Of a stretch of 64,000 bases of DNA, positions 1 through 64,000 are shown piece after piece. The stretch is from contig JAFIGS010000005.1 in assembly GCA_017849615.1 (NCBI GenBank), forward strand, positions 111,345-175,344. The letters run 5' to 3'. Both the position numbers and the translations under genes were made by a program. Origin of the DNA: Pseudolabrys sp. GTDB lineage: Bacteria > Pseudomonadota > Alphaproteobacteria > Rhizobiales > Xanthobacteraceae. The notes beneath the pieces were generated by a model. It did no database searches, was not told the DNA's origin, and worked only from the letters and a program-made list of their open reading frames with translations. Position 1 is the stretch's first letter. The number at the start of each line of letters is the position of its first letter.

Positions 1-720
<720 letters not shown>

Positions 721-789
721 GGCCGCCTCGCCGAAGCGTCAGGGCGGGCCTTAAACCTAGCCTTAACGCCGATGCGGCATTTTGCGGCC

Positions 790-1107
790 ATGGTTTCGCA
801 TCGCCGCCGCCACGCCATCCTGACCGTGATCGGTCTCTACCTGTTCGCCGCAGCCTTCATCGGCTATTTCGCGGTCAATGCCTTCACCGGCAACCGTGGC
901 CTGCGCGCGCAACAGGAAATCGAGCAGCAGCTCGGGCTGATGCAGACGGAATTGGCCCAGATCCGCAGCGAGAAGGCATCGTGGGAGCGCCGGGTGGCGC
1001 TGCTGCGCAACGACAAGATCGATCCCGACATGCTGGACGAGCGCGCCCGCGCTCTGATCGGCCTCGGCGATCCGCGCGATGTGACACTTTTGCTCACGCC
1101 GCGCTAA
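790..1107 (+). CDS. FtsB/DivIC family septum formation initiator
   Basis: Small bitopic membrane protein of about 105 residues. A short basic N-terminus (MVSHRRRH) is followed by one transmembrane segment (about residues 9-30) and then a Gln/Glu-rich coiled coil, the layout of FtsB/DivIC proteins that join FtsL and FtsQ in the divisome. I chose the ATG at 790 because the basic stretch begins there; an in-frame ATG at 772 would add six residues. The position between eno and pdhA is the usual one for this gene in Hyphomicrobiales. The family call is secure from architecture and context; the specific symbol is not. Confidence 0.8.
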   Translation: MVSHRRRHAILTVIGLYLFAAAFIGYFAVNAFTGNRGLRAQQEIEQQLGLMQTELAQIRSEKASWERRVALLRNDKIDPDMLDERARALIGLGDPRDVTLLLTPR

Positions 1108-1370
1108 CCCGGCCTCAATCGTCCTCCGCAGCATTTCAGACGGACGTTTCGCTGCATCGCAGCGTTGACGGCGGGCGCTTCCGCGCCTCCGTAAATTGGG
1201 CTATTTGAACAAGGGCGGCCTTCCGCCGGAACTCCGCCGGGATCCGGGGTTTTTCGGAGCCGCGCACGAAAACGACGCCGCGCTGCCTTTTTTTGAAAAG
1301 ATCGTGCGTCGGCAAAATGTTACGACCGCTTTTGCCAAGGCCGCAAAGGCCAGTCGTCTAGGGAGTGTCC

Positions 1371-2429
1371 ATGCCGGCGGTTTCCGCAGCTTCCTCCAGC
1401 AGCAAGGCTGCAAGCACCAGGTCCGATGGTGCAAAATCCAGTTCGCCGCGCGCGGCTGCGCCCATTGCCGACTTTTCCAAGGATCAGGACCTCTCGGCCT
1501 ACAAGTCGATGCTGACGATTCGCCGCTTCGAGGAGAAGGCGGGTCAGCTTTACGGCATGGGTCTGATCGGCGGCTTCTGCCATCTCTACATTGGCCAGGA
1601 AGCCGTCGTCGTCGGCATGCAGATGGCCCTGAAGGACGGCGACCAGGTCATCACCGGCTATCGCGATCATGGCCACATGCTCGCCACCGGCATGGAAGCC
1701 AAGGGCGTCATGGCCGAACTCACCGGCCGCGCCCAGGGCTATTCCAAGGGCAAGGGCGGCTCGATGCACATGTTCTCGAAGGAGAAGGGCTTCTTCGGCG
1801 GCCACGGCATCGTCGGCGCCCAGGTGCCGCTCGGCACCGGTCTCGCCTTCGCCAACCGCTATCGTGGCAACGACAACGTCTCGATCACCTATTTCGGCGA
1901 CGGCGCCGCCAATCAGGGCCAGGTCTACGAGAGCTTCAACATGGCCGAGCTCTGGAAGCTGCCGGTCGTCTACGTTATCGAAAACAACCGTTACGCCATG
2001 GGCACCTCGGTCAACCGCGCCTCGGCGCAGACCGATTTCTCCAAGCGCGGCGTCTCGTTCAACATTCCGGGCGAGCAGGTCGACGGCATGGACGTGCGCG
2101 CCGTGAAGGCCGCCGGCGACAAGGCGGTCGAATGGTGCCGGAAGGGCAAGGGCCCGTTCATTCTCGAAATGCTCACCTACCGCTATCGCGGCCACTCGAT
2201 GTCCGACCCGGCGAAGTACCGCACGCGCGAGGAAGTCGACAAGGTGCGCACGACGCATGACCCGATCGACATGGTGCGGGCCCGCATCATCGAGAAGAAG
2301 TTCGCGACCGAAGACGAGTTGAAGAAGATCGACGCCGAAGTGCGCGACTACGTCAACGACTCGGCTGAGTTCGCCACGCATGATCCCGAGCCGGATGTGT
2401 CCGAGCTCTATACCGACATTTACCGTTAG
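1371..2429 (+). CDS. pdhA: Pyruvate dehydrogenase E1 component, alpha subunit
   Basis: Thiamine-diphosphate-dependent decarboxylase subunit of the pyruvate dehydrogenase complex, about 352 residues, the usual length. Visible family segments are the FCHLYIGQEAVVVG region, the DGDQVITGYRDHGH loop, and the ThDP/Mg motif beginning GDGAANQGQVYE and ending near ENNRYAMGT. The phosphorylation-loop region RYRGHSMSDP is also present. The start is the ATG at 1371 because AGGGAG lies six bases upstream; an in-frame GTG sits at 1365. An alanine/serine-rich N-terminal tail of about 40 residues precedes the conserved part. It heads the pdhA-pdhB-pdhC-lpd run. Confidence 0.97.
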   Translation: MPAVSAASSSSKAASTRSDGAKSSSPRAAAPIADFSKDQDLSAYKSMLTIRRFEEKAGQLYGMGLIGGFCHLYIGQEAVVVGMQMALKDGDQVITGYRDHGHMLATGMEAKGVMAELTGRAQGYSKGKGGSMHMFSKEKGFFGGHGIVGAQVPLGTGLAFANRYRGNDNVSITYFGDGAANQGQVYESFNMAELWKLPVVYVIENNRYAMGTSVNRASAQTDFSKRGVSFNIPGEQVDGMDVRAVKAAGDKAVEWCRKGKGPFILEMLTYRYRGHSMSDPAKYRTREEVDKVRTTHDPIDMVRARIIEKKFATEDELKKIDAEVRDYVNDSAEFATHDPEPDVSELYTDIYR

Positions 2430-2430
2430 C

Positions 2431-2479
2431 GCGCATGATCCCGAAAAGTGGGAACCGGTTTTCGGACAAGATCATGCGC
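2431..2479 (+). repeat. Short palindromic intergenic repeat, copy 1
   Basis: A 49-bp element between pdhA and pdhB with perfect terminal inverted repeats GCGCATGATC and GATCATGCGC. The interior contains CGAAAA and GGTTTTCGG. It matches the copy at 24346-24395 in both termini and in the interior GGTTTTCGG. Elements of this form are common between rhizobial genes, and a hairpin here could affect the relative expression of the E1 alpha and beta subunits (inference). Confidence 0.85.
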
Positions 2480-2532
2480 AAACAGAAAATGCGCGGCTTA
2501 GTTAGAACTTCGATCAGGATTTCATAGCGCCC

Positions 2533-3945
2533 ATGCCGACCGACATTCTCATGCCTGCGCTTTCGCCCACGATGGAAAAGGGCAACCTTGCCAAGTGGCT
2601 GAAGAAGGAGGGCGACACGGTCAAGTCCGGCGACATCATCGCCGAGATCGAAACCGACAAGGCGACCATGGAAGTGGAAGCCGCCGACGAAGGCACGCTC
2701 GGCAAAATCCTGGTGCCCGAAGGCACGCAGGACGTCGCCGTGAATACGCCGATCGCCGTGATCCTCGGCGACGGCGAGAAAGCCGGCGACATCAAAGCCA
2801 GTGCCCCCAAAGCCGATAAGCCGGTTACGGAAAAGGTGAAGGAAGACGCGCCGTCCGCCGAGAAGGCGATCGCCGAAACCAGGGCGCCGCAGAAGGCCGA
2901 AACCGCTGTCGCGCCGCCGCCGGTGCAGGCCGCCAACGATCCGTCGATCCCCGAAGGCACCGAGATGGTGCAGATGACCATGCGCGAAGCCCTGCGCGAC
3001 GCCATGGCCGAGGAAATGCGCGCCGACAAGGACGTCTTCGTCATGGGCGAAGAGGTCGCGGAATATCAGGGCGCCTACAAGGTGACGCAGGGCCTGCTGC
3101 AGGAGTTCGGCGACAAGCGCGTCATCGACACGCCGATCACGGAGCACGGCTTTGCCGGTCTAGGTGTCGGCGCGGCGCTCGCCGGTCTCAAACCGATCGT
3201 CGAATTCATGACCTGGAATTTTGCCATGCAGGCGATCGACCAGATCATCAACTCCGCCGCCAAGACGCTCTATATGTCGGGCGGCCAGATGGGCTGTCAG
3301 ATCGTATTCCGCGGCCCGAACGGCGCCGCCGCGCGCGTCGCCGCGCAGCACAGCCAGGATTATTCGGCCTGGTACTCGCACATTCCGGGCCTGCGCGTCG
3401 TGTCGCCGTCGAACCCGGCCGACGCGAAGGGCCTGCTGAAAGCGGCGATCCGCGACAAGAATCCCGTCGTCTTCCTCGAGAACGAAATTCTCTACGGCCA
3501 GTCCGGCCCGGTGCCGAAGCTCGATGACTTCGTGCTGCCGATCGGCAAGGCGCGCATCGCGCGCGCCGGCAAGGACGTGACCATCGTCTCGTGGTCGATG
3601 GGCATGCGCTACGCGCTCGAGGCCGCCGAGACTTTGGCCAAGGAAGGCATCGAGGCCGAAGTCATCGACCTGCGCACGCTCAAGCCGATGGACACCGAGA
3701 CCATCATCGAGTCGGTCAAGAAGACAGGCCGCGTCGTCACGGTGGAAGAGGGCTGGGCGCAGTCCGGCGTCGGCGCCGAGATCGCGGCCCGCGTCATGGA
3801 GCAGGCCTTCGACTATCTCGATGCGCCGGTTGCGCGCGTGTCGGGCAAGGAAGTGCCGATGCCTTACGCCGCCAACCTCGAGAAGCTTGCGCTGCCCTCG
3901 GCGGCGGAAGTGGTCGAGGCCGCCAAATCCGTCAGCTACAAATAA
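2533..3945 (+). CDS. pdhB: Pyruvate dehydrogenase E1 component, beta subunit with N-terminal lipoyl domain
   Basis: E1 beta subunit of 470 residues. Residues 1-80 form a lipoyl domain with the modified lysine in ETDKATME. An Ala/Pro/Lys-rich linker runs from about 80 to 135. The E1 beta fold follows ([13 protein letters not shown], the [15 protein letters not shown] segment, [25 protein letters not shown]). An E1 beta carrying its own lipoyl domain is typical of alphaproteobacterial PDH. The lipoyl domain is nearly the same as that of the neighbouring E2, which suggests duplication. It pairs with PdhA and precedes pdhC by 18 bp. Confidence 0.97.
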
Positions 3946-3963
3946 GTCCCGGTAGGCTCTCCC

Positions 3964-5364
3964 ATGGCGACCAACATCCTCATGCCCGCGCTGTCGCCCA
4001 CGATGGAGAAGGGCAACCTCGCCAAGTGGCTCAAGAAGGAAGGCGACAAGGTCAAGGCCGGCGACATCATCGCCGAGATCGAGACCGACAAGGCGACGAT
4101 GGAATACGAGGCGGTCGATGAAGGCACGATCGCCAAGATCATCGTGCCCGACGGCACGCAGGATGTCGCCGTCAATGCGCCGATCGCCGTGCTCGCCGCC
4201 GAGGGCGAGGACGTGAAGGCCGCCGCTTCGAGCGCCGCGAGCGCGCCGAAGGCGGAAGCGAAATCTGAACCCAAGTCCGAGGCGAAGGCCACTTCACCCT
4301 CTCCCCAACCCTCTCCCTCAAAGGGAGAGGGGGCGGGCAGTGCCGTGCCGCAGGCTCAGCGCCCTTCACCTCTCCCCGGCGGGGAGAGGTCGCCGCCGAA
4401 GGCGGCGGGAGAGGGGGCTGCTGCAGGCACCCGCATCTTCTCCACGCCACTCGCCCGCCGTCTCGCCAAGGACGCCGGCATCGACATCGCGCGCATCTCG
4501 GGCTCGGGTCCGCATGGCCGCGTCATCGCCAGCGATGTCGAAGCGGCGAAGTCCGGCAAGGGCCTGAAGGCCGCGGCCGCGCCAGCCACAGGCGCTCCGG
4601 CAGGAGCGCCGTCGCAACCTGCCATGACCGATCAGCAGATTCTCGGTCTCTACGAAGAGGGCTCTTACGAGAGCATCCCGCACGACGGCATGCGCCGCAC
4701 CATCGCGCAGCGCCTCACCATCGCCACCAACTCGATGCCGACCTTCTACCTCACGGTTGATTGCGACCTCGGCAAGCTGATGGCGGCGCGCGAGGACATC
4801 AATGCAGCGGCCGGCAAGGACAAGGACGGCAAGCCGCTCTACAAGCTGTCGGTCAACGACTTCGTCATCAAGGCCATGGCGATCGCGCTGCAGAAGATCC
4901 CGGAAGCCAATGTGTCGTGGACCGAAGCGGCGATGCTGCGTCACAAGCACTCCGACATTGGCGTCGCCGTGGCGCTGCCGTTCGGCCTGATCACGCCAAT
5001 CATCCGCCAGGCGGAGATCAAGACCTTGTCCGCCATCTCCAACGAGATGAAGGATCTCGCGGCGCGCGCCAAGGCCAAGAAGCTCAAGCCGAACGAATAC
5101 CAGGGCGGTTCGTCCTCGGTGTCCAATCTCGGCATGTTCGGCATCAAGGATTTCACCGCCATCATCAACCCGCCGCAGTCGTCGATCCTCGCGGTCGGCA
5201 CCGGCGAGGAGCGGGCGGTGGTGCGCAACGGTCAGATCGTCGCCGCCACCATGATGAGCGTGACCTTGTCGTGCGATCACCGCGCCATGGACGGCGCGCT
5301 GGGCGCCGAACTCATCACCGCCTTCAAGAAGCTGATCGAAAATCCGGTGATGATGGTGGTTTGA
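3964..5364 (+). CDS. pdhC: Dihydrolipoamide acetyltransferase (PDH E2)
   Basis: E2 core of the PDH complex, 466 residues. Domains in order: lipoyl domain (1-80, lysine in ETDKATME); a long linker (about 85-155); the peripheral-subunit-binding domain (about 157-195, [13 protein letters not shown] to HGRVIASDV); a second linker; and the catalytic CoA acetyltransferase domain (about 225-466) ending with the active-site motif SCDHRAMDG. The first linker contains a stretch rich in Ser, Pro, Gly and Glu encoded by a palindromic repeat (4294-4417), so the linker has been lengthened by an in-frame element. It transfers acetyl groups from lipoate to CoA. Confidence 0.97.
4294..4417 (+). repeat. Palindromic repeat inserted in frame within the pdhC linker
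   Basis: About 124 bp built from nested inverted repeats: CCCTCTCCCT against AGGGAGAGGG (4309-4331), CCTCTCCCC against GGGGAGAGG (4369-4389), and CGCCGCC against GGCGGCG (4391-4407). It resembles the REP-like elements otherwise found between genes, but here it is read in frame and gives a Ser-Pro-Gly-Glu-rich peptide between the lipoyl and subunit-binding domains. No stop is created. Confidence 0.8.
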
Positions 5365-5370
5365 TCCTCC

Positions 5371-6207
5371 ATGAGCCAGCTTCTAAGGGATTATGATGAG
5401 GAAGCGCTAGTTCGTTGGTTGTTTACAGACCCGTCTCTGATATTTTCGTCATTTTCTTTTATGTTTCACGAGGCCTGCGGCTTTAATTTGGCGGATTGGG
5501 AGCTTGATTTTTGGTTTTCTGTTAAGCGTCAAGCGCTCGGTTTGAGTGCCCAAGGCAAGCCGGGCGATATTGACGTTCTGGTCGTTCCAAAATTCAGAAG
5601 CGATCGTTTCGTCGAGCGATCAATGGCAATCGAAGTTAAGCGCCTTTTTGCCCCGCGAGAGAAGAGACAAAAGAGCCCAAATAGCTTTGGCGCAAGTCAG
5701 GTCAAAGGTCTCTTTACCGACGGTTTTCCGTTCGCCGGTCTAATGCATCTAGTTTTGGCTGAAGCATCGCACGACCACGACCTGTTTCCAATTCCTATTA
5801 TAATTGGAGTAAACCGCCACGGTGAGTATGTTCATGGCGAGACTGTGCAAATTGACCCTGCGGGATTCGACGTGGCAGTCCGGCATTCCGGTCGATTGTC
5901 CAAAATCGATTTGCCATACTTTTCAGGCTATAATGTGCAGATGTTTCAATTAAGCGCAGAAGGCGAGCGCTTCACAAGTATGAGCGTTAACGAAAACAGG
6001 GCGCCAATGCGTAACCCGGATTGCTCTGAGAATCTGCTTCGCGCATTGAAGCGCTTCGACGTAGAGCCAGATTGCTCGGTACGATTTACGTATGGCCGTG
6101 TGGATATTCGTCACAAGCCGTATTTTGATGAAGCAGACAACTTGATGCCCCTAATCGACGATCCGGGCGCGACCGTCTCAAGTTTTACTCCTGCAACGAA
6201 GAACTAA
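5371..6207 (+). CDS. Unrecognised protein with PD-(D/E)xK nuclease-like pattern, inserted in the pdh operon
   Basis: A 278-residue protein of no family I can name. Residues 65-90 read as GDIDVLVV, a spacer, then AIEVK, and a Gln follows at about 110. The order D68, E88-x-K90, Q110 is that of a PD-(D/E)xK (RecB/restriction-type) nuclease core: a metal-binding Asp at the end of one strand, ExK in the next, then a QxxxY-like helix position. The gene is visibly AT-richer and uses codons (ttt, att, aga, tta) rare in its neighbours, suggesting transfer. It begins 6 bp after pdhC and ends 2 bp before lpd, so it is probably co-transcribed. No partner methylase or toxin-antitoxin gene is adjacent. Function unknown; nuclease activity is inference from the motif. 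Confidence 0.75.
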   Translation: MSQLLRDYDEEALVRWLFTDPSLIFSSFSFMFHEACGFNLADWELDFWFSVKRQALGLSAQGKPGDIDVLVVPKFRSDRFVERSMAIEVKRLFAPREKRQKSPNSFGASQVKGLFTDGFPFAGLMHLVLAEASHDHDLFPIPIIIGVNRHGEYVHGETVQIDPAGFDVAVRHSGRLSKIDLPYFSGYNVQMFQLSAEGERFTSMSVNENRAPMRNPDCSENLLRALKRFDVEPDCSVRFTYGRVDIRHKPYFDEADNLMPLIDDPGATVSSFTPATKN

Positions 6208-6209
6208 CC

Positions 6210-7637
6210 ATGGCCGACACATCTTTCGACATCATCATCATCGGCGCCGGTCCCGGCGGCTATGTCACCGCCATTCGCGCGGCGCAGCTCGGCTTCAAGG
6301 TCGCGGTGGTGGAGCGCCAGTTCCTCGGCGGCATCTGCAACAACTGGGGCTGCATTCCGACCAAGGCGCTGCTGCGCTCCGCCGAGATCTATCACTACAT
6401 GACGCACGCCAAAGACTACGGCCTGGCGGCGGAGAACGTGAAGGCCGATCCCGCCGCAGTGATCGCGCGCTCGCGCGGCGTGGTGAACCGACTCAATACC
6501 GGCGTCGGCTTCCTGTTCAAGAAGAACAAGATCACCGTCATCAAGGGTGAAGCCGTCATCGACGCGCCCGGCAAGATCACGGTCAAGAACTACGACTCGC
6601 CGCTCGTGAACATGCCGAAGGACGCGCTCGGCGCCGGCACCTATCAGGCCAAGCACATCATCGTCGCCACCGGCGCGCGGCCGCGCACGCTGCCGGGCCT
6701 CGAGCCGGACGGCAAGCTGGTCTGGACCTATTTCGACGCGCTCGCCGCCACCCAACTCCCGCAGGCGCTGCTGGTGGTCGGCTCCGGCGCCATCGGCATC
6801 GAATTCGCCTCGTTCTATCGCACCATGGGCGCCGAGGTGACCGTGGTCGAAGTGCTGCCGCAGATCCTCCCGGTGGAGGATGCCGAGATCGCCGGCATCG
6901 CCCGCAAGCAGTTCGAGAAGCAGGGCATGAAGATCATCGCCGGCGCCAAGGTCACCAAGCTCGACAAGAAGGCCGACAGCGTCACCGCCACCATCGAGGT
7001 TAACGGCAAGGCCGAGCAGATCACGATCGATCGCGTCATCGCCGCCGTGGGCGTCGTCGGCAATGTCGAGAACCTCGGCCTCGAGAAGGCCGGCGTGAAG
7101 ATCGAGCGCGGCGTCATCAAGATCGACGATTACGGCAAGACCAATGTGCCGGGCATCTATGCCATCGGCGACGTCGCCGGCCCGCCGATGCTGGCGCACA
7201 AGGCCGAGCACGAAGGTATCGTCTGCGTCGAGGCCATCAAGGGTCTGCATCCGCACCCGATGGACAGGCAGAAGATTCCGGGCTGCACGTACTGCCATCC
7301 GCAGATTGCTTCGGTCGGCCTGACCGAAGCCGCGGCCAAGGAGAAGAAGCTGGATATCCGCATCGGACGCTTTCCCTTTATGGGCAACGGCAAGGCCATT
7401 GCGCAGGGCGAGGACCAGGGCCTCGTGAAAGTCATCTTCGACAAGAAGACCGGCCAGTTGCTGGGCGCGCACATGGTCGGCTCGGAAGTGACCGAACTGA
7501 TCCAGGGCTTCGTGGTGGCGATGAACCTGGAAACCACCGAAGAAGAATTGATGCATACCATCTTCCCACATCCGACGATTTCGGAGACGATGAAGGAAGC
7601 GGTGCTCGATGCTTACGGGCGCGTGTTGAATATGTAG
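6210..7637 (+). CDS. lpdA: Dihydrolipoyl dehydrogenase (E3)
   Basis: FAD-dependent disulfide reductase that reoxidises dihydrolipoamide with NAD, 475 residues. Visible are the N-terminal FAD motif IGAGPGGYVTAIRAAQLG, the redox disulfide in GGICNNWGCIPTKALL, the NAD-binding GSGAIGIEFASFYRTMG, the second FAD segment YAIGDVAGPPMLAHKAEHEG, and the C-terminal active-site HPTISE. The CNNWGC form of the redox motif differs from the more usual CLNVGC, but both cysteines are present. It closes the pdh run after the inserted gene. Confidence 0.96.
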   Translation: MADTSFDIIIIGAGPGGYVTAIRAAQLGFKVAVVERQFLGGICNNWGCIPTKALLRSAEIYHYMTHAKDYGLAAENVKADPAAVIARSRGVVNRLNTGVGFLFKKNKITVIKGEAVIDAPGKITVKNYDSPLVNMPKDALGAGTYQAKHIIVATGARPRTLPGLEPDGKLVWTYFDALAATQLPQALLVVGSGAIGIEFASFYRTMGAEVTVVEVLPQILPVEDAEIAGIARKQFEKQGMKIIAGAKVTKLDKKADSVTATIEVNGKAEQITIDRVIAAVGVVGNVENLGLEKAGVKIERGVIKIDDYGKTNVPGIYAIGDVAGPPMLAHKAEHEGIVCVEAIKGLHPHPMDRQKIPGCTYCHPQIASVGLTEAAAKEKKLDIRIGRFPFMGNGKAIAQGEDQGLVKVIFDKKTGQLLGAHMVGSEVTELIQGFVVAMNLETTEEELMHTIFPHPTISETMKEAVLDAYGRVLNM

Positions 7638-7644
7638 CCTCGGC

Positions 7645-7747
7645 GTCATTCCGGGACGGTCCGCAGGACCGGGCCCGGAATCCATACGCCGCAGCACAGG
7701 GGTTATGGATTCCGGGCTCACGACCTTTGGTCGTGCCCCGGAATGAC
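7645..7747 (+). repeat. Long palindromic intergenic repeat
   Basis: About 103 bp between lpdA and cysK, beginning GTCATTCCGGG and ending CCCCGGAATGAC, with an internal GGATTCC/GGAATCC pairing. It shares the string CCGGAATCCATACGCCGCAGC with the repeat at 60984, so the two are copies of one family. Confidence 0.8.
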
Positions 7748-7759
7748 CGGGAGACTGTC

Positions 7760-8812
7760 ATGGCCAAATACAATTCGATCCTCGACACCGTCGGCCGCAC
7801 GCCGTGCGTCAAGATCAACAAACTCGGGCCGAAAGGCATCACTCTCTACGTCAAGATCGAGGCCTTCAATCCGCTCGGCTCGGTCAAGGATCGCCTCGCG
7901 CTCGGCGTCATCGAGGCCGCCGAGAAATCCGGCGAGCTCAAGCCCGGCATGACGGTGGTGGAGGCGACCTCCGGCAACACGGGCATCGGCCTTGCCATGG
8001 TCTGCGCCGCCAAGGGCTATCCGCTGGTTGTCACCATGGCGGAAACGTTTTCCGTGGAACGCCGCAAGCTGATGCGTTTCCTCGGCGCCAAGGTGGTGCT
8101 CACACCCGCCGCCGGTCGCGGCTTCGGCATGGTGGCCAAGGCGCAGGAACTGGCGAAGACCCACGGCTGGTTCCTGACGCGGCAGTTCGAGAACGAAGCC
8201 AATCCCGACATGCACGAGCGCACCACGGGCCGCGAGATCGTCGACGACTTCAAGGATACGGGGCTCGATTACTGGGTCACCGGATTCGGCACCGGCGGCA
8301 CCTTCAACGGCGTGTCGCGCGTGCTCAGGCGCAAAATGCCGTACACCAAAATCGTGCTGTGCGAGCCGGCCGATGCGCCGATGGTGTCGTCGCATACGCC
8401 GCAGGAGCGCAATGCCGACGGCACGCCCGCCAAGCCCAACGCCGCCTTCAAGCCGCATCCGATGCAGGGCTGGTCGCCAGACTTCATCCCGAAGATCACC
8501 GCCGAGGCGGTCGATCGCGGCGCCGCGTCCGAGACCATCACCATCGCCGGCCCGGACGCGCTCAAATGCGCCAGGGATCTGGCGCAGAAGGAAGGCATCT
8601 TCGTCGGCATCACCGCCGGCGCGACACTCGCCGGCGCGCTCAAGGTGGCCGAGAAGGCCGCGCCCGGTTCGACCATTCTCGCGATGCTGCCGGATACCGG
8701 GGAGCGCTATCTGTCGCCGCCGCTGTTCGCCGATGTCGGCGCCGACATGAACGACGACGAGGTCAAGATTTCGCTGTCGACGCCCGGCCAGCAGATGCCG
8801 GCGAAGACATGA
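7760..8812 (+). CDS. cysK: Cysteine synthase A (O-acetylserine sulfhydrylase), long variant
   Basis: PLP-dependent fold-type II enzyme making cysteine from O-acetylserine and sulfide, 350 residues. The Schiff-base lysine lies in NPLGSVKDR, the substrate-binding loop is TSGNTGIG, and the phosphate-binding glycine loop is GFGTGGTFNG. It is longer than the common 310-325 residues: where most CysK proteins have a short loop before a GIGAGF-like segment, this one has a longer loop of about 15 extra residues (near HTPQERNADG) leading to GWSPDF. The start is the ATG at 7760; the TTG upstream lies inside the palindromic repeat. Confidence 0.9.
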   Translation: MAKYNSILDTVGRTPCVKINKLGPKGITLYVKIEAFNPLGSVKDRLALGVIEAAEKSGELKPGMTVVEATSGNTGIGLAMVCAAKGYPLVVTMAETFSVERRKLMRFLGAKVVLTPAAGRGFGMVAKAQELAKTHGWFLTRQFENEANPDMHERTTGREIVDDFKDTGLDYWVTGFGTGGTFNGVSRVLRRKMPYTKIVLCEPADAPMVSSHTPQERNADGTPAKPNAAFKPHPMQGWSPDFIPKITAEAVDRGAASETITIAGPDALKCARDLAQKEGIFVGITAGATLAGALKVAEKAAPGSTILAMLPDTGERYLSPPLFADVGADMNDDEVKISLSTPGQQMPAKT

Positions 8813-8823
8813 GCTTATTTTTC

Positions 8824-8912
8824 GTCATGGCCGGGCTTGTCCCGGCCATCCACGCCTTGCTTGAATGCAAATAAGCAAGGCGTCGGATGCCCGGCATAAA
8901 GCCGGGCATGAC
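8824..8912 (+). repeat. Palindromic intergenic repeat
   Basis: About 89 bp starting GTCATGGCCGGGC and ending GCCCGGCATGAC-like, with internal arms CGCCTTGCTT and AAGCAAGGCG around a short AT-rich loop. It lies between cysK and the small membrane protein gene and could fold into one long hairpin. Confidence 0.75.
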
Positions 8913-8931
8913 GGTGGAGCAGGGGGACATC

Positions 8932-9174
8932 ATGGGTATTATCGCGTGGATCGTGGTCGGCCTAGTCGCCGGCTGGCTGGCGAATGTCATTCTCGGCGGC
9001 CGTGGTGGCCTGCTGGGCAACCTGGCGGTCGGGCTGGTCGGCGCCATCGTCGCCGGCGCCATCCTGCCGCGGCTCGGCATCTTCATTGCCCCGGATTTCA
9101 TCGGCAACATCATCAGCGCCACTATCGGGGCTGTGATTTTCCTGTTCGTCTGGCGCGCGATCCGGGGAGCCTGA
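8932..9174 (+). CDS. GlsB/YeaQ/YmgE family small membrane protein
   Basis: An 80-residue protein with three hydrophobic, glycine-rich segments (IIAWIVVGLVAGWLA; LLGNLAVGLVGAIVAG; IGAVIFLFVWRAI), the pattern of the transglycosylase-associated (GlsB/YeaQ) family, often linked to stress responses. The ATG at 8932 has AGGGGG eight to ten bases upstream and starts at the conserved MGII; an in-frame ATG at 8887 lies in the preceding repeat. It is flanked on both sides by palindromic repeats, so it is probably transcribed on its own. Confidence 0.88.
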   Translation: MGIIAWIVVGLVAGWLANVILGGRGGLLGNLAVGLVGAIVAGAILPRLGIFIAPDFIGNIISATIGAVIFLFVWRAIRGA

Positions 9175-9180
9175 CGCGTA

Positions 9181-9278
9181 CTGTCGCCCCCGCGAAGGCG
9201 GGGACCCATACGCCGTGCCCTCTCGATAGACTGCGGCGTATGGGTGCCGGGCCTCGCTCCGCTCGCCCGGGACGACAG
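9181..9278 (+). repeat. Palindromic intergenic repeat
   Basis: About 98 bp: CTGTCG at the left pairs with CGACAG at the right, CCCATACGCCG pairs with CGGCGTATGGG in the interior, and smaller hairpins are CCCCGCGAAGGCGGGG-like. It lies immediately after the GlsB-like gene and before lipA. Confidence 0.78.
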
Positions 9279-9331
9279 TCATGCGGGTCCATCACCTTGC
9301 AGCCCGGGCCCCGCAGCCGTAAGTATCCCCC

Positions 9332-10288
9332 ATGGCCGTCGTCCTCGACCTCGTGAACAATCCGCGCCCGCGCCACCCGGAAAAGGCGCACCGCCCGGAT
9401 TCCGTGCAATTGCCGAAGCCGGACTGGATTCGCGTCAAGGCGCCGATTTCCCGCGGCTATGCCGAGACCCACGCGCTGGTGCGCGAGAACAAGCTCGTCA
9501 CGGTCTGCGAGGAGGCCGGCTGCCCCAATATCGGCGAGTGCTGGGAGAAAAAGCACGCCACCTTCATGATCATGGGCGACACGTGCACCCGCGCCTGTGC
9601 GTTCTGCAACGTCAAGACCGGCTTGCCCGGCTTATTGGACGCCAGCGAGCCGGAGCATGTCGGGCAGGCGACCGCCAAGCTCGGCCTCGCCCATATCGTC
9701 GTTACCTCGGTGGACCGTGACGATCTGGCCGACGGCGGCGCGCAGCATTTCGCGCAGACGATCTCGGCGATCCGCACCCACGCGCCCGGCACCACCATCG
9801 AAATCCTCACCCCCGACTTCCTGCGCAAGGATGGCGCGGTCGAAGTCGTGGTCGCGGCCAAGCCGGACGTGTTCAACCACAATCTCGAGACCGTGCCGTC
9901 GCTGTATCTGACGGTGCGGCCCGGCGCGCGCTATTTCCATTCGCTGCGCCTGTTGCAGCGGGTGAAGGAACTCGACCCGTCGATGTTCACCAAGTCCGGC
10001 ATCATGGTCGGTCTCGGCGAGGAGCGTAACGAGATCCTGCAGGTGATGGACGACCTGCGTTCGGCCGGCGTCGATTTCCTCACCATCGGCCAGTATCTGC
10101 AGCCGACCAAGAAACATCACGAGGTGAAACGCTTCGTGCCGCCGGACGAGTTCAAGTCGCTCGAGACGGTCGCTTACGCCAAGGGCTTCCTGATGGTATC
10201 GGCCTCGCCGCTGACGCGGTCGTCGCATCATGCCGGCGATGACTTCGCGAAGCTGAAGGCGGCGCGGCAAGCGCAGCTTGCCCGCTGA
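9332..10288 (+). CDS. lipA: Lipoyl synthase
   Basis: Radical SAM enzyme inserting two sulfurs into protein-bound octanoate, supplying the cofactor for the PDH E2 and the E1 beta lipoyl domain encoded just upstream. 318 residues. The auxiliary cluster cysteines are in [12 protein letters not shown], the radical SAM CxxxCxxC is CTRACAFC, and the GEERNEI and C-terminal [11 protein letters not shown] segments (with the serine that ligates the auxiliary cluster) are present. It is followed at 3 bp by ratA. Confidence 0.97.
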
Positions 10289-10291
10289 CCG

Positions 10292-10762
10292 ATGCCGCAA
10301 TTCACGAACAAGCGCCGCGTGCGCCATGCGGCCGGCAACATGTTCGACCTCGTCGCCGACGTCGAGAAATACCCGCAGTTCGTGCCGCTGTGCCAGAGCC
10401 TGCGCGTGCGCAGTCGCGCCGACAAAGGCGAGGGAGTCGAGGTGCTGACCGCGTCGATGACGGTCGCCTACAAGCTGATCCAGCAGACCTTCACCAGTCG
10501 CGTCACGCTCGACCGCCCGAACCTGAAAATCCTGGTCGAGTATCTCGACGGTCCGTTTAGCCGCTTGCAGAACCGCTGGTCGTTCAAGCCGACCGGGGAT
10601 GACACCTGTGAGGTCGAGTTCTATATCGACTACGAGTTCAGGAGCCGAACCTTCGGCATGCTGATGGGCGCGGTGTTCGACACCGTGTTCCGCAAGATGG
10701 CTTCGGCCTTCGAGGAACGCGCCGACAAGGTCTACGGCCGCAAAGCCGCTCCCGGTGCCTGA
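10292..10762 (+). CDS. RatA/COQ10-family START-like protein
   Basis: A 156-residue START/polyketide-cyclase-fold protein of the COQ10/RatA group, with landmarks ADVEKYPQFVPLCQ near the N-terminus and GPFSRLQNRWSF in the middle. Family members bind hydrophobic ligands such as ubiquinone; the E. coli homologue has been described as affecting ribosome association. It lies 3 bp after lipA, and its last codons overlap the GTG start of the next gene. A lipid or quinone role is the likelier reading in this context. Confidence 0.88.
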   Translation: MPQFTNKRRVRHAAGNMFDLVADVEKYPQFVPLCQSLRVRSRADKGEGVEVLTASMTVAYKLIQQTFTSRVTLDRPNLKILVEYLDGPFSRLQNRWSFKPTGDDTCEVEFYIDYEFRSRTFGMLMGAVFDTVFRKMASAFEERADKVYGRKAAPGA

Positions 10763-11774
10763 CGAACGCCCGAGCCTCGCCCAACGCCTGCACCGCCGGA
10801 TGCCGGCGGGCGGGTACCGGCGCGGCCTGCTGTTCTTTCTCGCCATCGGCATTCCGTTCTGCGCGGCGGTCGCCTTGCGCTGTCCCGCTGGCGGTTTGCT
10901 CGGCGCCATGACCGGGCTCATCCTGTCGTTTGCCGACGAAGAGGGCGAGCTTTCTCACCGTCTCAAGACGCTTGGAATTGTCGCCACGGGCATCGCGATC
11001 GGCGGCGGCGCCGGGATCATCATGCGCGGCTTTCCGCCGGCCCTCTGGGTGTTGTTCGCGATCTCGACCTTCGCCAGCGGATGGTATCTCGGCCGCAGCA
11101 AGGCGTGGATGCTGGCGGCACGCTTCGGCTCCATGGCGCTGGTCGTGACCAGCGGCGCGCCGGCATTGCATCCCGAAGAGCTGGCTTTTGCGGTCGGCGC
11201 CCTCGGTGTCGTCGTAGCGGCGCGAGTTCTGGACCATCTGGCCGGTGGGCCGCTTACGCAACAGCGTGCTCGTCCTCGCGCGGTACCGAATGGCGGATGG
11301 ATACGCTTCGCCGTGGCTTATGCCGCGGCTGCCACAGCCAGCCTTGGCGTCGGTTTCGGCCTCGATCCCGGGCGCGCACTCTGGGTCGTCGTGACGACGC
11401 TCGTCGTCATGCAACCGGATGCGCGGACGAGCTATGTCCTGATCGTCCAGCGCATCGCCGGCACGGTGCTCGGCGTTGCGTTGGCATTCGGCATCACCAG
11501 CCTGACAGCGTCGCCTTACGCAATCACGGCCGTCCTGCTCTGCGTCGCGCCGTTCATCCCGCATCACCTGCAGAACCGGTACTGGTTGCACACGGCGCTT
11601 ATCGCGCTGCTGGTACTGCTCGCCTACGATCTGGCCGCAGCCGCCGACCCGAGGATCCTGACCGGCCTGTTTACGGAACGGCTTCAGGATGTGTTGCTTG
11701 GCAGCGGCATCGCGCTTGTCGGAACGTTGCTTGCTTTTCCGCGCAAGGTGCCCGCTGAAAACTCAAATCTCTAG
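10755..11774 (+). CDS. FUSC-family integral membrane protein
   Basis: A 339-residue polytopic protein with about ten hydrophobic helices in two blocks of five, separated by a polar stretch around residue 175. The glycine-rich repeats (GAMTGLILSF; IVATGIAIGGGAG) and the second block (WVVVTTLVVMQPD, QRIAGTVLGVALAFGI) resemble the fusaric-acid-resistance/aromatic acid exporter fold. The start is GTG at 10755, overlapping the ratA stop by 8 bp, which suggests translational coupling. Substrate unknown. Confidence 0.72.
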   Translation: MPDERPSLAQRLHRRMPAGGYRRGLLFFLAIGIPFCAAVALRCPAGGLLGAMTGLILSFADEEGELSHRLKTLGIVATGIAIGGGAGIIMRGFPPALWVLFAISTFASGWYLGRSKAWMLAARFGSMALVVTSGAPALHPEELAFAVGALGVVVAARVLDHLAGGPLTQQRARPRAVPNGGWIRFAVAYAAAATASLGVGFGLDPGRALWVVVTTLVVMQPDARTSYVLIVQRIAGTVLGVALAFGITSLTASPYAITAVLLCVAPFIPHHLQNRYWLHTALIALLVLLAYDLAAAADPRILTGLFTERLQDVLLGSGIALVGTLLAFPRKVPAENSNL

Positions 11775-12240
11775 CGGTTCAGCCACCACACCGACGCGTT
11801 GAGCAGCGTCGCAAAACCGACCCAGAAGGCCAGCGGTGCGATTGCGATGCCGGCAATGCGGTCGAGCCGGACGAACGCGACGACCGTGGCGATGACGAGG
11901 ATAAGCTGCGGAATGATGTTGATGAGTCCGAACTGCGGCGAATGCGCCGCGAAGAACATCCACGACCCCGCGGCATTCAGCGCGAGTTGGACATAGAACA
12001 ACGTCAGGGCGCGGCGCCTGTCGGGCGACGGCGCCAGCCGATGAATGCGGAAGGCGGCGAAGCACATCAGCACATAGAGCGTCGTCCAGACCGGGCCGAA
12101 TACCCAGTTCGGCGGATTGAACGGCGGCTTGGCGAGGCTCGCGTACCACGGCGCCAGGTTTGGAAAGGTGGCAAGCTGTCCGAGCACCGAGGCGGCGACG
12201 ACGGCGCCGGCCGGGATGAGGATGTCCAGCGGGGTTTCAT
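11771..12240 (-). pseudogene. tspO: TspO/MBR family protein, apparent frameshift after the start codon
   Basis: Translocator protein homologue binding tetrapyrroles in the membrane. The body is intact and typical: WYASLAKPPFNPPNWVFGPVW, a second helix, ALNAAGSWMFF and a C-terminal NASVWWLNR. The reading frame of this body has no ATG, GTG or TTG at the expected N-terminus; the first usable in-frame one is a GTG inside the first helix. An ATG at 12240 lies in another frame, five codons upstream of the body. Adding one C to the CCCC run (plus-strand GGGG at 12231-12234) would join them as M-K-P-P-L-D-I-L. This is either a real 1-bp deletion, an assembly error, or a rare CTG start. Confidence 0.75.
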
Positions 12241-12254
12241 CGCAGCGCTTTCGC

Positions 12255-12746
12255 TCATTGTTCGGCGACCTCTTTGAGCATCGCCAACGCCTGAAGCACC
12301 GATTGGTGCCGCACGGCGCTGCGTCCAATATCCCCGTACCGTTCGGCCGCGTGCATCGACGTACCGTCACGCGACGCAGCGGCGAAATGCACGAGCCCGA
12401 CCGGTTTCTCGATGGAGCCGCCGCCGGGGCCTGCAATGCCGGTGATCGATACCGCGAGATCGACCTTGCATTTCGTCAGCACGCCGGTGGCCATCGCTTC
12501 GGCCGTCTGCCGGCTAACCGCGCCATAACGCTTCAGCGTCTCCAGCGGCACGCCCAACATCTCGTGCTTGGCCTCGTTCGAATAGGTAACGAAGCCGCGA
12601 TCGACGACGTCGGACGATCCGGCGATTTCCGTCAGAGCGCCGGCGACGAGGCCACCGGTGCAGGATTCCGCCGTCGCTATCGTCCATCCGCGCGCGCGGC
12701 ATGCCTCGAGTACGGCAACGGCAGCGATACGGATATCGTCGGTCAT
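12255..12746 (-). CDS. pncC: CinA C-terminal family nicotinamide-nucleotide amidohydrolase
   Basis: A 163-residue single-domain protein of the CinA C-terminal type, which deamidates NMN to nicotinate mononucleotide in pyridine nucleotide recycling. Visible are ATAESCTGGLVAGALTE (catalytic serine region), VTYSNEAKHEMLGV, and SITGIAGPGGGS. It lacks the CinA N-terminal molybdopterin-binding domain, as usual for PncC-type proteins. The start is the ATG at 12746 (MTDDIRIAA). It lies 16 bp after the ispDF stop on the same strand and is probably co-transcribed with it and with tspO. Confidence 0.9.
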   Translation of the reverse strand: MTDDIRIAAVAVLEACRARGWTIATAESCTGGLVAGALTEIAGSSDVVDRGFVTYSNEAKHEMLGVPLETLKRYGAVSRQTAEAMATGVLTKCKVDLAVSITGIAGPGGGSIEKPVGLVHFAAASRDGTSMHAAERYGDIGRSAVRHQSVLQALAMLKEVAEQ

Positions 12747-12762
12747 GGCGCGCTCCAATCCC

Positions 12763-13935
12763 TCAAGACCACGGCAGCCGCACCGTCGCGGTCGCATAGG
12801 CGGCGATGCCTTCGCGGCGTCCGGTGAATCCGAGCTGTTCGCTGGTGGTGGCCTTAACCGCGACGCGGTCGATTTCCAATCCGGCGATCCGGGCCACGGT
12901 TTCACGGATGGCGTCGCGGTGCGGACCGATTTTCGGCGCCTCGCAGACGATGGTGAGGTCGAGATGAGCGATGCGGCCGCCGCGCGCCGCGACGCGCTCG
13001 CAGGCGAATCTGAGAAAGCGGTCGGAAGCGGCGCCCTTCCACTGCGGATCGCTCGGCGGAAAGTGCGAGCCGATATCGCCGTCGGCCAGCGCGCCGAGGA
13101 TCGCGTCGGTCAACGCGTGCAGGCCGACATCGGCGTCCGAATGGCCGGTCAGAGCCTGGTCGTGCGCGATGCGCAAGCCGCCGATCATGACATGGTCGCC
13201 GGACCCGAAGGCATGGACGTCGATGCCGGTGCCGGTGCGCACATCGCTCAGGTGGGAAAGCTGCATCGCTTCGGCGCGCACGAAATCCTCCGGGTGGGTG
13301 ATCTTGATGTTGCTGCTCTCGCCGTCGAAGACGCGCACCTGCATGCCGACCCATTCGGCAATGGCGGCATCGTCGGTGAAGTCGCTGCGGCCCTCGCGCG
13401 CGGCGCGGCGATGCGCTTCGAGGATCGGCGCGAAGGCGAAAGCCTGTGGCGTCTGCACCGCACGCAGTCGGGCGCGGTCCAGCGTCTCGCCGACAAAGCC
13501 GTGGCTGTCGATGCCTTTGATCGTGTCGGTGACTGCAAGGCCGGGAATGGCGGCGCCCGTTGCGGCCGTGGCTTCGATGGCCCGCGCGATCAGGGCAGGG
13601 CTGGCAAAGGGCCGGGCGGCATCGTGGATCAGCACGATGTCCGGCGGCTCACCGGCCAGGGCCTCCAGCCCCGCGTGGACGGAGGCTTGACGGGTATCGC
13701 CCCCGGCGACCGGCGCATTGACGGACAGGCCGGCCGCGGCCTCCCGAAACAAGGCCTCATCCCCCGCGCGGATGACCGGCTGAAGGGCCTGGACCAGCCC
13801 ACAGCCGGCAAAGGTCGTCAGACAGCGCCGCAGGACCATCTCGCCGCTAATGGGGCGGAACTGTTTGGGGACCGCCGACCCGGGAGCCCGCGTGCCGCGC
13901 CCGGCGGCGACGATAACGCCCGCGATTTTCGCCAT
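12763..13935 (-). CDS. ispDF: Bifunctional IspD/IspF enzyme of the MEP isoprenoid pathway
   Basis: A 390-residue fusion. Residues 1-225 are 2-C-methyl-D-erythritol 4-phosphate cytidylyltransferase ([12 protein letters not shown], the P-K-Q-F lysine, [10 protein letters not shown]). Residues about 232-390 are 2-C-methyl-D-erythritol 2,4-cyclodiphosphate synthase (GTGIDVHAF with metal ligands D and [46 protein letters not shown]). The fusion brings together non-consecutive steps and is common in alphaproteobacteria. It is divergent from dusB, with 197 bp between. Confidence 0.96.
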
Positions 13936-14079
13936 GGTTATAGGGTCCTGCCCGATTTCTCGCCGCCCGCTTTACCTTGTTCGGCAGGCCCTGCAAACGT
14001 GGGGCGCCGGTTCGTCTCCTCCCGGCTCGATTGCCGCTTTCCGGGGCATGACTTTCATGCGGATATTGCAGTGCAGCAC

Positions 14080-14107
14080 TTGCGCACCGGATCAAACTGG
14101 CTAAACT
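14080..14107 (+). promoter_or_regulatory. Possible sigma-70-type promoter for dusB-ntrBC
   Basis: TTGCGC (14080-14085), 16 bp, TAAACT (14102-14107), 25 bp before the dusB ATG. The fit is moderate and the -10 close to the start leaves a very short leader. I saw no clear -24/-12 sigma-54 site in this gap. Confidence 0.3.
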
Positions 14108-14132
14108 CTATGCAACAGAGGGTGCAGCCTAA

Positions 14133-15185
14133 ATGCTAGGCAGAGGTCCGAAGCCAGACATAAACGGAATTTATGCTAGCTCGCTGACCATCGGCGATGT
14201 GGTTGCGCCCAACCGCGTCATCCTCGCGCCGATGTCCGGCATCACCGACGCGCCGTTCAGGCGCCTGTCGGAACGTCTCGGCGCCGGGCTCGTGGTGTCC
14301 GAGATGACCGCTTGCGCCGGCCTCGCCAAAGGCGAGCGCGAGGCGCAGGCGCGCAGCCGCGGCGCCGGCGTCGCCATCAATGTCGTCCAGCTTGCCGGCT
14401 GCGAGGCGCGCTGGATGGCGGAAGGCGCGGCGATCGCCGAAGCTAATGGCGCCCAGATCATCGACATCAATATGGGCTGCCCGTCCAAGCAGGTGACCAA
14501 TGGCGCGTCCGGTTCGGCGCTGATGCGCGATCTCGATCACGCGCTGACGCTGATCGAAGCCACGGTGAATGCCGTGAAGGTGCCTGTGACGCTGAAGATG
14601 CGGCTCGGCTGGGACGCCGGTTCGATCAATGCGCCCGACCTGGCGCGCCGTGCCGAGAACGCAGGCGTGCGGATGATGACGGTGCATGGCCGCACCCGCT
14701 GCCAGTTCTACACCGGCTCGGCCGATTGGGGCGCCGTACGCGCGGTGAAAGAAGCCGTCACGGTGCCGCTCGTCGTCAATGGCGACATCCGCACCGGCGA
14801 GGATGCACGCGCCGCGCTTGAAGCTTCCGGCGCCGATGCGGTAATGGTCGGCCGCGCCGCGCAAGGCAAGCCTTGGCTGCCGGGGCAGGTGGCCCGCTTT
14901 CTCGCCACCGGCGAAGCCGGCGAGGCGCCATCGCTTCAGGCGCAGCTCGAACTCATCGACGCCCTTTACGCCGAACACATCGAACACCACGGCGTCGCCA
15001 TTGGCCGTCGCCACGCCCGCAAGCATCTCGGCTGGGCGCTGGATGCCGCGGCCGAAACCGCCGGTGTGCCCGACGACCTGCTCAAGACCCATCGCACCCG
15101 CGTGCTCACCACCGAGCAGCCGGACGAAGCGCGCCGCCGTCTGGCCGATGCCTATGACGCATTCGCATGGAGGGCCGCCGCATGA
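14133..15185 (+). CDS. dusB: tRNA-dihydrouridine synthase B (NifR3)
   Basis: FMN-dependent reductase of tRNA D-loop uridines, 350 residues. Landmarks are [14 protein letters not shown], the catalytic cysteine in NMGCPSKQV, the LKMRLGWD lysine, the [14 protein letters not shown] histidine region and [12 protein letters not shown]. The gene is named nifR3 where it precedes ntrBC in rhizobia, and that order is kept here: its stop overlaps the ntrB start (ATGA). Start taken at the ATG 14133. Confidence 0.95.
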
Positions 15186-16330
15186 GCCGCGCCCAGGTCA
15201 AGCCGGCGTCCGCGACCACCATCACCGCGGACGCGATGCTCAACGCGCTGCCGCATCCCGTGATCATGGTCGCGCCGGATGGCCGCATCGCCGATGCCAA
15301 TGTCGCCGCCGAGCAGTTCTTCGAAGCCTCGATCCCGATGCTGCGCCGGAACCTGCTGCGCGAACTGGTGCCGTTCGGCTCGCCTTTGCTGACCCTCGTG
15401 GAGCAGGTGCGCCGCAGCGGCGTCGCCGTGAACGAGTACAAGGTCGATCTCGCCACGCCGCGCAATCCCGGCGAACGGCTGGTCGATCTGCATGTCGCGC
15501 CGCTCACCGAATATCCCGAGCATGTGATCGTCATGCTCCAGGAGCGCACCATCGCCGACAAGATGGACCGCCAGTTGACGCATCGCGGCGCGGCGCGGTC
15601 GGTCATCGCGCTGGCCGCCATGCTGGCGCACGAAATCAAGAATCCGCTATCCGGCATTCGCGGCGCGGCACAGTTGCTCGAGCAATCCGCCGGCGATGAA
15701 GACCGCCAGCTCACGACGCTGATCTGCGACGAGACCGACCGCATCGTGAAGCTGGTCGATCGGATGGAAATCTTCGGCGACGAGCGTCCGGTGGAGCGCG
15801 AACCGGTCAACATCCATGTCGTGCTCGATCATGTGAAGCGGTTGGCGCAGACGGGCTTTGCCCGCCACATCCGCGTCGTCGAGGAGTACGACCCGTCACT
15901 GCCGCCGGTGCTCGCCAATCGACACCAACTCGTTCAGGTCTTTCTCAACCTCGTCAAGAACGCCGCCGAGGCGATCGGCGAGGATGCGAGCGACGGCGAG
16001 ATTCAGCTGACCACGGCCTTCCGTCCGGGCGTTCGCCTTGCCGTGCCCGGCACCAATGCCCGTGTGTCATTGCCGCTCGAATTCTGCGTGCGCGACAACG
16101 GTCCCGGCGTCTCGGACGACCTGATGCCGCATCTGTTCGACCCCTTCGTCACCACCAAGCCGTCCGGAAGCGGGCTGGGTCTCGCGCTGGTGGCGAAGAT
16201 CGTGGGCGATCACGGCGGCATCATCGAGTGTGAATCCCAGCCGCGGAAGACGACCTTCCGTGTGCTGATGCCCATTTACAGCGGCGAGGGCGGCGCAAGC
16301 GACGACGCGCCTTCCTCCCAGACTTCATGA
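15182..16330 (+). CDS. ntrB: Nitrogen regulation sensor histidine kinase NtrB
   Basis: Cytoplasmic NR(II) sensor of 382 residues that phosphorylates NtrC under nitrogen limitation and dephosphorylates it when PII is bound. An N-terminal PAS domain (about 15-125) is followed by HisKA with the phospho-accepting histidine in [19 protein letters not shown], and a HATPase domain (N box [10 protein letters not shown]1 DNGPGVS, G2 [11 protein letters not shown]). The ATG at 15182 overlaps the dusB stop. Its partner ntrC follows 9 bp later but is interrupted by a stop codon. Confidence 0.95.
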
Positions 16331-16339
16331 GGTAGATGC

Positions 16340-17782
<1,443 letters not shown>

Positions 17783-17898
17783 GCCAGTCCCTGGTCGCCC
17801 GGATGGAGCATCACCCGGGTTACAGGCTAATGCTTGTGCCTACTTGCCCCCATAGCGGGCGCCGCTAGATAAGCGGCAGTCCCGCATTGGAAAACGGC

Positions 17899-18927
17899 AT
17901 GGCACAGGCGATCGAACTCGGACTCGATACTTTCGGCGACATCACCGACGGCGCGGACGGCAAGCCGCTCTCCGGGGCGCAGGTCATCCGCGACCTGATC
18001 GAGGAAGCCGTGCTGGCCGATGAGTCCGGCGTCGACTTCATCGGCGTCGGCGAACATCACCGCGCCGACTTCGCCGTCTCGTCACCCGAAATGGTGCTGG
18101 CCACCATCGCCGGCCGCACGCAACGCATCCGCCTCGGCTCGGCCGTCACCGTGCTGTCCTCGGACGATCCGATCCGCGTCTATCAGCGCTTCGCCACGCT
18201 CAACGCCGCTTCGAACGGACGCGCCGAGGTCATGCTCGGGCGCGGCTCGTTCATCGAATCCTTCCCGCTGTTCGGCTTCGACCTCAACAAATACGAGGAG
18301 CTGTTCAACGAGAAGCTCGATCTCTACGCCGCGGTGCTCAAGCAGGAGCCGGTGACGTGGTCGGGCAGCACGCGCCCGCCGCTCAAGAACCAGAGCGTCT
18401 ATCCCAAAATCGACCAGCCATTGACCACGTGGATCGGCGTTGGCGGCACGCCGGAATCGGTGATGCGCGCCGTCCACTACGGTTTCCCGATGATGCTGGC
18501 GATCATCGGCGGCGACCCGAGGCGCTTCGCGCCCTATGCCGATCTCTACCGTCGCTCGCTGGCCGAAGCGGGCAAGCAGCCGCTGCCCGTCGGCGTGCAT
18601 TCGCACGGCTATGTCGCCGACACCGACGCGCAGGCGCGCGAGGAGCTGTTCGCCGACTACAAGCGCATGCGTGACAAGATCGGCGCCGAGCGCGGCTGGC
18701 CGCCCTTCGGCAAGGCCGAATTCGAGCGCGAGATCGAGGGCGGATCGCTCTATGTCGGCTCGCCCGAGACGGTGGCGAAGAAGATCGCCGGCACCATCAA
18801 GGCGCTCGGCGCCCAGCGGTTCGATATGAAGTATTCGGCCGGGCCGCTGTCCCACGCCAAGATGATGCGCTGCATCGAGCTCTACGGCCAAAAGGTCGCG
18901 CCGCTGGTGCGGGAGTTGGTCGGCTAG
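17899..18927 (+). CDS. LLM-class flavin-dependent oxidoreductase
   Basis: Luciferase-like monooxygenase-fold protein of 342 residues. Typical segments are GVGEHHRADFAVSSPEMVLA, RIRLGSAVTVLSSDDPIRVYQ, GRAEVMLGRGSF and a C-terminal GSPETVAKKI. These proteins use reduced flavin (FMN or F420) on diverse substrates; none can be assigned here. The ATG at 17899 (MAQAIELG) is preferred over the TTG at 17887. The gene sits between ntrC and ntrY, a pair often adjacent in rhizobia, so it is an insertion into the nitrogen-control block. Confidence 0.88.
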   Translation: MAQAIELGLDTFGDITDGADGKPLSGAQVIRDLIEEAVLADESGVDFIGVGEHHRADFAVSSPEMVLATIAGRTQRIRLGSAVTVLSSDDPIRVYQRFATLNAASNGRAEVMLGRGSFIESFPLFGFDLNKYEELFNEKLDLYAAVLKQEPVTWSGSTRPPLKNQSVYPKIDQPLTTWIGVGGTPESVMRAVHYGFPMMLAIIGGDPRRFAPYADLYRRSLAEAGKQPLPVGVHSHGYVADTDAQAREELFADYKRMRDKIGAERGWPPFGKAEFEREIEGGSLYVGSPETVAKKIAGTIKALGAQRFDMKYSAGPLSHAKMMRCIELYGQKVAPLVRELVG

Positions 18928-19085
18928 CACCGCCGGCGCCGCGACCTCATCCTGCGACCGCTTGGGTTGTCGATCGCGTCAGCGGCGGCGGACAGCGGCA
19001 ACCGCAAAGGCGCGCGCCCCTCCGTTTGTGAGACGTCCGGCATAGCCATCAGCGGGGTGAAACCGGGGGAGGGAGCGCCGCAGTC

Positions 19086-19116
19086 TTGTCGCAATTCGGC
19101 AACATTGTTGTATAAA
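19086..19116 (+). promoter_or_regulatory. Possible promoter upstream of ntrYX
   Basis: TTGTCG (19086-19091) and TATAAA (19111-19116) with a 19-bp spacer, in a 278-bp gap between the LLM gene and ntrY. The -10 lies in a local AT-rich patch that stands out from its surroundings. The spacer is longer than ideal, so this is tentative. Confidence 0.3.
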
Positions 19117-19205
19117 AGCATCAGCACCGCGGAGATTCTGCCGGTGCGCCGGACATTTGCCATGTCCGCCCGACGTAAAGCCGATCCACAGGGCCTGACG
19201 ATCTT

Positions 19206-21485
19206 ATGAGTTTCGACCAGGCCACTTCGGCTGAACTGACAGGTACGGCTTCGCCGTCCCGGCGGGAAGGCAGCCGCATCCTCGGGCCCATCGCCGTCGG
19301 TCTGGCGCTGCTGTCGGCCTTCGCCACCTTCGTCGTCCTGGCCGACCTGACCCCGATTGCGCCGACGCACTACGTCGTCGTCTCGCTGCTGCTCGCCAAT
19401 GCCGCGACGGTCATTCTGCTGCTGGTCATCATCGTCCGGGAAATCTGGCAGGTGGTGCAGGCCCGGCGCTCGGGACGCGCCGCCGCGCGGCTTCACGTCC
19501 GCATCGTCGGTTTGTTCTCGATCATCGCCGCCGCCCCGGCCATTCTGGTCGCCATTGTCGCCAGCGTCACGCTCGATCGCGGCCTCGACCGCCTGTTCTC
19601 CAACCGCACCCGGGCCGCCATCGAGAATTCGATCGTCGTCGCCGAAGCCTATCTGCGCGACCATGCGCAGATCGTCCGCTCGGACATCATGGTGATGGCC
19701 TTCGACCTGGCCCGCGCCAAACAGGCCGTTGACGAGAGTCCCGAGCAGCTCAAGCAGTTCCTGACCTATCAGGCCGCCGTGCGCGGGCTCGCCTCCGCGA
19801 TCCTGTTCGACGGCGATCTCAAGGAGGTGGCGCGCGCCGACGTTCGCGTGAACCAGACCTTTGCCCTGCCGCCCCGCGAGGCGCTCTCGACCATCAGCGA
19901 CAAGGAACCGCAGCTCGTGCTGCTGCCGGACACCAATTACGTCGCGGCGGTCATCAAGCTGCAGAACTTCGACGACCGGTTTCTTTATGTGACCCGGCTG
20001 CTCGACCCGCGCGTCGTGCCGCAATTGCGCGAGACGCGGGCCAGCGTCTCCGAATACATCGCCATCGAGCAGCGGCGCTTCGGCGTCCAGGTCGCTTTCG
20101 GCCTGATGTACACCGTCATCGCGCTCATCGTGCTGCTTTCGGCGGTATGGATGGGCTTCAGCTTCGCCAACAAGCTGGTGGCGCCGATCCGCCGCCTGAT
20201 CGGCGCGGCCAACGCCGTGTCCGAAGGCAATCTCTATATCCGCGTGCCGGTCCGGCAGTCGGAAGGCGATCTCGCCCATCTCGGCGAAACCTTCAACCGC
20301 ATGACGCAGGAGCTGCGCACGCAGCGCGACGATCTGGTCCGTGCCCGCGACGTCATCGACACCCGCCGCATCTTCACCGAGGCCGTGCTGGCGGGCGCCA
20401 GCGCCGGCGTCATCGGCGTCGATACTTTCGACAATGTCGCCATTCTCAACCGCTCGGCCGAAAAGCTGATCGGCTATACCGAGGCGCAGGCCGTTGGCAA
20501 GCCGCTCAACGAGGTCTTTCCCGAACTGGCGGGCATCATGCTGGCGGCCAAGCATGGCGGCCGCACGCAGGATCAGGTCACGATCAACCGGGCAGGGCGC
20601 GAGCGCAATCTGTCGGTCCGCGTCACCAGCGAACGATCCGGCGCCACCAACCATGGCTATGTCATCACGCTGGACGACATCACCGAGCTCGTCACCGCGC
20701 AGCGCTCCTCCGCCTGGGCCGATATCGCGCGGCGCATCGCGCACGAGATCAAGAACCCGCTGACGCCGATCCAGCTCTCGGCCGAACGCCTGCGCCGCAA
20801 ATACGGCAAGGTCATCGGCGAAGACAGCGGCGGCGTGTTTCAGCAATGCACCGACACCATCATCCGGCAGGTGGACGACATCCGGCAGATGGTGGACGAG
20901 TTCTCCAAATTCGCGCGCATGCCCAAGCCGGTCATCGTCGGCGAGGACGTCGCCGACGCGGTGCGTCAGGCGGTGTTCCTGCAGCGCGTCGGCAATGCCG
21001 ATATCGATATTTCAGCCGAAATCGCCGAAGAACCGCTGCACGCCCAGTTCGACCGCCGCCTGATTTCGCAGGCGCTCACCAACATCATCAAGAACGCCAC
21101 CGAGGCCGTCGCCGCCGTGCCGGATACCGAGCGCGGCGAAGGCTGGAAGGGCACGATCCGGGTCTTTGCCGGCCGCGAAGGCGAGAACATCGTCATCGAT
21201 GTGGTCGACAACGGCATCGGTCTGCCGCGCGAGAACCGCAACCGCCTGATGGAGCCCTATGTGACGACGCGCGAGAAGGGCACCGGCCTTGGTCTCGCCA
21301 TCGTCGGGCGCATTCTGGAGGAGCACGGCGGCGCGCTCGAATTGCGCGACGCCGCCGACAAGATACCGGGTCAGCGCGGCGCCTGGATGCGGATGCGATT
21401 CTCCGCCACGGCAAAGCCCGGCGCGACGCCCCCGGAGACCACCGAGGTCGCGTCTGCCGATCCGGTAAAAACGACAAGCGAGTAA
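19206..21485 (+). CDS. ntrY: Nitrogen regulation sensor histidine kinase NtrY
   Basis: Membrane sensor kinase of 759 residues. Several N-terminal transmembrane segments (first two about residues 23-45 and 55-75), a periplasmic or extracytoplasmic sensor region, a further membrane segment near 300, a HAMP domain, a PAS domain (about 390-500), then HisKA with the histidine in [18 protein letters not shown], and a HATPase domain (NIIKNATEAV, DNGIGLP, GTGLGLAIVGRI). It phosphorylates NtrX and has been tied to nitrogen and redox responses in alphaproteobacteria. It is followed 6 bp later by ntrX. Confidence 0.95.
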   Translation: MSFDQATSAELTGTASPSRREGSRILGPIAVGLALLSAFATFVVLADLTPIAPTHYVVVSLLLANAATVILLLVIIVREIWQVVQARRSGRAAARLHVRIVGLFSIIAAAPAILVAIVASVTLDRGLDRLFSNRTRAAIENSIVVAEAYLRDHAQIVRSDIMVMAFDLARAKQAVDESPEQLKQFLTYQAAVRGLASAILFDGDLKEVARADVRVNQTFALPPREALSTISDKEPQLVLLPDTNYVAAVIKLQNFDDRFLYVTRLLDPRVVPQLRETRASVSEYIAIEQRRFGVQVAFGLMYTVIALIVLLSAVWMGFSFANKLVAPIRRLIGAANAVSEGNLYIRVPVRQSEGDLAHLGETFNRMTQELRTQRDDLVRARDVIDTRRIFTEAVLAGASAGVIGVDTFDNVAILNRSAEKLIGYTEAQAVGKPLNEVFPELAGIMLAAKHGGRTQDQVTINRAGRERNLSVRVTSERSGATNHGYVITLDDITELVTAQRSSAWADIARRIAHEIKNPLTPIQLSAERLRRKYGKVIGEDSGGVFQQCTDTIIRQVDDIRQMVDEFSKFARMPKPVIVGEDVADAVRQAVFLQRVGNADIDISAEIAEEPLHAQFDRRLISQALTNIIKNATEAVAAVPDTERGEGWKGTIRVFAGREGENIVIDVVDNGIGLPRENRNRLMEPYVTTREKGTGLGLAIVGRILEEHGGALELRDAADKIPGQRGAWMRMRFSATAKPGATPPETTEVASADPVKTTSE

Positions 21486-21491
21486 CAGCGC

Positions 21492-22859
21492 ATGGCAGCA
21501 GAAATTCTCATCGTTGACGATGAAGCCGATATCCGCGATCTCGTGGCGGGCATCCTGGAGGATGAAGGCTTCATCGCGCGCACGGCCCGCAACAGCGACG
21601 ACGCCATCGCCTCGATCGTGACGCGGCGGCCGAACCTGATCTTCCTCGACATCTGGCTGCAGGGCTCCAAGCTCGACGGCTTGCAGTTGCTGACCATCCT
21701 CAAGGGCGAGCATCCCGAGATTCCGATTGTGATGATCTCGGGCCATGGCAATATCGAAACCGCGGTCGCGGCCATCAAGCAGGGCGCCTACGATTTCATC
21801 GAAAAGCCGTTCAAGGCCGACCGCCTCGTGCTGGTCGCCGAACGCGCGCTGGAAACGTCGCGGCTCAAACGCGAAGTGCGGCAGCTCAAACAGCTTGCGC
21901 CGTCGCCTTCGACACTCATCGGGCGCTCGGCCGCGATGTCGAGCCTGCGCCAGTCGATCGACCGCGTCGCTCCGACCAACAGCCGCGTGCTCATCGTCGG
22001 CCCCTCGGGCGCCGGCAAGGAACTGGCCGCGCGCACCATGCACGAGCTGTCGCAGCGCACCGGTGGGCCGTTCATAGTCATCAACGCCGCGGCGATCACG
22101 CCCGAGCGCATGGAAACCGAACTATTCGGCGTCGAAGCCAATGGCGCCGAGCCGCGCAAGACCGGGGCGCTCGAAGAGGCGCATGGCGGCACCTTGTTCA
22201 TCGACGACGTCGCCGACCTGCCGCGCGAGACCCAGAACAAGATTCTGCGCGTGCTGGTCGATCAGACCTTCAGCCGCGTCGGCGGTTCGTCAAAGGTCGC
22301 GGTCGACGTCCGCATCGTCGCCTCGACCGCGCGCAATCTGGAATCCGCCATCGCGCAGGGCCAGTTCCGCGAGGACCTCTATCATCGCCTGTCGGTGGTG
22401 CCGGTGCGCGTACCGCCTTTGTCGGAACGCCGCGAGGATATCCCCGAGTTGATCGACTACTTCATGGAGCACATCTCGCAATCGACTGGTCTGCCCAGAC
22501 GCCGGATCGGCGAGGACGCCATGGCGGTGCTGCAATCGCATAACTGGCCGGGCAATGTGCGCCAGCTCCGCAACAACATCGAGCGCCTGATGATCCTGGC
22601 CGGCGGCGATCCGGACGCGGTGATCGATGCCTCGATGCTGCCGCAGGATGTCGGCTCAATGGTGCCGGCGATGCCGAACGGCAATGGCGGCGAGCAATTG
22701 ATGGGCCTGCCGCTGCGCGATGCCCGCGAGGTATTCGAGCGCGAGTATCTGGTGGCTCAGATTTCCCGCTTCGGCGGCAACATCTCGCGCACGGCCGAAT
22801 TCGTCGGCATGGAGCGCTCGGCACTGCACCGCAAGCTCAAGGCGCTGGGGATTGGATGA
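21492..22859 (+). CDS. ntrX: NtrX response regulator
   Basis: A 455-residue regulator with receiver (IVDDEADIRDLVAGIL; phospho-acceptor Asp in IFLDIWL), AAA+ domain (Walker A GPSGAGKELAA, Walker B GGTLFIDD) and a C-terminal Fis-type helix-turn-helix (ISRTAEFVGMERSALHRKL). In place of the sigma-54 contacting GAFTGA loop it has a shortened GVEANGAEPRKTGALEEA segment, a known trait of NtrX, so direct activation of sigma-54 RNA polymerase is unlikely. It pairs with NtrY upstream. Confidence 0.95.
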   Translation: MAAEILIVDDEADIRDLVAGILEDEGFIARTARNSDDAIASIVTRRPNLIFLDIWLQGSKLDGLQLLTILKGEHPEIPIVMISGHGNIETAVAAIKQGAYDFIEKPFKADRLVLVAERALETSRLKREVRQLKQLAPSPSTLIGRSAAMSSLRQSIDRVAPTNSRVLIVGPSGAGKELAARTMHELSQRTGGPFIVINAAAITPERMETELFGVEANGAEPRKTGALEEAHGGTLFIDDVADLPRETQNKILRVLVDQTFSRVGGSSKVAVDVRIVASTARNLESAIAQGQFREDLYHRLSVVPVRVPPLSERREDIPELIDYFMEHISQSTGLPRRRIGEDAMAVLQSHNWPGNVRQLRNNIERLMILAGGDPDAVIDASMLPQDVGSMVPAMPNGNGGEQLMGLPLRDAREVFEREYLVAQISRFGGNISRTAEFVGMERSALHRKLKALGIG

Positions 22860-22883
22860 TGATGCGTTTGACAGCCTCTCTCG

Positions 22884-22980
22884 GCCTCATCCTGAGGAGC
22901 GCTCCGCAGGAGCGCGTCTCGAAGGACGAGGCCGCCCCATCCTTCGAGACGCCCGCTGCGCGGGCTCCTCAGGATGAGGC
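22884..22980 (+). repeat. Palindromic intergenic repeat
   Basis: About 97 bp between ntrX and dat. The left arm GCCTCATCCTGAGGAGC pairs with GCTCCTCAGGATGAGGC at the right, and CGTCTCGAAGGA pairs with TCCTTCGAGACG inside. It shares ATCCTGAGG and CTTCGAG strings with the repeats near 61.1 and 61.8 kb, so it belongs to the same family. Confidence 0.82.
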
Positions 22981-23005
22981 GGAAAGAGCTTCGGAAGAGT
23001 AGCCC

Positions 23006-23863
23006 ATGTCCCGCATCGCCTACGTCAACGGCCGCTACATCCCGCACGCCGAAGCCGGCGTGTCCATCGACGATCGCGGCTTCCAGTTCGCCGACAGCGT
23101 CTATGAGGTCTGCGAAGTCATCGGCGGCAGACTGGTGGACGAACGCCGCCACATGGCGCGCCTGCAGCGCTCGCTCGATCGCCTTGCCATGGCGCGGCCG
23201 CTGACCGAGCGCGCGATGGCCGTCGTCATGCGCGAAACCATCCGCCGCAACCGGGTCACCGACGGCGTCGTCTATGTGCAGGTCTCGCGCGGCCAGATGC
23301 GCCGCGACTTCCCGTTTCCACCGGACGGCACACCCGCGAGCCTCGTCGTCACCGCGCGCAACAACGACCTTGCCAAGATCGAGGCGCGCGCCGCCAAGGG
23401 CGTCGCCGTGGTCACCATGCCCGACGAGCGCTGGCGCCATGTCGATATCAAGTCGGTGGCGCTGCTGCCGAACGTGCTGGCGAAGCAGGCCGCGCGCGAA
23501 CAGGGCGCGCAGGAAGCCTGGCTGGTGGACGCCAAGGGCTATGTCACCGAAGGCGCGTCCTCGACGGCCTGGATCGTCACGCGCGACGGGGTGCTGGTGA
23601 CGCGGCCGCTCAAGGGCGACATCCTGCCCGGCGTGACCCGCTCGGTCGTGCTCGATCTGGTGGCGAAGCAGGGGCTGCGCTTCGAGGAGCGCGCCTTCAC
23701 CGTGGACGAGGCCTATGCGGCGCGGGAGGCCTTCATCACCTCGGCCAGCCAATCGGTCATGCCGGTGACCCAGATCGACGGCCGCCCCGTCGGCAACGGC
23801 GCGCCGGGCCTGACCGCAAGCGGCCTGCGCCGCGACTACCACAGCCAGGCCGAATTCACCTGA
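23006..23863 (+). CDS. dat: D-amino-acid aminotransferase (class IV)
   Basis: PLP-dependent class IV transaminase of 285 residues interconverting D-amino acids and 2-oxo acids, used for D-alanine/D-glutamate supply. It starts with the typical AYVNGRYIPHAEAGVSIDDRGFQF, carries the PLP lysine in HVDIKSVALLPNVLAKQ and the cofactor loop YVTEGASSTAWIV, and ends with SASQSVMPVTQIDG. The gene commonly follows ntrX and precedes hfq in Hyphomicrobiales. Confidence 0.93.
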   Translation: MSRIAYVNGRYIPHAEAGVSIDDRGFQFADSVYEVCEVIGGRLVDERRHMARLQRSLDRLAMARPLTERAMAVVMRETIRRNRVTDGVVYVQVSRGQMRRDFPFPPDGTPASLVVTARNNDLAKIEARAAKGVAVVTMPDERWRHVDIKSVALLPNVLAKQAAREQGAQEAWLVDAKGYVTEGASSTAWIVTRDGVLVTRPLKGDILPGVTRSVVLDLVAKQGLRFEERAFTVDEAYAAREAFITSASQSVMPVTQIDGRPVGNGAPGLTASGLRRDYHSQAEFT

Positions 23864-23870
23864 CGCCCTC

Positions 23871-23925
23871 AAATCGCCCCAAAATGCGCCAAAACAGTCC
23901 ATATTTCAGGGGCTTGGGGCGATTT
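23871..23925 (+). repeat. Inverted repeat between dat and hfq
   Basis: Perfect 10-bp arms AAATCGCCCC (23871-23880) and GGGGCGATTT (23916-23925) separated by 35 bp. It begins just after the dat stop. It could act as a weak terminator hairpin or protein site; no T-run follows, so rho-independent termination is not supported. Confidence 0.5.
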
Positions 23926-24084
23926 ATCCAATGTTCCGCTTGCGCGAATAGGCAGGGTGCCATCTAATACATGTTCCCGGTCCCCGGATTCCGCTCCTGA
24001 ATGGGGAGAGCGGCGACATGCGAGGGCTAAAGGGCAACGATTGTCTCGCGCGTTAAGATGCGGGCTAAAAAATGGACCACGGCC

Positions 24085-24345
24085 ATGGCCGCCGAACGAG
24101 CTCAGAACCTTCAAGACACGTTTCTCAACCACGTCCGCAAAGCGAAAATTCCGCTGACCATCTTTCTGGTCAACGGCGTGAAACTGCAGGGCGTCGTCAC
24201 CTGGTTCGATAATTTTTGCGTCCTGTTGCGTCGGGATGGGCACTCGCAGCTTGTCTACAAGCACGCCATCTCGACCATCATGCCCGGACATCCGATCCAG
24301 TTGTTCGAAGGTGGCGAAGAGCCGCTGGCGCCGGAAAAGGCATAA
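24085..24345 (+). CDS. hfq: RNA chaperone Hfq
   Basis: Sm-like hexameric RNA chaperone of 86 residues pairing small RNAs with mRNAs. The Sm1 region ([33 protein letters not shown] is split here: [12 protein letters not shown], then [12 protein letters not shown]) and the Sm2 motif (VYKHAISTI) are complete. The ATG at 24085 ([11 protein letters not shown]) matches the usual rhizobial N-terminus; an ATG at 24058 would add nine basic residues. It is followed by a palindromic repeat and hflX, the conserved hfq-hflX pair. Confidence 0.97.
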
Positions 24346-24395
24346 GCGCATGATCGCGAAAAGCGGTCTTCCGGTTTTCGGGGAAGATCATGCGC
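24346..24395 (+). repeat. Short palindromic intergenic repeat, copy 2
   Basis: A 50-bp element between hfq and hflX, starting right after the hfq stop, with terminal repeats GCGCATGATC and GATCATGCGC. It shares these and the interior GGTTTTCGG with the copy at 2431-2479. Both copies lie between co-directional genes of one operon. Confidence 0.85.
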
Positions 24396-24410
24396 CAGAA
24401 AAGATAGCTT

Positions 24411-25754
24411 TTGGAAATACGTGATCGCGACAAGAGTGCGGACCTGCTGACTCCCTCCGGGTCGGGCAGCGGGCGTGCGCTCGTCATCGAGCCCTATCTG
24501 CGGGGTCATGGCGGCGCGTCCGCCGACACGCGCACGCCGGACGCACGCCTCGAGGAGGCGATGGGGCTGGCGCGCGCCATCGACCTTGAGGTCGTCGAAG
24601 GCGGCCTGGTGCCGCTGCAGGCGGTCAAACCCGCGACCTATATCGGCTCCGGCAAGGTCGACGAGATCGCCGGGCTGGTGAAGGGCCATGACGCGTCCGT
24701 GGTCATCATGGATTGCCCGATTTCCCCGGTGCAGCAGAAGAACCTCGAGAAGGCCTGGAACGCCAAGGTCATCGACCGCACCGGCCTCATTCTCGAAATC
24801 TTCGGCCGCCGCGCCCGTACCCGCGAAGGCGCGCTGCAGGTCGAGCACGCGCATCTGACCTATCAGAAGGGTCGGCTGGTCCGCTCCTGGACGCACTTGG
24901 AGCGCCAACGCGGCGGCTTCGGCTTTCTCGGCGGCCCCGGCGAAACCCAGATCGAGGCCGACCGACGCATGCTGTCGGAACGCATCGGCAAGATCGAAAG
25001 CGATCTGGAGAAGGTCAAGCGCACCCGCAAGCTGCATCGCGAGAGCCGCAAGCGCGTGCCTTATCCGATCGTGGCGCTGGTCGGTTACACCAACGCCGGC
25101 AAGTCCACGCTGTTCAACCGCATGACCGCGGCGTCCGTGCTGTCGGCCGACATGCTGTTCGCCACGCTCGATCCGACCTTGCGCTCGATCGACCTGCCGC
25201 ACGGCACCCGCATCATCCTGTCCGACACCGTGGGCTTCATCTCCGATCTGCCGACGCAACTGGTCGCGGCCTTCCGCGCCACGCTGGAAGAGGTGATCGA
25301 GGCCGACATCATCCTCCATGTCCGCGACATGTCGCACGAGGACACCGGCGCGCAATCGGCCGACGTCGCCAAGGTGCTCGGCGAACTTGGCATCGAGCCG
25401 ACCGACCGCCGCATCATCGAGGTCTGGAACAAGATCGACGCCCTCGACGCCGACGGCCGCGAGCGCATCCATAACCTCGCCGCCCGGCAGGCGCCGGAGC
25501 GTGCGCCGATCATCGTCTCGGCGTTGACCGGGGAGGGCATCGACGACCTCACCGGCGCCATCGAGAACCGCCTCGGCGAAAGCCGGCAGACGCTGTCGCT
25601 GACGCTCGATGCCTCCGACGGCGCGGGGCTGAGCTGGCTCTACCGCCACACCGAAGTGCTCGACAAAACCACGGATGACGAGGGCCATGTCTCGGTCACC
25701 GTCCGCGCCACGCCCGACAAGGCCGGCCAGGTGAGGGCGAAATTCGCGCTGTAG
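24411..25754 (+). CDS. hflX: Ribosome-associated GTPase HflX
   Basis: GTPase that splits stalled or heat-damaged 70S ribosomes, 447 residues. An N-terminal HflX domain (PATYIGSGKVDEIAG), a coiled coil (about 165-195), and the G domain: G1 GYTNAGKSTLFN, G3 DTVGFISDLP, G4 NKID. The start is taken as TTG at 24411 (MEIRDRDK), since no ATG lies near the N-terminus and the sequence just upstream is the palindromic repeat. Linked to hfq as in many proteobacteria. Confidence 0.95.
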   Translation: MEIRDRDKSADLLTPSGSGSGRALVIEPYLRGHGGASADTRTPDARLEEAMGLARAIDLEVVEGGLVPLQAVKPATYIGSGKVDEIAGLVKGHDASVVIMDCPISPVQQKNLEKAWNAKVIDRTGLILEIFGRRARTREGALQVEHAHLTYQKGRLVRSWTHLERQRGGFGFLGGPGETQIEADRRMLSERIGKIESDLEKVKRTRKLHRESRKRVPYPIVALVGYTNAGKSTLFNRMTAASVLSADMLFATLDPTLRSIDLPHGTRIILSDTVGFISDLPTQLVAAFRATLEEVIEADIILHVRDMSHEDTGAQSADVAKVLGELGIEPTDRRIIEVWNKIDALDADGRERIHNLAARQAPERAPIIVSALTGEGIDDLTGAIENRLGESRQTLSLTLDASDGAGLSWLYRHTEVLDKTTDDEGHVSVTVRATPDKAGQVRAKFAL

Positions 25755-25866
25755 CTGACGCTCAAGCCGCCTCACCGCATCCATCATCAAACCATCATGA
25801 AACCCGGCGCAAAACTGCGCCCGTCCGGCGTTTGAAGTGCGCCGCACGTTCCGGAATTAGAGCTCA

Positions 25867-27486
25867 ATGATCCGCCTCGACAACATCAGCAAGCAGAACG
25901 GCCACCAGATCCTGTTCATCGAAGCCTCGGCCGCGCTGCACCGCGCCGAGAAGGTCGGTCTCGTCGGTCCCAACGGCGCCGGCAAATCGACGCTGTTTCG
26001 CATGATCACCGGGCAGGAAGCGCCGGACGAGGGGCAAGTGGTGGTCGATCGCGGCATCACCATCGGCTATTTCAGCCAGGACGTCGGCGACATGTCCGGC
26101 CGCAGCGCTGTCGCCGAAGTCATGGACGGCGTCGGCCCGGTCAGCGAGGTCGCCGCCGAACTGAAAGAACTGGAAGCGGCGATGGCCGATCCGGATCGTG
26201 CCGACGAGATGGAAGCCATCATCGAACGCTACGGCGAGGTGCAGCAGCGCTTCTCCGAACTCGACGGCTATGCGCTCGATGCGCGCGCCCGTGAGGTGCT
26301 GGCGGGCTTGAGCTTCACGCAGGAGATGATGGACGGCGATGTCGGCAAATTGTCCGGCGGCTGGAAGATGCGTGTCGCGCTGGCGCGCATCCTGTTGATG
26401 AAGCCCGACGCCATGCTGCTCGACGAACCGTCGAACCATCTCGATATCGAGAGCCTGATCTGGCTGGAGCAGTTCCTCAAGGGCTATGACGGCATGCTGA
26501 TGATGACCTCGCATGACCGCGAGTTCATGAACCGCATCGTCAACAAGATCGTCGAGATCGACGGCGGCGCGCTCACCGCCTATTCCGGCGACTACGAATT
26601 CTACGAGCAGCAGCGCGCGTTGAGCGAAAAGCAGCAGCAGGCGCAGTTCGAGCGCCAGCAGGCCATGCTGGCCAAGGAAATCCGCTTCATCGAGCGCTTC
26701 AAGGCGAGGGCCTCGCACGCCGCGCAGGTGCAGAGCCGGGTCAAGAAGCTCGACAAGATTGAGCGCGTCGAGCCGCCGCGAAGGCGCCAGAGCGTCAGCT
26801 TCGATTTTCCGCCGGCGCCGCGCTCCGGCGAGGACGTCGCCATCCTCAAGGACGTCGCCAAGGCCTATGGCAGCCGCACGATCTATGACAGCCTCGATTT
26901 CTCCATCCGCCGCCTCGACCGCTGGTGCGTCATGGGCGTCAACGGCGCCGGCAAATCGACCTTGCTCAAGCTGATCGCCGGCACCACCGAGCCGGACGCC
27001 GGCACGGTGTCGGTCGGCGGCAGCGTCAGGATGGGCTATTTCGCCCAGCACGCCATGGATTTGCTCGACGGCGAGCGCACGGTGTTCGAGCAGCTCGAAT
27101 ACACGTTCCCGCAGGCCAGCATCGGCTCGCTGCGCTCGCTGGCCGGCTGTTTCGGCTTCTCCGGCGACGACGTCGAAAAGAAGTGCCGCGTTCTGTCCGG
27201 CGGCGAGAAGGCGCGCCTCGTGATGGCGATCATGCTGTACGACCCGCCGAATTTCCTGGTGCTCGACGAGCCGACCAACCATCTCGACATGGCGACCAAG
27301 GAAATGCTGATCGAGGCTTTGGCGAAATACGAGGGCACCATGCTGTTCGTGTCGCACGACCGGCATTTCCTCGCCGCGCTGTCGAACCGCGTCCTCGAAC
27401 TGACGCCCGACGGCATCCACGCCTATGGCGGCGGCTACACCGAATACGTCGCCCGCACCGGCTATGAGGCGCCGGGTATCCTGTAG
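25867..27486 (+). CDS. ABC-F family ATP-binding protein
   Basis: Soluble twin ABC ATPase of 539 residues without membrane segments. Two nucleotide-binding domains: Walker A GPNGAGKSTLF and GVNGAGKSTLL, signatures LSGGWKMRVALARIL and LSGGEKARLVMAIML, Walker B with LLDEPSNHLD and VLDEPTNHLD. A charged linker (about 250-300) joins them. Members act on the ribosome E site in translation or antibiotic protection; the subfamily cannot be fixed here. The stop codon lies inside a palindromic repeat (27483-27561). Confidence 0.92.
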   Translation: MIRLDNISKQNGHQILFIEASAALHRAEKVGLVGPNGAGKSTLFRMITGQEAPDEGQVVVDRGITIGYFSQDVGDMSGRSAVAEVMDGVGPVSEVAAELKELEAAMADPDRADEMEAIIERYGEVQQRFSELDGYALDARAREVLAGLSFTQEMMDGDVGKLSGGWKMRVALARILLMKPDAMLLDEPSNHLDIESLIWLEQFLKGYDGMLMMTSHDREFMNRIVNKIVEIDGGALTAYSGDYEFYEQQRALSEKQQQAQFERQQAMLAKEIRFIERFKARASHAAQVQSRVKKLDKIERVEPPRRRQSVSFDFPPAPRSGEDVAILKDVAKAYGSRTIYDSLDFSIRRLDRWCVMGVNGAGKSTLLKLIAGTTEPDAGTVSVGGSVRMGYFAQHAMDLLDGERTVFEQLEYTFPQASIGSLRSLAGCFGFSGDDVEKKCRVLSGGEKARLVMAIMLYDPPNFLVLDEPTNHLDMATKEMLIEALAKYEGTMLFVSHDRHFLAALSNRVLELTPDGIHAYGGGYTEYVARTGYEAPGIL

Positions 27487-27561
27487 CCCGGATGAGCGCA
27501 GCGAAATCCGGGGACGCCGCATCATCCATTCCCGGGTTGCGCTTCGCTCCACCCGGGCTAC
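27483..27561 (+). repeat. Palindromic intergenic repeat overlapping the ABC-F stop codon
   Basis: GTAGCCCG (27483-27490) pairs with CGGGCTAC (27554-27561), with an imperfect interior of CGCAGCGAAATCCGGG-type arms. The first arm supplies the TAG stop of the ABC-F gene. The other end lies 3 bp from the mazG stop, so the element fills the whole convergent junction and may act as a two-way terminator (inference). Confidence 0.75.
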
Positions 27562-27563
27562 GG

Positions 27564-28373
27564 CTACTCCCGCTCCGCCATCTTCGCCTGATCCCACAGC
27601 GTGTCCATCTCGGCGAGGCTCGCGTCTTGGGGTTTCTTGCCTTGCGCGGCCAGCGCGGCCTCGATGGCGGTGAAGCGCCGTTCGAACTTGGCGTTGGTCG
27701 TGCGCAAAATGGCCTCCGGATCGGCGTCCAGATGCCGCGCCAGATTGACCACGGCGAACAGCAGATCGCCGACCTCGGCGGCGGCCTGGTTTTTCTCGGC
27801 GCGATCGAGCTCGGCCTCGATCTCGTCGGCTTCCTCACGGATCTTGGCCAGCACCGCGCGCGGATCGTTCCAGTCGAAACCGACGCGGCCGGCCTTCTGC
27901 TGCAGCTTCAAGGCGCGGGTCAACGCGGGCAGGGCAACCGGCACCCCGTCCAGCGCGCTCGGGACCTTCGGAGGATGCCGTTTCGCGCGCTCGGCCTTTT
28001 CCTCCGCCTTGATGCGTTCCCACTGGCCCTCGACCGCCTTGGTGTCCTGACCGCCGGCATCGCCGAACACATGCGGATGCCGCCGGATCATCTTGGACGT
28101 CACGGCCTCGACGACGCCGCCGAAATCGAACGCGCCTTGCTCCTGCGCCATCCGCGCGTGAAACACGACCTGCAGCAGCAGGTCGCCAAGCTCGTCGCGC
28201 AAGTCCGGAAGATCGCCACGCTGGATGGCGTCGGCGACCTCGTAGGCTTCCTCGATCGTGTACGGCGCGATGGTCGCGAAGTTCTGCTCGAGGTCCCACG
28301 GGCAGCCGGTCACCGGCGTGCGCAGCGCGGCCATGATCTCGATCAGACGGGCAGTGTCGCGGGACGGCTTCAC
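27564..28373 (-). CDS. mazG: Nucleoside triphosphate pyrophosphohydrolase MazG
   Basis: House-cleaning NTP pyrophosphatase of 269 residues with two MazG domains. The first has CPWDLEQNFATIAPYTIEEAYEVADAI and the metal-binding LRDELGDLLLQVVFH; the second has the EIEAELDRAEK and EVGDLLFAVVNLARH segments. The start is GTG at 28373. It is convergent with the ABC-F gene. It lies on the - strand although it is left of the dif candidate. Confidence 0.93.
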   Translation of the reverse strand: MKPSRDTARLIEIMAALRTPVTGCPWDLEQNFATIAPYTIEEAYEVADAIQRGDLPDLRDELGDLLLQVVFHARMAQEQGAFDFGGVVEAVTSKMIRRHPHVFGDAGGQDTKAVEGQWERIKAEEKAERAKRHPPKVPSALDGVPVALPALTRALKLQQKAGRVGFDWNDPRAVLAKIREEADEIEAELDRAEKNQAAAEVGDLLFAVVNLARHLDADPEAILRTTNAKFERRFTAIEAALAAQGKKPQDASLAEMDTLWDQAKMAERE

Positions 28374-28497
28374 GGGCTTACTCGGGCTGGGAGGTCGGGT
28401 CGGACGGCAAGCCGAGAACCTAGCGGCGCAGGCCGACCATGGCGCGGCAGGCCGCGGGCTTATCCAGAGACTTCGCCGGGCCCGCCGGCCTATACTC

Positions 28498-28525
28498 GAT
28501 TCGCATAAGACATATTATGGAATAT
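28498..28525 (+). other. Candidate chromosomal dif site (XerC/XerD recombination site)
   Basis: A 28-bp sequence with the 11-6-11 architecture of dif: XerC-type arm GATTCGCATAA, centre GACATA, XerD-type arm TTATGGAATAT. The inner half-site cores CGCATAA and TTATG are those of known dif sites (for example E. coli arms GGTGCGCATAA and TTATGTTAAAT). It lies in a 241-bp AT-rich gap between mazG and the MBL gene, near the point where coding strands switch from mainly + to mainly -. GGGCAGGG at 27927 and CCCTGCCC at 28955 flank it in the polarity expected of FtsK-orienting sequences. Confidence 0.72.
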
Positions 28526-28614
28526 CTTGATATGTCCGGATTGGTCAAAGGCCGATGCGATACTTCAGGATTGCTCCACATTTTATTGAAATCATGCGGC
28601 TTTCCGTGGCGTCT

Positions 28615-29412
28615 TCAGGCATCGAACTGCATGCCGTCATAGGCCGGCTCGATGCCGTCCGGCAGCGTCCGCTTGAGCGTCTGGTAGTCCAGATCGGTAT
28701 GCATGTCGGTCAGGATGGCGCGCTTCGGCTTGATGCGCGCGATCCATTGCAGCGACTCGTCGAGATTCATGTGGCTCGGATGCGGCGTCTTGCGCAGCGC
28801 GTCCACGATCCAGACGTCGAGACCGTCGACCGCCGCGAGGCTGTCCGGCGGCAGGCGCTTGAGGTCGGTCGAGTAGGCCACATCGCCGAAGCGGAAGCCG
28901 AACGAAACGATGTCGCCGTGGTCCTGCAGGAACGGCAAAAGCTCGATAGGGCCTCCCTGCCCGTCGATCGTCACCGGCTTGCCGGGCGTCAGGCGGTGGT
29001 CGGCCATGATCGGCGGATAGCTGCTGCCGGCCGGCGTCCGGAAGCAGTAGCCGAAGCGGGCGTGCAGGTCGGCCGCGGCGGCTTCGCCCATGTAGACGTC
29101 GACGCGGCGCTTGTGCAGCACGAACATCGGCCGCAGGTCGTCCAGGCCGTGGGTGTGATCGGCGTGTTCGTGGGTGATGAGAACGCCGTCGATCCAGTCG
29201 ACATTGGCCTCGATCAGCTGTTCGCGGATATCGGGGCCGGCGTCGACCAGAACGCGCGTAACCTTGCCCGGCGCGGCCATGCGCTCGACCAGCAGCGCAC
29301 AGCGGCGGCGGCGGTTCCTGGGCTCGTTCGGATCGCAATCGCCCCAGCCCAGAGCGACGCGCGGCACGCCCATGGACGAGCCGCATCCCAGAATGGTGAA
29401 ACGCAGACTCAT
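28615..29412 (-). CDS. MBL-fold metallo-hydrolase, PhnP-like
   Basis: A 265-residue metallo-beta-lactamase-fold protein. The metal-binding HEHADHTHGLDDLRPM motif is complete and further histidine/aspartate ligands are in the DHGDIVSFGF and ILTDMHTDLDY segments. The N-terminus LRFTILGCGSSMGVPR is that of the PhnP/phosphoribosyl cyclic phosphodiesterase group. No phn operon is nearby, so the substrate is open. The start ATG at 29412 overlaps the tatD stop by 4 bp, suggesting metG-tatD-MBL cotranscription. Confidence 0.88.
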   Translation of the reverse strand: MSLRFTILGCGSSMGVPRVALGWGDCDPNEPRNRRRRCALLVERMAAPGKVTRVLVDAGPDIREQLIEANVDWIDGVLITHEHADHTHGLDDLRPMFVLHKRRVDVYMGEAAAADLHARFGYCFRTPAGSSYPPIMADHRLTPGKPVTIDGQGGPIELLPFLQDHGDIVSFGFRFGDVAYSTDLKRLPPDSLAAVDGLDVWIVDALRKTPHPSHMNLDESLQWIARIKPKRAILTDMHTDLDYQTLKRTLPDGIEPAYDGMQFDA

Positions 29413-30215
29413 CCGGCCTTCCTGACGTCGCCCGCGAGTTCGCGCGGCACTTTGCCGAACAGCCGGAAGAAGTTTTCCGTGGTCTGGCGTGCGATTTCGG
29501 CTTCGGATACGCCGCGGGTCTCGGCCAGCACCTTGGCGGTGTTGACGACGTAAGCTGGCTCGTTGCGTTTGCCGCGATACGGGATCGGCGCCAGGAACGG
29601 CGCGTCGGTCTCGACCAGAATGCGGTCGGCCGGCAAGTCGCGCGCGATCTCGCGCAGCGCTTCGCCGTTCCTGAAAGTAATGATGCCGGTGAAGCCGATA
29701 TAAAGCCCGAGTTCGACCGCCTTGAACGCCAGCTCGCGGCCGCCGGTATAGCAATGCAGAACGGCCGGGAAGGCGCCCTTCCCGATTTCCTCCTCGAGGA
29801 TCGCCGCCGTATCGGCGTCGGCTTCGCGGGTATGGATCACAAGCGGCAGCCCCGTCTCGCGCGATGCCTTGATGTGCTCGCGAAAGCCCCATGCCTGATC
29901 GGCGCGCGGCGACTTGTCGTAGTGATAGTCGAGTCCGGCCTCGCCGATGGCGACGATCTTGGGGTGCTGGCTGAGCCGCACCAGTTCGGCGGCATCGATA
30001 TCCAGCTCTTCCTGAGCATTGTGCGGATGGGTCCCGACCGAGGCGAAAACGTCGGGGAAACTCTCTGCGACAGCAAGCACTTGCTGGAGCTTCTTCACCC
30101 GGGTTGAGATGGTCACCATCCGCCCGATCCCGGCCGCCCGCGCCCGCTCGACGATCTGGTCGAGCTCAGGCGCGAATTCCGGGAAATCGAGGTGGCAGTG
30201 GCTGTCGACCAGCAT
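29409..30215 (-). CDS. tatD: TatD family metal-dependent hydrolase
   Basis: TIM-barrel metallo-hydrolase of 268 residues related to TatD DNase. Metal ligands: DSHCHLDF at the N-terminus, GEAGLDYHY, VIHTREAD, LHCYTGG, and the TDAPFLAP aspartate near residue 205. Family members act as 3'-5' exonucleases on damaged DNA. It lies downstream of metG, as in many bacteria. Confidence 0.93.
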   Translation of the reverse strand: MLVDSHCHLDFPEFAPELDQIVERARAAGIGRMVTISTRVKKLQQVLAVAESFPDVFASVGTHPHNAQEELDIDAAELVRLSQHPKIVAIGEAGLDYHYDKSPRADQAWGFREHIKASRETGLPLVIHTREADADTAAILEEEIGKGAFPAVLHCYTGGRELAFKAVELGLYIGFTGIITFRNGEALREIARDLPADRILVETDAPFLAPIPYRGKRNEPAYVVNTAKVLAETRGVSEAEIARQTTENFFRLFGKVPRELAGDVRKAG

Positions 30216-30236
30216 CTAGGCCAAACCTCGCGGCAA

Positions 30237-30350
30237 ACTCCGCTCATTCCCGCGGACGCGGAAATCCAGAGTAAGCGAAAGACTGGGTCCCCGCTCATAG
30301 GCGTTCTGAAAGAACGCCGTTCTTCGAACGGCCATGCGCGGGGACGAGCG
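30237..30350 (+). repeat. Palindromic intergenic repeat
   Basis: Occupies most of the 146-bp metG-tatD gap. CCGCTCATTCCCGCG at the left pairs imperfectly with CGCGGGGACGAGCGG at the right; an internal hairpin GAACGCCGTTC-like lies near 30300-30335. Same general type as the other REP-like elements in the window. Confidence 0.65.
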
Positions 30351-30361
30351 GCGATGTGGGG

Positions 30362-31975
30362 TCACTTCTTCGCCCTCTTGGGCTCCCTGGGCGCTTTTTC
30401 GGCGCCCTCGGCCGCTTCCGGCTCGACATAACGCGGAAACACGCCCTGCGGCGCCGGCAGAGCCGAGCCGGGCGCAATGCGCTTGCCGCCTTCCAGCGCC
30501 GTGAAGCCGCGCTCCTCCGCCGGGATGGCGAGCAGGTCGAGCAGCTTGCCGGCCGACACCGGCATCACCGGCTGGGCGAGGATGGCGACCTGCCGGATGA
30601 TCTCGGCGGTCACGTAGAGGATCGTCCCCTGCCTGGCCGGATCGGTCTTGGCCTTGGCCCAAGGCGCCTCGGAGGCGAAGTAACGGTTGGCGTCCGCGAC
30701 CACCGACCACACGACGTGCAGCATGTGGTGCAGTTGCTGGGTCTTCATGTGCTCGCGCGCCGCCGGCAGCATGGCGTCGGCCGCCGCGAGGATGGTCTGA
30801 TCCTCCGGCGTGAACGCGCCCGGCACCGGCAATTTGCCGTCGAAGGCCTTGCCGACCATCGACAGCGAGCGCTGCGCCAGATTGCCGAGATCGTTGGCGA
30901 GATCGGCGTTGATGCGGTTGACGATGGCTTCGTGGCTGTAGCTGCCGTCCTGGCCGAACGGCACCTCGCGCAGGAAGAAGAAGCGCATCTGATCGACGCC
31001 GTAGGCTTCCGCCATGGCGAAGGGATCGACCACGTTGCCGACCGACTTCGACATCTTCTCACCGCGGTTGAACAGGAAGCCGTGGCTGAAGATGCGCTTG
31101 GGCACTTTGAGGCCGGCCGACATCAGGAAGGCCGGCCAGTACACGGCGTGGAAACGCACGATGTCCTTGCCGATGACATGCAGCGCGGCCGGCCAATAAC
31201 GCTGGAATTTCGGGTCGTTTTCGTTGGGGAAGCCGAGACCGGTGATGTAGTTGGTCAACGCGTCCACCCACACATACATGATGTGCTTGGGATTGCCGGG
31301 CACCGGAATGCCCCAGTCGAAGGTGGTGCGCGACAGCGACAGGTCCTTGAGGCCGCCCTTCACGAAGCTGGCGACCTCGTTGAGGCGCTCCTTCGGCAAC
31401 ACGAAATCCGGCACCTTGGCGTAGAGCTCGAGAAGCTTGTCCTGATAGGCCGACAGTTTGAAAAAGTAGCTCTCCTCCTCGACCCACTCGACGGGCGTGC
31501 CGGTCTTGGTGGCGAGGCGGGTGCCCTGCTCGTTCAGATGCGTTTCGTCCTCGGCGTAATAGGCCTCGTCGCGCACCGAGTACCAGCCGGCGTATTTGTC
31601 GAGATAAATGTCGCCTTTGGCTTCCATCCGCCGCCAGATCTCCTCGGACGAGCGGTAGTGGCGCTCCTCCGTGGTGTGGATGAAGTCATCGTTCGACAGG
31701 TTGAGCATCTTCACCATGCGCTCGAACGCGGGCACGTTCTGGTCGCGCAACTGCCGCGCCGTCAGGCCGAGCTTGGCCGCGGTCTGCTGCATCTTCTGGC
31801 CGTGCTCGTCGGTGCCGGTGAGAAAATAGACGTCGTAGCCGTCCAATCGCATGAAACGGGCGATGGTATCGGTCGCGATCGCCTCATAGGCGTGGCCGAT
31901 ATGGGGGACGCCGTTCGGGTAGGAAATGGCGGTGGTGATGTAAAAGGGCTGTTTAGCGGACATTTCGGCCTTCAT
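30362..31975 (-). CDS. metG: Methionyl-tRNA synthetase
   Basis: Class I aminoacyl-tRNA synthetase charging initiator and elongator tRNA-Met, 537 residues. The HIGH motif ([12 protein letters not shown]) and KMSKS ([13 protein letters not shown]) are present, plus the methionine pocket region [12 protein letters not shown]. The connective domain has no zinc-binding CxxC pairs (it reads [16 protein letters not shown]), so it is the zinc-free type. There is no C-terminal EMAP-like domain. ATG at 31975, with a second in-frame ATG at 31963. Confidence 0.96.
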
Positions 31976-32077
31976 CGGGGCCCAAAAGGCCCGAAAAACC
32001 GGGCGCGAAAGGTTCCGCAGCCCGTCGATTCAACGGGTAGGTAACAACCCCCCGCCGCTTCGGCAAGCAAGGCCAGG

Positions 32078-33346
32078 TTACCAGGTGCCGGCGCCGCGTT
32101 CGGACGCGAATCCGAGGGCGGCGCCGATCGCCGAACCAAGCGACGCCGTGCGCGGCTCGCTGCGCCCGCCGGTGATCTCGCTCGGCGGCATGATGGTCGG
32201 CCGGCTGTAGCCGCCGGCAAAGCGGCGAGGCGAGGCATTGATGCCGTCCGCCTGCATGGCCGCCTCTTTCCAGCTCGTGCCGTTGAGGTCGGCAACCACC
32301 ACGATCTTGTCCACCTTGCCGTCGAGGAAGGCGGTCAGGAACTTCTCGTAATCCTTGAAGGAGACGCAGCCATTCGATTGGCCATTCGGCCCCAGCATGT
32401 AGCTGTGCGCCAAAATGCCGTCGCGGCCGTGCATCTTTTCTTTGTAGTACGGGTTCATGCGGATGGCGCGCACGCCGTGGAACAGGCGTTCCCGCTCGGT
32501 CAGCACGTAGACATTCGGCGGCGTCGGCCCGCGCATGCGCACCTTGGTGTGGCGCGGGTCGTTCATCATATTGCCGAGGCCGGACTGCGCGACGAGCTTG
32601 GAGCCGTCGGGCATGTGCACGGTGCTCCCGGTGATATCGTAGACGGCGGTGCGGCTGACCGACTCCGGCAGCGTCGTGGGCAGTGAGACGGGAATGGTCG
32701 CAACCGGCGCCGGTTTCGGCGGCGCCGTGGCCTCGTTGCGCGCCGCAACCCTGGCGTCGATCGCCGCCATCGCTTCATGCTTGGAAACGCGCTCCGGCTT
32801 CGCTTCGGGCATCGTTACGGGTTTGGGCGCCGACAGCGTGGCAACCGGCGTTGGCGCGGGCGCAATCACGGGAGCCTCCGCGACCACGGCCGGTTTTGGC
32901 GCTTCGATCTCCGCGCGCGTCTGAGCCAGCCGCGCCGGCAAAGGACGCGGCAATGGCACGGCGGGAGCGGCAACGGGCGCCGCTTTGGCCTGCGCAATGG
33001 CGGGGCGCATCTTTTCCGGCGGCAGGATTGGTTTGCTGCGGTCGATATAGGCGTCGGCCCATTGGGAGCCGCCCTGCCCGCGCGCCACCTTCGTCGCGGC
33101 CTGTTCCTGTGGGACAAGCGCCAGCGAGCCCGGGCCGCTCAGCAAACGCGCCTGCGGCTGAATCGTACCGCCGGTCATCCATGCGGCTGTGAACGTCACG
33201 GCCAGCGCCGATACGCCGACAAAGCCGACCGCGCCGACGCCCAGGATGATGCAACTACGGACAATGCCGAGCGCGCGCGAGCCGGATGCGGCGCGCCGCT
33301 CGTTATCCCAGGGAGCCTGAACAATGGCCGCGGCCGAATAGGTCAT
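32078..33346 (-). CDS. Membrane-anchored DUF2778/tlde1-type L,D-transpeptidase-like protein
   Basis: A 422-residue protein. One membrane segment lies near residues 28-55, then a long Ala/Pro-rich low-complexity linker (about 100-240), then a C-terminal domain with AHSYMLGPNGQSNGCVSFKDY, whose His and the SNGC cysteine are the catalytic pair of the DUF2778 (tlde1) L,D-transpeptidase-like fold. The domain is probably periplasmic and acts on peptidoglycan. The family includes type VI effectors, but the anchor and absence of T6SS genes favour a housekeeping wall role. A CtrA-type site lies 86 bp upstream. Confidence 0.82.
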   Translation of the reverse strand: MTYSAAAIVQAPWDNERRAASGSRALGIVRSCIILGVGAVGFVGVSALAVTFTAAWMTGGTIQPQARLLSGPGSLALVPQEQAATKVARGQGGSQWADAYIDRSKPILPPEKMRPAIAQAKAAPVAAPAVPLPRPLPARLAQTRAEIEAPKPAVVAEAPVIAPAPTPVATLSAPKPVTMPEAKPERVSKHEAMAAIDARVAARNEATAPPKPAPVATIPVSLPTTLPESVSRTAVYDITGSTVHMPDGSKLVAQSGLGNMMNDPRHTKVRMRGPTPPNVYVLTERERLFHGVRAIRMNPYYKEKMHGRDGILAHSYMLGPNGQSNGCVSFKDYEKFLTAFLDGKVDKIVVVADLNGTSWKEAAMQADGINASPRRFAGGYSRPTIMPPSEITGGRSEPRTASLGSAIGAALGFASERGAGTW

Positions 33347-33431
33347 GCGATACGCAACTCGAACTCAACACGCGGCCGTTACGCCGGCATTCCAAGGGCG
33401 ATCTGTTGAGCGCTACGCTGCGCCATTAGGG

Positions 33432-33446
33432 TTAAGTCCCCCTTAA
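33432..33446. promoter_or_regulatory. Candidate CtrA binding site
   Basis: TTAA (33432-33435), exactly 7 bp, TTAA (33443-33446): the full CtrA consensus TTAA-N7-TTAA. It lies in the 201-bp divergent gap between the L,D-transpeptidase-like gene (start 33346) and the small cysteine-rich gene (start 33548), so CtrA could control either or both. A chance hit cannot be excluded. Confidence 0.5.
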
Positions 33447-33547
33447 GCCGCAGAACGGATTCACGAATTTTCTGCGCTCGGGCCAGTGCCGGTTACCAGG
33501 ACCGTTCGGGTTGTGCCGTTGCGGGCGACTCATCGTAAATCTTGGCC

Positions 33548-33787
33548 ATGACCATGCTCCGCCTCGCCTGCATTGCCTTGTCCGCCCTGGTGCTGACGGG
33601 CATCGCCAATGCTCAGCCGATGAAATGCAGTGGTGAGGAAAAGACCTGTCAGGCCGCTTGCGCCAAGGTCGCGACCGGGAAGACGTCGGCCTGCCTGACC
33701 GAATGCGGCGTGCGGAAGAATGTCTGCATGCGCACCGGCTGCTGGGACGACGGCCGCTTGCGCTATTGCGGCCTCGCCAAGCAGTAG
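33548..33787 (+). CDS. Small secreted cysteine-rich protein
   Basis: A 79-residue protein with a signal peptide (MTMLRLACIALSALVL region, cleavage probably after ANA) and a mature part of about 57 residues with eight cysteines, including two CxxxC pairs (CQAAC and CLTEC). No known family recognised. The spacing suggests disulfide-bonded helices in the periplasm. ATG at 33548; ATG 33554 and TTG 33542 are also in frame. Compare the larger cysteine-rich protein at 59656-59994. Confidence 0.7.
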   Translation: MTMLRLACIALSALVLTGIANAQPMKCSGEEKTCQAACAKVATGKTSACLTECGVRKNVCMRTGCWDDGRLRYCGLAKQ

Positions 33788-33996
33788 CTGGTTACAGCAC
33801 CGCTTCGCCGCGGCGCGATATTTTTAAGAAAGCGTCATCCGAATCGCCTACGCTTCTTCACATGGCGGTTCGTCGATTACGGATCGATAAGATGCTCAGG
33901 TCAGTCGGGACCGACATGCTCCCGAACGACCGAAGCCAGCCGCCGTCCCTCGCAAAGCCCGCCCTGCCCGCTCCCGTCGCCGTATTCGGCCGGGAC

Positions 33997-34012
33997 TGGC
34001 ACGTTCGATGCA
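33997..34012 (+). promoter_or_regulatory. Candidate sigma-54 (-24/-12) promoter of phoH
   Basis: TGGCACG (33997-34003), four bases, ATGCA (34008-34012). This is one mismatch from TGGCACG-N4-TTGCA with the invariant GG and GC at correct spacing. Transcription would start near 34023, about 60 bp before the phoH TTG. Found by eye; no activator site was identified. Confidence 0.45.
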
Positions 34013-34084
34013 TGGACCCTCCTGCGTCCGTCACGGACAGCGGGCACTTGCGACCCTCAAGCAGTCCACGAGAAGGAGTCGGCC

Positions 34085-34816
34085 TTGGGTAAGAACCTGA
34101 ACAAGAAGAGACGCCGTCATGATCGCTTGTCTGGAACCGCCGAGATCATCAACTTCCAGAACAAGTTCGAGGCCGAACGTATCCTGCCGCCAATAAAACC
34201 GCTCAACGCCACGCAAGCTGATTATCTCGACGCGCTTCGCACATTCCCCCAGGTCATCGTCCTCGGCCCCGCCGGCACCGGCAAGACCTGGATCGCGGCC
34301 ACACACGCCGCCGACCTCCTCCGCAACCGGGAAATCGACAAGATCATCCTGACCCGGCCCAATGTGCCGTGCGGCCGATCGCTCGGTTTTTTCCCGGGCT
34401 CACTCGAAGACAAGTTCGCGCCGTGGGCCGCGCCGGTGATCGAGGCGATCAAGGAGCGTATCGGCAAGGCCGCCTACGACATCGCGCTCAAGAACGGCGC
34501 CATCGAACTGGTGCCCTTCGAGGTGATGCGCGGCCGAAGCTGGAAGAACGCGTTCGTGCTGCTCGACGAAGCGCAGAACACCACCGCGGCCGAGATCAAA
34601 ACCTTCCTCACCCGTATCGGCGAGGACTGCACCGTCGTCATCAATGGCGACATCAGCCAGTGCGATCTGCCTAAAGAATCAGGACTCCGCACGGTGATCG
34701 AGATCATCGACGCGCAGGATCTCCCCGTTCCGGTGGTGGAGTTCACGCGCGCCGAGATCGTCCGGTCCGGCATCTGCGCCATGTGGGTGAATGCCTTCGA
34801 AACCGCGCGGTTGTAG
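34085..34816 (+). CDS. PhoH family protein
   Basis: P-loop ATPase of 243 residues, homologous to the helicase-like core of PhoH. Walker A LGPAGTGKTWIA, Walker B FVLLDEAQN, and the LTRIGEDCTVVINGDISQCD segment. It lacks the KH-like or PIN domains of longer PhoH proteins and has a short basic N-terminus. The start is TTG at 34085 with GAGAAGGAG upstream. It ends shortly before a good rho-independent terminator. Family roles are linked to RNA metabolism; the precise function is unknown. Confidence 0.88.
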   Translation: MGKNLNKKRRRHDRLSGTAEIINFQNKFEAERILPPIKPLNATQADYLDALRTFPQVIVLGPAGTGKTWIAATHAADLLRNREIDKIILTRPNVPCGRSLGFFPGSLEDKFAPWAAPVIEAIKERIGKAAYDIALKNGAIELVPFEVMRGRSWKNAFVLLDEAQNTTAAEIKTFLTRIGEDCTVVINGDISQCDLPKESGLRTVIEIIDAQDLPVPVVEFTRAEIVRSGICAMWVNAFETARL

Positions 34817-34839
34817 GATCCTAATCGCGCGCCGCGGCT

Positions 34840-34876
34840 AAATGGCCGGAGCGGAGCCTCGTTCCGGCCATTTTTT
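34840..34876 (+). terminator. Rho-independent terminator of phoH
   Basis: Perfect 11-bp stem AAATGGCCGGA (34840-34850) with TCCGGCCATTT (34863-34873), 12-base loop, and a run of T to 34876. It is the clearest intrinsic terminator in the window. Confidence 0.88.
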
Positions 34877-34999
34877 GTCGCATATTCGCCCCTGTAAAAT
34901 GCCGCGGGACAGTTGATTGAACCGCCCCGGCGCGCCATATAACGCGTGTAATCATCATCCCGCCGAAGATCCCGCACAGCGACCCTCCAGGAGAAAAAT

Positions 35000-35404
35000 T
35001 TGAGTCAATTCAGAAGTCCGGACGCATTCGAGCGCCGGAACAATGCCGCTGCCGTCAAAAAGGCGATGCTCGAGAAATTCCGCGCCGCCACCCAGGACCC
35101 CGAACTCGAATCCAAGCGCCAGGAGCGTCTCGCCATCGCCGAGGCGCGCGCCGAGCGCCAGGCCAAGCGCGACGCCGAGCGCGAAGCGGCCCGCAAGGTT
35201 CGTGAAGCCGAGCAAGCCCGCCTCGCCGCGATCGAGGCCGAGCGTCAGGCCAAGCTGCAGAAGGAGCAGGAAGAACTCGCCGCTCTGGAAGCCGCCGACA
35301 AGATTGCCGCCAACGAGGCTCTGCTCGCCGAACAAAAGGCCAAGCGCGACGCCCGTTACGCCGCCCGCAAGGCCGCCAAGAAGAACAAGAAGCGCGGCTA
35401 CTGA
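35000..35404 (+). CDS. DUF6481 family coiled-coil protein
   Basis: A 134-residue, Ala/Glu/Arg/Lys-rich protein predicted to be one long charged helix (about residues 20-125) with N-terminus FRSPDAFERRNNAAAVKKAMLEKFRA and C-terminus RDARYAARKAAKKNKKRGY-like. This matches the DUF6481 proteins common in Hyphomicrobiales; no function is known. TTG start at 35000 with AGGAG about 8 bp upstream. A hairpin follows the stop. Confidence 0.78.
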   Translation: MSQFRSPDAFERRNNAAAVKKAMLEKFRAATQDPELESKRQERLAIAEARAERQAKRDAEREAARKVREAEQARLAAIEAERQAKLQKEQEELAALEAADKIAANEALLAEQKAKRDARYAARKAAKKNKKRGY

Positions 35405-35434
35405 ATTTCAGCCCGCGCTTTTGAAACTGACATG

Positions 35435-35457
35435 TCGCCGGCCCTTGTGGCCGGCGA
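35435..35457. terminator. Hairpin between convergent DUF6481 and RHH genes
   Basis: Stem TCGCCGGCC (35435-35443), loop CTTGT, GGCCGGCGA (35449-35457). Only a weak T-rich tail follows. Its position between two convergent stops suggests a shared terminator. Confidence 0.5.
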
Positions 35458-35485
35458 TTGCGTTTAGGAAGGCGGAATCCGGCGG

Positions 35486-35776
35486 CTAGGTCACGTCTGC
35501 CGCGTTGGCCGCGCCATGCACAGCGGGGCCTCCGGTCTGGCACTGCGCCGCCACTTCCTTGGCGTGCGCCCGCGCCTGCTGCAGCACGAACAGGCGGATC
35601 GCGGACGACAGGTTACCGCCGTCGCGTTTGGTGTCGATATCGTTGACGACCATCGACAGCGTCATCCGCCGTTGCTCGGCGAATTTCTTCAATTCTTCCC
35701 AGAAGGGATCCTCGAGGCTTACGCTGGTTTTGTGGCCCGCAATCACGATCGAACGCTTGGTCACCAGCGACTTCAT
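35486..35776 (-). CDS. Ribbon-helix-helix domain protein
   Basis: A 96-residue protein. Residues 5-45 (TKRSIVIAGHKTSVSLEDPFWEELKKFA) match the RHH_4-type ribbon-helix-helix with the strand KTSVSLED, followed by helices and a DGGNLSSAIRLFVLQQAR helix. Such proteins are small dimeric DNA-binding regulators. No toxin partner is adjacent; the flanking genes are DUF6481 and holB. Target unknown. Confidence 0.82.
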   Translation of the reverse strand: MKSLVTKRSIVIAGHKTSVSLEDPFWEELKKFAEQRRMTLSMVVNDIDTKRDGGNLSSAIRLFVLQQARAHAKEVAAQCQTGGPAVHGAANAADVT

Positions 35777-35935
35777 AGGTCTCTCCTTATGGCAAGAGCT
35801 CTTACGAGCGCTGCCGCCGAACGGTTCTTTGCCGCTATTATGGAAGGCCGTTCTGGCCGCGCTGTGATTGCCAACACACAGCGGTATGATGGGCTTTCGC
35901 GCATGGCGGCGCGCGGCCCGATTTCGACCGGGCGA

Positions 35936-36973
35936 TCAGGAACGCCGGGCTGCTTCAGAAAGTTCCCTGAAAACCGCGAAAACCAGCGGCTTGCGCTCGA
36001 GATTATAGGCCTCGACGTCGCGGGCAACGCGGTTGATGCGGTCGAAGGCGACGGCTGCCTTGTTCATTTCATTGGCGCCGGCATCGGCCCGCAGCCGATC
36101 CGACAGCCAGCCATTGACCAGATCGACGAAAGTCTCGAGCGATTCCGGATCGGTGCCCGACAGCGCATCGCCCAGCGCATGGAGCGCCCGCGGATCCGGG
36201 TTCGGTAGCTGCGCCATCAGATCGAGCACCTTGCCGCGCAGCGCCAGCGCCGGCCCGTCCATCAGGCGCAGCGCGCGCCCCGGACTTCCGCCCGAGGCCT
36301 CGGCGACCTGGCGGAGTTCGGCTTCCGGCGTGCCGGTCGCCGCCGCAACGGCGCGCGCCACATCGTCGGCCGCCAAAGGCCGCAGCAACAGCCGGCGGCA
36401 GCGCGAGCGGATGGTCGGCAGTTCGCGCCCCGGCGACTGGCTGATCAGCAGCAGCATGGTGCGCGGCGGCGGCTCCTCCAGAATCTTGAGCAGCGCATTG
36501 GCGCCGTCGCGCTGCAGGTCGTCGATCGGATCGACAATGGCGACGCGCCAGCCGCCCTCGCCCGCGGTCGAGCCGAAGAAGCCGACGGTGCGCTTCACGT
36601 CGTCGATGCGGATGTTTTGAAACAGCTTGCCGGTCTGCGGATTGATGACGCGCTCGAGCACCAGAAGATCGCCCTGCGTCTTGACCGCCATGCGCCGTGC
36701 CGACGGATGGTCCGGATCGACCGCGAGCGATGTTGCGTTCTGCACGTCGGCGGCGGCCGGATCGGGATGCGCCAGCACGAAACGCGCCAGGCGATAAGCG
36801 AGCGTCGCCTTGCCGATGCCGGGCTGCCCACCAATCAGCCAGGCATGCGGCATGCGGCCGCCGCGATAGGCATCGAGCAAGGTGCGCTCGGCGTCGGCAT
36901 GGCCGAACAGCGCCGTGGTCTGATGCGGCGCCAGCGTGTCGCTGTCGTCGATCTCGTCCTTCGGGGCCTTCAC
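35936..36973 (-). CDS. holB: DNA polymerase III subunit delta'
   Basis: Clamp-loader subunit, 345 residues. An AAA+ core with GGQPGIGKATLAYRLARFVL as the P-loop, VAIVDPIDDLQRDGANALLKILEEPP (Walker B/sensor region) and LLLISQSPGRELPTIRSRCRRL (SRC motif). The usual four zinc cysteines after the P-loop are absent in this sequence. It overlaps the tmk stop by 4 bp, the standard tmk-holB arrangement on the - strand. Confidence 0.93.
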   Translation of the reverse strand: MKAPKDEIDDSDTLAPHQTTALFGHADAERTLLDAYRGGRMPHAWLIGGQPGIGKATLAYRLARFVLAHPDPAAADVQNATSLAVDPDHPSARRMAVKTQGDLLVLERVINPQTGKLFQNIRIDDVKRTVGFFGSTAGEGGWRVAIVDPIDDLQRDGANALLKILEEPPPRTMLLLISQSPGRELPTIRSRCRRLLLRPLAADDVARAVAAATGTPEAELRQVAEASGGSPGRALRLMDGPALALRGKVLDLMAQLPNPDPRALHALGDALSGTDPESLETFVDLVNGWLSDRLRADAGANEMNKAAVAFDRINRVARDVEAYNLERKPLVFAVFRELSEAARRS

Positions 36974-37641
36974 GGGACCGCCGCCTCCGCCGGCACCGCG
37001 GCCTCGCCGAGAAGCCGTTGTTCGACAGCGGTCCAGATGCGCTCGGCCACGACGTCACGCGGCGCGCGGCCGTCGATCACCGTGAAGCGTTTCGGCTCCT
37101 TGCGCGCCACGTCGAGAAAAGCCAGCCGCAGGTTTTCGTGAAACTCGACCGACTCCGCTTCGAAGCGGTCGGCGGCGCCGGTGCCGCGCCGGGTCTTGGC
37201 GCGCGCGAGCCCGATATTGGCCGGCACATCGATCAGGATGGTGAGATCGGGCATCGACTCGCCGACAGTGACGCGCTCGAGCCCGCGGATCAGCTTCATG
37301 TCCACCTTGCCCATCGCGCCCTGATAGACCCGCGTCGAGTCGATGAAGCGGTCGCACACCACCCACTTGCCGGCCTTGAGCGCCGGCAGAATGGTGGCGT
37401 TGACGTGATCGTCGCGCGCGGCGGCGAACAGGATGGTCTCGGTCTCGGTGCCGAGCGGCTTGGCGATGCCGGACAGGATGATGTGGCGGATGATCTCGGC
37501 GCCGGGGGAGCCGCCCGGCTCGCGCGTCAGCACCACGTCGAGACCGCGCGCCCGCAACCGCTCCGCCAGCAGCGCGGTGTGGGTCGATTTGCCCGAGCCC
37601 TCGCCGCCTTCGAAGGTGATGAACTTGCCGCGCCCGCTCAT
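36970..37641 (-). CDS. tmk: Thymidylate kinase
   Basis: dTMP kinase, 223 residues. P-loop FEGGEGSGKSTHTALLAERL, the DR motif in VCDRFIDSTRVYQG, and a LID region RRGTGAADRFEAE. The ATG at 37641 (MSGRGKFITFEGG) is chosen over the upstream ATG at 37674, which would add an atypical tail. Part of the rlpA-dac-tmk-holB series on the - strand, 10 bp after the carboxypeptidase. Confidence 0.95.
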   Translation of the reverse strand: MSGRGKFITFEGGEGSGKSTHTALLAERLRARGLDVVLTREPGGSPGAEIIRHIILSGIAKPLGTETETILFAAARDDHVNATILPALKAGKWVVCDRFIDSTRVYQGAMGKVDMKLIRGLERVTVGESMPDLTILIDVPANIGLARAKTRRGTGAADRFEAESVEFHENLRLAFLDVARKEPKRFTVIDGRAPRDVVAERIWTAVEQRLLGEAAVPAEAAVP

Positions 37642-37651
37642 GCTTCTGCGC

Positions 37652-38917
37652 TCACAGCTTTTGAGCGCCGGCACGGAACACGCCGATCACCAGCTCGGCG
37701 GCGGCATCGACGGCGCGCTGCGGCAGCGAGCCTTGCGCGACCGCTTCGGCCGCCTTGAGCGGCACATTGAGAATGACCTTGTCGTTGCGCCAGACGCGCA
37801 GCACGCCAATCTGCTGATCCTTCTTGACCGGCGCAGGCACCGGGCCGCTGTAAACGATACGCGCGATGAGGCGATCGCCGCCGGTCTTCGGCATCATCAC
37901 ATGAACCTGCCCCGGCGCCAGCAGCGGCACGCTGCCCTCGGCGCCGCCATAGATCTTGGCACTGCCGATGATCTGGCCCTCGGCGAACAGGATGCGATGG
38001 TCGAAATTCTTGAAACCCCATTCGAGCAGTCTGCGGCCGTCGTCGGCGCGTTCCTTCGGCGAGCCGAGGCCGTTGACCACCGCGATGAGCCGCGTGCCGT
38101 TCTGCACCGCAGAGCCGACGAGACCGTACCCGGCTTCCTTGGTGAAGCCGGTCTTCATGCCGTCGGCGCCGATTTCCAGCGCCAGCAAAGGATTGCGGTT
38201 CGGCTGCTTGATCTTGTTCCAGGTGAAGTCGCGCTGGCCGTAGATCTTGTACAGCTCCGGATAGGTGATGACGATGTGGCGCGCCAGAAGCCCGAGTTCG
38301 CGGGTCGTAACCTGCGTGCCGGGATCGGGCAGACCGTTGGAATTGGCGAAGGTCGATTTCTCGAGGCCAATGGCGCGGGCGCGCTCGGTCAGCTTCCTCG
38401 CGAACTCCGCCTCGGTGCCGGAAATCCCTTCCGCCAGCACGATGCAGGCATCGTTGGCCGACTGGATGATCATGCCGTGGACGAGCGCATCGACCGGAAC
38501 GCGGCTGTGCAGCGCCGCGAACATGGTCGACGTGCGCGAGGGCGCGCCGCCCTTGCGCCAGGCGTTCTCCGAAACCGGAAACTCGTCGTTGAGATTGAGC
38601 CGGCCCTGCTTGATCTCGTTGAAGACGTATTCGGCCGTCATCAGCTTGGCGAGCGAGGCCGGGTAGATCAGCACATCGGGATCGCGCTCGAACAGCACGC
38701 TGCCATTCTCGGCATCGATGAGAATGGCGTGCTTGGCGTTGATCGGCGGTTCGTCTTTCTTTGCCGGGTCTTTCTTGTTGGCGAGTCCGGAGGCCGGCTT
38801 GTGGCCCGAGCCCGGCCGGTGCGCCTTCGTCGCCGCGAAAGCCGGCGCGCAGACGGCGACGGCGAACAGCGCCGCCATCAAGGCTCCGACGATCCTGCTG
38901 GTCCCACACGCTGTCAT
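37652..38917 (-). CDS. D-alanyl-D-alanine carboxypeptidase (DacF/PBP5 type)
   Basis: Penicillin-binding protein trimming pentapeptide stems, about 421 residues. Signal peptide near residues 1-30 (ALMAALFAVAVCAPAFA), then the S11 peptidase domain with active-site SxxK in YPASLAKLMTA, SxN in IQSANDACIVL and KTG in DGMKTGFTKEAGYG. A C-terminal PBP5-like beta domain follows (about 300-400). No C-terminal amphipathic anchor is clear. The ATG at 38917 (MTACGTSRIVGAL) is preferred because the signal peptide starts there. Confidence 0.92.
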   Translation of the reverse strand: MTACGTSRIVGALMAALFAVAVCAPAFAATKAHRPGSGHKPASGLANKKDPAKKDEPPINAKHAILIDAENGSVLFERDPDVLIYPASLAKLMTAEYVFNEIKQGRLNLNDEFPVSENAWRKGGAPSRTSTMFAALHSRVPVDALVHGMIIQSANDACIVLAEGISGTEAEFARKLTERARAIGLEKSTFANSNGLPDPGTQVTTRELGLLARHIVITYPELYKIYGQRDFTWNKIKQPNRNPLLALEIGADGMKTGFTKEAGYGLVGSAVQNGTRLIAVVNGLGSPKERADDGRRLLEWGFKNFDHRILFAEGQIIGSAKIYGGAEGSVPLLAPGQVHVMMPKTGGDRLIARIVYSGPVPAPVKKDQQIGVLRVWRNDKVILNVPLKAAEAVAQGSLPQRAVDAAAELVIGVFRAGAQKL

Positions 38918-39055
38918 CGGCGACCCGACTTTTCCCGCTTCCCGCTCTACCCGCCCACGCGGACCAAAGGCGCGACGCGCGCCCCGCAACGGCCTTTCCA
39001 GCCGGTTCCACCGGGCAAAAATGGCGGCGCTGTGACGGGCTATATCAGAAGCGGC

Positions 39056-39985
39056 TCAGTAGAGCCCGCGGCCGTTAAATCCCGAGCGGCCATCATACCG
39101 GGTCGGCGCATAGGCCGAAACCGGCGAAACGGCGGGAGCGCTTGGTGCCTGCGCGGTTTGCACAGGCGCGGAACGCACCGGAGCCGGCAAATTGACCGCA
39201 GCGATGCGGGCCGGCGCTTCGGTTTCCGCCTCGTCGTCATCCGACGCCGCGGCGACCTGCTGGGCCGCCGGCGTCATGGTGGCCGGAGACCTGGCCGGGC
39301 GCGGAGCCTCGGCCACAGGACCGGCCATAGGCTTGGGATCGAAATAAGGCGCGAAGTCCTTGGATGAGGCCACCTGCACCTTCGGCGGCGGCGCGCTGCC
39401 ATCGCGCAACGTGGCGACCAGCTTGCGATCGTCCGAGCCGGCGAGCGGCGCGCGGCCGACATATTCGACCTTCACCCTGGTGACGCCGTGGCCGTGGAAC
39501 TCCAGCAGCCGCGCCACCCGCGCCGACAGATCGATGACGCGGTTGCCGACATAGGGCCCGCGGTCATTGACGCGCACGATCATGGACTTGTTGTTGCGCA
39601 GGTTGGTGACGCGCGCATAGGACGGCAGCGGCATGGTGGGATGCGCGGCCGTGATCGATTCCTTGTCGAAGATCTCGCCATTGGCCGTGTAGCGGCCGTG
39701 GAAATCCGAGCCGTACCAGGAGGCGAAGCCTTCGGCCTTGTAGTTCACGTCCTCTTCGGGAACGTAGGTGCGGCCCGCGACGGTATAGGGCTTGCCGACG
39801 CGGTAGCGGCCGCCGCCTTTCGGCACAGGCTGGCCGTCCTCGATGACGCGGGGGCTGGCCGCGACGCCCCACTTGGGGTCGAGACGGGAATTGGCCGAGC
39901 AATTGGCAAGCAAAAGCCCGCTCGCGACGACAACCGCGACGCGCGCGCACAGACCGAGCCGGCCGCTCTCCATCGAAACCTGCAT
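39056..39985 (-). CDS. rlpA: RlpA family septal lytic transglycosylase-like lipoprotein
   Basis: A 309-residue lipoprotein: signal sequence ending in the lipobox LLLANC, then a double-psi beta-barrel (ASWYGSDFHGRYTANGEIFDKE to VRVNDRGPYVGNRVIDLS) with the catalytic D-R-G-P region. The C-terminal 110 residues are Ala/Pro-rich with a VQVASSKDFAPYF remnant but no complete SPOR domain. RlpA cleaves naked glycan strands at the septum. ATG at 39985, with a second at 39973. Confidence 0.9.
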   Translation of the reverse strand: MQVSMESGRLGLCARVAVVVASGLLLANCSANSRLDPKWGVAASPRVIEDGQPVPKGGGRYRVGKPYTVAGRTYVPEEDVNYKAEGFASWYGSDFHGRYTANGEIFDKESITAAHPTMPLPSYARVTNLRNNKSMIVRVNDRGPYVGNRVIDLSARVARLLEFHGHGVTRVKVEYVGRAPLAGSDDRKLVATLRDGSAPPPKVQVASSKDFAPYFDPKPMAGPVAEAPRPARSPATMTPAAQQVAAASDDDEAETEAPARIAAVNLPAPVRSAPVQTAQAPSAPAVSPVSAYAPTRYDGRSGFNGRGLY

Positions 39986-40243
39986 GCTTGGCGAATTCGT
40001 CCCCGGTGGCAGTGCAGCGACATTAACCTCAACGGCCCGGTCTGCAAACCCGTCGGCGACGTTGTGGTAAACGATTGGTTCCCCTCGGGGTTTTCGCCCG
40101 ATTCGAACCAAATCGACGGTATTCGGGATACTGAAGGCGGCGCCCTGGCGCAAGGGCGGCCGGTCACCGCCGATGGACCGGTGCGGCCTTGCTCCTACGA
40201 TCCGGCCCTGTCCCGCCGCATCACAGCCTCCGCGCTCCTTCCC

Positions 40244-41527
40244 TCAATCGAAGTACCTCGGGATCACCAGCGAGAGCCACGGGATATAGGTGATGAACAG
40301 CAAGGTGACGATGCCCCAGAAGATGAAGGGCAGCAGCGCCCTGATCTGCTGCTCGAGGGTGATCCTGGCAATCCGGGCGGTCACGAACGCCGACGCCGCA
40401 ACCGGTGGCGTCAAAACACCGATTTGCAGATTGACGACTAGGATCACGCCGAAATGGACGAGGTCGACGCCCAGAGATTTCACCAGCGGTAGCAGCAACG
40501 CGCATGCCATGAGGACGGCCGGCGCCGGCTCGAGGAACATGCCGAGAATGAGTAGCATCACATTGATGAGCGCCAGGGTCTGCCACTGGCTGAAACCATC
40601 GAGCAAGGCCAAGATCTGCTGCGGCAACTGGCTTCGCGTCAGCACCCACGTCAGAACATGGGCCGCGCCCACCAGGATCATGATAACGCCGGTGTCGATC
40701 GCCGTGCGCATGAACGCAGCGTAGATGTCGCGCCACGGTTTGCGGCCGAGATACAGCTCACGGACGATGGCGTAGCCCAGTGCATACGCCGCCGCGGCGC
40801 CCGCCGATTCCGTTACCGTGAAAACGCCGCCGACCACACCGATGACGATGACAGCCGGTATCACCAGCGCCGGCAGCGCCGAGACGAAGGCCTCCACGGC
40901 TCTGGTCAGCACGAAGCGGGTCGAAACGGAACCATAATTGTACTTGCGGGACAGATAGACCGACAGGAACGCGAACACGATCGAGAGCAGCAGGCCGGGA
41001 ATGATGCCGGCGAGAAACAGCTTGATGATCGATTGCTCGGCCGCGAAGCCGTAGATCACCATCAGAATGCTCGGCGGGATGATCGGTCCGACGATGTTCG
41101 CCGCCGCCGTCACCGCGCCGGCGAAAGCGGGTGGATAGCCCTCTTTCACCATCGCCGGGATCATCATCGATCCGACAGCAGTGGTGTCCGCCAGACAGGA
41201 ACCTGAGATGCCCGCGAACAAGGTCGATGCCGTGACGTTGCCGATCGCCATAGAGCCGCGCACGTGGCCGATCAGCGAGTTAGCAAAGTTGACCAGCGCA
41301 TTGGTGACGCCGCCGACCGTCATCAGATTGGCCATCAATAGGAATAGCGGAATGGCGACCAGCGGAAACGACTTGAGCCCTTCGAAGGTCTCCATCGCCA
41401 GAACGATGTAACTGTCCACGCCGAGCAGAACGAGACCGAGCAAGGCCGCCAAGCCGGTAGCAAACACCAGCGGCACACCGATAACGATCAACAGCACGAA
41501 GGAGCCGAGAACGAGACCGCCGATCAT
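40244..41527 (-). CDS. TRAP transporter large permease (DctM type)
   Basis: A 427-residue, about 12-helix membrane protein of the TRAP DctM family, with LFLLMANLMTVGGVTNALVN, NVTASTLFAGISGSCLADTTAVG and GYPPAFAGAVTAAANIVGPIIPPSI. It drives Na+-coupled uptake with DctQ and DctP encoded upstream (- strand). It overlaps dctQ by 4 bp and is the last gene of the IclR-headed operon. Confidence 0.95.
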   Translation of the reverse strand: MIGGLVLGSFVLLIVIGVPLVFATGLAALLGLVLLGVDSYIVLAMETFEGLKSFPLVAIPLFLLMANLMTVGGVTNALVNFANSLIGHVRGSMAIGNVTASTLFAGISGSCLADTTAVGSMMIPAMVKEGYPPAFAGAVTAAANIVGPIIPPSILMVIYGFAAEQSIIKLFLAGIIPGLLLSIVFAFLSVYLSRKYNYGSVSTRFVLTRAVEAFVSALPALVIPAVIVIGVVGGVFTVTESAGAAAAYALGYAIVRELYLGRKPWRDIYAAFMRTAIDTGVIMILVGAAHVLTWVLTRSQLPQQILALLDGFSQWQTLALINVMLLILGMFLEPAPAVLMACALLLPLVKSLGVDLVHFGVILVVNLQIGVLTPPVAASAFVTARIARITLEQQIRALLPFIFWGIVTLLFITYIPWLSLVIPRYFD

Positions 41528-42000
41528 TGTCCCGCTCCGCGGATCAGGTTGAAAAATCGTTCAAGGGTAAAAATGACGATGAATGCGCCGCTGAGCAGGA
41601 TGATCGAGTACATCGTCGCCCACGACACGTCGATCGGAACCCCCTCGACACTCGCTGACTTCGTGACCTCCATGAGCTCCCAGGCCGAAAAACTCAGCGC
41701 GATTGCAAACACGATCGCCAAGACCAGTGACACAGCTTCCGCCACACGGCGTCCGCGATCGCTGAGCCAGTTCCAACTGAAACGGACATACATGTTGCCG
41801 TCAGAACGCACGGCGGCGGCCATGGCCACGAAGGTGAGCCAGGCCATTGCCGCCGACGCCACAGGGTCGGACCACATGGTTGCGTCGTTGAAGACGTAGC
41901 GCATGATCACCTGGGCGCAGACTGCGACCAGGACCACAGCCACGAGCACGGCGCCGAGCAGATTGAGCGCCCATTCGCACCAGGCCAATATGCGTGACAT
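41524..42000 (-). CDS. TRAP transporter small permease (DctQ type)
   Basis: A 158-residue protein with four hydrophobic segments; the conserved ATMWSDPVASAAMAWLTFVAMAAAVR region identifies DctQ. It forms the membrane part of the TRAP system with DctM. Twelve bases separate it from dctP. Confidence 0.92.
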   Translation of the reverse strand: MSRILAWCEWALNLLGAVLVAVVLVAVCAQVIMRYVFNDATMWSDPVASAAMAWLTFVAMAAAVRSDGNMYVRFSWNWLSDRGRRVAEAVSLVLAIVFAIALSFSAWELMEVTKSASVEGVPIDVSWATMYSIILLSGAFIVIFTLERFFNLIRGAGQ

Positions 42001-42012
42001 GGTGGGCCGGCC

Positions 42013-42984
42013 TTACTTCGCGGAAAGCTTCTGAGCCCACTCCCACACTTCGGGCAGGTCTTTCTTGAGCGGTTCGACGGCCTTGCGCATCTCGTCTGTG
42101 GTCATGCCAGGCTCAACGAACTTGACACCCTTCTTCTCGAATTCGGCGATCAGCTGCTTCTCTTCATCCTGCGTGGTCTTGCCATAGAAATCGCTCGCCT
42201 CCCGGGCCGCCTTGAGGAACGCCTCCTTGTTCGCGGGCGTCAGCTTGTCGACCCACGGACCGTAGGTCAGGAACGCCTTGGGCGACAGCACATGCCCGGA
42301 CTTGATCGCGGCCTTCGACACGTCCTGCATCGAATAGGTCGCCATATCAGAGATCGCGCCCTCCATACCTTCCACGACCTTTTGCTGCATCGCCGTGAAC
42401 ACCTCGGCGATGTTCATGGGCGTCGAGCTCAGCCCGAGATACTTGAGCTGGTTGACATAGATGGCCGTGCCCGGCACGCGGATCTTCATGCCTTTCACAT
42501 CGGCCAGCGACTTGGCCTCCCGCGAAGTGTAGATCCACCGCGGCACGTTCCAGGACGGCGCGATCATGCGGTAGCCGCTGCGCTTCTCCACTTCGGCGAT
42601 CAGCGCCTGCCCTCCCGCCCCGTTCCAAGCCTTGAGCATCTCTTCGGCATTCGCGAACAGGAACGGCCAGGAATTCGCCGTGACGATGCTGACCTGCTGG
42701 CCGAGCGCGTCCGGCTGAATGAACATGACGTTGACGAGGTTCACCTTCATCTGCGTCGCCATCGTGCCGAACGTGCCGAGCTGGCTGTTCGAGTAGATTT
42801 CGACGTTGAGGTCGCCCTTGGAGTACGTCTCCGCGCGCTCCTTGAACAGCGACAGCGTCCTGCCAATGATGCTGGTCGGCGCACCGGTATCACCCACGAT
42901 GACCTTTTGCGCCGCCTGCGCGGACGAGAATGCGCCAGCACCGATGAGCATGGCCAGGGCCGCGAGTTTCAATGTCTTCAACAT
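42013..42984 (-). CDS. TRAP transporter substrate-binding protein (DctP family)
   Basis: Periplasmic solute receptor of 323 residues with a signal peptide cleaved near AQA (MLKTLKLAALAMLIGAGAFS). The DctP-fold landmarks FKERAETYSKGDLNVEIYSNSQLG and SLADVKGMKIRVPGTAIYVNQLKYLG are seen, including the arginine that usually pairs with a ligand carboxylate. The substrate is probably a carboxylic acid, given the enzymes next to it. Confidence 0.93.
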   Translation of the reverse strand: MLKTLKLAALAMLIGAGAFSSAQAAQKVIVGDTGAPTSIIGRTLSLFKERAETYSKGDLNVEIYSNSQLGTFGTMATQMKVNLVNVMFIQPDALGQQVSIVTANSWPFLFANAEEMLKAWNGAGGQALIAEVEKRSGYRMIAPSWNVPRWIYTSREAKSLADVKGMKIRVPGTAIYVNQLKYLGLSSTPMNIAEVFTAMQQKVVEGMEGAISDMATYSMQDVSKAAIKSGHVLSPKAFLTYGPWVDKLTPANKEAFLKAAREASDFYGKTTQDEEKQLIAEFEKKGVKFVEPGMTTDEMRKAVEPLKKDLPEVWEWAQKLSAK

Positions 42985-43029
42985 GGGTTTCCTCCGTCTA
43001 TTTTTTGATTGTCGGGTAGCGGGGCGCCG

Positions 43030-43596
43030 TCAGCCGGCAGGCGTCGCGGCAGGCTTCATCAATCCCTCAGCCCGCATGCTCGCGATCCGCAGAGCCACGG
43101 CCTTTTCCCAGCCGCCGATGGCGACCTTCTCGAGCAGCTCGGGCGGCAAGGGCTTGTATTGAACGCGGGTCTTGCGCGTCAGGTTTTCGAACACGCCATT
43201 GGCAAAATTCACACGAAGGTCGTCGCCGGTCTCGCACTCCTTCGGCACGCCCCAGCAATGCGTCATGAAGGGCACGCCGGCGTTGATGGCGTTCCGATAG
43301 CTGCCGCGCGGTATCGACTCGCAAACGAAGCCGAGATCGAGCGACTTGAGGCCGAGCAGCCCCTGGATGTGCGGGTTGCCCTGCGCGAAGCGCCGGCCGG
43401 CGACGACGATGTCATGCGGCTTCGCCTTCTTCGGAAAGTCCGGATCCACGCCGCACATGACGAAATCGCGCAGCACTTCGAGGCGCGTCTCGCGCTGGCT
43501 GGCGAATTCCTTCTTGGTGAGGTCGGCATCGACTGCAAGGTTGTCGCCGAACTTCCAGCACTTGCCCTGATAGACGAAATCCATGACCGGCCTCAA
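43030..43596 (-). CDS. Aconitase-family small subunit (LeuD-like swivel domain)
   Basis: A 188-residue swivel-domain protein of the aconitase/isopropylmalate dehydratase family, partner of the LeuC-like gene that overlaps it by 4 bp. The overall order (KFGDNLAVDADL, FPKKAKPHDIVVAGRRF, GVPFMTHC) is recognisable. The usual substrate-binding NFGCGSSREHA motif reads RFAQGNPHIQG here, so the loop that contacts the substrate is altered. This argues against true isopropylmalate or aconitate as substrate. Confidence 0.8.
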   Translation of the reverse strand: MRPVMDFVYQGKCWKFGDNLAVDADLTKKEFASQRETRLEVLRDFVMCGVDPDFPKKAKPHDIVVAGRRFAQGNPHIQGLLGLKSLDLGFVCESIPRGSYRNAINAGVPFMTHCWGVPKECETGDDLRVNFANGVFENLTRKTRVQYKPLPPELLEKVAIGGWEKAVALRIASMRAEGLMKPAATPAG

Positions 43597-44849
43597 AGAT
43601 ACTTGCGGGGATCGGCGATCTCGCCGGCGATGGCGGATGCGGCCACGGTGAGCGGGCTGGCGAGATAGACATTGCCTTCACGTGTGCCAAGCCGGCCGGG
43701 ATCGTTGCGCGTGCCGGTGTTGATCGAATTCTCGCCCGGCGCCATCGGCGCGATGCGGCCGCCGGCGCACGGCCCGCAGCCCGGCGCCGTCATAACGGCG
43801 CCTGCGTTCATGAATTCGGTGATGAGGCCTTCCTCGCCCGCCTTCACGGCGATTTCCTGCGTCGCCGGCGTGATGAAGAGGCGCACGCCTTCGTGGACCT
43901 TACGGCCGCGAAGCACCGTCGCCGCTTCGCGCATGTCCTCGATCGAGCCGTTGGCGCACGAGCCGATGAACGCATGATGCACCGGGGTGCCTGCCACCGT
44001 GGTGACGCCGACCACATTGTCCGGCCGCGGCGGCGCCGCGACCTGAGGCTCCATCAGGCCGAGATCGTAGTCGTGGACCGACTTGAACCTGGCGTCGGGA
44101 TCGCTCTTCTGAAGCTCATACGGCACGTCGGTGCGGCCCTTGAGGAAGTTGACCGTCCACTCGTCGCTTTCGATCAGCGCCGACTTGGCCCCCATCTCCA
44201 GAGGATTGTTGCAGAGGGTCATGCGGCCGCCAAAGCCGATATCATTGAGCGACGGGCCGCCATATTCGACCACCAAGTAATCGAGATTGTCCTCGCCGAT
44301 GTCAACGATCATCTTCTGCGACACGTCGCGGATGGTCATGCCGGCCTTGAGTTTGCCGGTGAGATTGACGCGCACAGTCTCGGGTACGCTAATCCACACC
44401 GATCCGCAGGCCAGCACCTCTGGAATTTCGAACACCATCGGAATGCCGAGGCAGCCGACCGCGCCGTAGTTCGTGACGTGGGTGTCGTAGGCCAGGACGA
44501 GCATGCCGGGCCTGATCATTCCCATTTCCATCGGAAAGATGTGACCGAGGCCGCCGCGCCCGACGTCGTAGAAGTGCTTTATGCCGTACTTCCGGACGAT
44601 CTGACGTATCTTCTTCTGTCGCTCGGCGGATGCGGGGTTGGTCGCGACGGGTTCGTGATCGGTCGAAATCAGCACCCGGTTCGGGTCATAGAGCGTATCG
44701 ACGCCGAGATCGATCAGCGCCTTGTCGAAATTCACGACGTACCAATCGTGCACCGTCATCAGGTCCGGCACCGGGTAGATCGTCTCCCCGGCTTTCACCG
44801 GTTTGCCCATGACCCGCGACAGGATTTTTTCGGTCAGTGTCTGTCCCAC
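43593..44849 (-). CDS. Aconitase-family large subunit (LeuC/HacA-like hydro-lyase)
   Basis: A 418-residue 4Fe-4S hydro-lyase subunit. The cluster cysteines are in IGSCANGSIEDM and the GCGPCAGG segment; other landmarks are DTHVTNYGAVGCLGI, GKLKAGMTIRDVSQKMI and TRNDPGRLG. The length is that of the two-subunit LeuC2/HacA type. GTG start at 44849. With the divergent small subunit and an RraA-type aldolase next to it, it is more likely a catabolic hydratase/dehydratase (citramalate-, dimethylmalate- or tricarboxylate-like substrate) than leucine biosynthesis. The substrate is inference. Confidence 0.85.
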   Translation of the reverse strand: MGQTLTEKILSRVMGKPVKAGETIYPVPDLMTVHDWYVVNFDKALIDLGVDTLYDPNRVLISTDHEPVATNPASAERQKKIRQIVRKYGIKHFYDVGRGGLGHIFPMEMGMIRPGMLVLAYDTHVTNYGAVGCLGIPMVFEIPEVLACGSVWISVPETVRVNLTGKLKAGMTIRDVSQKMIVDIGEDNLDYLVVEYGGPSLNDIGFGGRMTLCNNPLEMGAKSALIESDEWTVNFLKGRTDVPYELQKSDPDARFKSVHDYDLGLMEPQVAAPPRPDNVVGVTTVAGTPVHHAFIGSCANGSIEDMREAATVLRGRKVHEGVRLFITPATQEIAVKAGEEGLITEFMNAGAVMTAPGCGPCAGGRIAPMAPGENSINTGTRNDPGRLGTREGNVYLASPLTVAASAIAGEIADPRKYL

Positions 44850-44872
44850 GTATTTCTTCCTCGTCCGGGCGA

Positions 44873-45496
44873 TTACAGCTTCAGCACCTGCCTGACCGGC
44901 TCGCCGTTCAGGATGCACGCCTCGCGCTCTTCGTCCTTCTTCTGCTTCTCGATTGCTTTGCCGGCGACTTCCGCGGCACGCTCGGCGGCGACAACGACGA
45001 CGCCGTCCTCATCGCCGATGACGATGTCCCCCGGCTTGATCGGCACTTCGCCCAATGAAATCGGGACCTGCGTCCAGCCGGGGTGCGACTTGACGGTGCC
45101 GCGGACATTGATGCCGGCCGCAAACACCGGGAAATTCAGTTTGCGGATCTGCGCGACATCGCGCACGGCTGCGTTGGTGACGCAGCCGTTGATCTTTCTG
45201 GCGATGCAGGCGCAGGTCGAGGTGCCGCCCCAGATCGTCGCGCCGTCGGTATTGCCGGCATCGATCACAATGACGGCCCCCGCCGGCGCTTCCTCGATCG
45301 CCCGAAACACGACGAGGTTGTCACCCGGCATCGCCTTGACCGTGAAGGCACGTCCGCACAATCGGACGCCATCGACGACGGGACGGATATTCGGCGCGAC
45401 CTCGCCCCATTTGCCGTTGGCTTCGTAGATGGTCGCGGTCGGCAATCGGCCCAGCGTGGCAACGATATCGTCGGAAGGCACGGGCTCACTCGACAC
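44873..45496 (-). CDS. RraA family protein (HMG/CHA aldolase-like)
   Basis: A 207-residue protein of the RraA/4-hydroxy-4-methyl-2-oxoglutarate aldolase family. The WGGTSTCACIARKINGCVTN and AAVRDVAQIRKLNFPVFAAGI segments carry the Asp that binds the divalent metal, and VRGTVKSHPG follows. In this catabolic operon an aldolase role giving pyruvate or oxaloacetate is likelier than RNase E inhibition. GTG start at 45496 overlaps the iclR stop by 11 bp. Confidence 0.85.
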   Translation of the reverse strand: MSSEPVPSDDIVATLGRLPTATIYEANGKWGEVAPNIRPVVDGVRLCGRAFTVKAMPGDNLVVFRAIEEAPAGAVIVIDAGNTDGATIWGGTSTCACIARKINGCVTNAAVRDVAQIRKLNFPVFAAGINVRGTVKSHPGWTQVPISLGEVPIKPGDIVIGDEDGVVVVAAERAAEVAGKAIEKQKKDEEREACILNGEPVRQVLKL

Positions 45497-46319
45497 GGGC
45501 GATCCCCTTCTCGGCGAGCACCTTGGCGAGCTGCTTGGCGGCGCTTTTGATTTCGCGGCCCAGCGCCGGCAACTGGCCCTTCTTGATCTGGCTCGTCGCA
45601 AAACCGACCGACAGAACACACAGCGGCTCGCCGTCGGCGTTCAGCACGGGTGCAGCCACGGAGCCGACGCCCGCCGTCAGAAGCTCCCAATTGGTCGAGT
45701 AACCATTGGCACGAACCTCGGCGAGACATTTGGCCATCGTGGCGTGGCCGAACCCGGCCCAGCGTGTCTCGGGCCGCAATGGCGCCTTCTTGAGCAGGCG
45801 CTCCAGTTCATCCGGCGACAGCTGGGAGAGCGCGACTAGTCCCGTCGCGGTGTTGTAGAGCGGCAGCTTGGTGCCAACGGGAATGGTGTACCGGATCGGC
45901 CCGGGCCCTTCGAGCGCAAACAGGATCAACATCTGATCGTCGCGTAACTCGGACAGGTAGCTCGTGAACCCGACGCTGCGCACGAGGGCGCGCATGATGG
46001 GCGTTGCGAACTGACGCAGCCTGCCCGCCGAATGATAGAGGCTGCCAACGCGCGCGACTTCCGGTCCCGGCCGATACAGACGCGATTGCGGATCGCGATC
46101 GATGTAACCATGCATCTCGAGCGCCTGAAGGAAGCGTGAGACGCTTCCCTTTGACAGGGTCATGGCGCGGCTGATTTCCGCAAGGCCCTGCTCGCGCCTC
46201 TCCGATGTGAAGCTCGAGAGGATGTTGAGGGCGCGAGAGACGCTGAGGGAAAACTCAGCGCCGGTTGGCGCTTTGGCGCGAGCGGTTGGCGGCATTTCCT
46301 CGTTCCGATTATCGGACAT
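45486..46319 (-). CDS. IclR family transcriptional regulator
   Basis: A 277-residue regulator (253 if the ATG at 46295 is used). The N-terminal winged helix-turn-helix is LNILSSFTSERREQGLAEISRAMTLSKGSVSRFLQAL-like (recognition helix SKGSVSRFL), and a C-terminal IclR effector domain follows (VGTKLPLYNTATGLVALS; APVLNADGEPLCVLSVGF). It heads the operon that follows. A perfect 15-bp palindrome overlaps its upstream ATG, which fits autoregulation. Confidence 0.9.
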   Translation of the reverse strand: MSDNRNEEMPPTARAKAPTGAEFSLSVSRALNILSSFTSERREQGLAEISRAMTLSKGSVSRFLQALEMHGYIDRDPQSRLYRPGPEVARVGSLYHSAGRLRQFATPIMRALVRSVGFTSYLSELRDDQMLILFALEGPGPIRYTIPVGTKLPLYNTATGLVALSQLSPDELERLLKKAPLRPETRWAGFGHATMAKCLAEVRANGYSTNWELLTAGVGSVAAPVLNADGEPLCVLSVGFATSQIKKGQLPALGREIKSAAKQLAKVLAEKGIARVE

Positions 46320-46327
46320 AATGTCCG
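46313..46327. promoter_or_regulatory. Palindromic operator candidate for the IclR regulator
   Basis: CGGACAT, one base, ATGTCCG: a perfect 15-bp inverted repeat at the start of iclR, overlapping the upstream ATG (46317-46319). It lies in the gap that separates iclR from the divergent HIU hydrolase pseudogene. Size and symmetry suit an IclR-family dimer site; binding is inference. Confidence 0.6.
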
Positions 46328-46420
46328 TTATTTGGACTACGTAATCGCAGGCGCCGCGGACTGTCAACCGCGCGGCGCAGGGCGCGGCGCGGCCCGCTGG
46401 CGCGCAAGCGCTCGATCAGT

Positions 46421-46885
46421 ATGCAGGAGGCGGTCGCACATCCCCATGCGCTGCAAAGCCGGGCGGTCAAGCTCCGGCGCGAACGCAACGTAATCGCCAC
46501 TACGCGCGACCGCGTGCAGCCGGCGCCGACGGGTGGCCTGTCGCCCCATGTGCTGGACACCGTGCGGGCCATCCCGGCCGCCGGACTTGGTGTCGAACTG
46601 TGGGGCCAGGACGCTTCCGGTCAGCCGATCTGCCTCCAGCGCTTCACGACCGACGCCAACGGCGCCTCGAGCCACGATCTTCTCGGACAAGGCCGCCTGC
46701 GCGCGGGCACCTACGAATGGCGCTACGACACGCCGACCTAGTTCGCCACCAAAGGCTATCCGACTCCGGCGCGCAGCTTCCTGGGCAAGGTCAGCGTAGC
46801 CTTCTCGGTGTGGAACCCTGAAGAACACTTCCACGTGCCGCTGCTGCTCACGCCAGGTTCGTACATGACCTATCGCGGCAGCTAG
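46421..46885 (+). pseudogene. 5-hydroxyisourate hydrolase with internal amber stop
   Basis: Transthyretin-like enzyme of urate degradation. After a 42-residue unrelated-looking N-terminus the family sequence runs GGLSPHVLDTVRAIPAAGLGVELWG to RAGTYEWRYDTPT, then TAG at 46739-46741. The same frame continues FATKGYPTPARSFLGKVSVAFSVW, NPEEHFHVPLLLTPGSY and ends in YRGS, the family's C-terminal signature. Homologues have Tyr/Phe where the TAG sits (TAT or TAC to TAG is one change). No other uricase or OHCU genes are nearby. Either a recently dead gene or a base error. Confidence 0.88.
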
Positions 46886-46907
46886 CGACACGTCTTGCGG
46901 TCGCCTG

Positions 46908-48293
46908 TTAGGACACGCCCTCGCCCCAGTGCCAGTAGCCGAGCTTGGGCTTGCCCGGGACCTGGCCGGCGCCGGCATAGATGTGGTCGCGGGCCTTCTC
47001 GCGCGCTGCCAGCATCTTGGCCATGTCGACACCGACCATTTTGCCATCGCGCTTGCGGAATTCGCCGGCGACCATGACGCTCTTGATGTCACCGCTCGAC
47101 GAGTTGAGCACGACATGTCCCGCCGCATCGCCCTCGGCGCGGCCGAAAAGGCTGGTGTCGAGCAGAAGCAAGTCCGCCTGATAGCCCGGCGCAATCTGGC
47201 CGACGATGTCGCCGACGCCATTGGCCTCCGCGCAGTTGGTCGTGGTGGTGCGCAGCACGTCGCGGGTCGAGAAAGTCGGCACACCGGGGCGGCGCGACAC
47301 CGGCGACTGCGCCTCATGACGTTCGTTCACGCCGTCCATGTAACGCTGCAGATAGAAGCAGAGACGCATCTGGTGATGCAGGCCGTAATTCATAATCACC
47401 GGCACATCCATGCCGAGCGCGATCTTGACGCCACGGCGATGGCCGCGCGCCATCATGCTCATCGAGCGGCGGCCGGCATAGGTTTCGGCTTCGGTCTGGG
47501 TCGACAGGAAGCCGCCCATGGCGCCGAGAATGTCGAGATCGCGATCGGTGGTGTAGTTGCCATGCGCCGGCATCAGATCCGGGCCCATGACGCCGTGTTT
47601 GTCGAGGAACTCGATTTCGCCGGCCTTGTTGCAATGCCAGGAGCCGCGCACGCCAAGTGAGCGCGTGAACTCGACTTCCCTGAGCACGTCCTTGGCCGAT
47701 TCCGGTGAGACTTCGCTGAGACACACGGCAAGACGGACAAGGCTGGCCTTGTCGTTCGACAGCTTCGACCTGATGCGCTCGATATCCTTAAAGCGAGCGG
47801 CGCCGGGCGCCAGAGCCGACCTGCCGCTGTGATCCTTGCCGCGCAGGTCATAGCCGAAAATGGCGCGCATGCCGGAGTCGCGCAGCGCCTCAACCGCGGC
47901 ATCGGCGTGCTCAGGTGAGCGGATGCAATGGCTGTAGTCGAACATCGAGGTCGTGCCAGTATAGAGCGCCTCAATGCAGCCGGCGTAGATACCGGCATAG
48001 AGGTCTTCCGGATCGACGGTCGATGCCAGTGGATGGATGTTGGTGAAATACTCCATGCCCCAGCCTTCGGCGATGCGGCCCTTGAACGGCGTCTCCCACA
48101 GGTGGCAGTGGGTGTCGGACATCCCGGGCATGATCATCATGCCGGTGGCATCGACCACTTCGGCGCCAGCGGCGGCAAGGTTCTTGCCGACCTGCTTGAT
48201 GGTGGTGCCGTCCACCAGAACATCGGCGTCGACATCGCCCACCTTGTCGTTCATCGACAGGACGAAGCCGTTTTTGAACAGAACCTTGGCCAT
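46908..48293 (-). CDS. Amidohydrolase family protein (TRZ/ATZ-type)
   Basis: A 461-residue TIM-barrel metal-dependent hydrolase/deaminase. The HxH metal motif is DTHCHLW; further ligands lie in LMPAHGNYTT and the LGMDVPV aspartate region, and a typical C-terminal GQIAPGYQADLLLLD closes the composite domain. Members include S-adenosylhomocysteine/guanine deaminases and chlorohydrolases; the substrate is not clear. It is last in the operon with the peptide-type ABC importer, so it probably acts on an imported compound. ATG at 48293; GTG at 48296 is the alternative. Confidence 0.88.
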   Translation of the reverse strand: MAKVLFKNGFVLSMNDKVGDVDADVLVDGTTIKQVGKNLAAAGAEVVDATGMMIMPGMSDTHCHLWETPFKGRIAEGWGMEYFTNIHPLASTVDPEDLYAGIYAGCIEALYTGTTSMFDYSHCIRSPEHADAAVEALRDSGMRAIFGYDLRGKDHSGRSALAPGAARFKDIERIRSKLSNDKASLVRLAVCLSEVSPESAKDVLREVEFTRSLGVRGSWHCNKAGEIEFLDKHGVMGPDLMPAHGNYTTDRDLDILGAMGGFLSTQTEAETYAGRRSMSMMARGHRRGVKIALGMDVPVIMNYGLHHQMRLCFYLQRYMDGVNERHEAQSPVSRRPGVPTFSTRDVLRTTTTNCAEANGVGDIVGQIAPGYQADLLLLDTSLFGRAEGDAAGHVVLNSSSGDIKSVMVAGEFRKRDGKMVGVDMAKMLAAREKARDHIYAGAGQVPGKPKLGYWHWGEGVS

Positions 48294-48320
48294 CACGCGA
48301 ACTCCCTGACGTTTCTTTGA

Positions 48321-49139
48321 TTATGCGTTCAGTCCGGCCCGGCGCTTCCAGGCGTCGAGTGCCGGCACCGACGACAGCAGCAGCTTGGTGTAGTCGGCCT
48401 GCGGCTCGGTGTAGATCGTCTCGCACGGCCCCTGCTCGACGATGGCGCCGCGATGCATCACCACGACGAAGTCGGACACCTGACGCACCACCGCGAGGTC
48501 ATGCGAGATGAACAGGTAGGCGAGATTGAGATCGCGGCGCAGATCGGATAGCAGATTGAGGATCTGGCTCTGCGTCGACACGTCGAGCGCGCTGACCGGT
48601 TCGTCGCAAACCAGAAGGCGCGGCTGCGGCGCCAGCGCGCGGGCAATGGCGACGCGCTGCTGCTGGCCACCCGACAGTTCGCTGGGATAGCGATCGAGGT
48701 GGTACGAAGGCAGCTGCACCTTGTCGAGCAGTTCGGCGGCGCGGCGCTGCGTCTCGTCGTCCGGCGTATCGAAGTGACGCTTGATCACCTGCGCCAGCGT
48801 ATCGCGGATGGTGCGGCGCGGATTGAGCGACGAGCGCGGGTCCTGAAACACCACCTGCACGTCGCGGCGGAACGACAGCGGCGTGTTCGAGCCGAAGGCC
48901 GTGACTTCCTGGCCATCGAATTTGATCGAACCGCGTGACGGCTTCACCAGCCGCAGGATGGCGCGGCCGACCGTGGTCTTGCCCGACCCTGACTCGCCGA
49001 CGAGACCGAGCCCCTGCCCGGCGGCGATGTCGAACGACACGCCCTTCACCGCATCGAAGGTGCGGCTGCGGCCGGGAATGATGCTGCCACCGGTCCGATA
49101 GGTAATGGCGAGATCCTTGACCTGGAGCAATGCGGTCAT
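48321..49139 (-). CDS. Oligopeptide-type ABC transporter ATP-binding protein (DppF/OppF)
   Basis: A 272-residue ATPase with Walker A GESGSGKTTVGRA, signature LSGGQQQRVAIARAL and Walker B LLVCDEPVSALD, plus the C-terminal oligopeptide-type tail. It overlaps the permease-ATPase fusion by 4 bp. Together with the fused DppD domain it gives two ATPases for the importer. Confidence 0.94.
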   Translation of the reverse strand: MTALLQVKDLAITYRTGGSIIPGRSRTFDAVKGVSFDIAAGQGLGLVGESGSGKTTVGRAILRLVKPSRGSIKFDGQEVTAFGSNTPLSFRRDVQVVFQDPRSSLNPRRTIRDTLAQVIKRHFDTPDDETQRRAAELLDKVQLPSYHLDRYPSELSGGQQQRVAIARALAPQPRLLVCDEPVSALDVSTQSQILNLLSDLRRDLNLAYLFISHDLAVVRQVSDFVVVMHRGAIVEQGPCETIYTEPQADYTKLLLSSVPALDAWKRRAGLNA

Positions 49140-51088
49140 GCGCCAACCTCGAGCGACAGTTCACCGGCGCGGACGCAGCGCACGCCATCAACCAACGCCA
49201 CCGGCGCGATGGTGCAGGCCTCCTTGACGAAGGCGCAGCGCGGCGCGAAGCGGCAACCGCGCGGGAAATCCCACGGCGGCGGCACCGTGCCGGGAATGGT
49301 CGGCAGCCGGCCGGCCGGCGCCTCGTTGCGGGGCGTCGCCTTGAGCAGCGCATATGTATAAGGATGACGCGGCTTGGCCAGCACGTCCGCCACCTTGCCG
49401 ACTTCGACGATTTCGCCGGCATACATGACGACGACGCGGTCGCAGGCTTCCGACACGACACCGAGATCGTGCGTCACCAGCAGCACGGCCATGTCGAATT
49501 CCGTCGACAGCCGGCCGAGCAGCTTCAGCACCTGCGCCTGCACCGTGACGTCCAGCGCACTGGTCGGCTCGTCCGCCACCAGCATCTTCGGACGGCAGCT
49601 CAGCGCCATGGCGATCATGGCGCGCTGCGCCATGCCGCCCGAGAACTGGTGCGGATAATCGTTGATGCGCTGCGCGGCGTTGGGAATGCCGACCATTTCC
49701 AGCAATTCGATGACGCGGCGAGTCGCCTCTTCCTTGCCGAGACCGAGATGATGCTGCATCGGCTCGATCAGTTGCTGCCCGACCGTGTGAACCGGCGACA
49801 GCGAACCGATCGGGTCCTGAAACACCATGGCGATTTCCGGACCGCGGCGCTTGGCAGCCTCAGCCGCGGGCGCGGTCAGCATGTCGGTATCGCCAAGCCA
49901 GACATGGCCGCTGCTGCTGGCGGTGTCCGGCAGCAAACCAACCATCGCCATGCCGGTGGTCGACTTGCCGCTGCCGGATTCGCCGACGAGCCCGACGGTC
50001 TCGCCGCGATGCAGATCGAGTGAAATGTCCGACAGCACTTCCATCGGCTTGCCGCTTTCCGACAGATACGACACGCGCAAGCCCTGCACGGTCAGCACGG
50101 TGTCGGCATCCTGCACAGGTGCTTTCGCCTTCGGCGCGTTCCTGGCGCGGCGGTCCTGACGCAGCTTGCGATGCGCCACACGGCGGCGGCCCATCAGTGC
50201 ATCGCGCAGCGAGTCGCCGGTGAAATTGAACAGCAGCACCGCCGCCATGATGGCGAGGCCCGGCGGCAGCGCCATGAACGGGTGCAGCACCTGATACTTG
50301 CGCGCCTCGTCAAGCATGCTGCCCCAGTCCGGCGTCGAGGCTTCGAGACCCAGGCCGAGGAAGCTCAGCATGGTGATGAGCATGATCGCCGAGCCCAGCA
50401 GCAGCGCGGCCTCGACGATCAAGGGGCCGGCGACGTTCGGCAGGATTTCGCGGAACAGGATGCGCGGGGTCGACAGGCCGCCGACGCGCGCGGCATCGAC
50501 ATAAAGCAGCTCGCGCTCGCGCAGCATCAGGCCGCGCGCAATGCGCAGCATGATGATGGAGAAGACGATACCGACCGCGATGGCGGTCTGGTTGACGCCG
50601 CGGCCGAGGATCGCAATGACGGCGAAAGCGAAGATGAGCGACGGGATCGACTGCGCGATGTCGGTGACGCGCATGGCGACGCGATCCCACCAGCCGCCGA
50701 GATAGCCGATGAGAAGACCGAGCGGGACGCCGATCAGCAGCGCCATGCCGACCGACTGGAAAGAGGTTTCGACCGCGGTGCGCGCGCCGTACAGCAGCCG
50801 CGAGAACAGGTCGCGGCCCAGTTCATCGGTGCCGAGCCAGAAGGTGGCCGACGGTCCCTTGAGCCGGTTCAACACGTCGTTGTTATTGGGATCGTAGGGC
50901 GCCAGCGCCGGCGCCAGGAGCGCAATGAGGACCAGAAGCGCGATGCCGGCGAGGCATGCGGCCGCCAGCGGCTCGCGCCTGATCAGAGTCATCCAGCGGC
51001 GCGCGGGACGCGGCGCCTTATTGCCCTGCCGGAGCTGGCGGCCGGCCGGCGAAATGACGGATTCGGTTTCTTCAGCGGCGAGTGTCAT
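49136..51088 (-). CDS. Fused ABC permease (DppC) and ATP-binding protein (DppD)
   Basis: A 650-residue fusion. Residues about 30-300 form a DppC-type permease with several membrane helices and the EAA-like loop DAARVGGLSTPRILFREILPN. A basic linker (about 305-330) leads to an ATPase domain (335-650) with Walker A GESGSGKSTTG, signature FSGGMAQRAMIAMAL, Walker B MLVADEPTSALD and a C-terminal CRFAPRC oligopeptide-type cysteine motif. Such fusions occur in Bradyrhizobium-like genomes. It overlaps the DppB gene by 4 bp. Confidence 0.93.
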   Translation of the reverse strand: MTLAAEETESVISPAGRQLRQGNKAPRPARRWMTLIRREPLAAACLAGIALLVLIALLAPALAPYDPNNNDVLNRLKGPSATFWLGTDELGRDLFSRLLYGARTAVETSFQSVGMALLIGVPLGLLIGYLGGWWDRVAMRVTDIAQSIPSLIFAFAVIAILGRGVNQTAIAVGIVFSIIMLRIARGLMLRERELLYVDAARVGGLSTPRILFREILPNVAGPLIVEAALLLGSAIMLITMLSFLGLGLEASTPDWGSMLDEARKYQVLHPFMALPPGLAIMAAVLLFNFTGDSLRDALMGRRRVAHRKLRQDRRARNAPKAKAPVQDADTVLTVQGLRVSYLSESGKPMEVLSDISLDLHRGETVGLVGESGSGKSTTGMAMVGLLPDTASSSGHVWLGDTDMLTAPAAEAAKRRGPEIAMVFQDPIGSLSPVHTVGQQLIEPMQHHLGLGKEEATRRVIELLEMVGIPNAAQRINDYPHQFSGGMAQRAMIAMALSCRPKMLVADEPTSALDVTVQAQVLKLLGRLSTEFDMAVLLVTHDLGVVSEACDRVVVMYAGEIVEVGKVADVLAKPRHPYTYALLKATPRNEAPAGRLPTIPGTVPPPWDFPRGCRFAPRCAFVKEACTIAPVALVDGVRCVRAGELSLEVGA

Positions 51089-52029
51089 TGCGGCCGAATC
51101 CGGGAGTCGAGCAGGCCCATCACGATATCGATCATCAGATTGACGGTGATCAGGATCGTGGCGGTCACCAGGATCGTGCCCTGCAACAACGGGAAATCAC
51201 TGGTGATGACGGCATTGACCATCAACGTCCCCAAACCAGGCAGCACGAAAACCTTTTCGATCACCGTGCTGATGGCGAGCAGCACCGCGACCTCGATGCC
51301 GATGATCGGCATCACCGACACCAGCGCATTCTTGAAGACGTAGCGCGATATGACGACACGCATCGGTGTGCCGCGCGCCCGCGCGGCATTGATGAAAGCG
51401 GAGTCGAGCACGTCGATCACCGCGCCGCGCATGTGACGGGCGATCACCGCCGCGCCGTGCACCGACAAGGCGAAGCTCGGCAGCAGCAGACCTATGACCC
51501 AGCGCGACGGACTTTCCGCGTAAGTGGTGTAACCGGCCACCGGCAGGATGCGCAGCTTGACCGCGAAGAAGTACGCCAGCAGCAGCGCCAGCCAGAAGCT
51601 CGGAATGGCGAGCGATGCCGACACACCCGAGGTCACCAGACGATCGACCCACGAGCCCGAGCGCAGGCCGGCGTAGATGCCGATGGTGATGCCGAGGATC
51701 ACGGCGATGACGCTGGCCGCGATCAGCAGCGACAAGGTCACCGGAATGGCGTCGCCGATCATCGACGTCACCGGCTTGTGGGCGAAAATCGACTGGCCGA
51801 GGTCGCCGCCCAGCACGCGCATGAACCATGTCGCAAGCTGGACGAGGATCGGTCGGTCGAGGCCGAGCTCCTGCGTCAGCTTCAGCCGCTGCGCCTCCGA
51901 CGCACCGTCGCCGAGCGCCAGAATGGCTGGATCGGTCGGCGACAGATGGACGAGGCTGAACGCGAAGCTGGCGGCAAGGAACAGCGACAACAAAGACATC
52001 GCAATGCGCAAAGCAATCAGGCGCGGCAT
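51085..52029 (-). CDS. ABC transporter permease (DppB type)
   Basis: A 314-residue inner-membrane permease with six predicted helices and the EAA loop INAARARGTPMRVVISRYVFKNA. It pairs with the fused DppC domain to form the channel. It is 34 bp downstream of the substrate-binding protein gene. Confidence 0.94.
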   Translation of the reverse strand: MPRLIALRIAMSLLSLFLAASFAFSLVHLSPTDPAILALGDGASEAQRLKLTQELGLDRPILVQLATWFMRVLGGDLGQSIFAHKPVTSMIGDAIPVTLSLLIAASVIAVILGITIGIYAGLRSGSWVDRLVTSGVSASLAIPSFWLALLLAYFFAVKLRILPVAGYTTYAESPSRWVIGLLLPSFALSVHGAAVIARHMRGAVIDVLDSAFINAARARGTPMRVVISRYVFKNALVSVMPIIGIEVAVLLAISTVIEKVFVLPGLGTLMVNAVITSDFPLLQGTILVTATILITVNLMIDIVMGLLDSRIRPQ

Positions 52030-52063
52030 CGTTGGTCGTTTCCTTGCCGGTCGGTCGTTTCGT

Positions 52064-53551
52064 CTACTTCAGGCGCACTTCGTCGTAGCGCAGCGTCGAA
52101 GCCCGCAACACCGTGGTCGGAGGCTGGTCGGTCTTCTTCGGATCGTAAGCCCAGGTGGTGTGCTGGGCGAAGAAGCCGCAGTCGAGCGCCTTGTCGTTGA
52201 TGTACTTCGAGACCTCCTGCCAGCCCTTTTCCTGCGCGGCCGGGTCCTTCTCCGCCAGCGCCTTGGCGGCGAGCGCGTCGAGCTCCGGCACCGGGACCTT
52301 GAACGGATTGCCGACGCCGGCCGGTGAGAAGCGGAACTGGTAGTAGTCCAGCGGGCCGATGTCCTCGGTCGACGACGAGTTCAGCTGCAGCGGATACTTG
52401 TCTGACTGATAGAAGCTGAAATACTGGCCGGTGGTCATCAGCTGCGGCTTCACGTCGATGCCGATCTGCTTGAGCTGGCCGGCCAGGATCAGCGTCGCCG
52501 TCTGGTTGTTGGTGAACATCGGCAGCGTGAACGAGATCTTCGGGTTGCCGGCGGCGGCCATGTACTTCTTGGCTTCGGCCAGATTGTGCGACCAGCCCTT
52601 CACATCCGGGTTGAAGCCGGAGGTGCCCTTCTGGAATTTCTGCGGCACCGGCTGGGCGATACCGTTATAGGCCGCCTTGGTGATGGCGCCGATATCGGCC
52701 ACCGAACAGACCGCCTTGCGCACGTTTTCGTCGGCGAACGTCTCGCGGCGGTCCAGCATCAGGATGTGCTGCACCAGCGAGGCAGTCGAGAACGTCTTCA
52801 TGCCGGCGGCTTCCGCACCCGGCAGCTGCGACGAGTCGAGCTCCGTCACCTGCACAAGGCCGGACATCAGCGCGTTGAGGGCGACGCTGGGGTCCTGCAG
52901 CACATGCATCACGATGGTTTCGACGCCGACTTTCTCCGGCGCGTAGTACTTGTCGAAGTAGCGGAACACTTCCTTGGTGCCGAGCTGCGACGCCGCGTTG
53001 TCATAGATCCACGGGCCGGTGCCGTTGCTCTTCGACCAGTCGCCGCTTTCGATGGTCTTCGGCGACACCATGAAGCCACCGCGCGAGGCGAGGCGCTGCA
53101 GCATGGTCGGCGACGGGCTGCTCAGATGCAGCGTGAGATGCGTCGCGTCCTTGATTTCGATCTCGCGGACCGGCTCGAAGCCCATCGACCACTGCGTGCC
53201 CGACTTGCGGAACCACTCGATGTTCCTCTTCACCGCCTCGGCATCGAACGGCGTGCCGTCATGGAAGACGACGCCGGAGCGCAAGGTGAGTTCGAGCTTT
53301 TCCGGCGTCAGCGTCCAGGCGGTCGCGAGGCTGGGCTGGATCGTGTAGCCATCCGGCGCGGCGCGCACGAGGCCTTCATAGACGATTCCGGTATAGGTCT
53401 GGTTCGGCTTGACCAGCGGGTTCCAGTTGTTGAGCTGGATGACGGTGCCGTAATTCAGCGTGCCCTTGGGGCGCCCTTGCGCTTCAAGCGTGGTGGTTCC
53501 CCCAAGGGCGATGAAGCCAGCGATGAACAAGGTGTGCAGGGAATATTTCAT
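52064..53551 (-). CDS. ABC transporter substrate-binding protein, family 5
   Basis: Periplasmic binding protein of 495 residues of the DppA/OppA fold. Signal peptide MKYSLHTLFIAGFIALGGT with cleavage near LEA. Family segments: TPEKLELTLRSGVVFHDGTPFDAEAVKRN, VLMLDRRETFADENVRKAV. The ligand could be a peptide, opine, or other small amide; neighbours (amidohydrolase, aminotransferase) suggest a nitrogenous compound. Confidence 0.93.
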   Translation of the reverse strand: MKYSLHTLFIAGFIALGGTTTLEAQGRPKGTLNYGTVIQLNNWNPLVKPNQTYTGIVYEGLVRAAPDGYTIQPSLATAWTLTPEKLELTLRSGVVFHDGTPFDAEAVKRNIEWFRKSGTQWSMGFEPVREIEIKDATHLTLHLSSPSPTMLQRLASRGGFMVSPKTIESGDWSKSNGTGPWIYDNAASQLGTKEVFRYFDKYYAPEKVGVETIVMHVLQDPSVALNALMSGLVQVTELDSSQLPGAEAAGMKTFSTASLVQHILMLDRRETFADENVRKAVCSVADIGAITKAAYNGIAQPVPQKFQKGTSGFNPDVKGWSHNLAEAKKYMAAAGNPKISFTLPMFTNNQTATLILAGQLKQIGIDVKPQLMTTGQYFSFYQSDKYPLQLNSSSTEDIGPLDYYQFRFSPAGVGNPFKVPVPELDALAAKALAEKDPAAQEKGWQEVSKYINDKALDCGFFAQHTTWAYDPKKTDQPPTTVLRASTLRYDEVRLK

Positions 53552-54053
53552 GTCGCCCCTCTATTTCCATTCCGGTGTGTGATCGGCGGCCGCGTCCGCA
53601 ATCCCGATCGAGGCAGGACCACGCTTCACTCTCATCGTCGGCAAAATCTGGTGCTTCGACTTTATCTTCAGTCGGACGGACGCGATCAACGCCATGAGAT
53701 CGCCGCCCGATGCGTCATATTGACCGCAAGTGTCGGCGGCCGGATGCTGTATAAAAATTCGGCGCGGACGCCGTTTGAGTCTCGCAATCATCCCCCTCCG
53801 GCTGAAGTCCGGCCGCCAAAGTCTGCTATGGCCTTTTTGCTTTGAACAGCCGCTTAGTTGTGGCGTCTAAGCCGTTGAATTTCATCAGGGCGGGCTTTAT
53901 CTCGTTCACGATCGTAAACACCTGGATCACGCGGCGGGCGACGGGTGCACGGCATTCGAGATCCGAACACTTTGACGCGCGGGCGCTCGATTCCAAGCGC
54001 GTCCGAACTTAGCGGCCGATGCCGCGCAGCGGGCAGTTTTCGCTGCTCCAAGC
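53552..54053 (-). other. 502-bp intergenic stretch without a supported gene
   Basis: Lies between the binding-protein gene and the XRE-cupin regulator. Open frames here have no recognisable family, and codon use does not look coding. A local AT-rich patch near 53750-53760 (GTATAAAAATTC) could hold the promoter of the transporter operon. I see no hairpin terminator or repeat of the families found elsewhere. Confidence 0.5.
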
Positions 54054-54602
54054 CTAGAAACTGGGCGGCGTGCAGGCACTGATCAACTCGCACGGCCCAT
54101 CGCCGACGTTGCGAAAACGGTGCGGGCGCTTGCTGGCGAAGTAGTAGGCTTCGCCAGCCGACAGGACGCGGCGCTGGTTGTCGACCGTCACTTCCAGCCG
54201 TCCTCTAATGATGATGCCCCCCTCTTCGCCGTCATGTGTCAGCAGAACGCGGCCTGTATCCGCGCCCGGTTCATAGCGTTCCTTGAGGATCTGAAGCTGG
54301 TGTTCGACCAGGTTAGTGCCGACCTGGAGATACGAGATCGGCCCCTTCCCGATTTCGACCAGTTCATCGGCGCGCCAAAACAGCCGCTCGTCGCCGTTCG
54401 GCGACATAGCGAAGAATTCCGACAGGCCGATGGGAATGCCGTCGAGTACGCGCTTCAGCGCGCCGACCGATGGATTCATCCGGTTCGACTCGATGAGCGA
54501 GACGGTCGCGTTGGTGACGCCGGCACGTCGCGCCAGTTCGCGCTGCGACATGCCGTTCTGCATGCGGATGAAGCGAAGCCGCGCACCCACATCGACTGTC
54601 AT
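54054..54602 (-). CDS. XRE family regulator with C-terminal cupin (PuuR-like)
   Basis: A 182-residue regulator: helix-turn-helix (GARLRFIRMQNGMSQRELARRAGVTNATVSLIE is the region, recognition helix TNATVSLIESN) in residues 5-60 and a cupin domain (about 110-180; GEEGGIIIRGRLEV, AGEAYYFASKRPHRFRN). This is the PuuR architecture, whose members control polyamine or amino-acid catabolism. Adjacent to an omega-amino-acid aminotransferase, which fits. ATG at 54602; an upstream ATG at 54611 is in frame. Confidence 0.9.
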   Translation of the reverse strand: MTVDVGARLRFIRMQNGMSQRELARRAGVTNATVSLIESNRMNPSVGALKRVLDGIPIGLSEFFAMSPNGDERLFWRADELVEIGKGPISYLQVGTNLVEHQLQILKERYEPGADTGRVLLTHDGEEGGIIIRGRLEVTVDNQRRVLSAGEAYYFASKRPHRFRNVGDGPCELISACTPPSF

Positions 54603-54778
54603 ATGCCGCATCCTCGCCTGTTCACGATCTTTCGAATCATGCACCGGTATCGGAGGAATGCAAGCGCTTCTCTCAGAAAAGGGATGTCCTATCAGTCATT
54701 TGCGGTTTCGCTGCATCGGGCGTGAGTTCAGGATGCTTAACATCCTTTAGTTGCATCCGGTCGCAGCCCTGCCTCGGG

Positions 54779-56107
54779 TTAAGCGGCGCGCTTCAATGCA
54801 TCCGTCAGGATCGACACCATTTCCGCAATATCACTGCGCTCGATCGTTAGCGGGGGCGACAAGGCGATGATGTCGCCGGTGACGCGGATCAGCAGCCCCC
54901 GCTGGAAGCAATCGACGAAGACATCGTAAGCACGACTGCCTGGCGCGTCGGGCCGCGATGCCAGTTCTATACCCGCGACAAGCCCGAGCGCGCGGACATC
55001 GATGACATTGGACAAACCGCGCATGCCATGCATCGCATCGGCCCAGCCATCGGCAAGTTCGGACGCATGCTCGAGCAGGCCTTCGCGCGCGTAAACGTCC
55101 AGTGTCGCCATGCCGGCGGCGCAGGCGATTGGATGAGCCGAGTACGTATAACCGTGGAACAGCTCGATTTGGTTCTTCGGCCCGTTCATAAGCGCGTCGT
55201 GCACCACACGACTCGCAAAGACAGCGCCCATCGGCACACAGCCATTGGTGATGCCTTTGGCCGCCGTCATCAGGTCCGGCACCACGCCGAAGTGGTCGGC
55301 GGCAAACGGTGTCCCGAGACGGCCGAAGCCGGTGATAACCTCGTCGAAGATCAATAGGATGCCATGCTTGCGCGCGATGTCGGCCAGGCGCTGCAGGTAG
55401 CCCTTCGGCGGCAGCAGTACGCCGGTCGAACCGGCAACCGGCTCGACAATCACAGCGGCTATGGTTTCGGCACCATGCAGCCCAACCAAACGCTCAAGAT
55501 CGTCGGCGAGGTCTGCACCGTGCTCGGGCAAGCCTTTCGAGAACGCGTTTCTGGACAAATCATGCGTATGGCGCATGTGGTCGCCGCCCGGCAGCTGCGG
55601 AAAGACGCGACGGTTGCTGACAATGCCGCCGACGGTAATGCCGCCGAACCCGACACCATGATAGCCGCGCTCCCGGCCGATGAGGCGCGTGCGCGTGCCC
55701 TGCCCGATCGCCCGCTGATATGCGAGAGCCATCTTGAGCGCGGTATCGACGGCCTCGGAGCCTGAATTGGTCAAGAAGATGCGGTCGAGGACGCGTATCT
55801 CATCACGCGGCGCTATATCCGCAAGACACTCGGCGAAGGCGAAGGCCCCGGGATGCCCCATCTGAAACGGCGGCGCATAATCGAGGCGGGCGAGCTGTTC
55901 GGAAACCGCTTCGGCAATTTCTCTGCGGGCATGACCGGCATTGACGCACCACAGACCGGCGGTGCCATCGAGGATCTTGCGGCCATCGTCGCTGCGATAA
56001 TAGACACCCTCGGCCGAAACCAGCATTCGCGGTGCGGCTTTGAATTGACGATTTGCGGTGAAGGGCATCCAGAAACTATCGAGCTTGGGAACGTTTGTGC
56101 CGTGCAT
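54779..56107 (-). CDS. Omega-amino acid--pyruvate aminotransferase-like enzyme (class III)
   Basis: PLP-dependent class III aminotransferase, 442 residues, the usual length. Landmarks: FWMPFTANRQFKAAPRML, GLWCVNAGHARREIA, LTNSGSEAVDTALKMA, the Schiff-base lysine in TAAKGITNGCVPMG, and FDEVITGFGRLG. It transaminates omega-amino acids (beta-alanine, GABA, polyamine derivatives) to semialdehydes using pyruvate. ATG at 56107 with GGAAGGG upstream. Regulation by the XRE-cupin gene downstream is likely. Confidence 0.9.
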   Translation of the reverse strand: MHGTNVPKLDSFWMPFTANRQFKAAPRMLVSAEGVYYRSDDGRKILDGTAGLWCVNAGHARREIAEAVSEQLARLDYAPPFQMGHPGAFAFAECLADIAPRDEIRVLDRIFLTNSGSEAVDTALKMALAYQRAIGQGTRTRLIGRERGYHGVGFGGITVGGIVSNRRVFPQLPGGDHMRHTHDLSRNAFSKGLPEHGADLADDLERLVGLHGAETIAAVIVEPVAGSTGVLLPPKGYLQRLADIARKHGILLIFDEVITGFGRLGTPFAADHFGVVPDLMTAAKGITNGCVPMGAVFASRVVHDALMNGPKNQIELFHGYTYSAHPIACAAGMATLDVYAREGLLEHASELADGWADAMHGMRGLSNVIDVRALGLVAGIELASRPDAPGSRAYDVFVDCFQRGLLIRVTGDIIALSPPLTIERSDIAEMVSILTDALKRAA

Positions 56108-56750
56108 GATGCCCTTCCATTCAATGTGACACGCCGACACGGGAGCGGCTTTCGGGCATAATCCGCAAGTCTGTTTTTCGATGCTGTTAAGTGCTTGAAT
56201 TTTCAAAAGCGGAAGATCAAAAATATCGTTTCGTGAACATGTAACCGCGAGCGATCACGAACAGCAAAGGAACTACCGATCGCGGCTACGGTGACAACGC
56301 CTTACGCAGCAGCTAATTCACAGCATCTTCCGGAAATTCCTGGTCTGCCGGAGCGGTTCTAGGGCTGTTGCCTTACGATGGCTTAGCGAAACGGACGCGG
56401 AGAGTTGCGGAGCGACGCCCAAACGTTTTCGAGATAGGCGTCCACCTGTGCGGTGCGGATTTTCACCTCACGCGGCTCACCTTTCAGAATCGACAAGCGC
56501 ACGTATTGCTCCCGCGAAGAGATGGCTACCGCCCGCGTTGCGTTGCCAACCGGAATGGACAGCTTAGGCCAACGGCTTGCGTGCTCACATCGACGGGAAG
56601 CGACGCACGTATTGCGGATTTCGGGAGCCGGAACGTTTCACCGGACGCGCCAATCTGAACAGCATTGTCTCACCCACTCGGAGCGCAGTGGGGCAAGCGC
56701 AACAGCTTGATTGGGCTTATGTATTGAAGAGGCTGAGCTCTTCATGAATG
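56108..56750 (-). other. Gene-poor 643-bp stretch next to tRNA-Phe, with a possible degenerate reading frame
   Basis: No complete gene. On the - strand one frame stays open for 85 codons (56637 down to a TAA at 56383) and has protein-like segments such as GNATRAVAISSREQYVRLS and VKIRTAQVDAYLENVW, but no start codon near its N-terminus and no family I recognise. It may be a remnant. It faces the 3' end of the tRNA-Phe gene, a usual integration point, but no integrase was found. An inverted repeat lies at 56230-56261. Confidence 0.4.
56230..56261. promoter_or_regulatory. Inverted repeat upstream of the aminotransferase gene
   Basis: TTCGTGA (56230-56236) and TCACGAA (56255-56261), 18 bp apart, about 120 bp upstream of the aminotransferase start. 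It could be an operator for the XRE-cupin regulator. Only 7-bp arms, so weak. Confidence 0.25.
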
Positions 56751-56826
56751 TGGTGCCCAGGGGCGGGATCGAACCACCGACACTGCGATTTTCAATCGCA
56801 TGCTCTACCAACTGAGCTACCTGGGC
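56751..56826 (-). tRNA. tRNA-Phe (GAA)
   Basis: A 76-nt cloverleaf with acceptor stem GCCCAGG pairing with CCTGGGC, D-arm GTAGCTCAGTTGGTAGAGC, anticodon stem TGCGA/TCGCA around loop TTGAAAA (anticodon GAA), T-arm GGTTCGATCC, discriminator A and an encoded CCA. All stems pair. Divergent from the tRNA-Ser gene 252 bp away. Confidence 0.97.
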
Positions 56827-57078
56827 GCCCGGCGCACCACCCGAAACCGGACGGGCGGAGACCGGCGTTATAGAGCCCCGTCCCGACGTGTCAAGAAGGC
56901 ATCGGCTTGGAATCCGGGACGAATCCGGGACGCACAGGCCCCGCGCCTCGGGCAAAGAGGCTTCCCTTTTCGGCTCGCCCGGTGCACATAGCGCCGAAGC
57001 CCGACACGATCGGGCGGCGCAACGTCGCACGCTCATTTTCGGGATTTCGGCCTCGAAGTCCGTCGCGATCGCAAAGCT

Positions 57079-57168
57079 GGAAGGGTGGCCGAGTGGTTTA
57101 AGGCACCGGTCTTGAAAACCGGCGTGGGTGCAAGCCCACCGTGAGTTCGAATCTCACCCCTTCCGCCA
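57079..57168 (+). tRNA. tRNA-Ser (UGA)
   Basis: A 90-nt type II tRNA: acceptor GGAAGGG with CCCTTCC, D-arm GGCCGAGTGGTTTAAGGC, anticodon arm ACCGG...CCGG around TTGAAAA (TGA anticodon), a long variable arm with stem GTGGG/CCCAC, T-arm GAGTTCGAATCTC, and encoded GCCA end. Close in layout to E. coli tRNA-Ser(UGA). Confidence 0.96.
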
Positions 57169-57191
57169 GCCGCGTCTACCCCGCCCGCCTC

Positions 57192-57464
57192 CTACTTCCC
57201 GATCGGCGTCGAGAATTTCAGCCCGAGGAACGGGATGCCGTTGTCGGGATCGCGGCGGAACGGCAGGCCGGGCGGCGCCGACGGCGATGCCGTCGCCGGC
57301 GGATCGCCGCTGAGATCGAGCTGGAATTTCGGCGGCTCGTTCGCTGTCCGCGGCGAAGGTTTCGGCGCCGGCTTGTCGTCGGCCCACGCGATGGCGGACG
57401 TTGCAGCGACCAACGTCAAAGCCGTCGCGGCCAGCATGGCCATGCGGATGCCCGCGCGTTTCAT
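57192..57464 (-). CDS. Small secreted proline-rich protein, unknown
   Basis: A 90-residue protein with a signal peptide (RMAMLAATALTLVAATSAIAWA, cleaved near AWA) and a Pro/Ser-rich mature part ending in GIPFLGLKFSTPIGK. No family recognised. It lies 10 bp after the TPR-methyltransferase gene starts downstream of it on the same strand order (methyltransferase first), so they may share a transcript. Confidence 0.6.
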   Translation of the reverse strand: MKRAGIRMAMLAATALTLVAATSAIAWADDKPAPKPSPRTANEPPKFQLDLSGDPPATASPSAPPGLPFRRDPDNGIPFLGLKFSTPIGK

Positions 57465-57474
57465 CGCAGCCCCC

Positions 57475-59181
57475 TCATCCATCCTTCTTCTGCACCCAGA
57501 ATACATACATATTCCCGAAAATGTCGGGATTGTCGCGCTCATAGGCGTCCCATCGGTCAAGGTCGGTGAGCGACCAGCCGTGGCTCGCGAACACCGCGCG
57601 GTGGTGCTGATGCGTCGGCTGATGGCTGAATTCGAAGCCGATGAAATTCAGATCGTTGGCGGCGATGAACCGGGCGATTTCCGGAATCGTGAACTGGCTC
57701 TCCTGCACATGAAAGATCAGGTCGCGCACTTCGCTGGTGGTGAAGAAATCGCGCAGCGTCATGAAGTTGAACCTGGCGCCGCTGTCGAACAGATCCTGCC
57801 GCACCCGCCGGATGCCGTCCAAAGTCGGCGGATAGCCGCTCTCGGCGATGAACTGTCGCGCCTGGTTGATGGCCTTGCGCGCATGCGCGCTGTAGAGGCC
57901 GACCTGCATGAGGCCGTCCGGCCGCATCAGCTTGATCAGTTCGCGCCAGCCGCCGAGCGGGTCCGCCATGTGGTGCAGCACGCCGCCGACGCCGATGAAA
58001 TCGAAGTCGCGGCCGATCGCGCCGATCGACATAATGTCGGCCTGCGCGAATTCGATTTTGTCCTTCAGCGCGGCCGGCGTCTTGCGCTTGGCGGCGGCGA
58101 GGCTGGCGAGGCTCAGATCGACCGCCAGCACCTGCGCGCCGGCGAAACTCTGCGCCACTTCGAGCGCGATGCGCCCGGTGCCGCAGCCGGCGATCAGGAT
58201 GTCGAGCCAGTCGGTCTTGTTGAGCGGCCGGAACGGCACCGTCGGAAACTGATGGCGGATAAGTTCGTCGAGCACCATCGGCGGCGGCGGAGCCGGCAGC
58301 CGCACCCAGCGTGGATAGGGATTTTCCTCGTATTGCTGACGCACGGCGGCGGTGATGCCGCCGGCGATCGGCGTGAGCACCGGCATGGTGTCGCGTAAGG
58401 CCGCCTCCTCGCGCGGCTCGCGCAGTTGCTGCGTTACCACTGCATCGACCGCGGAGGGCCATTTGCGCGTCAGCAGCCGCTCGGAGCCGCTGAGCGCATG
58501 CAGCGGCTCGTAGGCGGCCAACACGGCGAGCGACAGCGGCGCAATCGGCGCGCCGGCATCGAGGTTTTCGGCAACGCGGCCCTTGAGCGTCGCAAGGCTG
58601 TCCGCCTCGGCGTCCGACAGCGCGAAGACGTATTCATTGATGTAGCCCTGCCGCGCCAGCGCCGCGGCGAAGGCGACGACATCGCCGCTCGGTTTGGCCG
58701 ACTCATCGAGCGCCTGTTCCAGCAGCGCGGCGCGCAGGCCCGTCAGCCAGCGTTCGAAGGTCCGGTCGCGCACGGCGGTGTTCTCGAGCACGCAGCGCAG
58801 ATAGACCTCGGCGGCGATCGCCTCGGTCAGCCCGGGCGCGGGCTCGCCGCGCGCGACCGCCTCGAGTGCTGCGGCCAGATCCGGCAGCAGCGCCGTCAGC
58901 GTCGTCAGCACGGTGTCGAACTGGTTGAGCGTCTGCGGCGCGATCCGGGCGAGCTCGACATATTGCGCCGCCGCCTTGTCGCGCTTGCCCTGCATCAGGA
59001 ACAGCGCCGCCAACCGGTCGCAGGCCACGGCATGGCCGGGCTCGCTGGCCAGCACTTTTCGGTAAAGCATCGCCGCGCCCGCCAGGTCGCCCTGCTGGTG
59101 ATGCATCGACGCGCGCTGGAACAATTCGGCCGCCGCCGACGGGGCCTGCTTCTGGGCGATGCGGCGTTGGGTCCGGTTCAT
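57475..59181 (-). CDS. TPR-containing class I SAM-dependent methyltransferase
   Basis: A 568-residue protein. Residues 1-100 carry TPR-like repeats (AAELFQRASMHHQQGDLAGAAMLYRKVLASEPGHA). A helical region fills the middle. Residues about 300-450 form a Rossmann methyltransferase with motif I DILIAGCGTGRIALEVAQ, the acidic VLAVDLSLASLAAAKRK, QADIMSIGAIGRDFDFIGVGGVLHHM. A C-terminal helical domain follows (about 450-568). Such proteins may modify small metabolites or other proteins; the substrate is unknown. Confidence 0.82.
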   Translation of the reverse strand: MNRTQRRIAQKQAPSAAAELFQRASMHHQQGDLAGAAMLYRKVLASEPGHAVACDRLAALFLMQGKRDKAAAQYVELARIAPQTLNQFDTVLTTLTALLPDLAAALEAVARGEPAPGLTEAIAAEVYLRCVLENTAVRDRTFERWLTGLRAALLEQALDESAKPSGDVVAFAAALARQGYINEYVFALSDAEADSLATLKGRVAENLDAGAPIAPLSLAVLAAYEPLHALSGSERLLTRKWPSAVDAVVTQQLREPREEAALRDTMPVLTPIAGGITAAVRQQYEENPYPRWVRLPAPPPPMVLDELIRHQFPTVPFRPLNKTDWLDILIAGCGTGRIALEVAQSFAGAQVLAVDLSLASLAAAKRKTPAALKDKIEFAQADIMSIGAIGRDFDFIGVGGVLHHMADPLGGWRELIKLMRPDGLMQVGLYSAHARKAINQARQFIAESGYPPTLDGIRRVRQDLFDSGARFNFMTLRDFFTTSEVRDLIFHVQESQFTIPEIARFIAANDLNFIGFEFSHQPTHQHHRAVFASHGWSLTDLDRWDAYERDNPDIFGNMYVFWVQKKDG

Positions 59182-59250
59182 GGGCGCGGGCCTTAAAGAG
59201 AATTGGCCCGGCTTATAGGGGCGCCCTTGCGGGCCAGCAAGACGGCGGCG

Positions 59251-59475
59251 TCAGGGACGCCCGCCCCGCAACTGGCCGAGGGCGACGCTGGCTTCATGGC
59301 GCAGCGCGTCCATGTCGGGGTTGTCGGCTTGCGGCGCGGCGGCGTCGAACAAAGGCGGCGCGGCGCTGGTCAGCGGGCGCAGGCCGGAGGTCGTGCCTGT
59401 CCCGAGCGGGCACAGCAGCAGCGCCGCGCAACAGGCGGTGGCGACGAGCAGGATCAGGCGCTGCCGGGACGACAT
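59251..59475 (-). CDS. Small membrane-anchored or secreted protein, unknown
   Basis: A 74-residue frame beginning MSSRQRLILLVATACC with one hydrophobic segment of about 18 residues, then a short polar part. No family recognised. The start is uncertain, because several ATGs lie just upstream in a MSLVMSRVMSS run. It could be a lipoprotein-like or a spurious frame. Confidence 0.4.
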   Translation of the reverse strand: MSSRQRLILLVATACCAALLLCPLGTGTTSGLRPLTSAAPPLFDAAAPQADNPDMDALRHEASVALGQLRGGRP

Positions 59476-59655
59476 GACACGGGACATGACCAAGGACATG
59501 ACCTGACAATTGGCACGAAACCGCGCGGCGGCAAGTGAGGCGCCCGCGCATTGCTGCCATGTTTCGCACACAAACCGTTCAATTCCGTTCCGCCGCGCGC
59601 GGCAAATGGCGCGACCGGCGTAAGGCGCCGTTAGCCATAGACCCGCGCGTGCGGT

Positions 59656-59994
59656 TCAGAAATCCAGCGGCAGGAACGGTCCGCCGGCGGTGCGGCAGGA
59701 GCGCAGGCAGGTGCGGTCGCAGTCGTCGGTGAGCTTGAGGCACTGGCCCTGGGCGTCGCGGTAGAGGCACCCGGTCTGGCCCCACGCGCAATAGGCGCCG
59801 CAGTCGCGCATGCAGGCGCTCGCGCCCCACACCGCCTGCGCCCGCTCGCTGCGCGGGAATGGCAGCATGATGGCCGGGCTCGCCGCGCGGGGCGCCCGGG
59901 CGTCGGCGGCGTGCGCAGGCGTCAACGCCGCGGCAGCGACCACCAGGCACATCAGCGCAATGGCGAGGACCGCCCGCCCGATCGTCCGCTTCAT
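59656..59994 (-). CDS. Small secreted cysteine-rich protein
   Basis: A 112-residue protein with a signal peptide (RAVLAIALMCLVVAAAAL, cleavage near AHA) and a mature part whose last 55 residues contain nine cysteines in CxxxC pairs (CMRDC, CDRTC, CLRSC) and spaced singles. No family recognised. It resembles the 79-residue protein at 33548 in general design, not in clear sequence identity. Probably periplasmic with disulfides. Confidence 0.65.
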   Translation of the reverse strand: MKRTIGRAVLAIALMCLVVAAAALTPAHAADARAPRAASPAIMLPFPRSERAQAVWGASACMRDCGAYCAWGQTGCLYRDAQGQCLKLTDDCDRTCLRSCRTAGGPFLPLDF

Positions 59995-60172
59995 CGCCGC
60001 CTCCTCAATGCCTTCCGCGCCATTTCTAGACCATTTCGCCGGGACCGTCGCCCAAGATTGGCCGCAGGCAGGGTATCGTATGGAACTCCGCCTTTTGCGA
60101 CGCAGCTACGAGGACTAGATTAAGGCTGCTTCGGCCGTCCGCGGCCGCCGATCCGATGGAGACGACACGACC

Positions 60173-60982
60173 GTGACCCTCGCCGACCAGACCGACAAGC
60201 CGAACCAGCAATTCGGCACCGAAGGCATCAAGCCGATGGGCCGCCCGAGCGCGATCACGCGCTTCTTCATGGGCGTGGTGTCCTTCGCCGAGCGGCTGAA
60301 CCTGAAGTTCTCCAAGGTCGGCAACCCGCCGATCTACGACAAGGCGGTGTTTCCCTGGGCGCGCGAGATCGAGAAGGAATGGCCGGCGATCAAGGCCGAG
60401 CTTGAGAAGGTCCTGATGCGCAAGGACGAGCTGCCGGGCTTCCACGAACTGTCCACCGACGTCTCGACCATCAGCCAGGACCGCGGTTGGAAGACGTTCT
60501 TTCTCTCCGGCTACGGCTTCAGGTCGGAGAACAACATCCGGCAGTGCCCGCAGACCTGGCGCATCTGCCAGAAGATCCCCGGCCTCATCACCGTGATGTA
60601 CTCGATCTTCGAGCCCAACAAGCATCTGCCGGCGCATCGCGGGCCCTATAACGGCGTGCTGCGCCTGCATCTCGGCCTCATCGTTCCGGAGCCGCGCGAC
60701 AAACTCGGCATCCGCGTCGAGAACGAGGTCTATCGCTGGAAGGAAGGCGAGGCCGTGATCTTCGACGACGCCTTCGAGCACGAGGCCTGGAACAACACCG
60801 ACAAGGTGCGGGTGGTGCTGTTCGTCGACTTCCGCAAGCCGCTGCGATTCCCGGCCAATATCATCAACTGGCTGCTCCTCAACGTCGCCGTGTTCACGCC
60901 CTTCATCCGCGAAGGCATGGACAACCAGAAGGCCTGGGAGAAGAAGTTCTACGAGGAAGCCGAGGCGCTGAGGAATCGCTGA
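60173..60982 (+). CDS. Aspartyl/asparaginyl beta-hydroxylase family protein (LpxO-like)
   Basis: Fe(II)/2-oxoglutarate oxygenase fold of 269 residues. The metal and co-substrate segments are HLPAHRGPYNGVLRLHLGL (first His), WKEGEAVIFDDAFEHEAWNN (second His) and RVVLFVDF (Arg). This group includes lipid A hydroxylase LpxO. The N-terminal part is soluble; only one hydrophobic segment is seen near the end (about residue 230). GTG start at 60173. The substrate could be a lipid A acyl chain or a protein side chain. Confidence 0.85.
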   Translation: MTLADQTDKPNQQFGTEGIKPMGRPSAITRFFMGVVSFAERLNLKFSKVGNPPIYDKAVFPWAREIEKEWPAIKAELEKVLMRKDELPGFHELSTDVSTISQDRGWKTFFLSGYGFRSENNIRQCPQTWRICQKIPGLITVMYSIFEPNKHLPAHRGPYNGVLRLHLGLIVPEPRDKLGIRVENEVYRWKEGEAVIFDDAFEHEAWNNTDKVRVVLFVDFRKPLRFPANIINWLLLNVAVFTPFIREGMDNQKAWEKKFYEEAEALRNR

Positions 60983-60983
60983 C

Positions 60984-61183
60984 TGTCATTCCGGGGCGCC
61001 GCGCAGCGGCGAACCCGGAATCCATACGCCGCAGCCCTTACCCGTCATCCTGAGGTGCGAGCGTAGCGAGCCTCGAAGGATGAGCGGCCAAGGTACCCAT
61101 CGCCCTTCGAGGCCCGGCGATCGCGCGTCGAAGACGCGCTTAACGCAGTTTTGAGGCGGGCGCCTCAGGTAATAAGGGGCACC
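60984..61183 (+). repeat. Composite palindromic repeat region
   Basis: First part (60984-61035) matches the family of 7645-7747, sharing CCGGAATCCATACGCCGCAGC. A second part (about 61043-61082) is GTCATCCTGAGG...CCTCGAAGGATGA-like and belongs with the repeats at 22884 and 61752. The remainder has partial arms CGCGCGTCGAAGACGCGCT. It fills the gap after the hydroxylase gene. Confidence 0.75.
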
Positions 61184-61194
61184 TTGCCCGCCCT

Positions 61195-61590
61195 TCATGA
61201 TTTCGGATTTGCCGGTTCGAATGAGACGACCATGCGCTTCGCCTTGATGCGTCCATGGACGCCATAACTTGAATCAAAGCTGAGCGTGGTGCCGCTAGCG
61301 TCAATTTCGACCTCAAGTCGATGGATAATCCCGGCTTCCATGAACTCGAACAACTCGACTTCGATTAGATCGAAAATGTGCAGGGTCACATCGACATGCT
61401 TGGTGAGCACGAAATAGCCCCGAGCGTCGACCTCGGATTTCATCCGGAATGTGCGCGCGACCAGACGACCTGGCGCGCCTTGGCGTAGTTCGAGTTCACG
61501 CAACGTAGCGTCATGGAATAACGGGACGCGCTCGAACCACGCGCATAGCGCTGCCCCACCTTCCAAATCCGCTATCGTGGCCATTGTCAT
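61195..61590 (-). CDS. Unrecognised 131-residue protein, possibly Imm50-like
   Basis: A soluble protein of alternating strands: FHDATLRELELRQGAPGRLV, HVDVTLHIFDLIEVELFEF, HRLEVEIDASGTTLSFDS. The pattern (short N-terminal FHDA, then a strand-rich barrel) resembles the Imm50 immunity-protein group, but the match is by eye. It stands alone between repeats, without a toxin next to it. If it is an immunity gene it is an orphan. Confidence 0.6.
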   Translation of the reverse strand: MTMATIADLEGGAALCAWFERVPLFHDATLRELELRQGAPGRLVARTFRMKSEVDARGYFVLTKHVDVTLHIFDLIEVELFEFMEAGIIHRLEVEIDASGTTLSFDSSYGVHGRIKAKRMVVSFEPANPKS

Positions 61591-61751
61591 TTCTCGCCGG
61601 TTAGACCGCTGCCTGAAGTTTGTATCGATCCGTTAGGGACCCTATCGCATCTGCCGGCCGGGTTCTGAAATGGGCGAAGGGCCTTTTTTCCCCGGATGTC
61701 TGGGGCAAGCCCTGCAGTGAGGAGGGTTTTGGCCGCGCACGCCTGGGCCGT

Positions 61752-61806
61752 CGCCCTTCGAGGCTCGCCGACCTGCATGGCCGGCTCGCACCTCAGGATG
61801 ACGGGG
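61752..61806 (+). repeat. Palindromic repeat upstream of rimO
   Basis: Contains CGCCCTTCGAGGCTCGC and GCTCGCACCTCAGGATGAC, matching in part the repeats at 22884 and 61043 (shared CTTCGAG and CTCAGGATGA). Imperfect inverted arms. Fills part of the 277-bp gap before rimO. Confidence 0.65.
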
Positions 61807-61867
61807 AGCGAGGCCCAGCTAGGTCCGCCCTTGCCAATCCCCCTATTCGCCTCTACCTCCCTCCCGC

Positions 61868-63241
61868 ATGCTCGACACCCCTGCAAAACCCGCCTCTGAT
61901 ACCGACGGTGCGCCCGCGCCCAAGGTCAGCTTCGTCTCGCTCGGTTGCCCCAAGGCGCTGGTCGATTCCGAGCGCATCATCACGCGCCTGCGCGCCGAGG
62001 GCTATGAGCTGACGCGCGAGCACAAGGGCTCGGACCTCGTCATCGTCAACACCTGCGGCTTTCTCGATTCCGCCAAGGCCGAGTCGCTCGACGCCATTGG
62101 CCTCGCGCTCAACGAAAACGGCAAGGTCATCGTCACCGGCTGCATGGGCGCCGAGCCCGAGAGAATCACCACAGCGCATCCGGGCGTCCTCGCCATCACC
62201 GGGCCGCAGCAATACGAGAGCGTGCTCGAGGCCGTGCATCGCGCCGCGCCGCCCAAGCACAATCCGTTCATCGATCTCGTGCCGCCCGAAGGCATCAAGC
62301 TGACGCCGCGGCACTACGCCTATCTCAAAATTTCCGAAGGCTGCAACAACCGCTGCACCTTCTGCATCATCCCCAAGCTGCGCGGCGATCTGGTCTCGCG
62401 GCCGGCCGCCGATGTGATGCGCGAAGCCGAGCGTCTGGTTCAGGCCGGCGTGAAAGAGCTTCTGGTCATCTCGCAGGACACCTCCGCCTACGGCCTCGAT
62501 ACCAAATACGCCACCAGTTCATGGAAGAACGCCGCCGGCGAGACGCGCGAAGTGCGCGCCAAATTCCTCGATTTATCCCACGCGCTCGGCGAACTCGGCG
62601 TCTGGGTGCGCATGCATTACGTTTACCCGTACAAGCATGTCGATGACGTCATCCCGCTGATGGCCGATCGCAAGATCCTGCCCTACCTCGACATGCCGCT
62701 GCAGCACGCCAATGCCGACGTGCTGCGCCGCATGAAGCGCCCCGCCTCGCAGGAGAAGACGCTCGACAGCATCCGGCGCTGGCGCGAGATGTGCCCGGAC
62801 CTGACTTTGCGTTCGACCTTCATTGTCGGCTTTCCGGGTGAAACGGACGCCGAATTCGAAACCCTGCTCGAATTTCTCGATGAAGCCTCGCTCGACCGCG
62901 TCGGCTGCTTCAAATACGAAGCGGTCAATGGCGCGCCGGCCAATGCGCTGGACAATCCGGTGCCCGAAGAGATCAAGGAAGAGCGCTGGCATCGCTTCAT
63001 GCAGGCGCAGCAGAAGATTTCGGCGCGGCGTCTCAAGCGCAAGGTCGGCACCCGCCAGCAGGTCATTATCGACGAGGCCGGCCCGACCGTCGCCAGGGGC
63101 CGCTCGATGGCCGATGCGCCGGAGATCGACGGCAACGTCTATATCGCCTCGCGCCGCCCGCTGCGCGTCGGCGAGATCGTCACCGTCAAGATCGAACGCT
63201 CCGACGAATACGACCTGCACGGCTCGACCGCCGGCTTCTGA
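61868..63241 (+). CDS. rimO: Ribosomal protein S12 methylthiotransferase RimO
   Basis: Radical SAM enzyme adding a methylthio group to Asp88 of ribosomal protein S12, 457 residues. N-terminal UPF0004 domain with cluster cysteines in [21 protein letters not shown] and TGCMG; the radical SAM CxxxCxxC in [14 protein letters not shown]; and a C-terminal TRAM domain (about 390-457). ATG at 61868. Confidence 0.95.
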
Positions 63242-63248
63242 GGGGCTC

Positions 63249-63689
63249 TCACGGCGCGGCGAACAACGCTTCCGGCAGTTTGTATTTCTCGACCCAGTTC
63301 AGCCAGTAGACATCGGTCGGGCCGATGACGAAGTCCACCACCGCCCAGCCCTTGGCGTCGCGGCGCAGCAGCGCCAAGACGAGGCCCGAGAACACATCGT
63401 CCTCGAAGTCCTGCTTGAACTTGGTGGCGCGCCAGTCGATCGGGCGGCCGTCGCGGCGCACCGGTGTCGCCCCGACATAGGCCCACTCGCCCATGACATT
63501 GATGGTGCCGACGACGAAGCTGACCGGCCCGCCGGTCTCGGCCTGGATGGTCGGCCGCAACGCGTCCAGCACCTCCGTGCGCAGCGGATTGCTGCGATCC
63601 GGCGACGTCACCGGCTGCGCCCGCGCGGCCGCCGCGACGCACAGCGCCAGGATCAGGCCAATACCCCATCGCCAGATCATCGCCCGCAT
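63249..63689 (-). CDS. Secreted protein of unknown function
   Basis: A 146-residue protein with a signal peptide (MIWRWGIGLILALCVAAAARA) and a mature domain beginning PVTSPDRSNPLRTEVLDALRP, with GEWAYVGATPVRRDGRPIDW and VVDFVIGPTDVYWLNWV. A small alpha/beta domain, probably periplasmic; no named family. Convergent with rimO, 7 bp apart. ATG at 63689 or 63680. Confidence 0.7.
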   Translation of the reverse strand: MRAMIWRWGIGLILALCVAAAARAQPVTSPDRSNPLRTEVLDALRPTIQAETGGPVSFVVGTINVMGEWAYVGATPVRRDGRPIDWRATKFKQDFEDDVFSGLVLALLRRDAKGWAVVDFVIGPTDVYWLNWVEKYKLPEALFAAP

Positions 63690-63808
63690 CCTCCTGCCCC
63701 TGTCGGACGGGGTATCTTCGCCGGGACGTCCGTCGCGCGCATGATTTTTATCAATCCGCCCGCCGTCATCCGGGCGCGCCGCCCCCGGGCTGGCCGTGAT
63801 TTAATCCC

Positions 63809-63837
63809 TTGACCCGTATTCCTACTAGTCCTATATT
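63809..63837 (+). promoter_or_regulatory. Strong sigma-70-type promoter candidate
   Basis: TTGACC (63809-63814), exactly 17 bp, TATATT (63832-63837), in an AT-rich break within GC-rich surroundings. Transcription would begin near 63845. This is the best-spaced promoter seen in the window and points rightwards into a structured region at the edge. Confidence 0.65.
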
Positions 63838-63841
63838 CCCA

Positions 63842-64000
63842 CTATCCCGCCCCTGTTAACGAGGGGTGTCTGTACAGCATCTTCAGATGCTGGGGCGGGG
63901 AGCGGTGGCCGGGACGGGGCGTCGGAGATGCGGCGCGGTTTCCCCTCCCGGCGGTCCAAACCGCGCCAGGTTTCCAGCACGCCAGCCGCGTGCCGGGGCC
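63842..64000 (+). ncRNA. Structured leader or small RNA candidate, running off the window
   Basis: Downstream of the promoter are four hairpins: CCCCT/AGGGG around GTTAACG (near 63850-63866); CAGCATCT/AGATGCTG (63875-63892, perfect, 2-base loop); GGCGCGGTTT/AAACCGCGCC (63932-63967, perfect 10-bp stem, 16-base loop); GCACGC/GCGTGC (63977-63993). I recognise no known RNA family. It could be a long structured 5' leader of the next gene or a separate RNA. Confidence 0.4.
63928..64000 (+). CDS. Possible start of a gene continuing past the window (very uncertain)
   Basis: An ATG at 63928 directly preceded by GGAG opens a frame without stop to base 64000; its first residues are basic (MRRGFPSRRSKPRQ), which could start a signal peptide or anchor. 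The same bases form the large hairpin described in the RNA entry, so this may not be coding. Confidence 0.25.
   Translation, partial: MRRGFPSRRSKPRQVSSTPAACRG

Follow-up and report, generated by a model that had tools for sequence, protein, structure and literature searches.

A predicted chromosomal dif site of published type in the terminus region of a Pseudolabrys draft genome

The 28-mer at 28498-28525 of the analyzed stretch of DNA (64 kb, hereafter the window) is very probably, at about 97%, the chromosomal dif site of an alphaproteobacterium. This reading is supported because the site is single copy in the draft assembly, lies at a switch in the polarity of KOPS octamers, recurs in relatives, is nearly identical to a published dif, and has the recombinases encoded in the same genome. 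The window covers positions 111345-175344 of contig C16 (175 kb), on which the site falls at 139842-139869. Letter for letter, the sequence agrees with the 11-6-11 layout and the inner cores CGCATAA and TTATG given in the preliminary description of this DNA (Table 1). The site is intergenic, in a 241-base gap between two genes of the - strand, with the start of mazG at 28373 and the end of the MBL-fold hydrolase gene at 28615. An open reading frame on the + strand that overlaps the dif (27492-28508) was rejected as spurious, since it runs antisense over mazG. A promoter scan gave a single weak promoter-like match, on the - strand and extending into the right end of the dif (0.3 expected), and a search for a terminator at the dif found none.

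Table 1. Features of the dif locus (window coordinates), followed by dif-like sites on tailed-phage contigs that have a terminase gene within about 1.2 kb (coordinates of each viral contig).
Feature	Position	Strand	Basis or details
Weakly conserved outer flank, XerC side	28488-28497	+	A at -5 and C at -2 in the 84-site alignment
Predicted XerC-binding arm GATTCGCATAA	28498-28508	+	Sequence; same as printed USDA 110 dif arm; named by homology to published dif
Central hexamer GACATA	28509-28514	+	Sequence
Predicted XerD-binding arm TTATGGAATAT	28515-28525	+	Sequence; same as printed USDA 110 dif arm
KOPS-like GGGNAGGG, left of dif	13593-27934	+	Starts 13593, 19066, 20590, 25530, 27927
KOPS-like GGGNAGGG, right of dif	28955-55705	-	Starts 28955, 29776, 33072, 33962, 49012, 54343, 55698
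mazG, nucleoside triphosphate pyrophosphohydrolase, left of dif	27564-28373	-	NCBIfam NF007113, 363.7 bits (cut-off 208)
Presumed MBL-fold hydrolase gene, right of dif	28615-29412	-	Start codon inferred; frame with ITHEHADH; homologues beside tatD in relatives
TatD-family nuclease	29409-30215	-	TIGR00010, 280.7 bits (cut-off 206)
Dif-like site, L295	7292-7319		
Dif-like site, L306	597-624		
Dif-like site, L309	9493-9520		
Dif-like site, L307	10318-10345		
Dif-like site, L302	4213-4238		Contig end cuts the site
Dif-like site, L310	2621-2648		
Dif-like site, L298	4503-4530		
Dif-like site, L294	8540-8567		
Dif-like site, L297	8129-8156		
Dif-like site, L303	10164-10191		

The genome is assigned in GTDB to the Xanthobacteraceae, which we take to be the family that includes Bradyrhizobium. 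The closest published comparison is the dif of Bradyrhizobium japonicum USDA 110, printed as GATTCGCATAAGGTATATTATGGAATAT in Table 1 of Carnoy and Roten 2009 (PMC2731167). It shares 26 of 28 bases with our site, including the whole of both 11-base arms, and is likewise intergenic, whereas its centre reads GGTATA instead of GACATA, a difference of two bases. The same table shows that the dif of Escherichia coli K12 has the 11-6-11 layout and the inner cores CGCATAA and TTATG, but differs in the XerD arm (TTATGTTAAAT instead of TTATGGAATAT), in the centre (TGTATA) and in the start of the XerC arm (GGTG there, GATT here). Since both arms are identical to those of the published USDA 110 dif, we rejected the idea that the site is anything novel. 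It is a further predicted dif of an already published type, sound and ordinary.

The 28-mer is unique within the window when up to 3 mismatches are allowed (0 expected). In the 4,396,131 bases and 35 contigs of the genome there is a single exact copy of the core, CGCATAA-N6-TTATG, which agrees with the single copy per chromosome anticipated for a dif in the preliminary description; the count covers the assembled sequence of a draft that is 99.99% complete. The reversed control core has no exact match in the same genome. When one mismatch is tolerated there are 8 matches for the core and 13 for the reversed control, so that only the exact match stands out, and the 7 one-mismatch cores found elsewhere were rejected as better dif candidates on the same grounds. 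Three of these 7 places, C13:359-376, C21:102104-102121 and C33:127355-127372 of this genome (G000), carry one identical 18-mer, CGCGTAAACGCGCTTATG; two of the three copies are near contig ends and the sequence is perhaps a repeat.

The site is widespread among relatives. A 22-base version representative of the family, TCGCATAANNNATATTATGGAA, was found in 332 of 391 family genomes, a set in which one genus label (g23) has a large share, and in 27 of the 28 genomes of the same genus (own genome included). By eye it is single copy in all matching genomes but one, and its reversed control gave zero matches. The exception, G157, has two copies of the strict pattern (C1:1143714 and C5:10342), perhaps one on the chromosome and one on a second replicon. 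The other 59 of the 391 genomes lack the strict 22-base pattern; by eye they comprise every genome of the genus labels g13, g22 and g37, and the whole of g21 except for three. Sites with other centres occur in some g21 genomes, and a lineage-specific form of dif is possible in these four genera. Looser searches gave similar pictures: the bare 18-base core occurs in 165 of 198 genomes, with less specificity (several copies in some genomes and some control matches), and a relaxed pattern searched across the order occurs in 91 of 120.

We aligned 95 sites, 55 from loci and 40 hand-picked from the lists of pattern matches, of which 84 remained, our own included, after dropping those at least 70% alike over 148 bases. 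Since the sites had been selected by TCGCATAA-N6-TTATGGA, and the hand-picked 40 also by their dif-like centres, conservation of those columns proves nothing. The columns of the 28-mer outside this selection (2, 3, 27 and 28) carry 1.57-1.70 bits in the 84 non-redundant sites, against a mean of 0.05 bit and a maximum of 0.29 in columns that lie over 12 bases away from the dif, which we regard as background. The most variable bases of the 28-mer among relatives are the second and third of the central hexamer (positions 13-14). These results bear on whether the 28-mer could be a palindrome that arose by chance in a short space between genes, as its location between two - strand genes might suggest. 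We consider this practically negligible: none is expected in the window, the reversed core is missing from the genome, and hundreds of relatives carry the site amid diverged flanks. The presence of the pattern in most of the family, and its conserved columns set against background flanks, refute it.

The orientation of the octamer GGGNAGGG sets the site apart within its contig. All 12 copies in the window have the expected polarity (5/5 on the + strand to the left, 7/7 on the - strand to the right). The eight positions listed in the preliminary description were all correct, polarity included, and the four that had been missed (25530 on +; 29776, 54343 and 55698 on -) follow the same rule. Over the whole of C16, 28/28 octamers point to the dif (21/21 left, 7/7 right), and the switch falls between 139271 and 140299, a gap of 1.03 kb that encloses it. 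When nine motifs were compared on C16, only GGGNAGGG was perfectly polar; the eight other G-rich motifs were not, e.g. 11/15 for GGGANGGG, and mostly lean the same way, with exceptions, as expected from strand bias. Of the 5206 seven-base words that occur 20 times or more on C16, one that is unrelated, TCAAGAC, is likewise perfectly polar about the dif (21/21, with 19/19 on + to the left and 2/2 on - to the right), so that polarity by itself does not single out KOPS. Another 7-mer, AGCAGGG, is nearly polar about the dif on this contig (33/34).

We also sampled 1,533,884 bases from 33 contigs, all those of the genome except C7 and C16. The samples of 13 of these contigs (C2, C6, C11, C13, C14, C20, C22, C23, C26, C27, C30, C34 and C35) contain KOPS on both strands. 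None of the 33, as sampled with gaps, shows at least two octamers on + followed only by at least two on -; the samples of C6 have one on + and then two on -, and among the first 100 matches listed, which run from C1 to part of C9, the same contig has one on + followed by five on -. Because gaps separate the samples, these data fall short of proving that the genome has a single KOPS switch. The octamer behaves similarly in two genomes of the same genus. In G031, 34/35 copies have the right polarity (16 stretches of 20 kb along a contig of 3.45 Mb). In G167, 36/41 fit two arms meeting at the dif (20 stretches of 20 kb along a contig of 5.59 Mb), the arms being 1.06-3.79 Mb and the rest, with a far boundary near 3.8-4.06 Mb that was set afterwards from the sign change. 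In Azorhizobium caulinodans (PMC2443382) the same octamer preferentially points to the dif at the terminus; that result concerns a closed whole chromosome, whereas ours concerns one contig and samples.

GC skew is a poor guide at this scale. For a left arm with a leading top strand the skew should be positive, yet 11 of the 14 windows of 2 kb to the left of the dif are negative, the wrong sign, and from 28001 on 9 of 18 are positive. We therefore rejected skew as a dif locator, as it is uninformative in the window and on the contig. The mean skew on C16 is 0.001 per base to the left of the site and -0.0045 to the right, and the strongest split into two segments is at 170300, near the end of the contig. 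The preliminary description had called for a GC-skew inversion near 28.5 kb and named its lack as grounds against the dif; we found no local sign change at the site. At the megabase scale the relatives are more regular. In G167 the skew is positive in 10/10 stretches outside 1.06-3.79 Mb and negative in 9/10 inside, and in G031 it is positive in 8/9 stretches on the left and negative in 6/7 on the right.

Genes change strand close to the site. According to an automatic GC3-based picker, which makes some wrong calls (e.g. 28555..29553 on +), 22/26 genes are on the + strand to the left of the dif and 28/35 on the - strand to the right. The coding-strand switch proposed earlier thus holds for the two sides, but it is not at the dif itself: it lies about 1 kb to the left, between an ABC-F gene (25867-27486, +) and mazG, because mazG is already on the - strand. 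The suggestion of a probable replication terminus fared similarly, as KOPS and the megabase-scale skew of relatives argue for a terminus region whereas the local skew shows no switch. The dif may be real and the forks meet tens of kb away, in which case it would be a focus of segregation and dimer resolution; we give this an even chance, and it is compatible with the dif reading. Cumulative skew on C16 reaches its maximum at 103610, which is 36 kb left of the dif; this offset is poorly measured as the skew is weak and C16 ends 35 kb to the right of the site. In USDA 110 the dif and the skew maximum are 102,766 bp apart (PMC2731167), and PMC13342612 and PMC3025954 separate the dif from the point of termination, which it need not be. 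We conclude that the site marks the terminus region, and that placing the meeting of the forks at the dif itself would go beyond the evidence.

The site is flanked by housekeeping genes: hfq, hflX, the ABC-F gene and mazG on one side and the MBL-fold gene, tatD and metG on the other. The product of 28615-29412 was assigned to the MBL-fold family by eye, and we take it to be such a hydrolase. Synteny was analyzed in loci from named genomes centred on tatD, retaining the best 80 of 551 matches. Among these best 80, the closest TatD match is that of a Proteobacteria bacterium MAG (93%), and the next four (79-82%) come from Pseudolabrys sp., an uncultured Rhizobiales bacterium and Rhizobium sp. 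Q54. The dif core is present in 26 of the 80 loci. In all 13 core-bearing loci where mazG is within reach the dif lies between the MBL-fold gene and mazG; mazG lies beyond reach in the remaining 13, as it does in all 54 loci that lack the core. The mazG-dif-MBL neighbourhood is therefore kept across related genomes.

This setting disfavours the view that the 28-mer is not the chromosome's own but arrived with a phage, a plasmid or a genomic island, as a dif-like site for attachment or resolution. Sites of this kind do exist, as 22 stretches of IMG/VR contain the 22-base pattern and eight plasmid records of Bradyrhizobium or Nitrobacter contain weakly similar sites (E 0.008 to 0.3), but the genome has only one exact core, the flanks are housekeeping genes, the position between mazG and the MBL-fold gene is kept in 13/13 relatives, and the site sits at the KOPS switch. 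We consider a mobile origin highly improbable and retain the chromosomal dif.

The mobile elements deserve description in their own right. Three sets of the viral stretches are repeats, as judged by identical flanks, which leaves 18 distinct ones. In 10 of these 18, a scan of 30 flanking frames, of which 11 had no family match, placed a terminase gene no more than about 1.2 kb from the site, and in three within 25 bases (Table 1); several contigs (e.g. L305 and L311) had no scanned flanking gene. The commonest centre among viral sites is CGTATA, in 10/22 stretches and 6/18 distinct ones, which is outside the 12 commonest host sites. The 5.8-kb viral contig L296 has a dif-like site at 2271-2298; an integrase-family gene lies about 135 bases away and a gene for a major head protein is close by. 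The scanned flanks of L296 contain these two genes in place of a terminase. A search of phage records with the dif gave two short matches at the level of chance (E 0.4). A paper on the Rhodobacter phage Jorvik (PMC10589892) reportedly uses the terms dif and XerCD. It is possible that the dif-like sites of phages are Xer-dependent attachment or resolution sites near packaging genes. The plasmid matches come from seven records of Bradyrhizobium and one of Nitrobacter (85-90% identity), and secondary replicons with such sites may use the same system.

The alignment also revealed weak conservation just outside the 28-mer. Numbering the first dif base as 1 and the base before it as 0, position -5 is A in 61/84 sites (0.70 bit), -2 is C in 46/84 (0.57 bit) and +30 is T in 59/84 (0.79 bit), all above the background maximum of 0.29. 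On the XerD side, 28526-28530 is weakly conserved among relatives. The flanks were tested again in the second batch, of which 34 of the 40 sites were used, as six repeat loci of the first batch. In these 34 sites the background maximum is 0.42, which -5 (0.70 bit) and +30 (1.32 bit) surpass; -2, at 0.38 bit, falls short and was not reproduced. Carnoy and Roten report high variability outside the 28-mer (PMC2731167), and a literature search for such a conserved flank gave no paper that by its terms deals with it. We tentatively propose that the dif extends here beyond 28 bp, so that two outer bases, an A located six bases ahead of the XerC arm in a loose ccAtAtcC and a T located two bases beyond the XerD arm, would help to assemble or steer the Xer complex; and, as a separate matter, that tailed phages with this type of dif near their terminase genes would use the host XerCD for integration or genome resolution. 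Taken jointly, the two proposals are doubtful.

The genome encodes the proteins that a dif site requires. An XerC-like protein is encoded on C20, with TIGR02224 as its best family (309.9 bits, missing the cut-off of 335.15). An XerD-like protein on C27 passes NF001399 (354.1 bits, cut-off 279) and misses TIGR02225 (317.3 bits, cut-off 329.6). Both end with HxxR...H...Y, as tyrosine recombinases do. There is one FtsK gamma domain, also on C27 (PF09397, 94.4 bits, cut-off 30.6). From the known biology of such systems we infer binding, FtsK direction and recombination as follows. XerC would bind 28498-28508 and XerD 28515-28525. In a dimer of fused sister chromosomes, septal FtsK would track along the DNA, in a direction set by GGGNAGGG, to the dif, where its gamma domain would activate XerD. 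Strand exchange by the two recombinases about the 6-base centre would then separate the dimer.

These results add little to the publications of 2009 and 2011. For this organism, they fix the predicted point of dimer resolution in a draft genome, orient contig C16, and provide a marker for the terminus region.
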